Source of the DNA: Thermoprotei archaeon
GTDB taxonomy: Archaea > Thermoproteota > Thermoprotei > Gearchaeales > Gearchaeaceae
Direction of reading: 5' to 3'
Assembly (NCBI GenBank): GCA_017857595.1
Contig: JAFMCU010000010.1
Span: forward strand, 1-50,617
Length of the DNA stretch: 50,617 nt
A model generated the notes under the pieces. The model worked only from the letters and a program-made list of their open reading frames with translations, made no database searches and had not been told where the DNA came from. Shown in pieces: positions 1-50,617 of the stretch; the first letter of the stretch is position 1; the number at the start of each line of letters is the position of its first letter. Both the position numbers and the translations under genes were made by a program.

Positions 1-921
1 ACCATTATAAGCTAGTAAAGTCATGAATATATTTGATATTACTTCAAATCCTACAGTTTCATAATCTACTTGAGGATCGAATGAGTATGGACCTCCTGGA
101 ACCACTTCAGCTACATTAATTACACCTGGACTTGGAATCTGACCTTCATACTTAAATAATGCAAATAACTTGCCCGTTGTTTGGACAGCGACAGTGTTAA
201 CAACAGTTAGGTTATAAGTTTTCATATTAGAGGCATTTTCTGTTACAATCGTTAGACTTACTGGATATAAGCCCGGCGTAGTATATGTTACATTAACAGG
301 ATTTTGAACAGGATCCAATGTTGAGCTATTTGCTGCAACAGTTTTTGTTTGACCATTACCGAAATTCCAAATATAGTTGACAATTGTAATATTTGTACCT
401 GTAGGGGCTTCAAGATAACCACCGTATAAATATAAAGTTTGGCTCACATTAACTACAGGTGCTGTAGGATTTCTTGTAACATTGAATGTAACTACAGGTA
501 CAGATACGTAAGGCGCTAATGTTTGATTTATATTAGGTGTTACAGTTATTTGATACATACTGTTCTGCGTGCTTACATTTTGCCCAGTTGTACTGAATAT
601 AACAGCAGAAACTAAGTACTTACCTGGTGTGTTATATGTATAAGATAAAACTGCTGAACCATTAGTAACTTTACCATCGCCTGTGTACCAAAGGACATAC
701 TTAACATTTGTATTATTATTCACAACACTAAACTGAATTGGCGTACCTTGTGTTACTACCAATGATGTTGTAGAAATACCTGCCGTGAAAGTAGGTACAG
801 GCTTATATGTTGTAGCTATAACAGCAGCTATTATTATTACGACCACGACAATTGCAACAGTTATCCACAATCCTTTTCTACTGCGAGGTTTTGCTTCAGT
901 AGGTTTTTCCTCAGAACTCAT
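1..921 (-). CDS. Membrane-anchored substrate-binding protein with PKD-like repeats (5' part)
   Basis: The gene starts at 921 on the minus strand and is open to the window edge (307 codons seen). Residues 1-16 are polar and basic, and 17-37 form one hydrophobic anchor. Two Ig/PKD-like beta domains follow: about 48-127 (with WYTGDGKV and YNTPGKYLVSAV) and about 150-240 (with WNFGNGQ and YTTPGLYPVSLTIV). From about 268 the sequence has the start of a family-5 (Opp/Dpp-type) solute-binding protein, with PYSFDPQVDY followed by a stretch ending FMTLLAYNG. Family knowledge suggests an extracytoplasmic receptor for peptides or other solutes in an ABC importer. The PKD repeats probably act as a spacer lifting the receptor off the membrane (inference). 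Permease and ATPase genes would be expected beyond the window. The solute cannot be told. Confidence 0.8.
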   Translation of the reverse strand, partial: MSSEEKPTEAKPRSRKGLWITVAIVVVVIIIAAVIATTYKPVPTFTAGISTTSLVVTQGTPIQFSVVNNNTNVKYVLWYTGDGKVTNGSAVLSYTYNTPGKYLVSAVIFSTTGQNVSTQNSMYQITVTPNINQTLAPYVSVPVVTFNVTRNPTAPVVNVSQTLYLYGGYLEAPTGTNITIVNYIWNFGNGQTKTVAANSSTLDPVQNPVNVTYTTPGLYPVSLTIVTENASNMKTYNLTVVNTVAVQTTGKLFALFKYEGQIPSPGVINVAEVVPGGPYSFDPQVDYETVGFEVISNIFMTLLAYNG

Positions 922-1009
922 ATATTTTAAAATATTTCTATAATATTTATTTTTAATTAATTAAGGTTTGGAACAAACATGTATATTACTTTTATAAGCT
1001 TATTCAATA

Positions 1010-1283
1010 TTGACTTCCTCCCCGCTATTTATAACGAGGGTTCCTCCCATTGATTCGAGCTACATATTTCGCTTGAGAAGAAGTTGAGAAGTCCATAAAA
1101 CCACTCCCATTTGATGAATGTTCTGTATAATTATATGCTGTATATTGCAATACTGAACCACTCTCAGAGGGACAATCTTCATTTCGATGCTTGCTCTTAT
1201 TGCTTGATTGCGCTTCATTCAAAGAAATTTTTTAGAGATTTAAATTCCATCCCCGCCCTAAAAAGCGAGGCTTTCAATCTTTT
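1010..1283 (-). mobile_element. Miniature IS200/IS605-type element derived from a tnpB transposon
   Basis: Read on the minus strand, this segment follows a TTAC (1287-1284) and begins with GAAAGC and a hairpin, CCTCGC pairing with GCGGGG across a T-rich loop (about 1274-1252). It ends with a second hairpin, CCTCG...CGGGG, near 1020-1040, then GGAAGTCAA. Just inside the left end, the frame starting at 1218 reads MKRNQAIRASIEMKI, matching the start of the full TnpB at the other end of the window ([16 protein letters not shown]). The rest is too short to encode TnpB. I infer an internally deleted, non-autonomous copy (PATE/MITE-like) of the same family, mobilised in trans. The right boundary is inferred from the hairpin and from TCAA, as in IS608, and is uncertain by several bases. 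Confidence 0.75.
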
Positions 1284-1386
1284 GTAATGATGAATGATAA
1301 TTTTCTATATATTCATTCAGTTAAGGACCGAAGAATAGTTTTGTTTAAAATAATTTATTAATTTAACTAATGAAGACAATTATATA

Positions 1387-2346
1387 ATGAAAGAAATAAT
1401 TGCAAAAAATCTAACTAAAAAATTTAAGAAAAAGGTTAGGAAAGGGATTTTTAATACTGAGGAAAGAGTAATTCATGCAGTTAAAGGAGTTAGTTTTGAA
1501 GTTAATCATGGCGAAATATTTGGTTTATTGGGACCAAACGGCGCAGGAAAAACCACAACAATAAAAATATTATGCACACTTTTGATACCCGATAGCGGTG
1601 AAGCATACATACATGGATATAATGTTATAAAGGAGCCAAACAAAGTTAGAGAAATAATAGGAGTTGTTCTTGCACCTGATAAAGGTTTTTATGAACGATT
1701 AACCGGAATAGAAAACTTAGTTTATTATGGAAGACTGTATGGTATGAATAAAAAAGACGCTTATAAAAGAGCAGAAGAATTAGTAAACTTAGTTGACCTT
1801 GGAAAGGATGCTTATAGATTCGTAGAAGAATATAGTCTAGGAATGAAAGCTAAGCTAAGTATAGCAAAAAGTCTTATCCATGATCCTTCAATTATAATCC
1901 TAGATGAACCTACTGTAGGACTTGATCCAATTTCTTCTAGAAAAATAAGAGCGTTAATTCATGATTTAGCAAATTCAGGTAAGACAATTTTAATAACAAG
2001 CCATAACATGTGGGAGGTTGAAAACTTATGTAATAGAGTAATTATGATAAACAAAGGCGAAATAGTTTCTCAAGGAACACCAAAAGAACTTAAAGAAAAG
2101 TTGAATCTAAGTTATTTTATAGAAATTGAAGTATTGAACGCAGATAAAATCAGTGATTATGAAACCTCTATAAATGAAAAAGGAAATTTAGTAGTTAAAA
2201 TAGAAACTCAAAAACCAAATGAATCCTTGATAAAAGTTTTGGATAAACTAAGAGAAAAAAATTATATAATAGGTTCGATTAAAGTTATTGAACCAACGTT
2301 AGAAGAGGTTTTTGCAAGAGTGATAGGTGGTGAGAAAGGAAATTAA
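1387..2346 (+). CDS. ABC-2 type exporter ATP-binding subunit
   Basis: Nucleotide-binding subunit of a DrrA/NatA-like ABC-2 transporter. Walker A is GPNGAGKTT (residues 49-57), the signature loop is the YSLGMKAKLS variant usual in this subfamily (about 149-158), and Walker B is IIILDEPTVGLDP (about 170-182). The H-loop histidine follows in ITSHNMWEVE. A roughly 90-residue C-terminal extension is typical of ABC-2 ATPases. The Q-loop region reads GVVLAPDKGFYERLTG, with no glutamine at the usual place, which is a small oddity. The 3' end overlaps the first permease gene by 20 bases, so the three genes form one operon. The function is export of a hydrophobic substrate, lipid or drug; the substrate is unknown. 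Confidence 0.9.
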   Translation: MKEIIAKNLTKKFKKKVRKGIFNTEERVIHAVKGVSFEVNHGEIFGLLGPNGAGKTTTIKILCTLLIPDSGEAYIHGYNVIKEPNKVREIIGVVLAPDKGFYERLTGIENLVYYGRLYGMNKKDAYKRAEELVNLVDLGKDAYRFVEEYSLGMKAKLSIAKSLIHDPSIIILDEPTVGLDPISSRKIRALIHDLANSGKTILITSHNMWEVENLCNRVIMINKGEIVSQGTPKELKEKLNLSYFIEIEVLNADKISDYETSINEKGNLVVKIETQKPNESLIKVLDKLREKNYIIGSIKVIEPTLEEVFARVIGGEKGN

Positions 2347-3112
2347 TCAATTGCTTGCAATTCTTGAAGTTGAGTTAAAGAATATTCTAAGAGAGAGAGG
2401 TACAGTGGGCTTTTCAATATTCTTTCCCATATTAATATCTTTATCTACATACAGTGTAGGAACAGGTATTTTAGGAAAACCGCCAAGCTTAGAACTTTGG
2501 TTTTATCAGCTTATTGGATTTACAATATTAATGATTACAATCGTAATGAGCGCATCTTCTGCATGGTATATAAGACAAGGCTTACTATCTAGAAGATTAG
2601 AATATATTTTTTCTGCTCCTGTAAATCCTATCATTATAATTGCAAGTATCTCATTAACAAGCGGTATTTTGGGTTTTGGAATATTTCTTACCGTTGGACT
2701 TATAGGAGTAATAGTAACCTATGGGTTATCAAATTTGTCAAACTTTTTCATTTCATTATTAATATTAATTATTGCTTTAATTCCTATTCTAGGAATTAAC
2801 TTAATTATAGCTGCAGCTACAATTATAGGAAAAGAACCTGAAGCAATATCTCAACCGGTATCAGCAATAGTTTCAACGACCTCAGGATTAGCTTATCCTA
2901 TAACAATACTCCCTTTTATATTAAAAATTATAGGTGAATCAATGCCTTATTATTATGCTGCATATTACGTTCGATCAATTATAGAAGGATATTTTAACAT
3001 ACTTAGCTTAGGAAATCTACCATTTTTGTTTTTATATTTAATCTTTGGATTTGTAATCTATCGATATTTCGAAAATAATTATATTAGAAAAGAAGGAGCC
3101 TATGGAATATAA
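2327..3112 (+). CDS. ABC-2 type transporter permease
   Basis: 261-residue polytopic membrane protein with about six hydrophobic segments: a first one around residues 28-50, then 61-80, 103-130, 140-165, 185-205 and 230-250. This layout matches ABC-2 (DrrB/NodJ-like) permeases. It starts with tandem GTG codons inside the 3' end of the ATPase gene and overlaps the next permease by 11 bases, so translation is probably coupled. Together with the following gene it would supply the two membrane halves of a heterodimeric exporter. Family membership rests on hydropathy and context, since ABC-2 permeases diverge strongly. Confidence 0.8.
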   Translation: MVRKEINQLLAILEVELKNILRERGTVGFSIFFPILISLSTYSVGTGILGKPPSLELWFYQLIGFTILMITIVMSASSAWYIRQGLLSRRLEYIFSAPVNPIIIIASISLTSGILGFGIFLTVGLIGVIVTYGLSNLSNFFISLLILIIALIPILGINLIIAAATIIGKEPEAISQPVSAIVSTTSGLAYPITILPFILKIIGESMPYYYAAYYVRSIIEGYFNILSLGNLPFLFLYLIFGFVIYRYFENNYIRKEGAYGI

Positions 3113-3908
3113 ATTTAAAAACTTTATTATAACAAAGATTTCAGCTGAATTAGGAAAAGGGTTGAAGATATATACAAGAAATAAAGTATGGATAATAAGT
3201 GATTTAATTTCTACACCTTTTTGGGTTATTTTTCTATTTTTAACATTAATTTTCTATGCCCAGTATTTACTGAATAATATAAACGTTGTAACAAGCCTGA
3301 TGTGGGGAATATTTCTATTTATTTTCATGAATTCTTTCATGTGGGCTGGAAACAGTATTGTTCAGTCTGTAGAAAGTGGGATAATAGATAATATAATTTT
3401 AACAAATACAAGCTTAACAATTCATTTATTAGGCAGGAATATCACAGGAATGATAGATATTTTGATAAGTGGAGTCATAGCGTTGTTAACTTCTTCATAT
3501 ATTTTTGGCGCAACATTATCAATATCCGAACCAATACTGTTTTTTATTTCTCTTATAATAGCTGTTATATTTTATTTGTTATTTGCAAGTGTATATGCAT
3601 CGTTAATTATTTCTTTAAGGTCGCCTTGGATTGTTACAAATGTAATGAATTTTGTATTGCCTTTCCTAAGTGGTGCCATACCTATACAGCTTTTTCAAAA
3701 AAACGTTGCCGATATTATAATTTATTCTCCATTTTACTACATCACAGGTCAAATAGCTTCTGCTGCAACAGGAGTTTACTATGTTGACCCTTATTTAATG
3801 CTATTGATAAGTATTGTTTTTACTGTAATTATGTTCTTTATGAGTAGAATTGCTGCAAATAAATTAATCCAAAAATTTCGTAAAGAAGGAAAAATATCTT
3901 TAATTTAA
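3102..3908 (+). CDS. ABC-2 type transporter permease
   Basis: 268-residue membrane protein, the second permease half of the exporter. The N-terminal 25 residues are basic and likely cytoplasmic. Hydrophobic segments follow at about 30-50, 60-80, 105-135, 145-170, 180-200 and 230-250. The gene overlaps the preceding permease by 11 bases and ends 20 bases before hutI, which has its own TATA-like element. The partner arrangement of one ATPase and two different permeases is common in archaeal ABC-2 exporters. No substrate can be assigned. Confidence 0.8.
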   Translation: MEYKFKNFIITKISAELGKGLKIYTRNKVWIISDLISTPFWVIFLFLTLIFYAQYLLNNINVVTSLMWGIFLFIFMNSFMWAGNSIVQSVESGIIDNIILTNTSLTIHLLGRNITGMIDILISGVIALLTSSYIFGATLSISEPILFFISLIIAVIFYLLFASVYASLIISLRSPWIVTNVMNFVLPFLSGAIPIQLFQKNVADIIIYSPFYYITGQIASAATGVYYVDPYLMLLISIVFTVIMFFMSRIAANKLIQKFRKEGKISLI

Positions 3909-3913
3909 ATTTT
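3904..3913 (+). promoter_or_regulatory. TATA-like box of hutI
   Basis: TTTAAATTTT is centred about 21 bases before the hutI ATG at 3929, a spacing that fits a leaderless archaeal transcript. It overlaps the stop codon of the upstream permease. Confidence 0.4.
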
Positions 3914-3928
3914 AATTATACTTTAAGA

Positions 3929-5152
3929 ATGAATGAAGTATTGGACCTTCTCATCTATGGTAAGCAGATCTTAACCTTAAAAGGTGGAATAAGAAAAGGC
4001 AGTTCACTAGCACATTTAGGAATAATAGAAGATGGAATTGTAGGGATTAAAAATGGAAAAATTAATTTAGTTGAAGAAAGAAGCGGTAAGAAATTTGATG
4101 CTAAATATGAAATAGACGCTTCAAATGAGCTAGTGATGCCTGGCTTTATAGATTCTCATACTCACTTGTTATTTTATGGTTCACGAGAAGAAGAATTTGA
4201 ATTAAGAATAAAGGGGTATTCATATAATGAAATCCAAAATAAAGGAGGAGGCATCTGGAATACAGTTAAAAAAACAATAAATGCTAAAGATGATGAGCTG
4301 GAGAAAATACTCATTGAAAGAATAAGATTTGCAATTGAGAATGGAACAACTACAATTGAGATAAAAAGCGGCTATGGAATTGAACCTGAACAAGAAATTA
4401 GATTGTTAAAGTTATTAAATAGAATTAAATACAAAGTTGATATAACAATAATTCCAACTTTTCTTGCACATTTACCTCCTAAGAATAGGTCAGAATATGT
4501 TGAAAAGATTACAAATGAAATACTGCCTTACATAAGAATTAATAATCTAGCAAAGTTTGTAGATGTATTTTGTGAAGAAAGTGCATTTAACAAAATGGAA
4601 ACATTATACATACTTAAAAAGGCTAGGGATGAAGGCTTTTCATTAAAAATTCATGCAGGAGAATTTAATGATATAGGATGTTGTGATATATTGGATATGC
4701 TAGATTTAACTTCTATAGACCATCTTGTTTATTCCAATGAGCAATGTGAAGAAAAGATAATTAATAAATCTGTTTGTGTTACACTTCTTCCTGCAACCAG
4801 TTTTTCTCTAATGCAAAGACCTGCAAATGCTAGAAAATATATAGAAAAAGATATAATTATCTCATTGGCTTCCGATTTTAGTCCAGCATCTTGGATACTT
4901 AGTTTACAGGAAGTTATATCAATTGCTTGCAGATATTTAAAACTACTACCTAGTGAATGCATTTCAGCAACCACAATAAATGCTGCTTACGCTTTAAAAA
5001 TGGATAAGGATTATGGCTCAATCGAAAAAGGTAAGTTCGCTGATGTTTTGGTAATGAATGTACCTAATTATAATTGGATTGGCTATACAATGGGGTTTAA
5101 TCATGTAAAGTTTACAATTAAGGAAGGCAAAATAGTATATGCGAAGGAATGA
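3929..5152 (+). CDS. hutI: Imidazolonepropionase
   Basis: Amidohydrolase-superfamily enzyme that hydrolyses 4-imidazolone-5-propionate to N-formimino-glutamate in histidine degradation; cytosolic. The metal-binding DSHTH lies at residues 75-79 (H77, H79) after the conserved VMPGFID. Next come family-typical GSREEEFELR and a GGGI segment, then KIHAGEFND, the IDHLVYS histidine and LASDFSPASW with the metal aspartate. Length (407) is normal for HutI. No hutU, hutH or hutG lies nearby, so the rest of the pathway would be elsewhere or absent. Its 3' end abuts the convergent small zinc-protein gene with no gap. Confidence 0.92.
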   Translation: MNEVLDLLIYGKQILTLKGGIRKGSSLAHLGIIEDGIVGIKNGKINLVEERSGKKFDAKYEIDASNELVMPGFIDSHTHLLFYGSREEEFELRIKGYSYNEIQNKGGGIWNTVKKTINAKDDELEKILIERIRFAIENGTTTIEIKSGYGIEPEQEIRLLKLLNRIKYKVDITIIPTFLAHLPPKNRSEYVEKITNEILPYIRINNLAKFVDVFCEESAFNKMETLYILKKARDEGFSLKIHAGEFNDIGCCDILDMLDLTSIDHLVYSNEQCEEKIINKSVCVTLLPATSFSLMQRPANARKYIEKDIIISLASDFSPASWILSLQEVISIACRYLKLLPSECISATTINAAYALKMDKDYGSIEKGKFADVLVMNVPNYNWIGYTMGFNHVKFTIKEGKIVYAKE

Positions 5153-5314
5153 TTATTTAATCTTAGGTAAGTAATGCTCCAATTGATGATTTGGTTCACA
5201 ATATCTACAAACAGATTTATTGCAATGGACGCACCAAAATAGAACGATTCCATGGTATTCGCATTTCTTAACTGGTATACGTTGCAAAGTTTTATGTTCT
5301 TTTTTCTCAGCCAC
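5153..5314 (-). CDS. Small B-box-like zinc-finger protein
   Basis: 53-residue protein starting at GTG 5314 (MAEKKEHKTLQRIPVKKC...). The second half holds a dense metal-ligand pattern: CEYH, then CVHC, CRYC and HQLEH, about 5-10 residues apart. This is the Cys/His arrangement of B-box-type zinc fingers, which bind two zinc ions and usually mediate protein-protein contacts. The first 17 residues are basic. The gene lies between hutI (convergent, abutting) and the FtsX-like permease and has good coding character. Stand-alone B-box peptides are known in archaea but their role is not. The fold call comes from ligand spacing only. Confidence 0.65.
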   Translation of the reverse strand: MAEKKEHKTLQRIPVKKCEYHGIVLFWCVHCNKSVCRYCEPNHQLEHYLPKIK

Positions 5315-5345
5315 GCTTTATTATTATTTTAACTTGAATTTATTT

Positions 5346-6596
5346 TTATTCATATCTTAATGCGACAGAAGGAGGAACCTTCGATGCAATGTAAGCTGGA
5401 TATAGTGAAAAAATAATAGCTGAAGCGATTATTTCTGGAACAATAATTGAAAATGTATAAATTATTGTTGAATTATCAACTGTCTGCATAAAAGTATAGT
5501 ACATTTTAAGTAAATTTATGATAATGTAGCCAAGAAACATTCCTAAAATAATGCCTATGATGCATAATACCAAACCTTCTAATAGGATCATTGTAACAAC
5601 ATCTATTTTTCTTGCCCCAATAGCTCTCAACGTTCCTATTTCTCTATATCTCTCTCTTACAGTAATGAACATAACAATCAATATCGAAAGTGAGGATATT
5701 GCAAGAATGGCTGCCCAAATTATGTTCAGAAATCGATAGAATTGATTGAATATATTATTTACATAATAAATAGCATCTTTTTGACTCACTATCATATAAT
5801 CTACATTTTTCTTGTAACCTAAGTCGCTAAGAACTTGAACAATTTTATTCTCCAAATTATCAATCGAATTAAAGTCTGATGCTGAAACAAATATCGCATC
5901 CAAAGGTATGGAATTGTAATTTGTTATGTTGAACAAATAAAAAATATCAAAAATATTAGCGATGACAACATTATTAGGATCCAAGTTAATGCTAGGAATC
6001 TTTGGTCTTTCACTTAACAAACCAATGACTTTCAATTTAACATTTAAATATTTATATGAGAAACCGAATTGAACTATTAAAGATAGACTGACTGTTTGAT
6101 TTATATCAACACCTTTAAGAAATTTATTCCAAACATTGTAACCTAAGTCAACATTTATAAGATTCGAATTAGTGGAGTTGTCTTTTATAAATGATCCTTT
6201 ATAAAGTTCTAAAGAACCTATCAACTTTAATTGGCTATTCGAACCGACGAAATAAGCTGAGCTATTTCCAAAGGAAAAATATCCTGCTAAGAAAACTGGA
6301 GAGATCGCATAAACCCCACCTATGTTTTCCAAATATTTCATCGTTGAAATGTTAATGAAATTTGTAGGAAGTGTATAACTATTACTTGAAGCTATATTAC
6401 CAGAAAATATTGCTATGACGTTAAACCCAGCTTCGTTTATTGTTTTAACATAATAATTTTGGATGCCATAAACTGGTCCTAAAATAATACTTCCGAGAAT
6501 GACTGCTAAAATAAATGCTAAAATTACCATCGAGTTCCTAAGTTTATTCCTTTTTATATTAGAAATTGAAATTTTGTATTTACCTAACGAATTCAT
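5346..6596 (-). CDS. MacB/LolCE-type ABC permease (FtsX domain)
   Basis: 416 residues with the MacB topology: one N-terminal transmembrane helix (about 20-45), a large extracytoplasmic domain (about 50-280), then three C-terminal helices (about 285-315, 335-365, 380-405) forming the FtsX domain. The motif REIGTLRAIGARKIDV before the third helix is the cytoplasmic coupling segment of this family, and the end reads PAYIASKVPPSVALRYE, also typical. It overlaps the upstream ATPase gene by 17 bases. In archaea such pairs are mechanotransmission ABC systems of unknown substrate. Confidence 0.88.
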   Translation of the reverse strand: MNSLGKYKISISNIKRNKLRNSMVILAFILAVILGSIILGPVYGIQNYYVKTINEAGFNVIAIFSGNIASSNSYTLPTNFINISTMKYLENIGGVYAISPVFLAGYFSFGNSSAYFVGSNSQLKLIGSLELYKGSFIKDNSTNSNLINVDLGYNVWNKFLKGVDINQTVSLSLIVQFGFSYKYLNVKLKVIGLLSERPKIPSINLDPNNVVIANIFDIFYLFNITNYNSIPLDAIFVSASDFNSIDNLENKIVQVLSDLGYKKNVDYMIVSQKDAIYYVNNIFNQFYRFLNIIWAAILAISSLSILIVMFITVRERYREIGTLRAIGARKIDVVTMILLEGLVLCIIGIILGMFLGYIIINLLKMYYTFMQTVDNSTIIYTFSIIVPEIIASAIIFSLYPAYIASKVPPSVALRYE

Positions 6597-7263
6597 CTTT
6601 TATAACACCATCATACAAATGGATTATTCTATTTGAGTATTCTACAAGCTTTAAATTGTGAGTAGCTAGAATAATTGTCTTGCCTGACAAATTTAAATTC
6701 TTAAATATATCTAAAATGATCTCTGCATTTTTTGAATCTAAATTACCTGTTGGTTCGTCTGCTATTAAGATTTGAGGATCGTTAACTAATGCACGAGCTA
6801 TAGCAACTCTTTGCTGTTCTCCACCGCTTAATTGTAAAGGTTTATGGAATGCTCTTTCTTTTAGGCCAACAAGCTCCAAAAGTTCCATTATTTTATCTTC
6901 TTTAAAGCCTTTCTTTGAAGAGAAATAAGTAGGTAACTTTACATTTTCCCAAACATTCAAAGATGGTATTAAATTAAAAGTTTGAAATATGAAACCTACA
7001 TTCTCAGCTCTATATTTAGAAATTTCTTTATCATTTTGTTGAGTTAAATCAATACCATTAAAAAGAATCTTTCCTTTAGTAGGTTTATCCAACGCTCCAA
7101 TTAAGTTAAGTAATGTTGTTTTTCCTGAACCTGAAGGTCCAACGATCGATATGAATTCTGCCTTTTTTATTAGAAGATTAATATTTTTTAAAGCTAATAT
7201 TGTATCATTGCCTATCTTATATGCTTTGTATACGTTTTCAAGTTGAATTATGACTTCATTCAT
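6580..7263 (-). CDS. MacB/LolD-type ABC transporter ATP-binding protein
   Basis: 227 residues, the usual length for a LolD/MacB ATPase. Walker A is GPSGSGKTTLL (about 42-52), the Q-loop is FIFQTFNLIPSLNVWENV, the signature is LSGGEQQRVAIARAL, Walker B is ILIADEPTGNLDS, and the H-loop is ATHN. It is encoded first in a two-gene operon with the FtsX-like permease, which it overlaps. The start at 7263 lies 86 bases from the divergent pyrD, so that gap must hold both promoters. Confidence 0.92.
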   Translation of the reverse strand: MNEVIIQLENVYKAYKIGNDTILALKNINLLIKKAEFISIVGPSGSGKTTLLNLIGALDKPTKGKILFNGIDLTQQNDKEISKYRAENVGFIFQTFNLIPSLNVWENVKLPTYFSSKKGFKEDKIMELLELVGLKERAFHKPLQLSGGEQQRVAIARALVNDPQILIADEPTGNLDSKNAEIILDIFKNLNLSGKTIILATHNLKLVEYSNRIIHLYDGVIKDEFVR

Positions 7264-7349
7264 TCAAATACATTATTAAATCATGTGAGTTTTATTCTTG
7301 AAACTAAAATTCTTAAAAGTAACATAATGCTATTAATAAATAAGGCGAG

Positions 7350-8378
7350 TTGAATAAAATATACGAAAAAACTATAAGGGCATTATTCTTTAAATTTGAC
7401 CCAGAAAAAGGTCACGAAATTGTAAAAAAATTTGCAAGGTTTCCAATACCAACCTTTTGCAGAGACACCACTGAACTAAATGTTAGAATCAAAAATTATA
7501 AATTAAGAAATCCAGTAGGATTGGCTGCTGGATTCGATAAAGATGCGAAAATGATAAGCCTACTTTCAAGCTTAGGATTTGGATATCTTGTTATTGGTTC
7601 AGTATTAAAACAAGAATCGATGGGAAATCCTAAACCTAGAATAGTCAGGTATGAAAATGAACAGTCAATGGTAAATTCAATGGGCTTACCTTCAGTAGGT
7701 ATAGACAAATTCGTAAAAAATTATTTAGATTCTATAATAAGAACGGATATTTTTATCAGTATAGCAGGTAATACATTGAAGGAGTTCATTGATATATATA
7801 AAATAGTCAAAAAACTTACACCTTTCATTGAATTGAATTTAAGTTGTCCAAATACAGAAAATGGAATGCTTTTCCAAGATGCGGATAATTTTGAAACACT
7901 TGCAGAAAATGTTTCAAAGTTAAAAGATGGAATAATTTTTGTCAAAGTTTCTCCTGTAATAAATAGAAAAGATGCAGAAAACTTGATAACTATTGTTGAG
8001 TTATGCAAAAAGTTTAATATAGACGGTATTACTGCTGTAAACGCTTTACCAGTAAAAGAAAAAAGCATTTCTGTAGGTTATGGTGGACTTTCTGGAAAAA
8101 AGATTTTCAATTTTATGCTCAATACAATAAATTTAATTAAAGAATATTCCAATGATAAACTCATTTTGAATGCTTGTGGAGGAATATTCAATTCTGAAGA
8201 TGCATTCAAGGCTTTAATACTTGGTGCATCTACAGTTCAAGTTTATACTTCATTGATTTATAAAGGCCCTTGTATAACTTGTGAAATTAAAAAAGGAATA
8301 AATGTTTTATTAAAAAAGAACGGATTTAAGAATTTGGAAGAAGTCATTGGATACAAATCTAAACTATCAAATAAATAG
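7350..8378 (+). CDS. pyrD: Dihydroorotate dehydrogenase
   Basis: FMN enzyme oxidising dihydroorotate to orotate in pyrimidine synthesis. The N-terminus (RALFFKFDPEKGHEIV) resembles the short helical region that ties class 2 enzymes to the membrane and quinone. Then come GLAAGFDKDA and GNPKPRIVRYE, also class 2-like. The active-site loop, however, reads LNLSCPNT, with cysteine where class 2 enzymes have serine and class 1 enzymes have cysteine. FMN-phosphate motifs (ACGGIF, LGASTVQVYT) are near the C-terminus. The start is TTG at 7350. No pyrK-like partner is adjacent. The electron acceptor is therefore uncertain. Confidence 0.9.
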   Translation: MNKIYEKTIRALFFKFDPEKGHEIVKKFARFPIPTFCRDTTELNVRIKNYKLRNPVGLAAGFDKDAKMISLLSSLGFGYLVIGSVLKQESMGNPKPRIVRYENEQSMVNSMGLPSVGIDKFVKNYLDSIIRTDIFISIAGNTLKEFIDIYKIVKKLTPFIELNLSCPNTENGMLFQDADNFETLAENVSKLKDGIIFVKVSPVINRKDAENLITIVELCKKFNIDGITAVNALPVKEKSISVGYGGLSGKKIFNFMLNTINLIKEYSNDKLILNACGGIFNSEDAFKALILGASTVQVYTSLIYKGPCITCEIKKGINVLLKKNGFKNLEEVIGYKSKLSNK

Positions 8379-8416
8379 AGATATTTATATCAAAACATTA
8401 AAATTTAATAGAATCA

Positions 8417-9568
8417 TTGAGTTTGGCAGAAAAAATTATTGAGGCTTTGAATAAAGGAATGATTACTATTTATGAAAGAGAAAAAGAGGAACATCCAAAA
8501 ATCATAGGAAAATACCATCCTTCTTCTATTGGAGAATGTATCAAAAAGCAGTACTACGACTTTTATTTGGCAAGAATGCCAACAACAGAAAAATTAGCTA
8601 TTTTTGCAACAGGTAGAGGAATACATGAGATTATAGCTGAAATACTTGAAAATAGTAATGTAGTAAAAGTTGAAGCTAAAGAACTGGAAACTAAGCTTGA
8701 TTTTGGAGAAGCTATGCTAAGTGGTAGAGTTGACGTAATCGTGGCTGATGTTGAAGGAGAAAAGATTATAATCGAAGTTAAAAGTACTTCTCAGTCTATT
8801 AAAGAACCATATAAAAGACATATACTTCAAATTCAATCTTATCTTCACGCACTAAATGTTCAGAAAGGAATAATTTTATATTGGGATAAAAGAAGAGGTG
8901 TTAGAACGACATTCGAAGTTGAAAAAAATGATGAACTTTTATCTATTTTAAAAGAGAGAACATTAAGCTTGCACAACTATATAAAGAACAAAATAGAGCC
9001 TCCAAGAGAAGCCGTAATTGAAAAAGATTTCCTTCAATGTATAAATTGCGAATATTTACAAGAATGCAGACCCTTAAAGCTAGATGTTGAAGATGAATCT
9101 GAGCTAGCAATATTTGAATTGGATAACATTATTTTCAATACTAATAAAAGAATGGAAATGACCCTTAAAGAACTTAATTTAGACCCTAATGTAAATTTCA
9201 AACAACTGGATAAAGATTTGAAAGAAAAAATATTCAACGTATATTATAGTGATAAGTACATAAATTTTGATGAACCAATTCATGAAAACATAAATAAAGC
9301 ATTAGAACTTTACATGCAAAATAAGAAAATCGTAATAATTACAAATAGACCGCCGCATATGGAAAAATGCACTTCAGAACAATTGATGGAAATTGGTTTA
9401 CCCTATGAGGCTATATTTTTTAGGAATTCACATTTTAAAGGTATAAATTTCAAATCTTTAATCGTTAACCTTTTAATATCTTCAGGATATAAAATCTTTG
9501 AAATATTTGATGAATATAGTGTTACAGAAAAGATCAAAAAAAGAATAAAAAACGATATAAAAAAATAA
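8417..9568 (+). CDS. Cas4-like PD-(D/E)XK nuclease fused to a HAD-like domain
   Basis: Residues 1-220 are a Cas4/Dna2-type exonuclease domain. YHPSSIGEC (C41) and CINCEYLQEC (C208, C211, C217) give the four 4Fe-4S cysteines. The RecB-like core shows GRVDVIV, then IIIEVKS and QIQSYLHAL. Residues about 229-383 look like a second, HAD-type domain: IFELDNIIFNTNKR in the place of motif I, IVIITNR for motif II, and FEIFDEYS near the end. The nucleophile aspartate of HAD motif I is glutamate here, so phosphatase activity is doubtful. The start is TTG at 8417. No cas1, cas2 or CRISPR repeat lies in the window, so this is probably a DNA-repair or maintenance nuclease rather than part of an adaptation module (inference). 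Confidence 0.75.
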   Translation: MSLAEKIIEALNKGMITIYEREKEEHPKIIGKYHPSSIGECIKKQYYDFYLARMPTTEKLAIFATGRGIHEIIAEILENSNVVKVEAKELETKLDFGEAMLSGRVDVIVADVEGEKIIIEVKSTSQSIKEPYKRHILQIQSYLHALNVQKGIILYWDKRRGVRTTFEVEKNDELLSILKERTLSLHNYIKNKIEPPREAVIEKDFLQCINCEYLQECRPLKLDVEDESELAIFELDNIIFNTNKRMEMTLKELNLDPNVNFKQLDKDLKEKIFNVYYSDKYINFDEPIHENINKALELYMQNKKIVIITNRPPHMEKCTSEQLMEIGLPYEAIFFRNSHFKGINFKSLIVNLLISSGYKIFEIFDEYSVTEKIKKRIKNDIKK

Positions 9569-9722
9569 AGTTCCTTAATTTATAAAAACATCATTAATAA
9601 GAATGATTTCTTAAGTTTTATTTCGAATAAAGATAATGATATAAAATCAATTTAAACTATTTTTAAATATCAATTAATTTTGGAATAATCTAAACTAAAA
9701 AATAACACATTGTAACTTATTA

Positions 9723-10577
9723 CTAACCATAAATCAAAGAAACTGCAGAATAATCTTTTCCAGTATGACCATGCTTAACTGCTAATTCATAAGCTTCCTT
9801 TACTTTGTCTAAAATTAAAGTTTTTACCCCACCATCATCGGCTAATTCTTTAGCATAGCTTACATCTTTTAACATAAGTTCCAATTTAAATCTAGGTGAA
9901 AAATCTTTTTTAACAACCCTTTCTTCAAAATATTTTATCGCCGGAGCGAATGCTGTTTCTTTAAATACGTTTAATGCTATATTCAAATCTAATCCTGACT
10001 TTTGTGCTATATTTATGCTTTCAGCCAATACTAAAGGGAACTGTGCAAACATTGAATTAACTATTAATTTTAGTTTTGAACCACTTCCACTTTCGCCAAT
10101 ATAATGAATGGAATTTCCAATATCTTTTAAATAAGGCCATATAAAATCAAAGTCCTCTTTATCACCACCGACTATAATTGTTAACGTAGCCTGTTCAGCT
10201 CTATCTATACTACCTAAAACAGGACTATCTAAATAATGATAACCTTTTTCTTTAGCTTTAGTATATATATACTTAGATACTTTCGGTTGGATTGTGCTTA
10301 AATCTATAAAATAAGTATCTTTCTTTGCGCCGTAGAAACAACCATCATTACCCAATAAAACTTCTTTGACGGCTTCAGAATTAGATAGCATTAAAAATAT
10401 TATGTCACTATTTTTAGCAAGCTCTTTTGGTGAATTAAAAGGAATCGCGCCCAATTCAACAAGTGATGTTAATTTTTCTCTTGTTCTATTATAAACGTTT
10501 AGTTTTTTTCTTTTAATCAAAATGTTTTTTGCAATCCTTGATCCCATTGCTCCAAGGCCAATGAAACCTATTTCCAT
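9723..10577 (-). CDS. NAD(P)-dependent beta-hydroxyacid dehydrogenase
   Basis: 3-hydroxyisobutyrate dehydrogenase / 6-phosphogluconate dehydrogenase-like family. I chose ATG 10577 because it gives the canonical MEIGFIGLGAMGSRIAK start; an upstream ATG at 10601 would add eight residues. The dinucleotide motif is GFIGLGAMGSR. The substrate segment DSPVLGSIDRAEQATL stands for the family's DAPVSGG...GTL. The catalytic-lysine region is GSGSKLKLIVNSMF. The length of 284 is normal. Members reduce or oxidise small beta-hydroxyacids or succinic, glyoxylic or methylmalonic semialdehydes. The nearby acyl-CoA synthetase and distal propionate genes suggest branched or short-chain acid metabolism, but the substrate is open. 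It is divergent from the acyl-CoA synthetase gene. Confidence 0.85.
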   Translation of the reverse strand: MEIGFIGLGAMGSRIAKNILIKRKKLNVYNRTREKLTSLVELGAIPFNSPKELAKNSDIIFLMLSNSEAVKEVLLGNDGCFYGAKKDTYFIDLSTIQPKVSKYIYTKAKEKGYHYLDSPVLGSIDRAEQATLTIIVGGDKEDFDFIWPYLKDIGNSIHYIGESGSGSKLKLIVNSMFAQFPLVLAESINIAQKSGLDLNIALNVFKETAFAPAIKYFEERVVKKDFSPRFKLELMLKDVSYAKELADDGGVKTLILDKVKEAYELAVKHGHTGKDYSAVSLIYG

Positions 10578-10630
10578 AAATATTTCTTTGAAATTAAACA
10601 TTAATTAACGTTGCCAGATTTTATTCTTAG

Positions 10631-12583
10631 ATGTATTTGTTCGAACCGCCTAAGGAATTGGCTGAGAATTCAAATGTTTATAATTACATTAAAGAGCATG
10701 GATATAAAGATTACAATGATTTTGTGAAGTTTAGTATAAATAATATAAAGGAATTTTGGGAAGAAGTAGCAAAAACATTAGATATTACATTCTTTGACAA
10801 TTATGATAAAGTTTACGATGATAGCAAGGGAATAGAATGGACGACTTGGTTTATTAACGGAAAGACGAATATTACTTATAATTGCATAGATAAACACGTA
10901 AAAAATAAAAAAGGAAATAAAATTGCATTTATTTGGCATAGCGAAGATGGTTCAATAAAAAGCTTAACATACAACGAATTGTACGAAGAAACGTGTAAAT
11001 TAGCAGGTTTTTTTAAAGAAATAGGAATACAAAAAGGTGATGTTATAGCAACTTACATGCCCATGCTTCCAGAAACAATTATAACATTGTTTGCAGCATT
11101 TAGAATCGGAGCCATTTTTGCTCCAATATTTTCTGGTTTTGCACCATTTGCGATATCTGAGAGATTGAAAGATTCAAAACCGAAATTGTTAGTTACATGT
11201 AACGCCTATTACAGAAAAGGAAAAATTGTAAAAATAATAGAGCAAGCTAATGAAGCTATAAAGATAACTGGGACAAACATTATTAAAATCATAGTAGAAA
11301 GGATTAAAAATTTGAATTTTGAAATATCAGAACAAGATTTTTTGTATTCTGAAATAATTAATAAATCAAAAAAATTTTGCGATGTTCAAGAAATGTGTTC
11401 TGAAGACCCTGCACTTCTGCTATATACATCAGGTACAACAGGAAAACCGAAAGGAGCTGTGATATCTCAAATGGGTGCTATGATTCAGCCAGGAAAAGAA
11501 CATTATTTTAATCTTGATATGAAAGAGGATAGTAGAATGCTATGGATTAGCGATATAGGATGGATGATGGGTCCTTGGCAAATAATAGGTTCACAACTTT
11601 TAGGTTCAAGTCATGTAATAATAGAAGGAGCTATAGATTATCCTTCAAACGATAGAATTTGGAAAATTATAGAACAAGATAAAGTAACTAATCTTGGTTT
11701 TGCTGCAACAGTTGCAAGAATTCTAAAAAGCTATGGGATTGAAAATGTAAAAAAATACAACTTAGATTCACTAAAATATTTTGGAAATACAGGAGAACCA
11801 ATCGACTCTGATACATGGCTTTGGTTGGTTAGAGATGTGGGAGAGAATAAGAGGCCTATGATAAATCTTTCTGGTGGTACAGAGATATTTGGATGTTTTT
11901 TACTTCCTTCACCCATCGTTAAACTAAAACCTTCAACTTTATGGGGCCCAGGACTTGGAATGGATGTTGACGTTTTTGATGATGATGGTAATTCTGTAAG
12001 GGATAAAATAGGTTATTTAGTCTGCAAAAAACCAGCTCCTTCAATGACAAGAGGATTTTGGAAAGATCCTGAAAGATATCTATCTACATACTGGTCAAGA
12101 TTTAAAAATGTTTGGTTTCATGGCGACTTAGCTTACGTTGATCCTGATGGATATTGGTTTATTTTAGGTAGAGCCGATGATACAATAAAGGTGGCTGGAA
12201 AAAGAATTGGTCCTGCAGAAATAGAGTCTATAATTAATAAGCATAAAGGTGTAGCAGAATCAGCATGCATAGGAGTTCCAAGTGAACTTAAAGGTGAAGA
12301 AATAGTTTGTTTTGTGGCCTTAAAACCTAATTTTTATCCGTCAAAAGAAATAGAGAACGAAATAAATAGATTGATAGAGAAAGAAATGGGTAAGGCTTTT
12401 TTACCAAAAAAGATTGTATTTGTTAAAGAATTACCTAAAAATAGAGCTGGAAAAATATTAAGAAGAATTATCAGAAATGTTCTAGAAGATAAAAGAATAG
12501 AAGATGTTTCAATAATCGAAAATCCTGATAGCTTAGATGAGATTAGAATTAAAAAAGATGAAATAATTAAAGACCTTGTATAA
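10631..12583 (+). CDS. AMP-forming short-chain acyl-CoA synthetase
   Basis: 650-residue adenylate-forming enzyme of acetyl-CoA synthetase size and order. It has an N-terminal ACS-like region (ending near TTWFINGKTNITYNCIDKH), the P-loop LLYTSGTTGKPKGAV, then WISDIGWMMGPW, the NLSGGTEIFG motif, HGDLAYVDPDGYW with the hinge aspartate (GRADDTIKVAGKRIGP), and the catalytic-lysine motif PKNRAGKILRR near the C-terminus. It activates acetate, propionate or a hydroxy acid to its CoA thioester with ATP giving AMP. The motif DIGWMMGPW differs from classical Acs (DVGWVTGHSY), which points to another short-chain acid. With the propionyl-CoA genes in this window, propionate is a fair guess. Confidence 0.88.
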   Translation: MYLFEPPKELAENSNVYNYIKEHGYKDYNDFVKFSINNIKEFWEEVAKTLDITFFDNYDKVYDDSKGIEWTTWFINGKTNITYNCIDKHVKNKKGNKIAFIWHSEDGSIKSLTYNELYEETCKLAGFFKEIGIQKGDVIATYMPMLPETIITLFAAFRIGAIFAPIFSGFAPFAISERLKDSKPKLLVTCNAYYRKGKIVKIIEQANEAIKITGTNIIKIIVERIKNLNFEISEQDFLYSEIINKSKKFCDVQEMCSEDPALLLYTSGTTGKPKGAVISQMGAMIQPGKEHYFNLDMKEDSRMLWISDIGWMMGPWQIIGSQLLGSSHVIIEGAIDYPSNDRIWKIIEQDKVTNLGFAATVARILKSYGIENVKKYNLDSLKYFGNTGEPIDSDTWLWLVRDVGENKRPMINLSGGTEIFGCFLLPSPIVKLKPSTLWGPGLGMDVDVFDDDGNSVRDKIGYLVCKKPAPSMTRGFWKDPERYLSTYWSRFKNVWFHGDLAYVDPDGYWFILGRADDTIKVAGKRIGPAEIESIINKHKGVAESACIGVPSELKGEEIVCFVALKPNFYPSKEIENEINRLIEKEMGKAFLPKKIVFVKELPKNRAGKILRRIIRNVLEDKRIEDVSIIENPDSLDEIRIKKDEIIKDLV

Positions 12584-12598
12584 TCGCGTTAACAGAAT

Positions 12599-13111
12599 TT
12601 AATTATCAATTTGAAACCTCTTTTTAACAATTGTAAGTATTTTTCTTAAATTTTTATTTTTTATAGACTTATCTGCTGAAGCTATAAATTCTGCAAGTTT
12701 ATCTTTATCAAATCCTTTTAGTTTATAGTAAAGAGCTTGTATTGCCATATCTAATTTATCAATTTCTTTTACCATACGATTGTTTTTTGTTTTTTCTATT
12801 TTATTACGTATATTTATAGGCATATTCTTTAATAAGTTGTTAAAAATCATTTCTTCTTTAGCCTTAATTTTTTGATCTTTTTCTTCAGGCATTAAATCTC
12901 CTAATATTGATTCAGCGATATCATGAGTAATTATAGCACTCAATAAATCTTCGTATCCAAACAGTAATGCGATTAACGCCATTCCAAATGTATGGCTTGC
13001 AACAGATTCAGATTCAGATACTTTAACTTTTTTTAACCAACCTGATCTTTTTATTTCTTTAAGTTTATAAACTTCTAGAAGAAAATCTAAAATTTGTTCC
13101 TCATTTTTCAT
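12599..13111 (-). CDS. HD-domain phosphohydrolase (YfbR/HDDC2-like)
   Basis: 170 residues with the HD-domain metal ligands in order: ESVASHTFGMA (first histidine), IITHDIAESILGD (HD pair with the following glutamate), and a late aspartate in EIDKLDMAIQA. This matches the YfbR/HDDC2 5'-deoxynucleotidase group, which dephosphorylates (deoxy)nucleoside monophosphates. The gene is the last of a likely three-gene minus-strand operon with the 83-residue protein and the FrhB-like gene. Confidence 0.8.
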   Translation of the reverse strand: MKNEEQILDFLLEVYKLKEIKRSGWLKKVKVSESESVASHTFGMALIALLFGYEDLLSAIITHDIAESILGDLMPEEKDQKIKAKEEMIFNNLLKNMPINIRNKIEKTKNNRMVKEIDKLDMAIQALYYKLKGFDKDKLAEFIASADKSIKNKNLRKILTIVKKRFQIDN

Positions 13112-13121
13112 TTAATGTATC

Positions 13122-13373
13122 TTAGATATTATTCAATTCTCTTTCCATTTCTTCCTTCGCCTTTAAAAGTTTTTCTGTTAGTATATTTAGCATAAGATCG
13201 CTGACTAAAGGTGGTTCAACTCTATTTATTACTTCAATAAATCTAGAAACATCTTCTATTTTTCTGTATACCTGCTTATTATTTTTTTCTAAATAAACGA
13301 GTAAACATCCATCATCTGTATAATATGCCTTTGTAAAACCAAATTGCTCAGCGATAATTGGAATTTCAATCAT
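13122..13373 (-). CDS. Conserved-looking small protein of unknown function
   Basis: 83 residues, not recognised. A beta-rich first half (IPIIAEQFGFTKAYYTDDGCLLVYLE) is followed by a helical, charged second half. There is no membrane segment and no metal-ligand pattern. Its start codon overlaps the frhB-like stop by 4 bases and its stop lies 10 bases before the HD-domain gene, so it is cotranscribed and probably real. The tight coupling to the F420-type flavoprotein suggests an accessory role for that enzyme (inference). Confidence 0.65.
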   Translation of the reverse strand: MIEIPIIAEQFGFTKAYYTDDGCLLVYLEKNNKQVYRKIEDVSRFIEVINRVEPPLVSDLMLNILTEKLLKAKEEMERELNNI

Positions 13374-14401
13374 GCAGGAATTTGAATTGTCTTTATGAAT
13401 GATTCAGGTGCTCCTCTTAATTTTTGTTCTATAGCTCTTCTTATAACAAATTTAACTTTGGGTTTGAATTTAGTATCTTTTAACAATTTTCCTTTTTCAA
13501 CACATGCATCAATCAATTGCTTTCCCAAAAGAGTACGAATAAGTGCAAAGTTCCAACCCGGTGGAGCACCATTAGATCCAAGAGCAATATCACTTACTTC
13601 AGCAGTAAAATCATGACATACAAAACAGGAACCAAATGTTGTACTTTCAACATCCTCTAATGGTAATTCTTTTTTAGATCCATCAGTCAACCTAAAAATT
13701 AGTTTATTCTTAACTATTATATCTGTTATATTTGTGGGTTCTATGTTTAGCTTCGTTTTAACTACATCGAAGAAATCTTCTCTCATCCATGTTTTAGAAC
13801 AAAACAATCCTAATAGTAATGCAACTCTCCCTTTAAATTTAGGAATTTTATCCATTAATTTAGCAGCAGCTGTTTGACAACCAGTACCTACGATTGCAAT
13901 TTTCTTCAATTTCATTTTTTCAACCGCTTCTTTTAAAGGAGTAATCATAGGAACATGCCAGTATATAGTTTGAACATACTTTCTCAAATCTTTAGGATCA
14001 GTTATAATTTCTGCTCTAGCATACCATTTTTCATCTTTTACTGCTACAATTGCTGAATCTATAATGCCTATTTCAAATGCAGCTTCTAACAATGCTGTAG
14101 TTGTAGCACCATCTGTTCCGATTTTAGCTAAAGATGGATCCGCAGCTTTATAAATTCCGTATTCTAAATAATCCCCCAAAGGTTTTTCTATCGGTGCTTC
14201 ATAAGGATGAAGCACAGGACAAACTAAAGGACAAAGGCCACATAAGGTACATACACCAACAAGTTGAGCTCCTTCTGAACTATAAATATCAACTTTTAAA
14301 ACATCAGGTGGGCAAACTGCTACACAAGCCCCACATCTTATGCATAAATTTGGCTTTACAACCAAACTAGCTAAATCGCCAAATGTAAGCAATTGAGACA
14401 T
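13370..14401 (-). CDS. Coenzyme F420 hydrogenase/dehydrogenase beta-subunit-like iron-sulfur flavoprotein
   Basis: 343 residues with the FrhB architecture. An N-terminal ferredoxin-like segment has two 4Fe-4S motifs (CIRCGACVAVCPP and CTLCGLCPLVCP, residues about 19-60). The FrhB N and C domains follow (DGATTTALLEAA; AIVGTGCQTAAAKL; LLLGLFCSKTW; GSCFVCHDFTAEVSDIALG). Proteins of this family bind FAD and reduce or oxidise F420 for various partners, such as hydrogenase, formate dehydrogenase, sulfite reductase or glutamate synthase. No such partner lies beside it. The F420H2:NADP oxidoreductase at 16438 supports an F420-using cell. It is the first gene of a three-gene operon and divergent from the RAM-domain gene. 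Confidence 0.88.
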   Translation of the reverse strand: MSQLLTFGDLASLVVKPNLCIRCGACVAVCPPDVLKVDIYSSEGAQLVGVCTLCGLCPLVCPVLHPYEAPIEKPLGDYLEYGIYKAADPSLAKIGTDGATTTALLEAAFEIGIIDSAIVAVKDEKWYARAEIITDPKDLRKYVQTIYWHVPMITPLKEAVEKMKLKKIAIVGTGCQTAAAKLMDKIPKFKGRVALLLGLFCSKTWMREDFFDVVKTKLNIEPTNITDIIVKNKLIFRLTDGSKKELPLEDVESTTFGSCFVCHDFTAEVSDIALGSNGAPPGWNFALIRTLLGKQLIDACVEKGKLLKDTKFKPKVKFVIRRAIEQKLRGAPESFIKTIQIPA

Positions 14402-14486
14402 ATTATGTTAGTTTATTGTGTTGCCTTTCTAATAAATATTGCGAAATAGTTAAATTTAAATTGGTTAAATATGATTATTAACAAAA
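14402..14486. promoter_or_regulatory. Divergent promoter region of the frhB-like and RAM-domain genes
   Basis: 85 bases between two divergent starts. On the minus strand AATATTTATTAG (about 14431-14442) lies roughly 30 bases before the frhB-like ATG. On the plus strand TAAATTTAAATTGG (14451-14464) lies roughly 30 bases before the RAM ATG. The RAM protein itself could regulate this divergent pair, as Lrp-family genes often sit next to their targets (inference). Confidence 0.4.
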
Positions 14487-14723
14487 ATGGTAGAAGCATT
14501 CGTATTCGTTGTTGTGGAACCAAATAAAATAGATAAAGTCGGTAGTGAAGTAAAAAAGATTGAGAATATAAAAGAAACGTACGCAGTTACAGGAGAATTT
14601 GACCTAATACTAAGGATTGAAGCAAAAGATTTTTCAGAACTTTCCAAAACAATTAAGGAAAAAATATTAAGTATTTCAGGAGTTGTAAAAACTACAACAT
14701 CAGTTGTTATAGAAAAATACTAA
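14487..14723 (+). CDS. Stand-alone Lrp/AsnC ligand-binding (RAM) domain protein
   Basis: 78 residues that correspond only to the effector-binding, dimerising domain of Lrp/AsnC regulators (beta-alpha-beta-beta-alpha-beta). The conserved core is YAVTGEFDLILRIEAKDFSEL, preceded by FVFVVVEP and followed by ISGVVKTTTSVVIEKY. There is no helix-turn-helix. Such stand-alone domains occur in archaea and bind amino acids; they may act by mixing with full-length Lrp proteins. It lies between the F420 flavoprotein (divergent) and the radical-SAM gene (convergent, 2 bases apart). Confidence 0.88.
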   Translation: MVEAFVFVVVEPNKIDKVGSEVKKIENIKETYAVTGEFDLILRIEAKDFSELSKTIKEKILSISGVVKTTTSVVIEKY

Positions 14724-14725
14724 GG

Positions 14726-16351
14726 CTAATCTTTCCAAGTCAATCTTTTAGCTTTTTCTACATCAAATCCCAAAGACTTACCCCATTTTTCTATACTCCT
14801 TAAAATTATATCAGCGCCTATGAAGCAAAGAGCTTGCATAAATGCCTTAAATAAAGGATTTGTATTAAAAACATCTCTGGAAGCCGTTATTAATTCTAAT
14901 ATTGTATGCCTCCAAGCTCTATATATGACAGTAAACGAACCTTGATTTATTTGTTCATCGATTGAGTAAAAATCTCTTTCTCTTAATAATCCTATAGGGA
15001 CAAAGCTCAACGGAGTTACAGTGAAATGAGCCTTAGGACCTACTTTTTTAGGCAGTTCTCTTTCAAGCCGATCTATTAATCTTGCAGTATCCAATGCATC
15101 TTCTTCTGTCTCTCCTGGTAAACCAACTATTAAAGTGTAAGCAGGGAACCAATAATTTTCATTGTAAACAGCAGTACCTTCAAATATAATGTCATTCCAT
15201 TCTTCCGCATCAAAAGGCTTACCTTTTAATGGCATATAATTTAAGAATATCCTTGAAGAACCTGATTCAAGTCCTCCTTGAACTCCTATCCAATTTCTAG
15301 GTCCTGCTCGAAGAATTTTAGATAAATCTCTTATCATCTCAGGATCGGCTGCTGCAGCAGAAACCGTACCATGGGTTGGATTCATATGCTTAATACCCTT
15401 CATTTCCATTATGCCTGCGAATAGTTCAACCAATGCGTCTCTATTGGGATAAAAATAAGATTTATCCTCGACTTTATAGAGGAAGATATCTTCACTTTGC
15501 AACCAGACGTTATGTATATTACCTTTTAAATTAACCGCAACTTCTTTCTTTATCCTTTCCAAAGGCACATATCTACCTACTCTTAAGTTTGGTTCACAAA
15601 AGTGACAATTTCTTCCACATCCTCTCATAGCTTCAACAAGCCCATGAGCTGAAGGTCTAACTATCAAAGGTATATCTTCAATATTAGGATGTCCTCTAAT
15701 TTTAACTATTTTATTCAACCCAAAGCTTTCCAAAAGCGCATATGTTCCTCCATCAAGATGTCCAACAATTGTTCTTTCTAGGTTATCCTTTTCAAGCTCA
15801 TAAAATAAGTATGGTAAAAGATGGTCAACTTCTCCCATGATTACATGATCAATACCGTATTGTTCTATGTATCTTGGTTTCATTTCCAATTGCCATGCAC
15901 CGCTTCCCCCAACTACTATTTTAAATTTGTAATTTCTTTTCTTTCTCAGTTCTGATAATCTTCTTACGAGATCTAAAAAGTAATATTTAGTATAAGAAGT
16001 ATAAATACCACCGTAGGTAAACATCATGGAGACAGGCCCCAAACCTAAAGCATCCATTGTATTTATTCCAACTATTTTAGTATTTTCATCGATGTATTTT
16101 TCTACATAGTCTGAATGAACTACTACAACTTCGTTCTCTTTATATCCCCTCAAAAGACCTGCTTCTAATTTCCTTAAAGGATAAGGAGCGCGAGGCAATA
16201 AACCATCATATGTAGGAATTTGACCTGTTAAAAAATCATAAAGAAACTTAGGTGTTTTTTCTACAGGAGCACAACTAAAGAAATCCAATAAAGGAATATG
16301 ATGAAATTCTCCAGTTAATGTCCTATCACATGTAAGAACAATACGAACCAT
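14726..16351 (-). CDS. Radical SAM protein with B12-binding-like N-terminal domain
   Basis: 541 residues. The N-terminal part (about 1-200) looks like a Rossmann/B12-binding-like domain, with IVGINTMDALGLGP and KIVVGGSGAW. The radical-SAM cluster motif is RGCGRNCHFCEPN (CxxxCxxC, around residue 240), followed by GGLESGSSRIF and IVGLPGETEEDALDTARLI, which are typical of methylthiotransferase/YgiQ-like radical-SAM enzymes. The N-terminus lacks an obvious B12-ligand DxHxxG motif, so cobalamin binding is uncertain. The reaction is unknown. It is a single-gene unit, divergent from npdG and convergent with the RAM gene. Confidence 0.82.
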   Translation of the reverse strand: MVRIVLTCDRTLTGEFHHIPLLDFFSCAPVEKTPKFLYDFLTGQIPTYDGLLPRAPYPLRKLEAGLLRGYKENEVVVVHSDYVEKYIDENTKIVGINTMDALGLGPVSMMFTYGGIYTSYTKYYFLDLVRRLSELRKKRNYKFKIVVGGSGAWQLEMKPRYIEQYGIDHVIMGEVDHLLPYLFYELEKDNLERTIVGHLDGGTYALLESFGLNKIVKIRGHPNIEDIPLIVRPSAHGLVEAMRGCGRNCHFCEPNLRVGRYVPLERIKKEVAVNLKGNIHNVWLQSEDIFLYKVEDKSYFYPNRDALVELFAGIMEMKGIKHMNPTHGTVSAAAADPEMIRDLSKILRAGPRNWIGVQGGLESGSSRIFLNYMPLKGKPFDAEEWNDIIFEGTAVYNENYWFPAYTLIVGLPGETEEDALDTARLIDRLERELPKKVGPKAHFTVTPLSFVPIGLLRERDFYSIDEQINQGSFTVIYRAWRHTILELITASRDVFNTNPLFKAFMQALCFIGADIILRSIEKWGKSLGFDVEKAKRLTWKD

Positions 16352-16410
16352 TATAAAATAATTTAAAACACATCAATATAAATTTTCCTAAAATTAATAG
16401 GAATATAATT

Positions 16411-16417
16411 TTTAAAT
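16411..16417 (+). promoter_or_regulatory. TATA-like box of npdG
   Basis: TTTAAAT is centred 24 bases before ATG 16438. This spacing fits a leaderless transcript and favours that ATG over the GTG at 16420. Confidence 0.45.
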
Positions 16418-16437
16418 GAGTGAAAGATTCAATTACT

Positions 16438-17121
16438 ATGAAAATAGCTCTTTTGGGCGGCACTGGAGATATAGGAACTGGATTAGCAATAAGATGGGCA
16501 AGAAATCATGAAGTAATTGTAGGTTCAAGATCTGAAGAAAAAGCAAAGGCTGATGCAGCTGAATATGCTTTAAAAGCTGCTTCAAGTTATTTAGAAGAAG
16601 TTAAAGGAAAGGTTATTGGAATGAAAAATGAAGATGCTACAAAATATGCAGAAGTTATAGTAATTTGCATACCTGCTTTATACGTTTATGAAACATTAAC
16701 TAAAATAAAGGATAATTTCGATGGTAATAAACTTGTAATATCTCCTGTTGTTCCTATTAGGAAAATTAACAAAAGCTTTGTTTATGATCCTTCTATCGTT
16801 GCAAAAGGATATTCTTCTGCTACAGAAGCTATTGCAGATATTTTGAAAGCTAAAAATATCGTATCAGCGCTTCATACAATACCTGCTAAGAAATTAGCAG
16901 ACCCTTATGCAAGATTAAGTTATGATGTGCCTTTTTGCGCGAGCAACGATTATTCAAAAGGTATTTTCTTGGAGTTAGCAAAAGACCTTAGTCAACATTT
17001 AAATTGCTTATACGTAGGAGAGATATCACTTTCAAATTTAGTTGAGTCAATAACTGCAACAATTCTCAATATATCCATTAACAGCAGAAAATGGGACTTA
17101 TCTATAAAATTTGTTGAATGA
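16438..17121 (+). CDS. npdG: F420H2:NADP oxidoreductase
   Basis: The N-terminus MKIALLGGTGDIGTGLAIRWA, followed by a HEVIVGSRSEEKA element, is diagnostic for NpdG/Fno: GGTGDIG binds NADP and GSRS contacts its 2'-phosphate. Later GMKNEDA, IVICIPALYVY and VSALHTIPAKKLADP match the family. It transfers hydride between reduced coenzyme F420 and NADP. An in-frame GTG at 16420 would add six residues, but ATG 16438 matches the family start and the upstream TATA-like box. The gene abuts the convergent nreA without a gap. With the FrhB-like protein it marks F420 use in this organism. Confidence 0.93.
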   Translation: MKIALLGGTGDIGTGLAIRWARNHEVIVGSRSEEKAKADAAEYALKAASSYLEEVKGKVIGMKNEDATKYAEVIVICIPALYVYETLTKIKDNFDGNKLVISPVVPIRKINKSFVYDPSIVAKGYSSATEAIADILKAKNIVSALHTIPAKKLADPYARLSYDVPFCASNDYSKGIFLELAKDLSQHLNCLYVGEISLSNLVESITATILNISINSRKWDLSIKFVE

Positions 17122-18387
17122 CTAATAATACATGTTTATTTTATTTTGTTGAAGCTCGTCTTTGAGTATTTTACTTTTTAATATTAATTCATCTTTACTT
17201 ATGTTTAAATTTTCGAAAACATAATTCAGTGCTTCTAAAGAATTTTCGAATTCTTTGTAATTTTCTTTCAAGATATTTCTAACACTTTCTCTTACAAACC
17301 ATACACCTATAGATGTCACAAATCCTGGAAGTATTTCCCTTATAGCTAAAACCTTAGCTTGTCTTTTCTCATTAAGTAAATACTCTGATACAGCTAATCT
17401 TACTGAATAATAACAACCTCCAAGTTTAGCATAATCTTTTCTTCCTACATAACTTTCGTAATCCGACTCTATGCTAACATCTTTTCCTTGTATGTTCCAA
17501 GTTGTATTAGGATACCAAGCTTCTATCCATTCATAAGACCATTTTTCGGGAAACATTATAATGATAAAATTGTTTAGATGGATATTTTTCTTGAAAACCC
17601 TTATCTTATCTATTGTTGGATAAAATTTTAATTTAGCAATTAAATGCTTCGAAATTGTATCATCTACAGCAGTAATGCTCCATCTTGTTGGAACAAATTT
17701 CCTATATTTTTTCAATCCTAACATACCTGCACTAAGCACTTTAGAAATTCGTGAAACATACATTCCATTATTGTACAATTTAATTATAGCTTCTGAGGCA
17801 TTGAGGTCATAATCGTAATACACTTTTTCCAAACTTCTGTCTGATGAATGAAAGGATAAAATATCAAAATTTTCAAAGGGTGCAGAAGGTCCCATAGGAG
17901 GAATTACGTCATCGATTAAATTCAACTTTGTAGGATTCTTTTTAAGTTTTACATGAATGTCTACACCTTTGGATGAAAGAAGCATATCCTGTAAATTTAT
18001 AATCCAATTTCTTGGATCTTTGGCTTCATCTACTTTTATTGAATTATAGCTTCTTATTAGTTCATATCTAAAATTTAAAATATCTTCTATTCTCAATGTT
18101 AACCAAAATTCAGGTATGTCATATAACTCAGTACTACCAAACTTGTTAGGCAAAAGAGGCCCGATTCTAACTTTCGGGTAATTATATCTGCCAACAAAAA
18201 TTGAAGGAGGAGAAGTTCCTTCAATAACTAATAAATGTTTATTTTGATCAGATAAATTTTTATTGAATTTTAAAAGTAATGGACAGTAACTTCTTCCACA
18301 CAAATACTTAGAACCTTTACAAGGAATACAAATACTTGGTGAAGGCTCAATGTAAAGTCTTTTAATTTTACTTGCTCTAATAATCAC
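17122..18387 (-). CDS. nreA: NreA-type DNA repair protein
   Basis: Archaeal Nre family (two former DUFs, 650/651), 421 residues. An N-terminal four-cysteine motif (CIPCKGSKYLCGRSYC, C20, C23, C30, C35) probably binds zinc. Family-typical segments follow: GTSPPSIFVGRYNYPKVRIGP, the GPSAPFENFDI element and VPTRWSITAVDDTIS. The last eight residues, QNKINMYY, fit a PCNA-interacting PIP box (Q-x-x-I-x-x-aromatic-aromatic), as reported for NreA in other archaea. Nre proteins take part in DNA damage repair with the sliding clamp. It shares one base with the upstream prenyl-synthase gene and ends the long minus-strand run. Confidence 0.88.
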   Translation of the reverse strand: MIIRASKIKRLYIEPSPSICIPCKGSKYLCGRSYCPLLLKFNKNLSDQNKHLLVIEGTSPPSIFVGRYNYPKVRIGPLLPNKFGSTELYDIPEFWLTLRIEDILNFRYELIRSYNSIKVDEAKDPRNWIINLQDMLLSSKGVDIHVKLKKNPTKLNLIDDVIPPMGPSAPFENFDILSFHSSDRSLEKVYYDYDLNASEAIIKLYNNGMYVSRISKVLSAGMLGLKKYRKFVPTRWSITAVDDTISKHLIAKLKFYPTIDKIRVFKKNIHLNNFIIIMFPEKWSYEWIEAWYPNTTWNIQGKDVSIESDYESYVGRKDYAKLGGCYYSVRLAVSEYLLNEKRQAKVLAIREILPGFVTSIGVWFVRESVRNILKENYKEFENSLEALNYVFENLNISKDELILKSKILKDELQQNKINMYY

Positions 18388-19226
18388 TATGTTGATTTAA
18401 GTATAACATCTATAAAATATTGCAATGCTTCTCTTGCAGTTGTAGAAGGTAGTTTTTTTAAATACTTGCTTGATTCATTTAAATAGTAATCAGCTCTTTC
18501 CTTTAAAAATTCCAATGGGTTTTTTACATCCAACTTTTGAACATATTCTTTAGATTGCCAATCCCTAATGTCATCGTATATTTGATATGCAATACCTAAA
18601 TATTTACCAAAATTAGATAAATTTTCAATATCTTCTGAATTTTTTGTTGCTAATAATGCACCTATTCTTGATGAAGCCTCGAATAAAGATGAAGTTTTAT
18701 TCTCTACTATTTTAAGATAATCATCAATGGTTATTTTTTTTCTATTTCTAATTTTTACCTCAAACAGCTCACCTTCACTCATTTTCTTTACCGCATCTGA
18801 TATTATCGAAAATAAAACGCTACTTTTGTATTTGTTGATTAAATCTACGACGACTGACAATGCGAAATCAGCTAATAAAATTGACTGATCAAGACCATAC
18901 ACTTCATGATATGCTGGTTTCCCTCTTCTATATTTCTCTTTATCAATTATATCGTCATGAACTAAAGATACTGTATGAACCAATTCAATTGCCAATGCAG
19001 CAGAGAAAGGCTCTTTTTCTGGAATTCCTACAACATCAGCTGAGAGCATTAATATAATTGGTCTTATTCTCTTGCCTCCTTTCAGAGCATAAACTATTGA
19101 CTCGTAAAATATAGAATCAGAATACTTCTTCAATTCATCATCCAAAAATTTTTCGAAGCTATCCAGCTTAATCTTTATCAATGGAATATCTAAGAAAATA
19201 TTACTTAATTGATGACCGTCTTCCAT
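18387..19226 (-). CDS. Trans-isoprenyl diphosphate synthase (GGPP/FPP type)
   Basis: Makes C15-C25 prenyl diphosphates for ether lipids by condensing IPP onto an allylic diphosphate. The first aspartate-rich motif is LVHDDIID (D91, D92, D95) followed by RRGKPAYH, and the second is YQIYDDIRDW. GGKRIRPIILML near residue 50 binds IPP. At 279 residues it is shorter than usual (about 320-340), mainly at the C-terminus. Chain length cannot be predicted safely. It overlaps nreA by one base and lies in the middle of a minus-strand run with the tRNA-binding and DUF72 genes upstream. Confidence 0.9.
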   Translation of the reverse strand: MEDGHQLSNIFLDIPLIKIKLDSFEKFLDDELKKYSDSIFYESIVYALKGGKRIRPIILMLSADVVGIPEKEPFSAALAIELVHTVSLVHDDIIDKEKYRRGKPAYHEVYGLDQSILLADFALSVVVDLINKYKSSVLFSIISDAVKKMSEGELFEVKIRNRKKITIDDYLKIVENKTSSLFEASSRIGALLATKNSEDIENLSNFGKYLGIAYQIYDDIRDWQSKEYVQKLDVKNPLEFLKERADYYLNESSKYLKKLPSTTAREALQYFIDVILKST

Positions 19227-19265
19227 TTTTTATACACTTTAATGAATACTTACAATGTCTAATCC

Positions 19266-19595
19266 TTAATATACTTTTAGGCCAGGAGCAGCTTCTATTA
19301 AAGTTGTTAAAGGATAAACACGTTCTTTTTCATCAACTGCACACAGTATCATGCCCTTACTTTCTATGCCTCTAATTATTTTAGGCTTTAAATTTGCTAC
19401 TATAATTAAATTTTTTCCAATCAATTGTTCAGGATTGAATTGATCTCCTATACCTGATACTATTGTCCTAACTTCATTTCCTAGATCAACCTTTAGCTTT
19501 AAAAGCTTATTTGTTCCTTCAACTCTAGATGCCTCAATTACTTTACATACTCTTAAATCCATTTTTGAAAACTCATCTATTGTTATTTCTACCAT
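19266..19595 (-). CDS. Stand-alone tRNA-binding OB-fold protein (MetG C-terminal/Arc1p type)
   Basis: 109 residues corresponding to the EMAPII/Arc1p-like tRNA-binding domain. DLRVCKVIEASRVEGTNKLL is the classical first strand and loop, then VDLGNEVRTIVSGI and LIIVANLKPKIIRGIESKGMI match the family signature (SxGMIL). In many archaea this domain is a separate beta subunit of methionyl-tRNA synthetase; in others it binds tRNA generally. No metG is adjacent. Confidence 0.88.
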   Translation of the reverse strand: MVEITIDEFSKMDLRVCKVIEASRVEGTNKLLKLKVDLGNEVRTIVSGIGDQFNPEQLIGKNLIIVANLKPKIIRGIESKGMILCAVDEKERVYPLTTLIEAAPGLKVY

Positions 19596-19621
19596 ATTTA
19601 GTATTTTTTATTTATTCAAGC

Positions 19622-20368
19622 TTATATATTGCTTTTTAAAATTTCTGAAAATCTCTTTGCATTTTCAAACATTGCTTTGTTATTAAAAAGAACATATGCT
19701 TTGTTAGCTTTATCTTGATATTCCAGTAATTTTTCCTTTAACCACAATAATTCATTATCGGAAAAAGAATAATTATACATACTTTTCTTTCCTAAACCGT
19801 GAAGCCTAAAATAAAGAATTTTCTTGCTTGAAAAATGGACAGGTTTGTTTCTGAAAGGATCTACACAAGAAATTAAGTCGTGTTTTTCACATACAGTTTT
19901 AATCTTTTCCTCACTCCATCCTCTAAATTCGATAGCTATATTAAGGTTTTTTCTATCAATACAGCTAAAAAAAGAATCTATGTTAGATAAATTCTCTTCT
20001 TTTTCTTCAAAACTGGCAGGTAATTGAATCAATATTAAATTCGAAATCAAAGCTTTACATTCTTCAAGAACATGCACCCAAAAACTAAAAACTTCCTTAG
20101 TAGGATTCATAAATCCTACCTTTCCTTGAAGTTTTTCTAAATCTTTAATTCCGCTTCTTTTCCATGTAGGAGAGCTTAAAGGATGCGTAATCCCTTGAAA
20201 TGCTTTAACGGTAAACTCAAAATCTTCAGAGGCTTCTCTTCTCCATTTTTCCAACAAGCTTACATCTAACAGCTTATAAAATGTTTGTTGAACTTCAACA
20301 AGTTTGAAAGTTTTAAAATATCTTTCTTTACTTGTAGGAAAACCACAACATCCTATCAATACTTCCAA
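19622..20368 (-). CDS. DUF72 family protein
   Basis: 248 residues, a TIM-barrel-like DUF72 protein. Recognisable family elements are the N-terminal GCCGFPTSKERYFKTFKLVEVQQTFYK, the segment EDFEFTVKAFQGITHP, ALISNLILIQLPASF, and NIAIEFRGWSEEKI with its conserved Arg-Gly-Trp. The family is widespread but its biochemical role is not known. It stops exactly where ubiX ends its neighbourhood (start 20368, ubiX stop 20369), so it is cotranscribed with ubiX. Confidence 0.85.
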   Translation of the reverse strand: MEVLIGCCGFPTSKERYFKTFKLVEVQQTFYKLLDVSLLEKWRREASEDFEFTVKAFQGITHPLSSPTWKRSGIKDLEKLQGKVGFMNPTKEVFSFWVHVLEECKALISNLILIQLPASFEEKEENLSNIDSFFSCIDRKNLNIAIEFRGWSEEKIKTVCEKHDLISCVDPFRNKPVHFSSKKILYFRLHGLGKKSMYNYSFSDNELLWLKEKLLEYQDKANKAYVLFNNKAMFENAKRFSEILKSNI

Positions 20369-20944
20369 TCATTCATCACCTCTCCAAATCTTTAAATTAG
20401 GATCTTCTATTCCTATGTATCTTAATGCTCTATAAACTGATTGGTCAACGATTTCTTCAATATTTTTTAACTTAGCATACCAAGCTGGTAATGGTGGAAA
20501 TACTGTTACGTTAGGCAATTTGGATAATTCATATAAATTTCTAAGATGTATTTGGCTTAATGGAGATTCCCTTATCATTAATACTAAAGGTCTTTTTTCT
20601 TTAATGCATACATCTGCAGCTCTTAATAACAAATTATCTGAAATCCCATTTACAATACTTGCTACTGTTTTCATAGAACAAGGAGCGATTATCATACCGA
20701 TTGTAGGATAAGAGCCACTTGCAATTGGGGCTGTAAAGTCTTTTTCATCGTAATATTTTGAAGCCAAATTAATTACATCCTCTTTTTTATAACCAAGTTC
20801 AGATTCAATCACTTTCCATGCTGAACTAGATACTACTAAATAAGATTCATAGTTTAATTCCTTTAATCTAATCAAAGTTCTAATGCCATATATTGAACCT
20901 GAAGCACCTGAAATTCCAACGATAACTTTGTTATTACTTCTCAT
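20369..20944 (-). CDS. ubiX: Flavin prenyltransferase (UbiX/Pad1 family)
   Basis: 191 residues, normal for UbiX. The FMN-binding start is VIVGISGASGSIYGIR; APIASGSYPTIGMIIAPCSMKT and NGISDNLLLRAADVCIKEKRPLVL are canonical, and ESPLSQIHLRNL closes the site. UbiX prenylates FMN with DMAPP to make the cofactor of UbiD decarboxylases. Its ATG overlaps the DHH gene's stop by 4 bases. No ubiD is in the window. The nearby prenyl-diphosphate synthase shares the same isoprenoid supply, but any link is speculative. Confidence 0.92.
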   Translation of the reverse strand: MRSNNKVIVGISGASGSIYGIRTLIRLKELNYESYLVVSSSAWKVIESELGYKKEDVINLASKYYDEKDFTAPIASGSYPTIGMIIAPCSMKTVASIVNGISDNLLLRAADVCIKEKRPLVLMIRESPLSQIHLRNLYELSKLPNVTVFPPLPAWYAKLKNIEEIVDQSVYRALRYIGIEDPNLKIWRGDE

Positions 20945-21948
20945 AGGACTTTTTTTGCATATTCGATTAACTGCTTTATTTCTTCAGGCAAATATTTCTT
21001 ACCTAAGACTTTACTCAAAAATCTTGATTTTAAGGATAAACGAAGATAACATCCACATGCAAAGGGATGACCACCTCCGTTAAATATCCTAGCAACACTT
21101 AGAAGATCTATTTCATTATCCTTTCCACGATATAAAGATACAGACCTATTTGAATATATTACAATTGCAAAATCGAGATCATGCAATTGAATGGCATGCT
21201 TAGCTACCAAATTACCTGGCAAATCTTTTTTCCTCATATCTAAAACTGCAAATTTCCTTCCTGCATTAGTGTACAAATATCTAACATTTTTAGCATATTC
21301 AATAATCTTGCTTTCATTGTTCTCCGCCTCCCTAGACCATTTTAAAATTCGCTCATCATCGAATTTACCTTCACTCAAAATATCAAATATAGCTTTAGAC
21401 CTTCTTTTATTTCTCAGCGCCTTATTTATGTTTATAGTATCTTCAAGCATGTATTTTGCTTCATCTGCATCGTTAGCAATATCTACTAGTTTTTTTGATA
21501 TACCATCGTTGATTTCTAGAGTTTTATAAACAAGCTCTGAAGCACTGTATGTGTTAGAGATTACCAGTTTTACATAGTTTGAAATTAATTCTAAATTCTG
21601 TTTTGGCCATGAATGATGATCTATCCATGTTATTTCACAACCTTTACTTACAAGCTTTGACAGACTTTTCTCTAAACTTTTTATTTGGCTTTCATTTGGA
21701 GAAAGGTCTGCAATAAAAATCTTCTTCTTTTCTACGTTTATCGCTTTAAAAACTTCATCTAGCTTCCTAGGCGAAGTAGTTATAAGATAAGAATTGGGAT
21801 ATTTTCTTCTTATTATTGATGCAGCTGCTATTCCATCAACATCATTATGAGATATTATTAAAACTTCTGCGTCTTTTATTCCTTTGTATCTCTCTTTTCC
21901 AAAAAAGATATTTCTTATTTTTTTAGAAAATTTTAGAAAAATATTCAT
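20941..21948 (-). CDS. DHH-family phosphoesterase
   Basis: 335 residues with DHH and DHHA1 domains. The metal motif LIISHNDVDGIAAASI (about 27-42) is followed by IFIADLSPNE, then ITWIDHHSWP (the DHH triad) and NDADEAKYM. The C-terminal DHHA1 glycine motif is FNGGGHPFACGC. Archaeal members act as nanoRNases, cyclic-dinucleotide phosphodiesterases or RecJ-like nucleases, and the closest role cannot be fixed here. It overlaps elp3 and ubiX by 4 bases on each side, so these three genes are translationally coupled. Confidence 0.88.
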   Translation of the reverse strand: MNIFLKFSKKIRNIFFGKERYKGIKDAEVLIISHNDVDGIAAASIIRRKYPNSYLITTSPRKLDEVFKAINVEKKKIFIADLSPNESQIKSLEKSLSKLVSKGCEITWIDHHSWPKQNLELISNYVKLVISNTYSASELVYKTLEINDGISKKLVDIANDADEAKYMLEDTININKALRNKRRSKAIFDILSEGKFDDERILKWSREAENNESKIIEYAKNVRYLYTNAGRKFAVLDMRKKDLPGNLVAKHAIQLHDLDFAIVIYSNRSVSLYRGKDNEIDLLSVARIFNGGGHPFACGCYLRLSLKSRFLSKVLGKKYLPEEIKQLIEYAKKVL

Positions 21949-23396
21949 GACTCTATTAATGTGCCAAGATTTAGACGCTTAGAAACATAAGGTCCATCCC
22001 TTTCATATCCAAATTTTCTATAATATTCTCTTACTCCTATTGCACTTATTATGACCATCTTATTTAAACCATATTCATAGTATGCTATCCTTTCAGCTTC
22101 TGAAAGTAACTTCTTACCATAACCTTTATGTTGCCATTGTTTATCACCCTTAACTCCTATTGGAACCGATTGCCCATAAACATGCAATTCTCTCACAATA
22201 GCAGCATCCTTAATTTCTTCTCTCCAGCAATCTTTAGAAGGAATTCTTAATCTTAAGTAACCAATCAACGTTAAATTTTCATCTTCAAAGGATAAAAAAT
22301 GTTCTATGCCTTCTGAAGCTCTATAGCTTCTTCTATTAAGTTTAATAGTTTTTTCATCAGGTAAAATTTTTTCCTTAATCTCTCTTATACCAACTTCTCT
22401 ACATCTAGTACATAAACATCGAATACCTTCTTTTTTTAATTGATCTTCTATAAAGGATCTTAAATCGCCTCTTTTTATACCAGCATGAATTAGCTGAGAA
22501 GGTAAATCTCTTTGAATTCTATTAACTCTAATAAATGGAGGTAAAAATTTTGTAACTTCTCTCATTATCCTTAAAACTCCAAACTCGTCTATAGGCGTGT
22601 ATTTTCCATTTTTCCATTCATAATATAGCTCTGAACCAGGTAATATTAAAGTAGGATATATCTTAACCATATCTGGCATGAAATTTTCATCATAAAAAAT
22701 CCTTTTAATTGATTCTATATCTTTCTCCTCATTTGAACCGGGCAATCCTAACATCATATGATAACATACTTCAAAACCTGCATCTTTAAGCAATTTCGTA
22801 GCTTTAATTACGCTGCTAACATCATGCCCTCGATTTACTTTTTGTAAAACGTCATCAAATGTTGATTGTACACCAATTTCTATTCTTGTAACACCCAAAT
22901 TGAGCAATTCATCTAAAATCATTTCATCCAACCAATCTGGTCTTGTTTCAATCGATATACCTACACATCTTATTAGTGCTTTTTCGTTCCTTAAAACTTC
23001 ATTCTCAGGAATTACATTTTCATCATGCTTTATGTTGGGAAAATCGTTCAATGCCTTTAGACACATACCAATAAACCATCTTCTATAATTTTTTGGCAAA
23101 GCTGTAAATGTACCACCAACAACGATTATCTGAGATTTTGATGGAAAATGACCTTCACTTAAGTACTGCTTTAATCTATCAAATGTTTGATAATAAGGAT
23201 GGAATGCATTTTGAGCTGCTCTGTTTACTGCGGGTTCACCGATAATATAGCTTTTTGGTGCTCCAAAATTTGGTCCACCAAAGCAATATGTGCATTTAGC
23301 AGGGCAATCAAACGGTGCTGTTACAACAGCCACTACCGAAATACCTGATGCAGCCCTTATTGGCTTTTTTATTTCTCTTTTCTGAATTATTTCCAC
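21945..23396 (-). CDS. elp3: Elp3-type tRNA U34 carboxymethyltransferase
   Basis: Radical-SAM plus acetyltransferase enzyme that modifies uridine 34 of tRNA (cm5U). The N-terminal half has FDCPAKCTYCFGGPNFG, then QIIVVGGTFTALP, GISIETRPDW and VTRIEIGVQSTFDDVL with the classic HMMLGLPGSNEEKD. A CLCTRCREVG metal-like motif lies between the halves, and the C-terminal GNAT domain has the acetyl-CoA loop QWQHKGYGKKLL. At 483 residues it is slightly short for Elp3 (about 520-550). It is the first gene of the coupled elp3-DHH-ubiX run. Confidence 0.92.
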   Translation of the reverse strand: MEIIQKREIKKPIRAASGISVVAVVTAPFDCPAKCTYCFGGPNFGAPKSYIIGEPAVNRAAQNAFHPYYQTFDRLKQYLSEGHFPSKSQIIVVGGTFTALPKNYRRWFIGMCLKALNDFPNIKHDENVIPENEVLRNEKALIRCVGISIETRPDWLDEMILDELLNLGVTRIEIGVQSTFDDVLQKVNRGHDVSSVIKATKLLKDAGFEVCYHMMLGLPGSNEEKDIESIKRIFYDENFMPDMVKIYPTLILPGSELYYEWKNGKYTPIDEFGVLRIMREVTKFLPPFIRVNRIQRDLPSQLIHAGIKRGDLRSFIEDQLKKEGIRCLCTRCREVGIREIKEKILPDEKTIKLNRRSYRASEGIEHFLSFEDENLTLIGYLRLRIPSKDCWREEIKDAAIVRELHVYGQSVPIGVKGDKQWQHKGYGKKLLSEAERIAYYEYGLNKMVIISAIGVREYYRKFGYERDGPYVSKRLNLGTLIES

Positions 23397-23419
23397 TATC
23401 TTATGTTAGAGTAAAAAAA

Positions 23420-23430
23420 CAATTTAATAA
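23420..23430 (+). promoter_or_regulatory. TATA-like box of the acetyltransferase gene
   Basis: CAATTTAATAA is centred about 26 bases before ATG 23451, which supports that start over the TTG at 23442. Confidence 0.4.
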
Positions 23431-23450
23431 GATTTATCATATTGTGTTTA

Positions 23451-24407
23451 ATGCCCATTATAAATTACGATCAAAAATTCTTGCCTGAATTGACCAAAAT
23501 TTATAATGAATTCAAAATTAAAGATTCAGATTTTAGACCTTTATCTATTGACGAATTTAAAGCTAAATTCATAGATCTACCATACAAAGGTAAGATAGTT
23601 AGGAAAATTTATATAGATGAAGATGAAAGAATTAAAGGCTTTATAGTTGCAGATTATGATAAAAGCGTAGAAGAAAAATTTGGTAAAAAGATTGCGATTA
23701 TAGATATTCTTGTAGCTGAGCCAAAAAATTTTTCTTTAATAGCTAGTGAACTAATTAAATATGCAAAAAAAGATTTTGAAAAATATAACGTTAAAGAAAT
23801 ACAAGCACATTTTATAGATGAAAAAAATTCAGAAGAATATAACTTTTTTAAAAAGGATTTTGATTCAGAAAGAAAATGGTTCTACATGGAGTGTAAAGTA
23901 TTCAGATTTCCTAAAGATTTGATAGAATTATCTGAAGGTCTCCGTTGGGAAAAATTAATTTTTAAGGGAAAGAAGTCGAATGTAAAGAAATGGATCGAAT
24001 GTTACAATGAAGCCTTTAGAGAACATTTTGGAATGAGACCTCTTAGTTATAAAGAACTTATGTCTTATACATTAGAAAAAAGCTTTGATGCTGAAGCTTA
24101 CTTTGGTATATTCGATGAAAAATCAAAGGCATTCATTGCAGAGTGTTCTTGTGAAATCGATGAAGAACTTAATAAGTTTAAGAATATAAGTAGATGTGTA
24201 ATTTGGACTGTTGGCGTAAGAAAAGCGTATAGAGGAAAAGGGTTTGGTAAAAAATTAGTTTATAAAGCATTGGATTACATGCTAAAAAGAAATATAGAAA
24301 CCGCTGCTATACATGTAGATGAAAAAAATGAAATTGCCTACAATCTTTATAGAAGCATCGGATTTGAGACAAAAAGATATAGATCATTTTTTATTAAAGA
24401 GATTTAA
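23451..24407 (+). CDS. Tandem-GNAT N-acetyltransferase
   Basis: About 318 residues made of two GNAT-like halves. The N-terminal one (about 1-150) is degenerate. The C-terminal one (about 165-318) has the acetyl-CoA motif VGVRKAYRGKGFGKKLVYKALDYM and a typical end, NEIAYNLYRSIGFE. Only the second half looks catalytically complete. I chose ATG 23451 over TTG 23442 because of promoter spacing. Substrate unknown. The last 24 bases overlap the convergent cysS-like gene. Confidence 0.78.
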   Translation: MPIINYDQKFLPELTKIYNEFKIKDSDFRPLSIDEFKAKFIDLPYKGKIVRKIYIDEDERIKGFIVADYDKSVEEKFGKKIAIIDILVAEPKNFSLIASELIKYAKKDFEKYNVKEIQAHFIDEKNSEEYNFFKKDFDSERKWFYMECKVFRFPKDLIELSEGLRWEKLIFKGKKSNVKKWIECYNEAFREHFGMRPLSYKELMSYTLEKSFDAEAYFGIFDEKSKAFIAECSCEIDEELNKFKNISRCVIWTVGVRKAYRGKGFGKKLVYKALDYMLKRNIETAAIHVDEKNEIAYNLYRSIGFETKRYRSFFIKEI

Positions 24408-25592
24408 TAAAATACCTGTAATTTCGGAAAATATTTTATAAGCTTGTTTAGCTTTATTTATTCCTTCTTTATCCAACTCATTGTTTGTAAGGAAATCACT
24501 CAATTTGACCCATACTTCTAAAGATTTGTTAACTGAGAATTCGTTTTCGATGTTTTCAATAAATTCATAAACGTAATCATCTATTTTCTTGTTTAGGTTA
24601 ACAGTTTCCTTATTGCTGACATTGAATTTAACATTCATGATTTTTTCCTTTATTCCTTTTGAGTCATAAAGATCTGCAAGCTCGAATTCAACATCATCTT
24701 TGTAACCATATTTAAAAATGTATATTCTTAAATCATCCGAATCAAATTTAGGATATAATTCATCCATGTATATACAATTTCCTAATGATTTGGACATCTT
24801 TTCACCATTTTTCTTTATCACACCAGTATGCAAGAAATATCTAACGATTGGATATTTTTCTTTATAATATTCGCCTAAAAGTAATATGAATTCATGATGA
24901 GGATATATAAGATCTGATGCTCCTATGTGAATATCATAAAGACCATTGAAAAAATGTTCAACTACTGAAAAGTCTTGCATGTGCCAACCAACAAAACCTC
25001 TTCCAAATACAGTTTCCAATTCATAATTTTTCTCATTAACTTTAATCCAAATTCTAAAATCATTGGGATTACGCTTCTTTTCATTAGGTTCTAAAATTAA
25101 TTCATTCAATTTTTCCTTTTGAATTTTAGATAGCTTGCCTAAGTTTTTTGAAAATGATACATCACAGAATATACCGTCTTCCAAAAAATAAGCTCGCTTC
25201 TTTTCGACCAAATCCCAAATGATTTTGACTGATTTATTAATTAATTCTGAAGGCCTCACTAGAATAAAATCTTCATTTAAGTTCAGTTTTTTTATGTCTT
25301 TTTTAAACACATTATAATAGTAGTTAATTAAATCTTGTGTTTGAATATTTTCTTCTTTAGCTCTTTCAATTATTTTAAAATCCATGTCCGTTAGGTTTAA
25401 AATTGGTTGAACTTTGTAACCTTTCCATTTGAAATATCTAACAACCAAATCTGAAAAGAATAATATCTTCAAATGACCTACGTGTATCTTATCATATAAT
25501 GTAGGTCCGCAAATGAATATCTTAATTGGTTCATTTATGTCCTGCTTAAAATCCTCAATAGTTTCAGAAAACTTATTAAGTATTTTAATCAT
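24384..25592 (-). CDS. cysS: Cysteinyl-tRNA synthetase-like protein with an altered zinc site
   Basis: Class I synthetase of the CysRS family. FICGPTLYDKIHVGHLKI carries the HIGH motif (37-40) and the first zinc cysteine (C28). GEKMSKSLGN is the KMSKS loop, and YDIHIGASDLIYPHHE matches the family. Aligned by eye to E. coli CysRS (C28, C209, H234, E238), the second ligand is D207 (GWHMQD for GWHIEC), the third is H232, and the fourth is I236, so two of four ligands are changed. The length is 402 against about 460, with a short anticodon-binding region. It could be the cell's only CysRS with relaxed zinc need, or a paralogue with another job. Confidence 0.8.
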   Translation of the reverse strand: MIKILNKFSETIEDFKQDINEPIKIFICGPTLYDKIHVGHLKILFFSDLVVRYFKWKGYKVQPILNLTDMDFKIIERAKEENIQTQDLINYYYNVFKKDIKKLNLNEDFILVRPSELINKSVKIIWDLVEKKRAYFLEDGIFCDVSFSKNLGKLSKIQKEKLNELILEPNEKKRNPNDFRIWIKVNEKNYELETVFGRGFVGWHMQDFSVVEHFFNGLYDIHIGASDLIYPHHEFILLLGEYYKEKYPIVRYFLHTGVIKKNGEKMSKSLGNCIYMDELYPKFDSDDLRIYIFKYGYKDDVEFELADLYDSKGIKEKIMNVKFNVSNKETVNLNKKIDDYVYEFIENIENEFSVNKSLEVWVKLSDFLTNNELDKEGINKAKQAYKIFSEITGILLNLFNKK

Positions 25593-25621
25593 TGAAAATA
25601 TATTCTGAGAGTATACTTTAA

Positions 25622-25873
25622 ATGTCTATGCTTAAAAAAATAGACAACCTTGATGAATTGCTAAGATACATAAAATCTTTAGATCAAGATGAGGGAATTA
25701 AAATAGAATTAAGTAAAATAGAAAAGATATACATAGCAAAGTATTCTTTTAATTTTGTTTTGGTTCTAAAGAATAAAGATAAAGAAGAATATTTGAAGTT
25801 TAATTCATTAGAGGAATTAAAAAACTATTTAAACAAAAAAATCTTCTTTCCCGTTTTTATTAGTTTTTATTAA
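25622..25873 (+). CDS. Small protein of unknown function
   Basis: 83 residues, not recognised. Charged helices (KKIDNLDELLRYIKSLDQDE) flank a beta-like segment (YIAKYSFNFVLVLK), and the C-terminus is hydrophobic (KIFFPVFISFY). It starts 29 bases from the divergent cysS-like gene and overlaps the convergent speE by 14 bases. The ATG at 25622 is the natural start. The coding sense is supported by composition and position only. Confidence 0.5.
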   Translation: MSMLKKIDNLDELLRYIKSLDQDEGIKIELSKIEKIYIAKYSFNFVLVLKNKDKEEYLKFNSLEELKNYLNKKIFFPVFISFY

Positions 25874-26714
25874 GTTTCTTAGTTAAAGATATTCGAAACA
25901 AAGCCTCATGTACTTTAGGTGTATAAAATTTAGTTTTTACATTCCTATCATTTATTCTTTTTTCTATCGTTTCTCTTGAAATGTTTAATGGATCTATAGA
26001 ATCCGAAGCTATTATAAAACAACATGCATATCCAAAAGATGGTATCCAAACATTATACTCTCTTACTATTAAAAAAGATTGCTTCACATTTTGTAAGACT
26101 TGATTATAAACTTCATAGTAGTAAAATGCAGTTCCAGCTTGAGTAACCATGATGCCATTTTCCTTTAATCTTCTTTTAATAATTCCATAAAACTCCTTAG
26201 AATAAAGTTTTTTACCTATTGGAGAACCAAAAGGATCTGTGAGGTCAATTACTATACAATCGTATTTTTTATCGATTCTTTCGACAAATTTTATACCATC
26301 TTCTACAACAACTTTAACTCTATTGTCTTCCAAAGAATTCATATTTATGTTGCTGAGATAGGATTTAGATACATTGATAACTTCTTCGTCAATATCAACT
26401 AATATTATTTCTTTTGGATTATGTTTTAAGCATTCCCTTGCTGCACAACCGTCTCCACCACCTAGAATAAGTATTTCTTTAGGATTCTCATGGGAGAAAA
26501 GTGCTGGATGTACAAGTGATTCATGATAATACGCTTCATCATTTTCTGATAATTGAATAAGATTATCTAGAATTAAAGCTCTTCCATATTCCAATAACTC
26601 AGCTACGATTATTTCCTGATATTTAGACTTCCCTTTATACAATTGATTACTTATGCTAACTAAAAGGTTTGTATGCTCTGAAACAGGTTCACGAAAAAAA
26701 TTATTGATGTTCAT
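25860..26714 (-). CDS. speE: Aminopropyltransferase (spermidine synthase family)
   Basis: 284 residues, usual for SpeE. It transfers the aminopropyl group of decarboxylated SAM to a diamine or agmatine. It has the N-terminal QLSENDEAYYHESLVHPAL region, the SAM-binding ILGGGDGCAARECLKHNP, the acidic EIILVDIDEEVINV, the CIVIDLTDPFGSPIGKKLYS catalytic aspartate loop, and VTQAGTAFYYYE. In hyperthermophilic archaea such enzymes accept several amines, so the exact polyamine is open. The gene is divergent from the zincin gene (56-base gap). Confidence 0.92.
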   Translation of the reverse strand: MNINNFFREPVSEHTNLLVSISNQLYKGKSKYQEIIVAELLEYGRALILDNLIQLSENDEAYYHESLVHPALFSHENPKEILILGGGDGCAARECLKHNPKEIILVDIDEEVINVSKSYLSNINMNSLEDNRVKVVVEDGIKFVERIDKKYDCIVIDLTDPFGSPIGKKLYSKEFYGIIKRRLKENGIMVTQAGTAFYYYEVYNQVLQNVKQSFLIVREYNVWIPSFGYACCFIIASDSIDPLNISRETIEKRINDRNVKTKFYTPKVHEALFRISLTKKLNKN

Positions 26715-26770
26715 ATTAAAGCTTAATTTAAATTAATTTTTAAGCCTTTAATAACATATTTTAATAATCT

Positions 26771-27247
26771 GTGATACAAATAGAAATTCTAAGAGATATA
26801 GAATGCGGAGAATATAGCTTAGAGGAAATTTTCAAAGGGCTTGAAAATTCATGGATTGCGAAAAATGTGTTAAAGCATGAATTCAACGAAATAAGAAAAA
26901 ATGTTAAAATTAGAATCGTTAACTGTGATGGATACATGTGGACAGATGATTTAGATGGATCAATTTATATATGTAGAGATTATTTGAGAAAGGGTAAGAA
27001 GGTATATTTATACTTAGATATTCTCCATGAATTAATACATCATTTTCAATGGAAAAAAGGCTTGGATCTTTTTGATAGAAGATATAGCTATGTAGATAGA
27101 CCAACAGAAGTTGAAGCATACAAATATACTCTCGAGGAAGCAAAGCAAATTGGTTTAAGCAAAGAAGAAATTTTAGACTATCTAAAGGTTGAATGGATTT
27201 CAGATGAAGAATGGATAAAACTTGCTAAAAAATTGAATGTATTATAA
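26771..27247 (+). CDS. Small HExxH metalloprotease-like protein
   Basis: 158 residues with a zinc-protease motif HELIHHFQW (H86, E87, H90). A later PTEVEAYKYTLEEA (about 110-124) could provide the glutamate third ligand, as in gluzincins. There is no signal peptide or membrane segment. The start is GTG at 26771. It abuts dpo4 (stop at 27248) tail to tail. The family is not recognised; protease activity is inferred from the motif only. Confidence 0.7.
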   Translation: MIQIEILRDIECGEYSLEEIFKGLENSWIAKNVLKHEFNEIRKNVKIRIVNCDGYMWTDDLDGSIYICRDYLRKGKKVYLYLDILHELIHHFQWKKGLDLFDRRYSYVDRPTEVEAYKYTLEEAKQIGLSKEEILDYLKVEWISDEEWIKLAKKLNVL

Positions 27248-28333
27248 TTAAACAAACCTTTCTAAAGATTCAATGCCTTCATATGAAATAAGGTCATAAG
27301 CTCTCAAAGCTAATCTTCTAAACATCCTAGGAGACTTTTTTATTAAATCTAGTAATAAAGGTTCAGCGATTTTATATATATCCTTTTCAGAATTGATAGG
27401 TTTATCGGCTAGTTTGCTCTTAGATATAATGTTTAAATCATCTAAAACAGCCATGACAGAAATTCCTTTTGCAAAATAATTATTGGATTTTAGTGTTTCA
27501 GATAATTCCTTGGAGAGCTGTTCCAAATAGGGTTTAATTTCATTAAATTGCAAGGTATTATTTTTCAATGTGACCATTCTACTGAATTGTTTCACTTCAT
27601 ATGTTTCCTTAACTTGTTCTGTTTCTTTCCCCTGAGCTGCTCGAACGAAATAAGTAGAGATTTTCTTGCCGAATATACTAACTAATTTCATAAAATCTGC
27701 GTTCAATATATCACCTATTGTTTTTACGCCAATATTCTCTAATCGCTTTTTAGACCTTGGTCCTATACCAGGAAGAGAATCAACAGAGAGTGGCCAAACT
27801 TTTAAAGGAATTTCTTCAGGAGTTATAACCTCAATGCCATTTGGCTTTTTTAAATCCGTTGCTATTTTTGCAATTACTTTACTTGGACCAATGCCTACTG
27901 TACAGGTTAATTTATGTTTTTGAAAAATTTCTTCCTTCATTCTTAACATAATTTCAAGAGCTTTTTTATAATCGCTGTTAGATTGCTTGGTTATATCTAA
28001 ATAGGCTTCATCTACACTTACCTGCTCAAAGACATCTGCATATTTCTTTACTATATTCATCACTTCTTGAGAAAACTTTTCATATAAATCTAAGTTTGCA
28101 GGTATAAAATATGCTTCAACATCTTTTAATAGGTTTTTTGCTGTCTTTATTGGGATTCCTGATTTGACACCATATTTTCTAGCTATATAATTTGCTGTAG
28201 CAACAGCGCCTCCCTCTTTACCTCTCCCAGAATAAATGCATACAACTACAGGTTTATCTTTAATGGAAGAATTTAAAATTTCTTCACATTGGGCATAAAA
28301 GTAATCTAGATCTACACATGCTATAATACTCAT
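27248..28333 (-). CDS. dpo4: Y-family DNA polymerase IV (Dpo4-like)
   Basis: Translesion polymerase, 361 residues, close to Sulfolobus Dpo4 throughout. The palm has the catalytic VDLDYFYAQCEEIL (aspartate 8, steric-gate tyrosine) and QVSVDEAYLDIT. The fingers contain AVATANYIARKYGVKSGIP and the thumb SLPGIGPRSKKRL with a helix-hairpin-helix. The little-finger domain includes SRMVTLKNNT and EIKPYLEQL. The C-terminal SLERFV resembles the PIP-like tail of Dpo4 that binds PCNA. Its start codon overlaps the downstream stop of the 97-residue membrane-protein gene, which lies upstream in the operon. Confidence 0.94.
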   Translation of the reverse strand: MSIIACVDLDYFYAQCEEILNSSIKDKPVVVCIYSGRGKEGGAVATANYIARKYGVKSGIPIKTAKNLLKDVEAYFIPANLDLYEKFSQEVMNIVKKYADVFEQVSVDEAYLDITKQSNSDYKKALEIMLRMKEEIFQKHKLTCTVGIGPSKVIAKIATDLKKPNGIEVITPEEIPLKVWPLSVDSLPGIGPRSKKRLENIGVKTIGDILNADFMKLVSIFGKKISTYFVRAAQGKETEQVKETYEVKQFSRMVTLKNNTLQFNEIKPYLEQLSKELSETLKSNNYFAKGISVMAVLDDLNIISKSKLADKPINSEKDIYKIAEPLLLDLIKKSPRMFRRLALRAYDLISYEGIESLERFV

Positions 28334-28623
28334 CTACTCAAGAGAAATCCAATTGCTACTCCTATTATGAAAAGTGCTGAAGAAAAGGGTAAGATATATG
28401 CTATAGATTGTGCTGCTGAATATGCTTGCATTCCATAATTAAAAACTTTATTTAAAATATAAGAAATTGTTGAAGGTTTTATGTATCCCACAACTAACAA
28501 TACTAAAATTAAAATAATTAAAGCGCCCAAAATTTTTATTGCTTGCTTGAGTATATATCCTATTATAAGACCAATAACAAATGGTACTATTAAAGCAATA
28601 GCTTGTTCAATAACAAAGGCCAT
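28330..28623 (-). CDS. Small membrane protein of unknown function
   Basis: 97 residues with three likely transmembrane segments: about 8-25, 29-50 and 72-94. No cysteines or charged motif stand out. Its stop overlaps the dpo4 start by 4 bases, so the two genes are cotranscribed. The pairing of a small membrane protein with the polymerase is unexplained and may be only operonic convenience. Confidence 0.65.
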   Translation of the reverse strand: MAFVIEQAIALIVPFVIGLIIGYILKQAIKILGALIILILVLLVVGYIKPSTISYILNKVFNYGMQAYSAAQSIAYILPFSSALFIIGVAIGFLLSR

Positions 28624-28670
28624 GATTTTAATTTTAATAATAAAATATAAGGTTTATCAAATTCAATTTT

Positions 28671-28976
28671 TTATCCATACTTAAATATAACTCCAAAGCC
28701 TCCTTTTGGATATTTCCAAGTTATCCCTTTATTTCCCAGTTTATGACATGCAACTATACACCCGCCAGTTTCTAAACATGCTTGATAGTTGAAATAGATC
28801 TTGTTATCTTTTAAATAATACACCTTTGTAGGACAAACATATAAGCATGCCTTTGTTTTACAAAGTAAACATCTTTCATTATCTACTTCAATATGCGATT
28901 CATTATCTGAATTGAAGGAGGTCAATCCTAATCTTTCATCCAAGCTAATCCTTTTTATGCTACCTAGCGATTTCAT
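28671..28976 (-). CDS. fixX: FixX-like ferredoxin
   Basis: 101 residues, the normal length for FixX. It has a ferredoxin motif C-L-L-C-K-T-K-A-C-L-Y-V-C-P plus a later CLETGGCIVAC, giving the cysteines of a 4Fe-4S centre, and ends GITWKYPKGGFGVIFKYG, which is a FixX signature. It passes electrons between an electron-transfer flavoprotein system and quinone together with FixC. It overlaps fixC by 4 bases. Confidence 0.9.
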   Translation of the reverse strand: MKSLGSIKRISLDERLGLTSFNSDNESHIEVDNERCLLCKTKACLYVCPTKVYYLKDNKIYFNYQACLETGGCIVACHKLGNKGITWKYPKGGFGVIFKYG

Positions 28977-30250
28977 GAGTATAGCAAAAATTGAACTATA
29001 TCTTTTAAAATCACAATAGGATTAATATGTTTAAATGTTTTATTCTTAAGATAACTTATTAAACTTGGTTTAGTTGTTCCATCTACAGTAAAGAAATCGT
29101 AAAATATTTCATTTATTATACTTGGATACAATTTATAAAGCCTTTCATTCTGCATAACTTTTGGAACATTCTTATATCTTTTTAAATCCTTCAAAACAAA
29201 ACTATTATTTAATAAATCTAAATAGATACTTAATTTTTTCTCAGAATAATCTCCTTCTTTTAATGCTTTTTCAATTGCTTCAGCTGCTAAAGAACCAGAT
29301 TCAATTGCAAAATCCATTCCTCTAAATATAGGACCATTTTCTAAAAAGAATCCTGCTGCATCGCCACTTATTAATAATCCATCATATACTAATTTTGGTA
29401 TCATACTGTATCCCTTTACCGGAATTAGGTGACCAGAATATTCGAGCATCCTTCCTCCTTCTAAAATTTTTTCTAAAACAGGATGATAAATGAAATCTTC
29501 AAATATATCAGCAATAGATGTTTTGTTCTTAACCAAAGATTCTAATAAGCAAACTACTCCAATTGAAATTGTTTCTCTATTTGTGTATAAAAATCCTCCT
29601 CCAGTAACTCCCTTAGTCATTCCCACAAATATTTGTGCCATTCCTTGTCCTTTTTTTAAATTGAATCTTTTATCAATTTCTTCTTCTCCTAATTCTATCA
29701 CAGCCTTCGCAGAAGTTACAAGATAGTTTGCTTCAAATTCCTTTCTCAATCCTAATTTTAAAGGCAAAAAGCTGTTTACCCCTTCAGATACCAAAACAAT
29801 GTTTGAAGTTATTTTTTCATTTGCTACAATAACGCCTTTAACCTTTCCATCTTCTAAATAAAGATCATCAACTTTTGTTTTTGTAATTATACTAGCTCCT
29901 TTTTCTTCTGCTAAACTGGCAAACCATTTATCAAAAATGGCTCTAAGGACAGTTGCGCTTTGATATTTGCCTTTTTCATATGAATTTAGTTCAATTGAAA
30001 AAGAACGAAATTCATCCATTATTGTAACAACTTCTCTTGTTACAAATCTTTCAAAAGGCATCTGCTCTACTGGTATATTTAAAAGTTTTTTAATCGCATG
30101 TAAATACATTCTTCCTCCTGTAACATTTTTTGAACCAGGATACTCCCCCCTTTCAAACAATATTACATTTCTTCCAATTGATGCAAGCTTATAAGCTGCT
30201 GATAATCCTGATAATCCTCCTCCAACTATTATGACATCAGCATCTGGCAA
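28973..30250 (-). CDS. fixC: FixC-like electron-transfer flavoprotein:quinone oxidoreductase
   Basis: 425-residue FAD protein. The ADP-binding motif is VIIVGGGLSGLSAAYKLA at the N-terminus, followed by LFERGEYPGSKNVTGG. The second FAD motif is YDGLLISGDAAGFF, followed by RGMDFAIESGSLAAEAI, which are typical of FixC/ETF-QO. With FixX it links ETF-type acyl-CoA dehydrogenase electrons to the quinone pool, or takes part in bifurcation with FixAB. fixA and fixB are not in the window. The start is TTG at 30250, giving the family-typical N-terminus. Confidence 0.92.
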   Translation of the reverse strand: MPDADVIIVGGGLSGLSAAYKLASIGRNVILFERGEYPGSKNVTGGRMYLHAIKKLLNIPVEQMPFERFVTREVVTIMDEFRSFSIELNSYEKGKYQSATVLRAIFDKWFASLAEEKGASIITKTKVDDLYLEDGKVKGVIVANEKITSNIVLVSEGVNSFLPLKLGLRKEFEANYLVTSAKAVIELGEEEIDKRFNLKKGQGMAQIFVGMTKGVTGGGFLYTNRETISIGVVCLLESLVKNKTSIADIFEDFIYHPVLEKILEGGRMLEYSGHLIPVKGYSMIPKLVYDGLLISGDAAGFFLENGPIFRGMDFAIESGSLAAEAIEKALKEGDYSEKKLSIYLDLLNNSFVLKDLKRYKNVPKVMQNERLYKLYPSIINEIFYDFFTVDGTTKPSLISYLKNKTFKHINPIVILKDIVQFLLYS

Positions 30251-30327
30251 TTTTCTACATATATTACATTTGCTAAGAATAAAAATGAATTTATAAAATA
30301 ATCGTTTTGAAAATAACTAACATAGGT

Positions 30328-30335
30328 TTATATAC
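30328..30335 (+). promoter_or_regulatory. TATA-like box of the TRAM gene
   Basis: TTTATATA is centred about 30 bases before ATG 30362. It predicts a transcript starting at or a few bases before that ATG. Confidence 0.5.
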
Positions 30336-30361
30336 TATGTAGTAAAAATAATAGTAACTAA

Positions 30362-30625
30362 ATGGGATGATTTGAAACGGAAAGAAGGAAATTTTTCGAA
30401 AAGCCTGTAAAAGTAAACGAAGTACACGAAGTAGAAATTCAAGAAGTAGGAAAACAAGGTGATGGAATTGCTAGAGTTAAAGGTTTTGTTGTATTTGTTA
30501 AAAATAGTAAAAAAGGAGAACATCTAAAAGTAAAAATTATTAAGGTAGCTAATAGGTTTGCAATTGCTGAACCTGTAAGTGAATTAAGCGAAGATATTGA
30601 GGAATTGAAGGAAACGGAAGTTTAG
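30362..30625 (+). CDS. TRAM-domain RNA-binding protein with in-frame UGA at codon 3
   Basis: The frame from ATG 30362 reads Met-Gly-UGA and then FETERRKFFEKPVKVN..., running open to TAG 30623-30625. The body is a clear small archaeal TRAM protein: EVEIQEVGKQGDGIARVKGF, then FVVFVKNSKKGEHLKVKI and VANRFAIAEPV. Such proteins are abundant RNA chaperones. The promoter position and the archaeal N-terminus (MGF... in relatives) point to ATG 30362 as the natural start, but codon 3 is a stop. No ATG, GTG or TTG occurs in frame before the penultimate part of the gene. Explanations: a point mutation or sequencing error (TGG or CGA to TGA), readthrough/recoding, or a non-canonical start. UGA ends several other genes here, so it is not reassigned. 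Confidence 0.7.
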
Positions 30626-30643
30626 TTGAATTTTAAAAATAAA

Positions 30644-30662
30644 TTTTTTTTAAAGTTTTTTT
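30644..30662 (+). terminator. T-tract terminator after the TRAM gene
   Basis: Two runs of T (eight at 30644-30651, seven at 30656-30662) follow the TRAM stop, as expected for archaeal intrinsic termination. They end just before the next start codon. Confidence 0.35.
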
Positions 30663-30666
30663 ATTT

Positions 30667-31803
30667 ATGTCTGTTAGTGTTAAAGATCGTATTGCACTGT
30701 TATTATCTATTAAAGAAGAAGGTAGAAAAGTAGATTTCGATCATATTTATGAAAAAGTTGGAAGAGATATCAAATTTTTAGAGAAAAGAGAAATTGACAA
30801 AAAGGAGATTATAGATGCGTTAGATGAACTAAAGAAAGAAGGAATTATAAGAAAAGTAAACGATGAATATGAACCTTTACCTGAAATTGATAAATACGTA
30901 AGAGAGAATCTTTTAAAATTTGAAAATCTTTTAAATAGGTCATATATATTAGTTTGGAAGGCTAAACATTATTACCCTGTAGTTTCAGAACTCATACTTC
31001 CATATTTGCAGGAGAGACCTGTTAGCTGTGTAAAAGTATTTTCTGGAAAAGAAGATCCTATTACTACAATTGAGCCAATATTTGTTAGGTATTCTAAGTA
31101 CAAGCCAAAGCCTCAATTCATTATAATAAATGATAAAGGAAAATTGATGCAATATGTTCATGATCATTGTATTGACTTTATACCATATGTTCACAAATTA
31201 AATTCAAATGAGCCAGACTTCTTTGTCTTAGATCTGGATGCTGGAAAAGAGCTTCTTTCTTTAGAAAACGGTTATAATTTCCTAAAATACGTTGCAAAAG
31301 AGTTGTATGAATTTTTAGAAGAATATGAAATTAAACCAATGTTAAAATTTAGCGGATCCAGAGGATTCCAGGTATGGGCTAGTTTTGATAATTCTAAAAT
31401 AACAACTCAGGATAAATTTGCTAAATATCGTGAAATCGCTATAAAGATGCAAGCTATATTCGAAAAGAAACTAAGAGCAAATCTAGAATTTATAAAAAAG
31501 GAATTTAAAGAAATTGCAAATTTGCAGCAATTTACAACATCCCAAGTAGCCCATAAAGAAGAGAGAGAAGATAAAATACTAATAGATTGGTCATCGATGA
31601 AATATCAGGGAGATGTTAGAGCTCCTTTCTCAATTCATTATAAAACAGGGTTATCGTCCGTTATATTAAATAAAGATGAACTCCAAGTTTTTACAATTAA
31701 AGATGCTGAACCCTTCAAAATAATTAATGATATAAATAACGGAAAGAATTATCCAAAACTTGAAAAGTCAGACCCTAGTAAATTGATAAAATTAATAAGT
31801 TAA
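30667..31803 (+). CDS. LigD-type primase-polymerase (archaeo-eukaryotic primase superfamily)
   Basis: 378 residues. From about 90 on it follows the polymerase domain of bacterial NHEJ ligase LigD: HYYPVVSELILPYLQERPVS, then DFIPYVHKLN (H176, for EIHPW), FFVLDLDAG with the metal pair D189/D191, LKFSGSRGFQVW, and ILIDWSSMKYQGDVRAPFS with the third aspartate (about 316). The N-terminal 70 residues are helical and charged with a winged-helix look (IIDALDELKKEGIIRKV). It should add nucleotides to DNA or prime synthesis, perhaps in end joining or gap filling. No Ku, ligase or phosphoesterase is adjacent. Confidence 0.82.
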   Translation: MSVSVKDRIALLLSIKEEGRKVDFDHIYEKVGRDIKFLEKREIDKKEIIDALDELKKEGIIRKVNDEYEPLPEIDKYVRENLLKFENLLNRSYILVWKAKHYYPVVSELILPYLQERPVSCVKVFSGKEDPITTIEPIFVRYSKYKPKPQFIIINDKGKLMQYVHDHCIDFIPYVHKLNSNEPDFFVLDLDAGKELLSLENGYNFLKYVAKELYEFLEEYEIKPMLKFSGSRGFQVWASFDNSKITTQDKFAKYREIAIKMQAIFEKKLRANLEFIKKEFKEIANLQQFTTSQVAHKEEREDKILIDWSSMKYQGDVRAPFSIHYKTGLSSVILNKDELQVFTIKDAEPFKIINDINNGKNYPKLEKSDPSKLIKLIS

Positions 31804-31812
31804 TTTTGAATG

Positions 31813-32646
31813 CTAAGTAATATTTTGCAATTCGGAAATGGAATTTATTAACCAAGGTAAAACTTCTTCAATAAAACTCGGTCCATGATGGGCTAAGAAA
31901 TCATAGGGACCCGGAGTTACAAGAATATGACCCTTTTTTACAGCTTTTAAATTAATCCAGCCTCTTTTCATAAATAATTTCATTACAGCCTCTTTATCTA
32001 TAGGCCTAAACATTTTTGGTTCGTATATTATAACATCTGGATCCTCTTCCAAGACTCTATTAAAATCAGGATAAAACCATTCTTTATGTTCATCTGAAAA
32101 TATGTTTTTTATACCATAAATAGACAAAGAATTTGTTATGTAGCTAAATGAACCAAATGTTGTCGGTCCACCTAAGTCTATTTCTATATACGCATTTATT
32201 TCTTTTTCCAATTTAGGAATTTTACTAACTTTTTTTAAAAGCTCTCTTTCCAATTTTCTAGCTTGTTCATAATAGCCTGCAACATAACCTGCTTCGATAC
32301 ATGTCGCTATAACAGAAGAAATAGTCACCGGTAAAGGAATAGCATAAACAGTAAACATTTCAGATAATTTTAAGGCAAAATCTCTTTGATAACCTGTAGT
32401 TGTAAATATTATATCAGGGTTAAGTGATTGAATCTTAGATAAATTCGTAGCATTGTAACTACCGACTTTCTCTTTTTGTAAAGCTTCTTTTGGTCGTACA
32501 CAAAATGCACTAACACCAACGACATAATCTCCCAATCCCATTTTGAAAAGGCTTTCAGTAATTGCTGGGCTAAAGCTTATTATTCTTTCGCATTTATCTT
32601 TTAATTCCAAGTATTTTCCCACCGATTCACAAAATATTTTTCTCAT
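31813..32646 (-). CDS. BtuF-like helical-backbone metal/cobalamin-binding protein without signal peptide
   Basis: 277 residues of the type III periplasmic-binding fold: RIISFSPAITESLFKMGLGDYVVGVSAF, then LSKIQSLNPDIIFTTTGYQRD, a long connecting helix with IEAGYVAGYYEQA, and the second lobe with DPDVIIYEPKMF and WINLKAVKKGHILVTPG. These match ABC receptors for B12, haem or siderophores. The N-terminus (MRKIFCESVGKYLEL) has no signal peptide or anchor, and no transporter genes adjoin. It may be a cytosolic ligand carrier. The B12-dependent mutase in the window makes cobalamin an attractive guess, no more. Confidence 0.8.
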   Translation of the reverse strand: MRKIFCESVGKYLELKDKCERIISFSPAITESLFKMGLGDYVVGVSAFCVRPKEALQKEKVGSYNATNLSKIQSLNPDIIFTTTGYQRDFALKLSEMFTVYAIPLPVTISSVIATCIEAGYVAGYYEQARKLERELLKKVSKIPKLEKEINAYIEIDLGGPTTFGSFSYITNSLSIYGIKNIFSDEHKEWFYPDFNRVLEEDPDVIIYEPKMFRPIDKEAVMKLFMKRGWINLKAVKKGHILVTPGPYDFLAHHGPSFIEEVLPWLINSISELQNIT

Positions 32647-32667
32647 TATTGATACTAAATATTAAAA

Positions 32668-32678
32668 TTTTAAATATA
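32668..32678 (+). promoter_or_regulatory. TATA-like box of the 48-residue protein gene
   Basis: TTTTAAATATA is centred about 28 bases before ATG 32701. Confidence 0.4.
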
Positions 32679-32700
32679 CGATTGCTATCAAATTATCTAA

Positions 32701-32847
32701 ATGGCAAAATTTGATGGTGTAGTTGGTAGAAGACTATTAACCGTAGATGAAAAGCCTGATGAATTAACTTTAATATTCGAGGATAACAGATTCTTAATTG
32801 TTACTCTTAAAGATGGAAAATTAAACGTTGAAAGTATTCCAGAGTAA
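32701..32847 (+). CDS. Very small protein of unknown function
   Basis: 48 residues, starting MAKFDGVVGRRLLTVDEK and ending LNVESIPE. The composition suggests a compact beta-sheet protein (ELTLIFEDNRFLIVTLKDGK). A TATA-like box sits at the right distance and no longer frame competes, so I consider it a real gene. The family is not recognised. It lies divergent from the BtuF-like gene and upstream of the nucleotidyltransferase gene. Confidence 0.6.
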   Translation: MAKFDGVVGRRLLTVDEKPDELTLIFEDNRFLIVTLKDGKLNVESIPE

Positions 32848-32972
32848 AATATATTTTTTATTAAGTATAGTAATTACATACGAATAACGAAATAGCTGAA
32901 AATAAGGATGACATTCGTAGATTAAAGTTTTTTATCAAATATTATCAAACATTATTTAATTCTTTACCTAAC

Positions 32973-33764
32973 TTGAATGATATAAAAAGGCTAAAAGAAT
33001 TAAATATAGAAATATTAAATGGAAGTCGAAGCACAGGTAATGAAATCTACGTTGAAAATAACTACATATTTTTTGGAAACCAATCTCATTTATTGTACGA
33101 CATTATCAAGAGAGATACAATACGTGGATTATATATAAATAAAATTAAGAATTTTTTGTTGCAACTGTTTAATAGTCCAAACATAGAAATTGTGTGTATT
33201 ACAGGTTCATTATCTTATAATTTTTCAAGCTTTAAAGATGACATAGACCTTTTAATTATAACCAAACCTTATAAGCTATGGAGAACTTTATTGAAGCTAT
33301 TCATTTTGATAAGAGCGTGGAAAATAAAGGGATTTAAATTAAATTTATGCATTAATTATGCTACAAATATAGGCGAATTCGTATCTATAATTCAAAATGA
33401 AGAAGATTTACTTATTTTGTTCGATCTTTTAAAAGCTATACCCATAAAAGGATATTATGAATATTATTTAATTTTAAACAGTTCTAACGCTATTAAAAAA
33501 TGGTTCAAATTTAGTTTTGATAAACATTCTTTTTTTATTTCTAACTTTTATTATAACTATAATGATATAATAATTGAAACACTAGTTTTTATATTGTTAA
33601 TGATGTATTTACGTATTAAAAAGATAATTCAGAATTTGTTTTTAATTAAGCAAAAAAAATTCATAAATACATTTAATATTATTATTAGATTACATAATTA
33701 TCATATAGAATCAATTAGGTATAATATAATTAGAAAAATATTTAACTCAATTAAATCAAAATGA
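32973..33764 (+). CDS. Minimal nucleotidyltransferase-fold protein
   Basis: 263 residues. The polymerase-beta-type NTase motif is ITGSLSYNFSSFKDDIDLLIIT: GS followed by the metal D-x-D pair (about 78-95). The C-terminal third is rich in Ile, Tyr and Lys with one hydrophobic helix (about 202-216). The start at TTG 32973 is uncertain: the frame stays open back to 32874 and that stretch looks like protein, but it has no ATG, GTG or TTG. The stop overlaps the downstream glycosyltransferase by 4 bases. An NTase paired with a GT2 enzyme suggests modification of a surface polymer (inference). Confidence 0.75.
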   Translation: MNDIKRLKELNIEILNGSRSTGNEIYVENNYIFFGNQSHLLYDIIKRDTIRGLYINKIKNFLLQLFNSPNIEIVCITGSLSYNFSSFKDDIDLLIITKPYKLWRTLLKLFILIRAWKIKGFKLNLCINYATNIGEFVSIIQNEEDLLILFDLLKAIPIKGYYEYYLILNSSNAIKKWFKFSFDKHSFFISNFYYNYNDIIIETLVFILLMMYLRIKKIIQNLFLIKQKKFINTFNIIIRLHNYHIESIRYNIIRKIFNSIKSK

Positions 33765-34690
33765 TTTTCAGTGTTATCATACCATCTTACGGAGATATAA
33801 ATAATCTTGATAATATTATTAATTATCTTATTGAATTTAAATATAATAAAGAGTTTTATTTAAATAATATTTACATTATTTATTGTTGTGGCTTGAATCC
33901 AAAAATACTAAGTATTATTTTTAAGTATAATTTCGTAAAGCTTATTATCGAAAAAGAAAGAAAGGGTAAAGCTCATGCAATAAACTTAGCTTTAGAAAAA
34001 GATAATTCAGATATTATAGTTGTTCATTCTGCAGATTGCTTAACCAATTATAAGTCGATCAAAAATATTCTTACTAAGTTCAAAGAAGATAGTGTAGGTG
34101 GTGTTATTCCACTCTCGCACCCGTTAATTTCAAAAAATTCATTGATGGAGAAAATTTCCGCAACTTCTTGGCTTCTTTTAAATGAAACAATAAATAAATT
34201 AGATTTTGAAGATTCGTTACTAACTTTGGGCAATGATATTTATGCTTTTAGAAGAGAATGTTTAAATATAATTCCTGAAAATATAGTTAACGAAGATGCT
34301 TTCATTGCAATTGTTTTAAAGTCTAGAGGTTATAAAATTAAACTGGCTAACGAGGCCATAACATATATTAACACTACAAAAAAGTTAAGCGAATATTTAA
34401 AACAAAGAGAAAGGATAAACTATGGTCATGAACTAAACTATAGAATAAGTAAAGTAAGAACAAGTTCTTTTCGTTGGATATTGATATACAAACCTTTTAA
34501 AGCAATGAAAATAATCAAGGAATTTATAAAAAATTATAAGGAATTATCTTTTCACTTATTCTTGCTAGTCTATATTGAAATGGTATCAATCATCATATAC
34601 AAAATTAATCTTTTTTCAAAAAAGGATTATATAAGATGGAGTATAGCCTATTCAACAAAGAATCAAATAAAGCTTATAGAGACTTATTAG
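33761..34690 (+). CDS. Family 2 glycosyltransferase
   Basis: 309 residues with a GT-A fold. It opens with FSVIIPSYGDINNLDNII, then RKGKAHAINLALEK, and the acidic nucleotide-sugar site is VVHSADCLTN. The catalytic-base region is NEDAFIAIVLKSRGY, and a hydrophobic segment near 265-285 could anchor it to the membrane. It probably adds a sugar to a lipid-linked or surface glycan. It overlaps the nucleotidyltransferase gene by 4 bases. Confidence 0.88.
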   Translation: MIFSVIIPSYGDINNLDNIINYLIEFKYNKEFYLNNIYIIYCCGLNPKILSIIFKYNFVKLIIEKERKGKAHAINLALEKDNSDIIVVHSADCLTNYKSIKNILTKFKEDSVGGVIPLSHPLISKNSLMEKISATSWLLLNETINKLDFEDSLLTLGNDIYAFRRECLNIIPENIVNEDAFIAIVLKSRGYKIKLANEAITYINTTKKLSEYLKQRERINYGHELNYRISKVRTSSFRWILIYKPFKAMKIIKEFIKNYKELSFHLFLLVYIEMVSIIIYKINLFSKKDYIRWSIAYSTKNQIKLIETY

Positions 34691-34713
34691 TTTGTTATAA
34701 TAAAATAAACAAT

Positions 34714-35106
34714 ATGAGCGTAAAAGTTGAATGGAAAGGCGATTCAAATTTTGTAGGATACGATTCAAAAGGAAATACTGTATCGCTTGGAAGAAATGCT
34801 ATAGCTCCTATGGAAATGCTATTAATATCTCTGGCAGGATGTACAGCAATTGATGTTGTAGAAATATTGACTAAAATGAGAAAAAATGTTAAAGAACTCA
34901 ATGTATTAGTTTCAGGTGAAAGGAATGAAGATTACCCAAGATATTGGAAAAAGGTTAAAATAGAATATATAATTAAAGGTTCAGGATTAAGCAATGATGA
35001 CGTGGAAAAAGCAATAAAGTTATCTATGAATGTTTATTGTTCTGTAGCTGCTACTATATCCGGTAAAGCAGAGATCTCTTATTCATACAAACTAGAGCAG
35101 GTCTAA
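34714..35106 (+). CDS. OsmC-family peroxidase-like protein
   Basis: 130 residues from ATG 34714, which gives the family-typical start MSVKVEWKGDSNFVGYDSKG; an upstream in-frame ATG (34636) lies inside the glycosyltransferase gene and is unlikely. The first redox cysteine is in MLLISLAGCTAIDVVEIL and the second in LSMNVYCSVAATIS. OsmC/Ohr proteins reduce organic hydroperoxides with thiols. It follows the glycosyltransferase by 23 bases and may share its transcript. Confidence 0.88.
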   Translation: MSVKVEWKGDSNFVGYDSKGNTVSLGRNAIAPMEMLLISLAGCTAIDVVEILTKMRKNVKELNVLVSGERNEDYPRYWKKVKIEYIIKGSGLSNDDVEKAIKLSMNVYCSVAATISGKAEISYSYKLEQV

Positions 35107-35435
35107 CTTTGAATGAATAATTCAAAAATTCTTTAATATAAATTATCTGTATAAAATATTTTCGTTTAATCAAAATTTTTATACTTTTATTTTGACAAAT
35201 CGAAGGTTAATAGATTTTCTCTTTAAATCAAAATATTTATATATATGTTTCTTAAATTAAATAGAACCAATACTTTAATGCGATATTATTTGGAATAATA
35301 GTTTGAGGTATAAGTAATTTGTTATATTCATATGAACAAAAATAATATAATAATTCTTGATTAAACTAATATAATTATTTTGATTTTTACTTTAGGATAG
35401 ATAAAAGTTTACATATTCTTTATCAAATTATTATA
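35107..35435. other. AT-rich intergenic region
   Basis: About 330 bases of very AT-rich DNA with no plausible gene. Two similar stretches (TAATCAAAATTTTTATAC near 35168 and AAATCAAAATATTTATAT near 35226) look like repeated promoter-like boxes. The segment would hold the promoter of the following exported-protein locus. Confidence 0.35.
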
Positions 35436-35528
35436 ATGATGTATAGAAAAATAATTATTGCTATATTGATATGTTTGCTATTGATATCTACTAATATTTC
35501 TATGCTTCATGCAAAAAAAATCATTTAA
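35436..35528 (+). pseudogene. Signal-peptide fragment of a frameshifted exported protein
   Basis: ATG 35436 opens a 30-residue frame with a clean signal peptide (MMYRKIIIAILICLLL then ISTNISMLHAKK) and stops at TAA 35526-35528. It is separated from the rest of the protein by a run of eight A (35513-35520): one extra A would join it in frame to NHLTFTYEMKGK and the following frame at 35543. I read it as the 5' end of the same gene. Confidence 0.6.
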
Positions 35529-35542
35529 CGTTTACCTATGAA

Positions 35543-35959
35543 ATGAAAGGAAAGAGTTTTAATGAGCAAGTTGCTTCTAATATAACAATTATCAATGATA
35601 GTTATGTTAATGTAGTTACAGACTTTAACCATACAAATATAGTTAATGTAACCGTATCATTAACAAGTCTCATACTTAATTCAACAAATGAAATAATAAA
35701 AGATGAGAACATTACTATAAAGCATATTATCAATGTAAAGAATGGCCTTGTTACTAATCTTGAAGATATTTTTAACAAAAATAATACTTTCAATATTAAA
35801 CTCATAAACAATGATTCTGAAGTAAAATTCTCTTTACCAAATAATCAGGGTTATCTATTTATCCCTGAGTTATTGTCAAAACTAGACATGATTGGACATC
35901 CTCCAGTAGGGAGGGGGAGGATATGTTGTTGGAAATTTGACATTTACTTTATTAGATAA
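35543..35959 (+). pseudogene. Middle fragment of a frameshifted exported protein
   Basis: Continues from the signal peptide after the A-run. It is beta-rich and full of N-x-S/T glycosylation sites (NITIINDSYVNVV, NHTNIVNVTVSL), as expected for an extracellular archaeal protein. The natural frame breaks near 35908-35921: removing one G from the GGG run gives HPPVGGGGYVVGN and joins the next frame, whereas the unchanged frame ends in an improbable RICCWKFDIYFIR tail. Function unknown. Confidence 0.55.
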
Positions 35960-36359
35960 TCCTGCTTGTAATTTTCATTTATTTTATGCATATGTAGCAA
36001 TAATTATTGGTTATAATGGAACTGCGTGGACATTGGATTCTTATAATGTTGGAGTGGAAGCAAACTCACCCTTCAATAATTGGTGGGTTATGTCTAATCC
36101 ACCTCCTATCGTTACAAATAACTTTGTAAAATTCTCACTAGCTTTATGGGGTATTTTTCCCTGGATTAATAGAAGTATATGGTATGCATACGTAAATATA
36201 ACTGTTAATTTCTTAAGTAATGGAAGTATTACAGGTAATATTAAATATAAAGTTTATGATGTCTCAAATTTAGAAAGTTCGGGAATTATAAATCCAGGTT
36301 ATTTTAGTGGTTTCATAAATGAAACAGCTTATGCACTCCCATCATTACATTATTGTTAG
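35937..36359 (+). pseudogene. C-terminal fragment of a frameshifted exported protein
   Basis: Third piece of the exported protein. It reads NLTFTLLDNPACNF, a short hydrophobic stretch (YAYVAIIIGYNG), then extracellular-type sequence rich in Asn and aromatic residues (NVGVEANSPFNNWWVM) and more N-glycosylation sites, ending ALPSLHYC. Read as one gene, 35436-36359 would encode about 307 residues. I do not recognise the family. Confidence 0.55.
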
Positions 36360-36657
36360 AATATTAAGTATTTCCGCTTTATTGACCACAATTGTGTATT
36401 ACGCTTTAGCTTATACTCTAATTTATATAATTCATATTAATTATCCATTATTTTTATTTTTATCCAAATTATCTATTTTTACTGAGGTCATTGTTTGGAC
36501 AAACTTGGCCATGATTATCATACCTTGCTTGTTATTAAGCTTATATCCTGAAGAACTTCACTTTACGGCATACCTTATTATGCTTACAATCAGTGCTATC
36601 CTATCTGAATTTATGTATAGTTTTTACTATTTCTTAGGTTGGTATCCTTATTTTTAG
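36319..36657 (+). pseudogene. N-terminal fragment of a membrane protein
   Basis: 112 residues with three or four transmembrane segments (about 10-38, 42-60, 68-82 and 84-105). The start may be the internal ATG 36331. It stops after GWYPYF. Adding one T to the T-run at 36651-36655 changes this to YPYFLGFEALLVGYILNEK and fuses it to the following frame, so I read the two as one roughly 245-residue membrane protein. It overlaps the end of the exported-protein locus. Confidence 0.55.
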
Positions 36658-37067
36658 GATTCGAAGCTTTACTTGTCGGTTATATCTTAAATGAGAAAGA
36701 AAATGTATCTATAAAATATATTAGCTCTAGATTTTTTTTGCCATTTATTTTAACGTTAATAGGAGGAATAATATTGTTAATTTTACCATCCATAGATTTA
36801 TTTGTTGAGCATATAGCACTCAATTTTTCGTCTTATTTATTAAGTATTGAATTGAAAGTATTTTTTAGCGGTTTATCCACCTTAATTGTTAGTTTATATA
36901 TGTACAACAATGATGAAGCAAGAGTAAAATTAAGTGGAGTTCTTGCAATGTTATTTTCTACATTATCAACTGTAAATTACTTAGTAGGATTTTTCATCTT
37001 GCCTTTAATTGGAGGTATATTAGCAATAGTATGGAAACCTACTGCTACAGACTCCCTTTCCTCCTAG
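36639..37067 (+). pseudogene. C-terminal fragment of a membrane protein
   Basis: Up to 142 residues with four or so hydrophobic segments (GFEALLVGYIL, FILTLIGGIILLILPSI, LSTLIVSLYMY and VGFFILPLIGGILAIVW). It is in the -1 frame relative to the preceding fragment and joins it if one T is added near 36655. Its own TTG start at 36639 is probably not used. Function unknown; it likely forms a membrane partner of the exported protein. Confidence 0.55.
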
Positions 37068-37422
37068 AAAGATAAAAGCACAGCTCATTGATGCATAGAT
37101 ACATTTCTCATTTGTAGCATGCCTGGAGACTAAAAAACACCTCTAATTTGATAAAATATTAAGTATGTTATTACTGTATATTTGATCCTAAATCTCTCCT
37201 AAGCGAGCATTCTTCATTACAATATTAGCTCTGATCGTTTATTGCTCTTAATTAAAAGGAAGCGTTTAAAAAATATTAAAATTAACAAATTTATTCAGTC
37301 TTAAAGAGTGAAAAATTCAAGCTATTTTAAAAGTCCTAGCAAATTTTAATTAATAGCATTATCATTAATTTTAAATAATTTGACATTTATAGCAATAGAG
37401 TTTAATAAATCCCACCACTTAT
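37068..37422. other. Convergent intergenic region without a recognised gene
   Basis: About 355 bases between two tail-to-tail units. I see no frame with a good start, no tRNA-like structure and no repeat array. It is less AT-extreme in its first 180 bases than in the rest, so it could be decayed coding DNA continuing the damaged locus on its left. Confidence 0.3.
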
Positions 37423-38568
37423 TTAAGAAACAATCTTTTCGTATAAACTTTCTATTTGTTTCACTATTATATCCCAATCGTAAGATAAAGAAGTTTTATA
37501 TGCGTTTTTTTCCAATTCACTCCTTAGATTATCATTTTTTAGTAACGTAATCATCTTATTATGAAGATCGCTTGAATCGTTTGCTTTAAATAATAATCCA
37601 TTGAAATTATCTTTTACAATATCTTTAATTCCACCTGCATTACTAGCCACAACAGTTTTACTAGATGCAAAAGCTTCTAAGATTACTAGACCAAATGATT
37701 CTATTCTCGATGGTAATACTAAAAATGTACAATGACTTAATAACGATGCAAGATCTTCTTTATTTAGATTAAAATAAATAAACACATTTTTTTCCAATTT
37801 AAGCTTTTTAATCATGCTTATAATTTTAAAAGTTTCCTTTGTTGGAAAGCCTGCGATTACCAAGAAGATGTCATTATATTTTTGTAATAAATTTTTAAAG
37901 GAAATGATTAAAACATCAAGACCTTTATAAGTTGTATCTATTGAACCACCGTACAAAATATAATTCTTACCCTCTAATTCCTTAAATTTAACATTTCTCT
38001 TCAATGAATAAAATTGTACATCGATACCATTTGGAATGAATTTAATTTTTCTTTTATTAAAACCGTACCTTATATAATGATTATATTCTATCTTAGTTAC
38101 CACTATAAGAGCATCACAAATTAAAAAATTCTTAATGTAAAATGCGTCGAATAAGGCTTTCTTTATAGATTGTGAACCAGGTTCTGAATGAGTAGTAATT
38201 ACATGATTAAATTTCTTCAATCTTTTAATAATTGAACAGTATGTTAAAGGAAAGCCTCCATATGAATGGGAATGGATAATATCGAAACTGTTTGATTTAA
38301 TTAATTGACGAAATAATTCAAAAGAATGATAACCTAAGTGTCTAGGTAATGGAAACAGTTTATATGTTTTAAATCGATTTATAAGAATTCCATTGTAATT
38401 CTCAATTGTTTTATCATAAATAGAATTATAATCAAAACTTAAGAGATTGGATGTGAATATATTAATTTCATGACCCCTCTTAAATAATCTTGTAGATACT
38501 TCTAATACATGATTTTCTACACCCCCTATTGAAGGTAAAAACTTTGGTAAAACATAAAGAATCTTCAT
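37423..38568 (-). CDS. Family 4 glycosyltransferase
   Basis: 381 residues with a GT-B fold. The N-terminal domain begins ILYVLPKFLPSIGGVENHVLEV and has DIIHSHSYGGFPLTY. The donor-site domain contains KFIPNGIDVQFY and the E-x7-E motif PSRIESFGLVILEAFASS, followed by NAGGIKDIV. These are hallmarks of retaining hexosyltransferases that use nucleotide sugars. With the adjacent integral-membrane glycosyltransferase-like gene (overlap 4 bases) it probably builds N-glycans or glycolipids of the cell surface. Confidence 0.92.
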   Translation of the reverse strand: MKILYVLPKFLPSIGGVENHVLEVSTRLFKRGHEINIFTSNLLSFDYNSIYDKTIENYNGILINRFKTYKLFPLPRHLGYHSFELFRQLIKSNSFDIIHSHSYGGFPLTYCSIIKRLKKFNHVITTHSEPGSQSIKKALFDAFYIKNFLICDALIVVTKIEYNHYIRYGFNKRKIKFIPNGIDVQFYSLKRNVKFKELEGKNYILYGGSIDTTYKGLDVLIISFKNLLQKYNDIFLVIAGFPTKETFKIISMIKKLKLEKNVFIYFNLNKEDLASLLSHCTFLVLPSRIESFGLVILEAFASSKTVVASNAGGIKDIVKDNFNGLLFKANDSSDLHNKMITLLKNDNLRSELEKNAYKTSLSYDWDIIVKQIESLYEKIVS

Positions 38569-39890
38569 ATTAACTTAAGCTTGTTTAACCTAATTTTTAA
38601 TTTAAATTCTAAATAATTCCTGAATGAATAAATCAATTTATAAAGCAAAATGGCATTAATTATGGATAAAATAAGAATGAAAGTTTCTCTAATTATCATA
38701 AATGGATAGCTTGTTGTTATTTCTATGTCCCAAAAATAGAAGTCAGGGTTAATCGGTGTGAAAAATCTTAACAATAATACATTATTTAATAATATAAAAA
38801 CCCAAACATTAATGAAAATGTAGTATACTATTCTTTTGGATTCAATATTTGAAAATTCATAAAACAGAATAAAAATTATAAATAGATAAAGAAGATACTG
38901 TTCGTTAACAGAATTCCTTGTTAAAAGAAATACAATTATTGTAACAAGATTACAAGCAAGAAAATTTTTAAGTTCTTCATTTATTTTTGAAAAACTATAC
39001 CAAAAAATTGGCGTTAATATTGTTAAAGGAAGCCATACATAAGGCGCAATATAATTAGCAATGTAATATAACCAAATAAATTTACCCGGAAATATTTCGT
39101 TCAAATAGTAAACAAAAAACCAATAACTGAATCGACCGTAACTTTCTTTGAATAATACTGAGTCTACAGCATCGCGTAAATTAGATATATCCCAATTTAA
39201 AAATATAAACGGAATTAGTACGATAAAAAATATAAAAGTTATAGCAGCTACTATTGTTAAAACTAATTTTTTACTAATATTTTTTCTATAAAGGAAATTT
39301 GTTAAAAATGGGAAGAAAAATATGAATGGTAAGCCTGATATTAAAAAGCTCATGGATAAATAAAACAAGCTTTTAATTTTATTGAAATTTGTAAAAGCTA
39401 AAAAAAGGAATAAGATAGCTAATGTATGAGGCAAGCCCCACATTGAAGAAAATAGAATAGTGTAAGGATTTAAAAGCCATGCTGAACTTAAAAATAAAGC
39501 TTGCTTAAAATTGCTCTTATTTTTATAATATTTAAAAATCAAATATCCTAGCATTACGTCAGAAGCAACAAGAGGTTGTTTAAGAATAAAATAATATAAA
39601 TATTTGAAGTGAACGTCAAGTGATTGATAAACAAAATAAGAAAAAGCTGAATAGTAAGCATACAAAGGTGGATAGGCGATAGATGTCATGTTTTCTTGAT
39701 TGTAATACCAAAAGCTTACATTCGGTGAATAAGGTATAATACTATAAGGGTTATTCCCTTGTAATACATAAGGTCCTAATCTAACAAATAATTCAAAATC
39801 CCAGGGATGCCCAGTCCAAGGGGCTAACAATTCTCTTACAATTATGGAAAAAATCAAAATGATTCTAAAATAGTTATATACATTTCTCAT
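38565..39890 (-). CDS. Polytopic membrane glycosyltransferase-like protein
   Basis: 441 residues with roughly ten transmembrane segments. The first extracytoplasmic loop has the GT-C-like pattern PWTGHPWDFELFVRLG and QGNNPYSII followed by TSIAYPPLYAYYSAF, as in DUF2029/GT87 mannosyltransferases that use polyprenyl-phosphate sugars; acidic residues there would be catalytic. The C-terminal 25 residues are basic and cytoplasmic. It is the first gene of a two-gene operon with the GT4 enzyme. Substrate unknown. Confidence 0.8.
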   Translation of the reverse strand: MRNVYNYFRIILIFSIIVRELLAPWTGHPWDFELFVRLGPYVLQGNNPYSIIPYSPNVSFWYYNQENMTSIAYPPLYAYYSAFSYFVYQSLDVHFKYLYYFILKQPLVASDVMLGYLIFKYYKNKSNFKQALFLSSAWLLNPYTILFSSMWGLPHTLAILFLFLAFTNFNKIKSLFYLSMSFLISGLPFIFFFPFLTNFLYRKNISKKLVLTIVAAITFIFFIVLIPFIFLNWDISNLRDAVDSVLFKESYGRFSYWFFVYYLNEIFPGKFIWLYYIANYIAPYVWLPLTILTPIFWYSFSKINEELKNFLACNLVTIIVFLLTRNSVNEQYLLYLFIIFILFYEFSNIESKRIVYYIFINVWVFILLNNVLLLRFFTPINPDFYFWDIEITTSYPFMIIRETFILILSIINAILLYKLIYSFRNYLEFKLKIRLNKLKLI

Positions 39891-39947
39891 TAAACTTGAT
39901 AAAATTAATAAAATAAAAAAATAAAATTATTTATAAAAAAGAGTAAT

Positions 39948-40592
39948 TTAACCTTGTTTTTGTTCTGTGTTTAAGCTTGTTCCTATAGGTATCTCTGAAA
40001 ACTTTTCTTTAGTTCTAGATTCAGCAACACTTATTGCTTCCTTCAATACAGATTCTGACTCCTCTGTTGTAACTTCAAAGCCACCTATCATTCCTTCTGG
40101 TCCTGTTGTCTCATATAGTAATCCTGATAGATTTTCATTGATTGAAACAAGCTCTTTGTCCAGCTCAGGTAGAACACCTGATAATTTGCCCCTAACTGAT
40201 TGTATAACATTTATAGCACTACCGATTGCAACAGTAACATCGCCTATTGATTGAACAGTTTCTAATCTTAATATTACAGATTCTAGAGCTGATTTACATT
40301 GATCAACAAGCTTTAATGTCTTTCTTGTATTAGCTGTTTCATTTGCAAATACTTTAGCTCTATCCATTTCATGCTTTACATAACTATCGACGACCTTCTC
40401 AAACAATCTCCTATCTTTCTCTCTTAATCGCTCAGCAAGAATATCTAACTTTCCTGTTTGTATCTTAAGTCGATGAATAATTTGATATACCCTTTGCTTT
40501 AAAGGAGCCCCTGGTTGTATAGCTTCTCTTATCCTTGCCGATACTGGTTCCTTTACAGGTTTATCCCATTCTTTTTCGAAACTACTTGCCAT
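39948..40592 (-). CDS. cdvB: ESCRT-III-like cell division protein CdvB family
   Basis: 214 residues of the Snf7/CdvB fold. The helical-hairpin core includes APLKQRVYQIIHRLKIQTGK, LAERLREKDRRLFEKVV, ARIREAIQPG and a long helix LRLETVQSIGDVTVAIG, as in Sulfolobus and thaumarchaeal CdvB. It forms membrane-constricting filaments at division, with the Vps4-like ATPase CdvC. The tail EKFSEIPIGTSL could be a MIM-like ATPase-binding motif. There is no obvious C-terminal winged helix, so it may be a CdvB1/B2-type paralogue. cdvA and cdvC are not in the window. Confidence 0.88.
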   Translation of the reverse strand: MASSFEKEWDKPVKEPVSARIREAIQPGAPLKQRVYQIIHRLKIQTGKLDILAERLREKDRRLFEKVVDSYVKHEMDRAKVFANETANTRKTLKLVDQCKSALESVILRLETVQSIGDVTVAIGSAINVIQSVRGKLSGVLPELDKELVSINENLSGLLYETTGPEGMIGGFEVTTEESESVLKEAISVAESRTKEKFSEIPIGTSLNTEQKQG

Positions 40593-40612
40593 TCTAGCGA
40601 TAATTTGAATAA

Positions 40613-40626
40613 TATATATATAAAAA
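40613..40626 (-). promoter_or_regulatory. TATA-like box of cdvB
   Basis: On the minus strand a TTTTTTATATATAT-type run is centred about 27 bases before the cdvB ATG (40592), one of the best-spaced TATA boxes in the window. Confidence 0.5.
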
Positions 40627-40693
40627 AGATTAGCCCATGAAAAATGCTAATAAAAAATTAAATTTTCCATGGATTAATTCAAATTTTATAGTA

Positions 40694-41248
40694 TTAATAG
40701 GAAAACATTTGATGTTTTCTCATATATCTTAATAAATGTTCTGTTATGAAATCAACTTGTAAAGAAAGATCGTAAGGCCAAAGCAATTGAATATTAACAA
40801 AATCGTCTAATTTAATTTCATTTAATACTTTCATAACCAAATCAGTAGGATCGCTTAAAAAATCTAAAGGAACAATTAATATATTTAGTACTTTCATTGA
40901 TACCATGTTTAGAATTGAGGATTTCAAATCCGGAAAACAAAAATCTTTAAAGGCTACATCAATTACAAAATTTACTGTAAATCTCAATTCATTAACCAAT
41001 TCTAACAATTTATAATAATAAGGATCATTTTGCTCGTTTCTTGGCCAATGTTTAATTTCTTCTGCAAGCGCTTGAAGTTTTTCCAAATCCGTAGAATGTT
41101 TGAAAGCTAATTCATTTTTTAAATTCATATAAATTAGTGCTTTATCAGAAGGATAATCTAAAGGAAGTTGTCCATCAGCGAGAAGAATAACTCCTGTTCT
41201 AGAAGTCCTTGAAAGCATTTCTTGCTTTGTCATCAATTCTGTTGCCAT
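40694..41248 (-). CDS. Protein of unknown function next to cdvB
   Basis: 184 residues, not recognised. It is soluble and mixed alpha/beta. It starts MATELMTKQEMLSRTSRTGV, and the middle has a charged helix (TDLEKLQALAEEIKHWPRN). The second half is more hydrophobic (LNILIVPLDFLSDPTDLVM) and resembles a nucleotide- or protein-binding sheet, but no motif is clear. It is in the same direction as cdvB and 101 bases upstream; cdvB has its own TATA-like box. A division-related role is possible from position only. Confidence 0.65.
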   Translation of the reverse strand: MATELMTKQEMLSRTSRTGVILLADGQLPLDYPSDKALIYMNLKNELAFKHSTDLEKLQALAEEIKHWPRNEQNDPYYYKLLELVNELRFTVNFVIDVAFKDFCFPDLKSSILNMVSMKVLNILIVPLDFLSDPTDLVMKVLNEIKLDDFVNIQLLWPYDLSLQVDFITEHLLRYMRKHQMFSY

Positions 41249-41298
41249 ATTACTTATTAAATTTCATTTGATTATTTATTTAAACTTCTAATGAAGGA

Positions 41299-41311
41299 CT
41301 TTTTAAATATA
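41299..41311 (+). promoter_or_regulatory. TATA-like box of the prpD-prpB unit
   Basis: CTTTTTAAATATA is centred about 31 bases before the prpD ATG at 41337. Confidence 0.45.
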
Positions 41312-41336
41312 TATCAATTGTAAAATTTGTTTAATT

Positions 41337-42701
41337 ATGGCAAAGCTTCTAGCTGATAAAATAGCTGAATATGTAAAATCTGTAAATTATAACAATCTAA
41401 CTAACGAGGCAATAGAAGAAGCAAAGAAAAGAATCATTGACAGTATAGCTGTAGCGTTACCTACCTATAATGAAATACCCATTAGAATTATATATGAAAC
41501 GATAAAAAATTCTAGCCAAAGAAAGGGGGCTACATTGTGGGGGACGAAGAAGAAAGTTCCTATTGACTATGCATCGTTTTATAATTCCTCGATGACCAGA
41601 TACATAGATTACAATGATACTTATCTATCTAAGGAAGCACTTCATCCAAGTGATTCAATAGCTGGACTTTTTTCAATAACAGAATCGATGAACCTAAGCG
41701 GTAAAGACCTATTAACAAGCATAATTATAGATTATGAAATAATTTGCAGATTAGCTGATACCGCAAGCATAAGAGAAAGAGGTTGGGACCATGTGTCTTA
41801 TATTGCAATCGGTGTTGCTGCCGGTGCATCTAAATTATTAGATTTGGATATTAAAAAGATAGTTCAAGCAATTAATTTAACAGCATCGAATGTTATCACA
41901 TTAAGACAAGTTAGGATTGGAGAATTAAGTATGTGGAAAGGACTAAGTGCACCGAATGCTACAAGAAATGCAATCTTTTACACAATGTTAGCAGCGAATG
42001 GAATGACAGGCCCTGCACCTGTATTTGAAGGTGAAAGAGGTTTCTTTAAACAAGTATCAGGGGAGTTCGATTTGGATAAATTCGGCGGTTATAACACAAA
42101 AGAATTTAAAATATTTGAAACAAGCATAAAATTCAATCCTGTTGAATATCATTCAATGAGCGCAGCAGAAATAGCAGTTAGACTGCACAATAAAATAGGT
42201 GATGTTAGTAAAATTAAAAATATCGATGTAGATACTTTTAATGTTGCTTATCAAATCATCGTTAAAGATCCAGAGAAATGGGAGCCAAAAACTAAAGAAA
42301 CTGCTGATCATAGTATGCCTTATATTATCGCACATTGCTTAATTTATGGAAAAATTACAAAAGAATCATACTATGAAAATGCATTAAAGGATGAAAGGGT
42401 AAGAGCTTTAATGAAAAGGATAAATATTAAAGTAGATAATGAACTAGATAAACTCTATCCTCAAGGCGTTCCAACAAGGATTACTATAACTTTAGATGAT
42501 GGATCAAAGATATCTGAAGAATTAATATATCCAAAGGGTCATTATAAAAATCCTTTGACCAAAGAAGAACTGAATGATAAATTTTTAGTGTTGGTTGAAC
42601 CTTTGCTTAAAGAAAATGCCAAGGAGCTATTGAATAAACTTTGGAACTTAGATAAATTAAACGATTTAAAGGAAATAGTTGAACTTATGCGTTTTAGATG
42701 A
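41337..42701 (+). CDS. prpD: MmgE/PrpD family 2-methylcitrate dehydratase
   Basis: 454 residues. Family landmarks include RIIDSIAVALPTYNE near the N-terminus, TRYIDYNDTYLSKEALHPSD (a PrpD signature with the conserved D-N-D), WDHVSYIAIGVAAGASKLL, and WKGLSAPNATRNAIFYTMLAANG, followed by GPAPVFEGERGFF. It dehydrates 2-methylcitrate toward methylaconitate in propionate breakdown. The stop overlaps prpB by 4 bases, and citrate synthase follows, which supports the pathway call over the older MmgE role. Confidence 0.9.
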   Translation: MAKLLADKIAEYVKSVNYNNLTNEAIEEAKKRIIDSIAVALPTYNEIPIRIIYETIKNSSQRKGATLWGTKKKVPIDYASFYNSSMTRYIDYNDTYLSKEALHPSDSIAGLFSITESMNLSGKDLLTSIIIDYEIICRLADTASIRERGWDHVSYIAIGVAAGASKLLDLDIKKIVQAINLTASNVITLRQVRIGELSMWKGLSAPNATRNAIFYTMLAANGMTGPAPVFEGERGFFKQVSGEFDLDKFGGYNTKEFKIFETSIKFNPVEYHSMSAAEIAVRLHNKIGDVSKIKNIDVDTFNVAYQIIVKDPEKWEPKTKETADHSMPYIIAHCLIYGKITKESYYENALKDERVRALMKRINIKVDNELDKLYPQGVPTRITITLDDGSKISEELIYPKGHYKNPLTKEELNDKFLVLVEPLLKENAKELLNKLWNLDKLNDLKEIVELMRFR

Positions 42702-43579
42702 TAGAAAGAGATTCAAATAGGAAATCTATAATAGAATTAATAAAAGAGAACGAAATAATTGTTGCTCCTGGCGTATTTAATCCTATATCTGCTCTTTTAT
42801 GCAAACATTTCAATTTTAAAGCTATTTACTTATCTGGCGCCGCATATACTGGAAGTTTGGCTTTACCTGATTTAGGAATAATAACTCTTACAGAAGTTGC
42901 AGAAGAAGTAAGAAGGATAAAATCTATTGTAGACTTACCATTAATTGTCGATGCTAATACAGGATTTGGAGAAACGATTAATGTATTGAGAGCTGTTAGA
43001 GAGCTTGAGAAAGCAGGAGCCTCTGCTATTCAAATTGAAGACCAAGTTAATCCTAAAAAGTGCGGACATTTGGAAGGAAAAATGCTTGTCGATGAAATTG
43101 AAATGGCGAAAAAGATTAAAATGGCTAAAGAATCAAGAAAAAGTGAAGATTTCTTAATCATAGCTCGAACAGATGCTAGAAGTGTTGAAGGTTTAGATAG
43201 AGCAATAGAAAGAGCAAAGCTTTATTTAAAAGCTGGAGCCGATATAATTTTTCCAGAAGCATTACAAAGTTTAGATGAATTTAAAGAATTCTCTAAAAAA
43301 ATAAATGGTATTCTTATGGCCAATATGACAGAATTTGGTAAGACGCCATATATTACGGTGGAGGAATTTAAGGAAGCAGGATGTAAAATAGTAATTTTTC
43401 CCGTCACATTATTACGAGCATCATTATTTGCAATGAAAGAAGTTTTAAGTGAAATTAAAAACAAAGGAACACAAAAATATATTTTAAATAAATTAATGAC
43501 CAGAGAAGAGTTTTATCAATTAATTGATTACTACGGCTACATAGATTTTGACAATAAAATCGCAAAATTTTTCGAATAA
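42698..43579 (+). CDS. prpB: 2-Methylisocitrate lyase
   Basis: 293 residues of the isocitrate lyase/PEP mutase superfamily. It has the active-site motif PKKCGHLEG with the catalytic cysteine, the DANTGFGE magnesium site, LSGAAYTGSLALPDLG, IARTDAR and ANMTEFGKTP. It cleaves 2-methylisocitrate to pyruvate and succinate. The coupling to prpD by a 4-base overlap and the citrate synthase 41 bases downstream make the methylcitrate cycle the natural assignment. Confidence 0.92.
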   Translation: MIERDSNRKSIIELIKENEIIVAPGVFNPISALLCKHFNFKAIYLSGAAYTGSLALPDLGIITLTEVAEEVRRIKSIVDLPLIVDANTGFGETINVLRAVRELEKAGASAIQIEDQVNPKKCGHLEGKMLVDEIEMAKKIKMAKESRKSEDFLIIARTDARSVEGLDRAIERAKLYLKAGADIIFPEALQSLDEFKEFSKKINGILMANMTEFGKTPYITVEEFKEAGCKIVIFPVTLLRASLFAMKEVLSEIKNKGTQKYILNKLMTREEFYQLIDYYGYIDFDNKIAKFFE

Positions 43580-43620
43580 TTATAATATAAACTTTTATTT
43601 CAACAGGCTATAGCTAAGAT

Positions 43621-44775
43621 ATGGAAAGCATTTCGTATATAAAGGTTCCGAAAGGTCTTGAAAATGTTCTTGTTGACAAAACAAAAATTTCTGTGAGTGA
43701 TCCAGAAGGTAAATTAATTTATCGAGGATATTCCATAGAAGATTTGGCTGATAATTCGTTCTTTGAAGAAGTCGCATATTTAATTTTAAAAGGTAAAATA
43801 CCTACACATGAAGAATTAAGCGATTTCATCTCAAACTTAAAAAATGAAAGAGAAGTTCCTAAAGAAATTTATGATTTATTCAAAAAGTTAAGAGGCACTT
43901 ACTTATCTCCAATTGATTTACAAAAGATTGGATTATCTTTACTTGCAGCATACGATGAAAACTGGTATGTTCAAGAACCTGAAGCTCTCTTCTTGAAAAC
44001 AATTAAAATCATTTCTAAATTAGCAACTATAACAGCAAATGGCTATAGAATTGTTTTTAAGAATTTGGAACCGATTCAACCGTCAAATGAATTACTTCAT
44101 GCCGAAAATTTTCTATATATGCTTACTGGAAGTAAACCTAATCCTTTCTTTGCTAAATTGTTGGATATAACTCTAATACTTTACATGGACCATGACTTTA
44201 ATGCTTCAACTTTTACTACACGTGCTATAGCATCAACTCTTTCAGATATATATTCAGCTTTGCTAGGCGGATTATCAGCCTTGAAAGGACCTTTACATGG
44301 AGGAGCAAATGAAAGAGCAACAGAAATGATTTTAAAAATTAAAGATCCTGAAGACGCTGAAAAATATATTTTGAATAAACTAGCAAAAAAAGAGAAAATT
44401 ATGGGATTTGGTCACAGAATATATAAGAAATTTGACCCAAGGTCGGAAATTGCAAAAAAGTTATTCATGAAATTGGTTGAAAGATATCCTAAATACGATA
44501 ACCTATTAAAAATCATGATAAAATTTGAAGAAGTTATGAAAAAAGAAAGAAATATTCCTGCAAATGTAGATTTTTGGATAGGCCCCTTGTATTATGCTAT
44601 GGGAATAGATATTCCATTATACACGCCAATATTTGCAATATCAAGAATTGTAGGTTGGTCAGCTCATTATATAGAACAAATTCAAGATAACAAAATAATA
44701 AGGCCAAAAGCAGAATATATAGGGCCTATTAATCTTAAATTCCCTTATGAAAGAAAATTTATCGAGAAACTTTAA
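43621..44775 (+). CDS. prpC: Citrate/2-methylcitrate synthase
   Basis: 384 residues, the size of archaeal citrate synthases. It has the catalytic histidine regions LKGPLHGGANERATEM and MGFGHRIYKKFDPRSE, and the aspartate in NVDFWIGPLYYAMGID. It condenses oxaloacetate with acetyl-CoA or propionyl-CoA; archaeal enzymes often accept both. The neighbouring prpD and prpB point to 2-methylcitrate, but it may also serve the TCA cycle. A TATA-like TAAACTTTTATTT lies about 27 bases upstream. The stop overlaps the convergent mutase small subunit by 4 bases. Confidence 0.9.
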   Translation: MESISYIKVPKGLENVLVDKTKISVSDPEGKLIYRGYSIEDLADNSFFEEVAYLILKGKIPTHEELSDFISNLKNEREVPKEIYDLFKKLRGTYLSPIDLQKIGLSLLAAYDENWYVQEPEALFLKTIKIISKLATITANGYRIVFKNLEPIQPSNELLHAENFLYMLTGSKPNPFFAKLLDITLILYMDHDFNASTFTTRAIASTLSDIYSALLGGLSALKGPLHGGANERATEMILKIKDPEDAEKYILNKLAKKEKIMGFGHRIYKKFDPRSEIAKKLFMKLVERYPKYDNLLKIMIKFEEVMKKERNIPANVDFWIGPLYYAMGIDIPLYTPIFAISRIVGWSAHYIEQIQDNKIIRPKAEYIGPINLKFPYERKFIEKL

Positions 44776-45248
44776 TAGATTTTTAATCTTTCTTTAATTA
44801 CTCGATTAAGTATATGCTCAATTATAATTGCTAACGAAGTTCCTGGGCCGAAGTTACCTGTAACACCTATAGCTTCAAGCTTTGGTTTATCTTCTTCAGG
44901 AATTATACCTCCTCCTACAACTACAATGTCACTTGCACCTTTTTCTTTTAATTTATTTATAACAGCTGGAAAATGAACCATATGAGCACCATTCATAGAG
45001 CTTAATGCTATTACATCCACATCTTCATCAATTGCTGTCTGAACGATCTCATCGACTGTTGCTAATATTCCTGAATAAACAACTTCCATCCCAACATCTC
45101 TAAAGGCTCTTAAAAGTACATGTACGCCTCTATCATGCGCATCCAGCCCAGGCTTTGCTACTAATATTCTTATCTTTTTTGGAAGCTTACTTATTAATTC
45201 TCTATAATAGCTCAGGTTCTTTCCAGCCTCCATACAACTCTCTTCCAA
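44772..45248 (-). CDS. mcmB: Methylmalonyl-CoA mutase cobalamin-binding subunit
   Basis: 158-residue B12-binding domain as a separate subunit. LVAKPGLDAHDRGVHVLLRA contains the D-x-H-x-x-G cobalt-ligand motif, then VDVIALSSMNGAHMVHFP and IVVVGGGIIPEEDKPKLEAIG. ATG 45248 lies inside the large-subunit frame (47-base overlap); an ATG at 45233 would also serve. With the large subunit it isomerises (R)-methylmalonyl-CoA to succinyl-CoA. Confidence 0.92.
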   Translation of the reverse strand: MEESCMEAGKNLSYYRELISKLPKKIRILVAKPGLDAHDRGVHVLLRAFRDVGMEVVYSGILATVDEIVQTAIDEDVDVIALSSMNGAHMVHFPAVINKLKEKGASDIVVVGGGIIPEEDKPKLEAIGVTGNFGPGTSLAIIIEHILNRVIKERLKIY

Positions 45249-46980
45249 TATCCATTATTTCTTGTAGTGTTGCATAAACTTTTACTGCTTTTAAAATAGG
45301 ATAAACAATATTGATACTTGGATCTTCGAAAGCTTTTCTAACTTCTTCCAATGCCTTCTTGACTTTTTCGTTATTTCTTGTTTTCTTCAACTCAGCTAGA
45401 CTTTCTTTCTGTATTTTTTCAACTTCTGGATAAGTCTTAAATATGTTCAGTATTTTTTCAGTTTTATCAACGTATTCATTAACACCAACAATTATGGATT
45501 CTTTATTTTCTACTTTCAATGCTTGCCTATATGCATTTTCGATTATTTCTTTTTGCGGAAAACCTTTCTTAATCGCTTCAACCATTCCACCTAGCTCTTC
45601 AATTTTATCAAAATACTTATATGCTTCTTCTTCTAATTTGTCAGTTAGCCATTCAATATAATAAGAACCTGCAAGTGGGTCTATTGTAGAAGCAACATTT
45701 GTTTCATGGGCAATTATTTGCTGAGTTCTTACTGCTAAGAGAGCTGCATCTTCTTTTGGCAAGCTCAAAGCTTCATCATAAGCATTTGTATGTAAACTTT
45801 GAGTGCCCCCTAATACTGCAGCTAATGCTTCTATAGCAGTTCTAATCAAATTATTTAAAGGTTGCTGCCATGTAAGAGAAGCTCCAGATGTTTGTGTGTG
45901 AAATCTTAGCCAAAGAGCTCTTGGATTTGTTACTTTATATTTTTCTCTTAATACTTCACTCCATATCCTTCTAGCAGCTCTAAATTTAGCAATCTCTTCA
46001 AAGAAATCCATCGTAGAGTTGAAGAAGAAAGAAATTCTTGTTGCAAATACATTTGGATCCAATCCTGCAGATATGCCTAAATCCATATAAGTAAAACCAT
46101 CCATTAATGTAAAAGCGAGCTCTTGAATTGCACTCGAACCCGCTTCTCTAATATGATAACCACTTACGCTTATATAGTTCCATTTAGGCATATGTTTTGT
46201 GCAAAATTCCATTATATCCTTTATTATTCTCAAATGTATTTCTGGCGGATATGCCCATTCCTTTTGTGCAATATATTCTTTAAGTATATCGTTTTGAATT
46301 GTTCCGCTCAATTTTTCCATAGGAACACCTTGTTTTTCTGCAGCTACAATGTACATTGCAAATATTACGACAGCTGGAGCGTTTATTGTCATAGAAGTAG
46401 TTATCTGATCCATTGGAATACCTTTAAACAATATTTCCATATCCTTTAAGGAGCTTACCGATACTCCCATTTTTCCAACTTCTCCCAGTGCTCTCGGAGA
46501 ATCAGCATCATAGCCATATAAAGTAGGCATGTCAAATGCAATACTTAGTCCTGTTTCTCCATGCTCTAACAAAAATTTTAATCTTTTATTTGTATCTTCA
46601 GGAGTACCAAAACCACTAAATTCTCTTATCGTCCATAACTTACCTCTGTACATGGACGGATAAATACCTCTGGTGAAAGGGAAAGACCCAGGGAAACCTA
46701 TATCTTTTAAATAATCAATATGCTTTACATCCCAAGGTGTGTAAATTGGCTTGATTTCTATTCCAGAAGCTGTTTCAAATTTACTTTTTAATTCAGGAGA
46801 GTTCTTTATCCATGGTTTATAAACATTTTCGTACCAATTTATTTCTTCAACATGCAATCTTTCTAATTCTTCTTTATTGTAAAGCTGAGATATTGTTTTT
46901 CTTTTTTCAATTTTTTCTTTTATTTTATTTTTCCAAAAATCGCTATTGGAAATGTCCTTTTTTTCTTCTTTTACTTGCAT
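45202..46980 (-). CDS. mcmA: Methylmalonyl-CoA mutase catalytic subunit
   Basis: 592 residues forming the TIM-barrel substrate domain. It has PFTRGIYPSMYRGKLWTIRE with the tyrosine near the CoA-carboxylate site, GETGLSIAFDMPTLYGYD, KLSGTIQNDILKEYIAQKEW, PPEIHLRIIKDI and SISVSGYHIREAGSSA-like sequence, followed by SLHTNAYDEALSLP. The tyrosine and arginine at the places that discriminate methylmalonyl- from isobutyryl-CoA mutases favour methylmalonyl-CoA (by-eye alignment). The gene is 5' of the small subunit in one operon and divergent from meaB across only 50 bases. Confidence 0.93.
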   Translation of the reverse strand: MQVKEEKKDISNSDFWKNKIKEKIEKRKTISQLYNKEELERLHVEEINWYENVYKPWIKNSPELKSKFETASGIEIKPIYTPWDVKHIDYLKDIGFPGSFPFTRGIYPSMYRGKLWTIREFSGFGTPEDTNKRLKFLLEHGETGLSIAFDMPTLYGYDADSPRALGEVGKMGVSVSSLKDMEILFKGIPMDQITTSMTINAPAVVIFAMYIVAAEKQGVPMEKLSGTIQNDILKEYIAQKEWAYPPEIHLRIIKDIMEFCTKHMPKWNYISVSGYHIREAGSSAIQELAFTLMDGFTYMDLGISAGLDPNVFATRISFFFNSTMDFFEEIAKFRAARRIWSEVLREKYKVTNPRALWLRFHTQTSGASLTWQQPLNNLIRTAIEALAAVLGGTQSLHTNAYDEALSLPKEDAALLAVRTQQIIAHETNVASTIDPLAGSYYIEWLTDKLEEEAYKYFDKIEELGGMVEAIKKGFPQKEIIENAYRQALKVENKESIIVGVNEYVDKTEKILNIFKTYPEVEKIQKESLAELKKTRNNEKVKKALEEVRKAFEDPSINIVYPILKAVKVYATLQEIMDIGRELYGGWKEPELL

Positions 46981-47030
46981 TATATATTATTAATAAAATA
47001 AATAACAAATATATGTTGTAATATCCTTAC
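46981..47030. promoter_or_regulatory. 50-base bidirectional promoter of mutase and meaB
   Basis: The two divergent starts (46980 minus, 47031 plus) leave only 50 AT-rich bases. TAATAAAATAAATAAC and its complement could supply TATA-like boxes for both directions, about 25-35 bases from each ATG, so both transcripts would be leaderless and the boxes overlap. Confidence 0.45.
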
Positions 47031-47990
47031 ATGAACATTCAAGAAATAAAGCAAGGAATAATCGAAGGAGATAGAAGAGCAATTGCTAAAGCTATCACGA
47101 TGATTGAAGAAGGTAATAAGGAAATATACGATTTAATTAAAGATTTTAAAGATTACGCAGGTAAAGCAATCGTAGTAGGTATAACTGGTCCACCAGGAGT
47201 TGGAAAAAGTAGTTTAATATCAAAATTGTTAAAAGAAGCAATTGAAAGGAATATGAAAGTAGGAGTTTTGCTAGTAGACCCTTCGAGTCCAATATCTGGC
47301 GGAGCTCTTTTAGGAAATAGAGTTAGATTGATGGAAAATATTACCCATGAAAATGTATATGTAAGAAGCCTAGCAACTAGGGGATGGAAGGGAGGATTAT
47401 CAAAAGCAGTTGATGATTCTATTTTAATTTTGGAAGCAAGCGGAAAAAATATCATTTTTATAGAGACAGTTGGTGCAGGACAGATAGAGACAGATATAGC
47501 TAAAAAAGCTGACGTCGTAGTTGTTGTTTTAATGCCATATTCTGGTGATGAAATTCAAGCGTTAAAAGCCGGCCTCATGGAAATAGGAGATATTTTTGTT
47601 ATTAATAAAGAAGATTTGGATAAGGTAAGAACAACCGAATTAACTCTAAGAATGATTCTTGAGAAAGAAAAAGGTAGCAAAATACTTTATACTTCCGCAG
47701 TATACAATAAAGGAATAAAGGAATTATTTGATGCAATATTAAACACTTGGAATGAACTAAATGGAAAAGGAGAAATTGTAAGGCGAAGAATGGAACGAAT
47801 AAAAAGTAAATTAATTAACTATCTTTCAGATAGAATTGATGGCTTATTACAAAATTTTTTGAATGAAGAAGATATAAATATTGAAAACATTGTTAAGCAA
47901 ATTTACAACAAAAGTTTGGATGAAGTGGAAGCTTCGAATTATTTGTTTAAAAAATTAAATGAAAAAATACTTAAAGAATTGAAGGATTAA
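47031..47990 (+). CDS. meaB: MeaB/ArgK-type G-protein chaperone of methylmalonyl-CoA mutase
   Basis: 319 residues, normal for MeaB. Walker A is ITGPPGVGKSSL (G53-S60). Switch and base motifs follow: VDPSSPISGGALLGNRVRM-like sequence, IFIETVGAGQIETDI and VINKEDLDK. MeaB gates cobalamin loading and protects the mutase during catalysis. Its position divergent from the mutase operon fits. Family members were once called LAO/AO transport kinases, a name without functional support. Confidence 0.93.
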   Translation: MNIQEIKQGIIEGDRRAIAKAITMIEEGNKEIYDLIKDFKDYAGKAIVVGITGPPGVGKSSLISKLLKEAIERNMKVGVLLVDPSSPISGGALLGNRVRLMENITHENVYVRSLATRGWKGGLSKAVDDSILILEASGKNIIFIETVGAGQIETDIAKKADVVVVVLMPYSGDEIQALKAGLMEIGDIFVINKEDLDKVRTTELTLRMILEKEKGSKILYTSAVYNKGIKELFDAILNTWNELNGKGEIVRRRMERIKSKLINYLSDRIDGLLQNFLNEEDINIENIVKQIYNKSLDEVEASNYLFKKLNEKILKELKD

Positions 47991-48290
47991 GTCGTTGAGT
48001 TTTCAAAGATAGATTATGCTTATTTTTAATTTAAAGCATAAAATGTAATTAAATGCTACAAAAACTCTATTTTGTTCATAGTACTTTTGAATACAAATTC
48101 GTAACTGCAATTTCTAAAATAAACTTATGAATAAATTTCTAAGAAAAAAATTAGAGAATAAAAAACTCTAGCTGATTATTGCTCTAATTTAAAATCAATT
48201 ACCATCCCTTCGCTTTTTAAAAAAGTTTTATTGATTAACAATTTTTTAAAATTCGATTAAAATTAAAACCTAAAAAGTTCATATTCAATT
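47991..48290. other. AT-rich intergenic region before the enoyl-CoA hydratase operon
   Basis: 300 bases with no gene I can support. The last 40 bases contain ATTAAAATTAAAACC, about 28 bases before ATG 48291, a possible promoter. The rest shows only A/T tracts. Confidence 0.35.
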
Positions 48291-49073
48291 ATGAGCTTAC
48301 AATATCAAAATATCTTAATTGAAAGAAAAGAGAACGTAGGAATAATCTATCTAAATAGGCCGCGTGTTCTTAATGCTCTTAACAGAAATACTGTGGATGA
48401 AATAATGAATGCTATGAAAGATTTCAACAATGATGAAAATGTAAGAGTTATAATTATCACTAGCAACGGCGATAATTTCTCTGCTGGAGCTGATATTAAG
48501 GAGATGTCTCAGCTATCTTCTATAGATGCCGAGGAAAAAAGCCCATTAGCTAATTGGGATATAGCAATAAATTCTGTTAAGAAACCAGTAATTGCTGCGA
48601 TAAAAGGTTATACCCTTGGTGGGGGATTAGAATTGGCATTAAGTTGTGATATAATAATTGCAAGCGAAGATGCAAAATTAGGACAGCCTGAAATAAACAT
48701 TGGATTGATGCCAGGAGGTGGAGGAACACAAAGATTGACTAGATTGCTAGGCAAACATAAAGCAATGGAGTTAATTTTAACAGGAAAAATGATAGATGCA
48801 AAAGAAGCTGAAAAACTTGGTATAGTTAACAAAGTTGTTAGTAAAGAGAAACTCTTAGATGAAGCTATTGAATTAGCAAAAGAAATAGCAAAAAAGGCTC
48901 CTCTTGCTGTTAAGTATGTCAAAGAAGCGATTCTATTTACGTTAGAAAGTAATTTACAAGAAGGGTTGAGGTATGAAAGAAAATTATTTTATTTATTATT
49001 AGGTTCTGAGGATGGAAAAGAAGGAATGAGAGCTTTTATTGAAAAAAGAGAACCTAAATATAAAGGAAAATGA
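48291..49073 (+). CDS. Enoyl-CoA hydratase
   Basis: 260 residues of the crotonase fold. The oxyanion-hole segments are FSAGADIKEM and AAIKGYTLGGGLELALSCD, with both catalytic glutamates present: one in GGGLELAL and the other in GQPEINIGLMPGGGGTQRL. It hydrates trans-2-enoyl-CoA in beta-oxidation-type reactions. It overlaps the next crotonase gene by 4 bases and is followed by a thiolase, so the operon looks like a fatty-acid or short-chain acyl degradation set. An acyl-CoA dehydrogenase is not in the window. Confidence 0.92.
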   Translation: MSLQYQNILIERKENVGIIYLNRPRVLNALNRNTVDEIMNAMKDFNNDENVRVIIITSNGDNFSAGADIKEMSQLSSIDAEEKSPLANWDIAINSVKKPVIAAIKGYTLGGGLELALSCDIIIASEDAKLGQPEINIGLMPGGGGTQRLTRLLGKHKAMELILTGKMIDAKEAEKLGIVNKVVSKEKLLDEAIELAKEIAKKAPLAVKYVKEAILFTLESNLQEGLRYERKLFYLLLGSEDGKEGMRAFIEKREPKYKGK

Positions 49074-49861
49074 ACCAAAAAGTATTATTCGAAGTTGATG
49101 AGAGTATTGCAAAAATAATCCTTAATAGAGAAGATGTTCTAAATGCATTGGATGAAGAAACATTAAACTATCTAAATTCATACTTAGATAAAGTTTTCTA
49201 CGATGATAAAATAAGATGTGTAATATTAACAGGTAAAGGCAAGGCTTTTTGCGTAGGTGCCGATTTAAAATACATCAGGAGCTTTTTAGATAAAGGTGAG
49301 AGATTTCCTTATGGTGAATTTTTAGATAAACTATTGAACAAAGTTGTCATCAAGATAGCTTCAATGAATAAGCCTGTTATTGCTGCGATTAACGGTGTTG
49401 TTGCAGGAGCTGGTATAGGTTTAGCTCTTTGTTGTGACTATAAAATAGCTGTGGAAAATGCAAATTTCGTTGAAGCATTCTTAAATGTAGGTCTTATTCC
49501 TGATACTGCCACTTGTTTTTATCTTATTAAGAATATGCCGTTTGCTAAAGTTTTGGAATTTTTAACCACAGGGTCAACATTGAGTGCAAATGAAGCGTTA
49601 AAATACAATTTAGTTAACAAAGTAGTTAAAATGGAAGAATTTGAAGGCGAAGTAATGAAACAAGCCAAAATTTACTCTGAATTGCCCACTGTAGCAATTG
49701 GGCTTGCGAAAAGACTTGCTTATTACTCGCTTAATGAGAATTTAGAAAGAGTTTTGGAATTAGAAAGTTATTTGCAAGAAGTAGCTAGCCATACAGAAGA
49801 TCATAAGGAAGGGTTAGAAGCTTTTATAAAGAAAAGAAAACCTGTATTCAAAGGTAAATAA
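49070..49861 (+). CDS. Crotonase-family isomerase (PaaG-like)
   Basis: 263 residues of the crotonase fold, coupled to the hydratase gene. The oxyanion segments are FCVGADLKYI and AAINGVVAGAGIGLALCCD. The first catalytic glutamate of hydratases is replaced by glycine (GAGIGLAL). The other loop reads FVEAFLNVGLIPDTAT, with aspartate after Ile-Pro as in PaaG, the ring-opening 1,2-epoxyphenylacetyl-CoA isomerase and enoyl-CoA isomerase. I therefore favour an isomerase over a hydratase. The substrate is unknown. Confidence 0.85.
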   Translation: MNQKVLFEVDESIAKIILNREDVLNALDEETLNYLNSYLDKVFYDDKIRCVILTGKGKAFCVGADLKYIRSFLDKGERFPYGEFLDKLLNKVVIKIASMNKPVIAAINGVVAGAGIGLALCCDYKIAVENANFVEAFLNVGLIPDTATCFYLIKNMPFAKVLEFLTTGSTLSANEALKYNLVNKVVKMEEFEGEVMKQAKIYSELPTVAIGLAKRLAYYSLNENLERVLELESYLQEVASHTEDHKEGLEAFIKKRKPVFKGK

Positions 49862-49893
49862 TTATTTATTCTATAGAAGAATACTAGAATAAA

Positions 49894-50007
49894 GTGAATA
49901 AAAGAGAAGTTGTAATTGTTGATGCTATAAGAAGTCCTATTGGAAAATATGGGGGATTATTAAGTTACATAAATGAAAGCTTCACCATTTATGGCGGGGA
50001 TGAATAG
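49894..50007 (+). pseudogene. Acetyl-CoA acetyltransferase cut by a transposon after codon 25
   Basis: GTG 49894 starts MNKREVVIVDAIRSPIGKYG and GLLSY, a textbook thiolase N-terminus. After TTAC (49965-49968) the frame runs into the left end of the TnpB element, adding 12 alien codons before TAG at 50005-50007. The rest of the thiolase should lie beyond the right end of the element, outside the window. Thiolase would complete the operon after the two crotonases (32-base gap), so loss or relocation of its N-terminus matters for the pathway. Confidence 0.85.
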
Positions 50008-50617
50008 ACTTAAATAATAATTTTCTAAAATTGATCAATGACTAGGAGGAATAATGCGATAAGAGCAACTGTTTCAATGAATATCGCAATTTCAGAAACC
50101 CTCTTAGTCTTTTCCAAAAAATATTTAGAATCTTTAAGATATGTTCTTTATTGGTTAAAAGAAAAAAGAATTAATCCAAATAAAGGAAACGTTATAAGCA
50201 TTGTACATAAAGAACTATATAAAATACTCAAGAGTTTCAACCTTCCTTCAAAAATAGCACAAGACTGTTATAGAAATGCATTATCAATATACAAAGGCTG
50301 GCATAACAATCCTAAGAAAGGAAGATTTCCTATAATTTACAAACCAACAGTTTGGTTAACGCCAAAATTATCATATACAATAGATTTCGAAAGAATGGTT
50401 GTAAGAATATCTAAGCTTGGAGAGTTTAAAATTTTGGGATATCCAAGAAACATAAAAGAATATTTATCTTGGAAAATGAAGGAAGCAAGATTAGTAATTC
50501 GCAATGGTAAAGCTTTTATTAAAATAACCTTTGAAAAATTTATTCAAAAAATTGAGCCTAAAGATAGCATAGCAGTTGATATAAATATGCAGAACATAAC
50601 AGTAGGAAAAGATGAGA
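49969..50617 (+). mobile_element. IS200/IS605-type TnpB element (left end and 5' part)
   Basis: The element begins directly after the target-like TTAC. Its left end has GAAAGC and an imperfect hairpin (CTTCACC pairing with GGCGGGG around ATTTAT), then GATGAATAGACTTAAATA. The same order, TTAC then GAAAGC, hairpin and GGCGGGGATG, marks the miniature element at 1283. It carries tnpB but no tnpA upstream within the left end, so it is probably an IS1341-type (tnpB-only) element. The right end is outside the window. Confidence 0.82.
50038..50617 (+). CDS. tnpB: TnpB-type RNA-guided nuclease (5' part)
   Basis: 193 codons seen, open to the window edge, starting at ATG 50038 with [16 protein letters not shown]. 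The N-terminal helical region includes [15 protein letters not shown] and a [14 protein letters not shown] segment (the SxxxGxxxxxP-like wedge region of TnpB). The first RuvC motif is [10 protein letters not shown], giving the catalytic aspartate near residue 180, and the rest lies beyond the edge. TnpB cleaves DNA beside a transposon-associated motif, guided by an RNA from the element's right end. Activity cannot be judged without the RuvC-II/III parts. Confidence 0.88.

Follow-up and report, generated by a model that had tools for sequence, protein, structure and literature searches.

A short repeat near one end of an archaeal contig raises the question of whether a transposon that has lost its nuclease gene could still supply guide RNA to a nuclease encoded elsewhere. 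The window analyzed here (50,617 nt) is one entire contig (C30) of the 1.47-Mb draft genome of a Thermoprotei archaeon (G000); the nearest relative compared, G001, belongs to the same genus. An initial annotation had placed a 274-bp miniature element on the minus strand at positions 1010 to 1283, and these coordinates proved correct to within one base (Table 1). The element lacks an intact transposase-length frame and is too short to encode a transposase. The annotated order of TTAC followed by GAAAGC was found, although the two are not directly adjacent: AAAAGATT (minus strand) sits between TTAC (1287-1284) and GAAAGC, with 8 nt separating them (6 nt in the TnpB element of the window). The other copies described below are flanked by TTTAC/TTTAT.

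The element contains the left hairpin CCTCGCTTTTTAGGGCGGGG, with 8 of 8 pairs formed, as well as GGCGGGGATGGAATTTAAAT and the annotated start codons MKRNQAIRASIEMKI, which resemble the TnpB start at 50038. Both of its hairpins are fully paired (8/8) near-terminal palindromes of the IS605 type and are common to tnpB and tnpA elements; the left-end hairpin also occurs in tnpB elements and ahead of a tnpA fragment on contig C23 of the same genome. The TATA-like box between this hairpin and the start codons is a possible archaeal promoter, and the DNA flanking the element beyond its right end would be the guide. The linker in the middle of the element could not be traced to tnpB. A short linker motif similar to TTCAGTATYGCAAT (window 1172-1111) reappears in mini-elements of G001 (L096 and L099).

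Table 1. Positions of the mini-element, its parts and the related TnpB element within the window
Feature	Position	Strand	Length or pairing	Basis
Mini-element, probable non-autonomous IS200/IS605 element	1283 down to 1011/1010	minus	273-274 bp	
Target flank TTAC, the expected insertion and TAM motif	1284..1287	minus		Sequence; flanks of other copies
Left tip AAAAGATTGAAAG	1271..1283	minus		Top conserved segment across copies, mean pairwise identity 0.89
Left-end hairpin CCTCGCTT TTTA GGGCGGGG	1251..1270	minus	8/8 pairs	
TATA-like ATTTAAAT, ~20-27 nt 5′ of ATG	1238..1245	minus		Sequence and copy alignment
Leftover tnpB start codons MKRNQAIRASIEMKI	1174..1218	minus	ATG + about 15 codons	Translation
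Linker common to all copies	1111..1172	minus	~62 bp	Alignment of copies
Predicted omega-RNA scaffold region: tnpB 3′-end-derived sequence and right end	1011..1110	minus		G001 right-end alignment; weak HgcC match; fold
Internal stem B and loop, CTTCTCA (1080-1074) / TGGGAGG (1049-1043)	1043..1080	minus	7/7 pairs	
Right-end hairpin CCTCGTTA TAAA TAGCGGGG	1020..1039	minus	8/8 pairs	
Right end GTCA(A)	1010..1014	minus		Alignment to complete elements
Related TnpB element (left end plus tnpB codons 1-193), ended by contig end	49969..50617	plus		

The kinship of the left end with the TnpB element of the window, claimed in the initial annotation, was borne out by local alignment, which scored 71 where shuffled sequences averaged 24.6 (SD 4.3, maximum 49, n = 1000). 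Since the tnpB gene of the window is cut by the contig end, the complete element of G001 was used for comparing the right ends. The mini-element aligned to it over its final ~100 nt with 74% identity (E 8e-12) and a score of 106 versus 22.6 for the shuffles (SD 3.4, maximum 42; z = 24.5); for both ends, 1000 dinucleotide-preserving shuffles were generated. The annotation had regarded retention of the guide-RNA scaffold as a possibility, and the right-end match, far above chance, reveals that the mini-element kept this region, which is homologous to a tnpB right end.

The complete TnpB of G001 (387 residues) is 90% identical to that of the window over the shared part and is bounded by the same left and right ends as the mini-element. 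Its match to PF07282 exceeded the Pfam cut-off and that to PF01385 fell short of it; inspection by eye also showed RuvC-like and zinc-finger motifs. Pfam assigned no family to the 193 codons of TnpB present in the window, and a PF01385 search of the G000 genome gave no match. The G000 draft holds neither a complete tnpB nor a complete tnpA gene, tnpA being represented only by a fragment at a contig end, and nothing related turned up in a scan of viral contigs. The TnpB element of the window (tnpB at 50038-50617) follows TTAC at 49965-49968, in the first part of a thiolase-like frame (VNKREVVIVDAIRSPIGKYGGLLSY; window 49894-49968), and, by our reading of the sequence, seems to interrupt that gene; two enoyl-CoA hydratase-like genes adjoin it.

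The genome search for further copies that the annotation had proposed was productive. At least eight long copies are present in G000, namely the one in the window, one each on contigs C1, C55, C50, C57 and C3 (the last cut by the contig end) and two on C58, besides several fragments. All long copies have one layout and are 61-82% identical pairwise, with the window copy lying nearest to the family consensus (87%, versus 75-81% for the other copies). Because the linker is common to all copies, the deleted form itself must have multiplied. The annotation was right that the mini-element keeps both ends, and its suggestion that the scaffold was kept too is supported. The element is not, however, a recent deletion product of the TnpB element located 49 kb away; it belongs to an older family that has been amplified and whose copies have a common layout and linker. 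That tnpB gene is a relative of the family rather than its direct parent, as decayed tnpB remnants elsewhere share more of the start codons of the mini-element, judged by eye. Independent deletion derivatives do occur, an example being locus L076 of G001, and one could imagine that several TnpB elements suffered separate deletions and never formed a mobile family. The linker and layout shared by all eight copies in G000 contradict this explanation, which we regard as extremely improbable.

The alignment of copies bears equally on the idea that the function of the element resides in a small peptide joining the start and the end of TnpB. The family consensus does form a nearly continuous frame of ~57 codons, but single copies carry frameshifts or interruptions, and the ATG is absent from some of them; the frame starting at the tnpB codons is broken in other mini copies. 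A peptide role is very unlikely and was rejected on account of these frameshifts.

The locus was also compared with its counterpart in G001. The two orthologous genes that flank the element are separated by ~465 bp in G000 and by ~106 bp in G001, and the shorter intergenic region indicates that the insertion is missing from the relative, whose intergenic DNA is too diverged for a precise empty site or junction to be read. As the element lies between two divergent genes and lengthens the region between them, it might act mainly as a promoter or spacer for these genes. A generic promoter scan, which relies on a bacterial model and is thus weak evidence, showed no excess of sites, and we regard such a principal role as very improbable. 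Two more types of mini-element, with the same ends and different middles, were observed in G001 (L088, L096, L104 and L110); they have an additional segment ahead of the right hairpin, and the differences in their stem B consist of paired changes.

The fold of the tnpB right ends comprises a stem A helix, stem B and a terminal hairpin; it also has a GACU strand that could base-pair with AGUC at the end of the element. Most of the pairing kept in the mini-element is no proof of an RNA role, because the end hairpins should serve TnpA as well; stem B lies outside these two predicted TnpA-binding hairpins. It covaried across tnpB elements and other types of mini-element: in 22 right ends, 133 of 154 stem B pairs were formed, compared with 114 when the arms were swapped between sequences (p = 5e-5), and the same arm-swap test gave p 0.006 for the non-autonomous types alone. 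These p values are rough, since related sequences do not count as independent and the arms were placed manually. Manual placement was chosen because MAFFT misplaces one base, and the pairs were counted with our own script. Within the G000 mini family, stem B did not covary (42 pairs, versus 42.5 with swapped arms).

In the window copy, all 23 of 23 pairs over the three stems are formed despite 7-9 stem substitutions, where 17-19 would be expected. When substitutions were simulated from an ancestor represented by the family consensus or by a perfect hairpin, this retention had p <= 0.004 across three transition/transversion ratios. The same pair-keeping tendency was found in one of the copies on C58 (C58a), and none was found by this simulation in C50, C1 and C58b; several mini copies in G000 have decayed stems. 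In energy, the window scaffold folds only slightly better than shuffled sequences, which is unremarkable (z −1.45).

These data bear directly on whether the family is a plain non-autonomous transposon relic, which was spread by TnpA and carries the scaffold as inherited baggage with no working guide RNA at present. The decay of several copies, the divergence spread along the entire element and the stem B of the G000 mini family, which does not covary, are all consistent with a relic. Less easily reconciled with it are the preservation of every checked pair in the window copy, the covariation of stem B in other types of mini-element and the retention of ~100 nt of scaffold where a hairpin alone might serve TnpA. 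On balance, we give the relic about even odds.

As a description of the element, we consider it highly probable that it is a non-autonomous, PATE/MITE-like member of the IS200/IS605 group that TnpA would mobilize and whose transcript could act in trans as a guide for TnpB. TnpA-driven movement follows from established IS200/IS605 biology; the TnpB model has been set out in PMC8612924. In the scheme that we propose, a TnpB element would have lost most of tnpB, and the deleted form would then have multiplied. A Y1 TnpA provided from elsewhere would move the element as single-stranded DNA by means of its two subterminal hairpins and insert it 3′ of TT(T)AC. The transcript of the element would be processed so that the right-end scaffold is left with flanking sequence as a guide, and a TnpB from elsewhere would load this guide and cut the emptied site, favoring restoration of the element. 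The steps that we infer are the movement through TnpA, the transcription of the element and the provision of guides in trans; that the transcript could become a guide RNA is suggested by the kept right end, which corresponds to an omega-RNA scaffold, and by the TATA-like box that remains.

Judged by its anatomy, the element can be classed as a PATE-like non-autonomous IS200/IS605 element, and nearly the same anatomy is known once, from Halanaerobium. PATEs may also be discussed in a 2023 study (Nature) of how TnpB relates to the spread of transposons. The PATEs of Haloquadratum walsbyi likewise lack a transposase and possess near-terminal palindromes related to IS605-type transposons, and some of them originated when loss of the core left the two ends fused; however, that description predates the omega-RNA and does not deal with a guide-RNA scaffold, whereas ~100 nt of scaffold are kept here (PMC3119063). 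The PATE-like element of Halanaerobium hydrogeniformans combines a hairpin at the left end with the final 58 nt of tnpB and a complete right end (PMC7290912). In contrast to that single bacterial copy, the elements described here form a multi-copy archaeal family and include tnpB start codons and a linker. The omega-RNAs of ISDra2 (PMC10097598) and of SisTnpB1 from Sulfolobus islandicus (PMC10640517) share with the predicted one a right-end scaffold, a last hairpin, an end strand with the capacity to pair upstream and a guide beyond the end; the mini-element differs in lacking the tnpB gene. The ISDra2 omega-RNA comprises a first helix, a pseudoknot between the scaffold end and an upstream strand, and a UUUA-tetraloop stem near the guide (PMC10097598). 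By their position, these stems would correspond to those of the scaffolds described here.

A further link emerged from the Rfam model of the orphan archaeal RNA family HgcC (RF00062). The function of this RNA was called unresolved in a 2017 genome paper (PMC5732400). Of the HgcC RNAs expressed in Thermococcus kodakarensis, three come from within transposase genes and run in the sense orientation; a further two have no transposase gene associated with them (PMC4247193). The model matched the window copy weakly at 997-1123 (16.2 bits, E 0.21) and the tnpB right end of G001 with an E value of 3.8e-4; the right ends are matched full length, and the others align in the same register. Neither the window copy nor any match in the class reached the HgcC gathering threshold of 50 bits, the best match in the class scoring 45.7. 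The window element appears, from its sequence, to be related to HgcC and is not filed as HgcC.

Matches to the HgcC model at E <= 0.001 were present in 34 of 81 genomes of the class. The best 70 places were sorted by eye from the fetched loci and then tallied: 27 end a tnpB frame or remnant, 12 have no tnpB and carry a left-end-like hairpin ~150-340 nt upstream, 19 are solo hairpins in which a left half and a right half are fused, and the remaining 12 were placed in none of these three classes. On the basis of these model matches, HgcC appears to represent the right end, that is, the omega-RNA, of IS605 elements. The simplest reading would be that HgcC-like RNAs are omega-RNAs of such elements and that tnpB-less copies are common in this heat-loving group of archaea. 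An open-access literature search found no paper dealing with HgcC and TnpB together.

We put forward only tentatively, as a possibility that we hold to be somewhat less probable than its opposite, that transposons consisting of guide RNA only are recurrent in Thermoproteia. Such elements would lack tnpB and have a promoter and a working omega-RNA; TnpB acting in trans would restore them after excision, so that each copy would add a guide to a shared nuclease, and HgcC would be their omega-RNA, including the members outside transposase genes. If tnpB-less copies do supply guides, one nuclease gene would serve many dispersed guides, and this sharing, if true, would come close to the split between guide and effector in CRISPR systems. 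The element is of interest because its scaffold has been retained and recurs in the class, and because of the connection with HgcC; the identity suggested for the HgcC RNAs can be checked in existing transcriptomes.

The solo elements measure ~40 bp and include L008 and L012 in G000, L087, L091 and L093 in G003, and L157, L165, L174 and others. Their hairpin, with one half from the left end and one from the right, is as expected from recombination between two similar hairpins. G003, which belongs to the same order, carries an unusually heavy load of 57 TnpB matches in a 1.8-Mb genome. Finally, a second TnpB subfamily is represented in G000 by L160 (C42, 195-367), where the C-terminal 144 codons lie at the contig start and an HgcC-like right end scores 36.7 bits.
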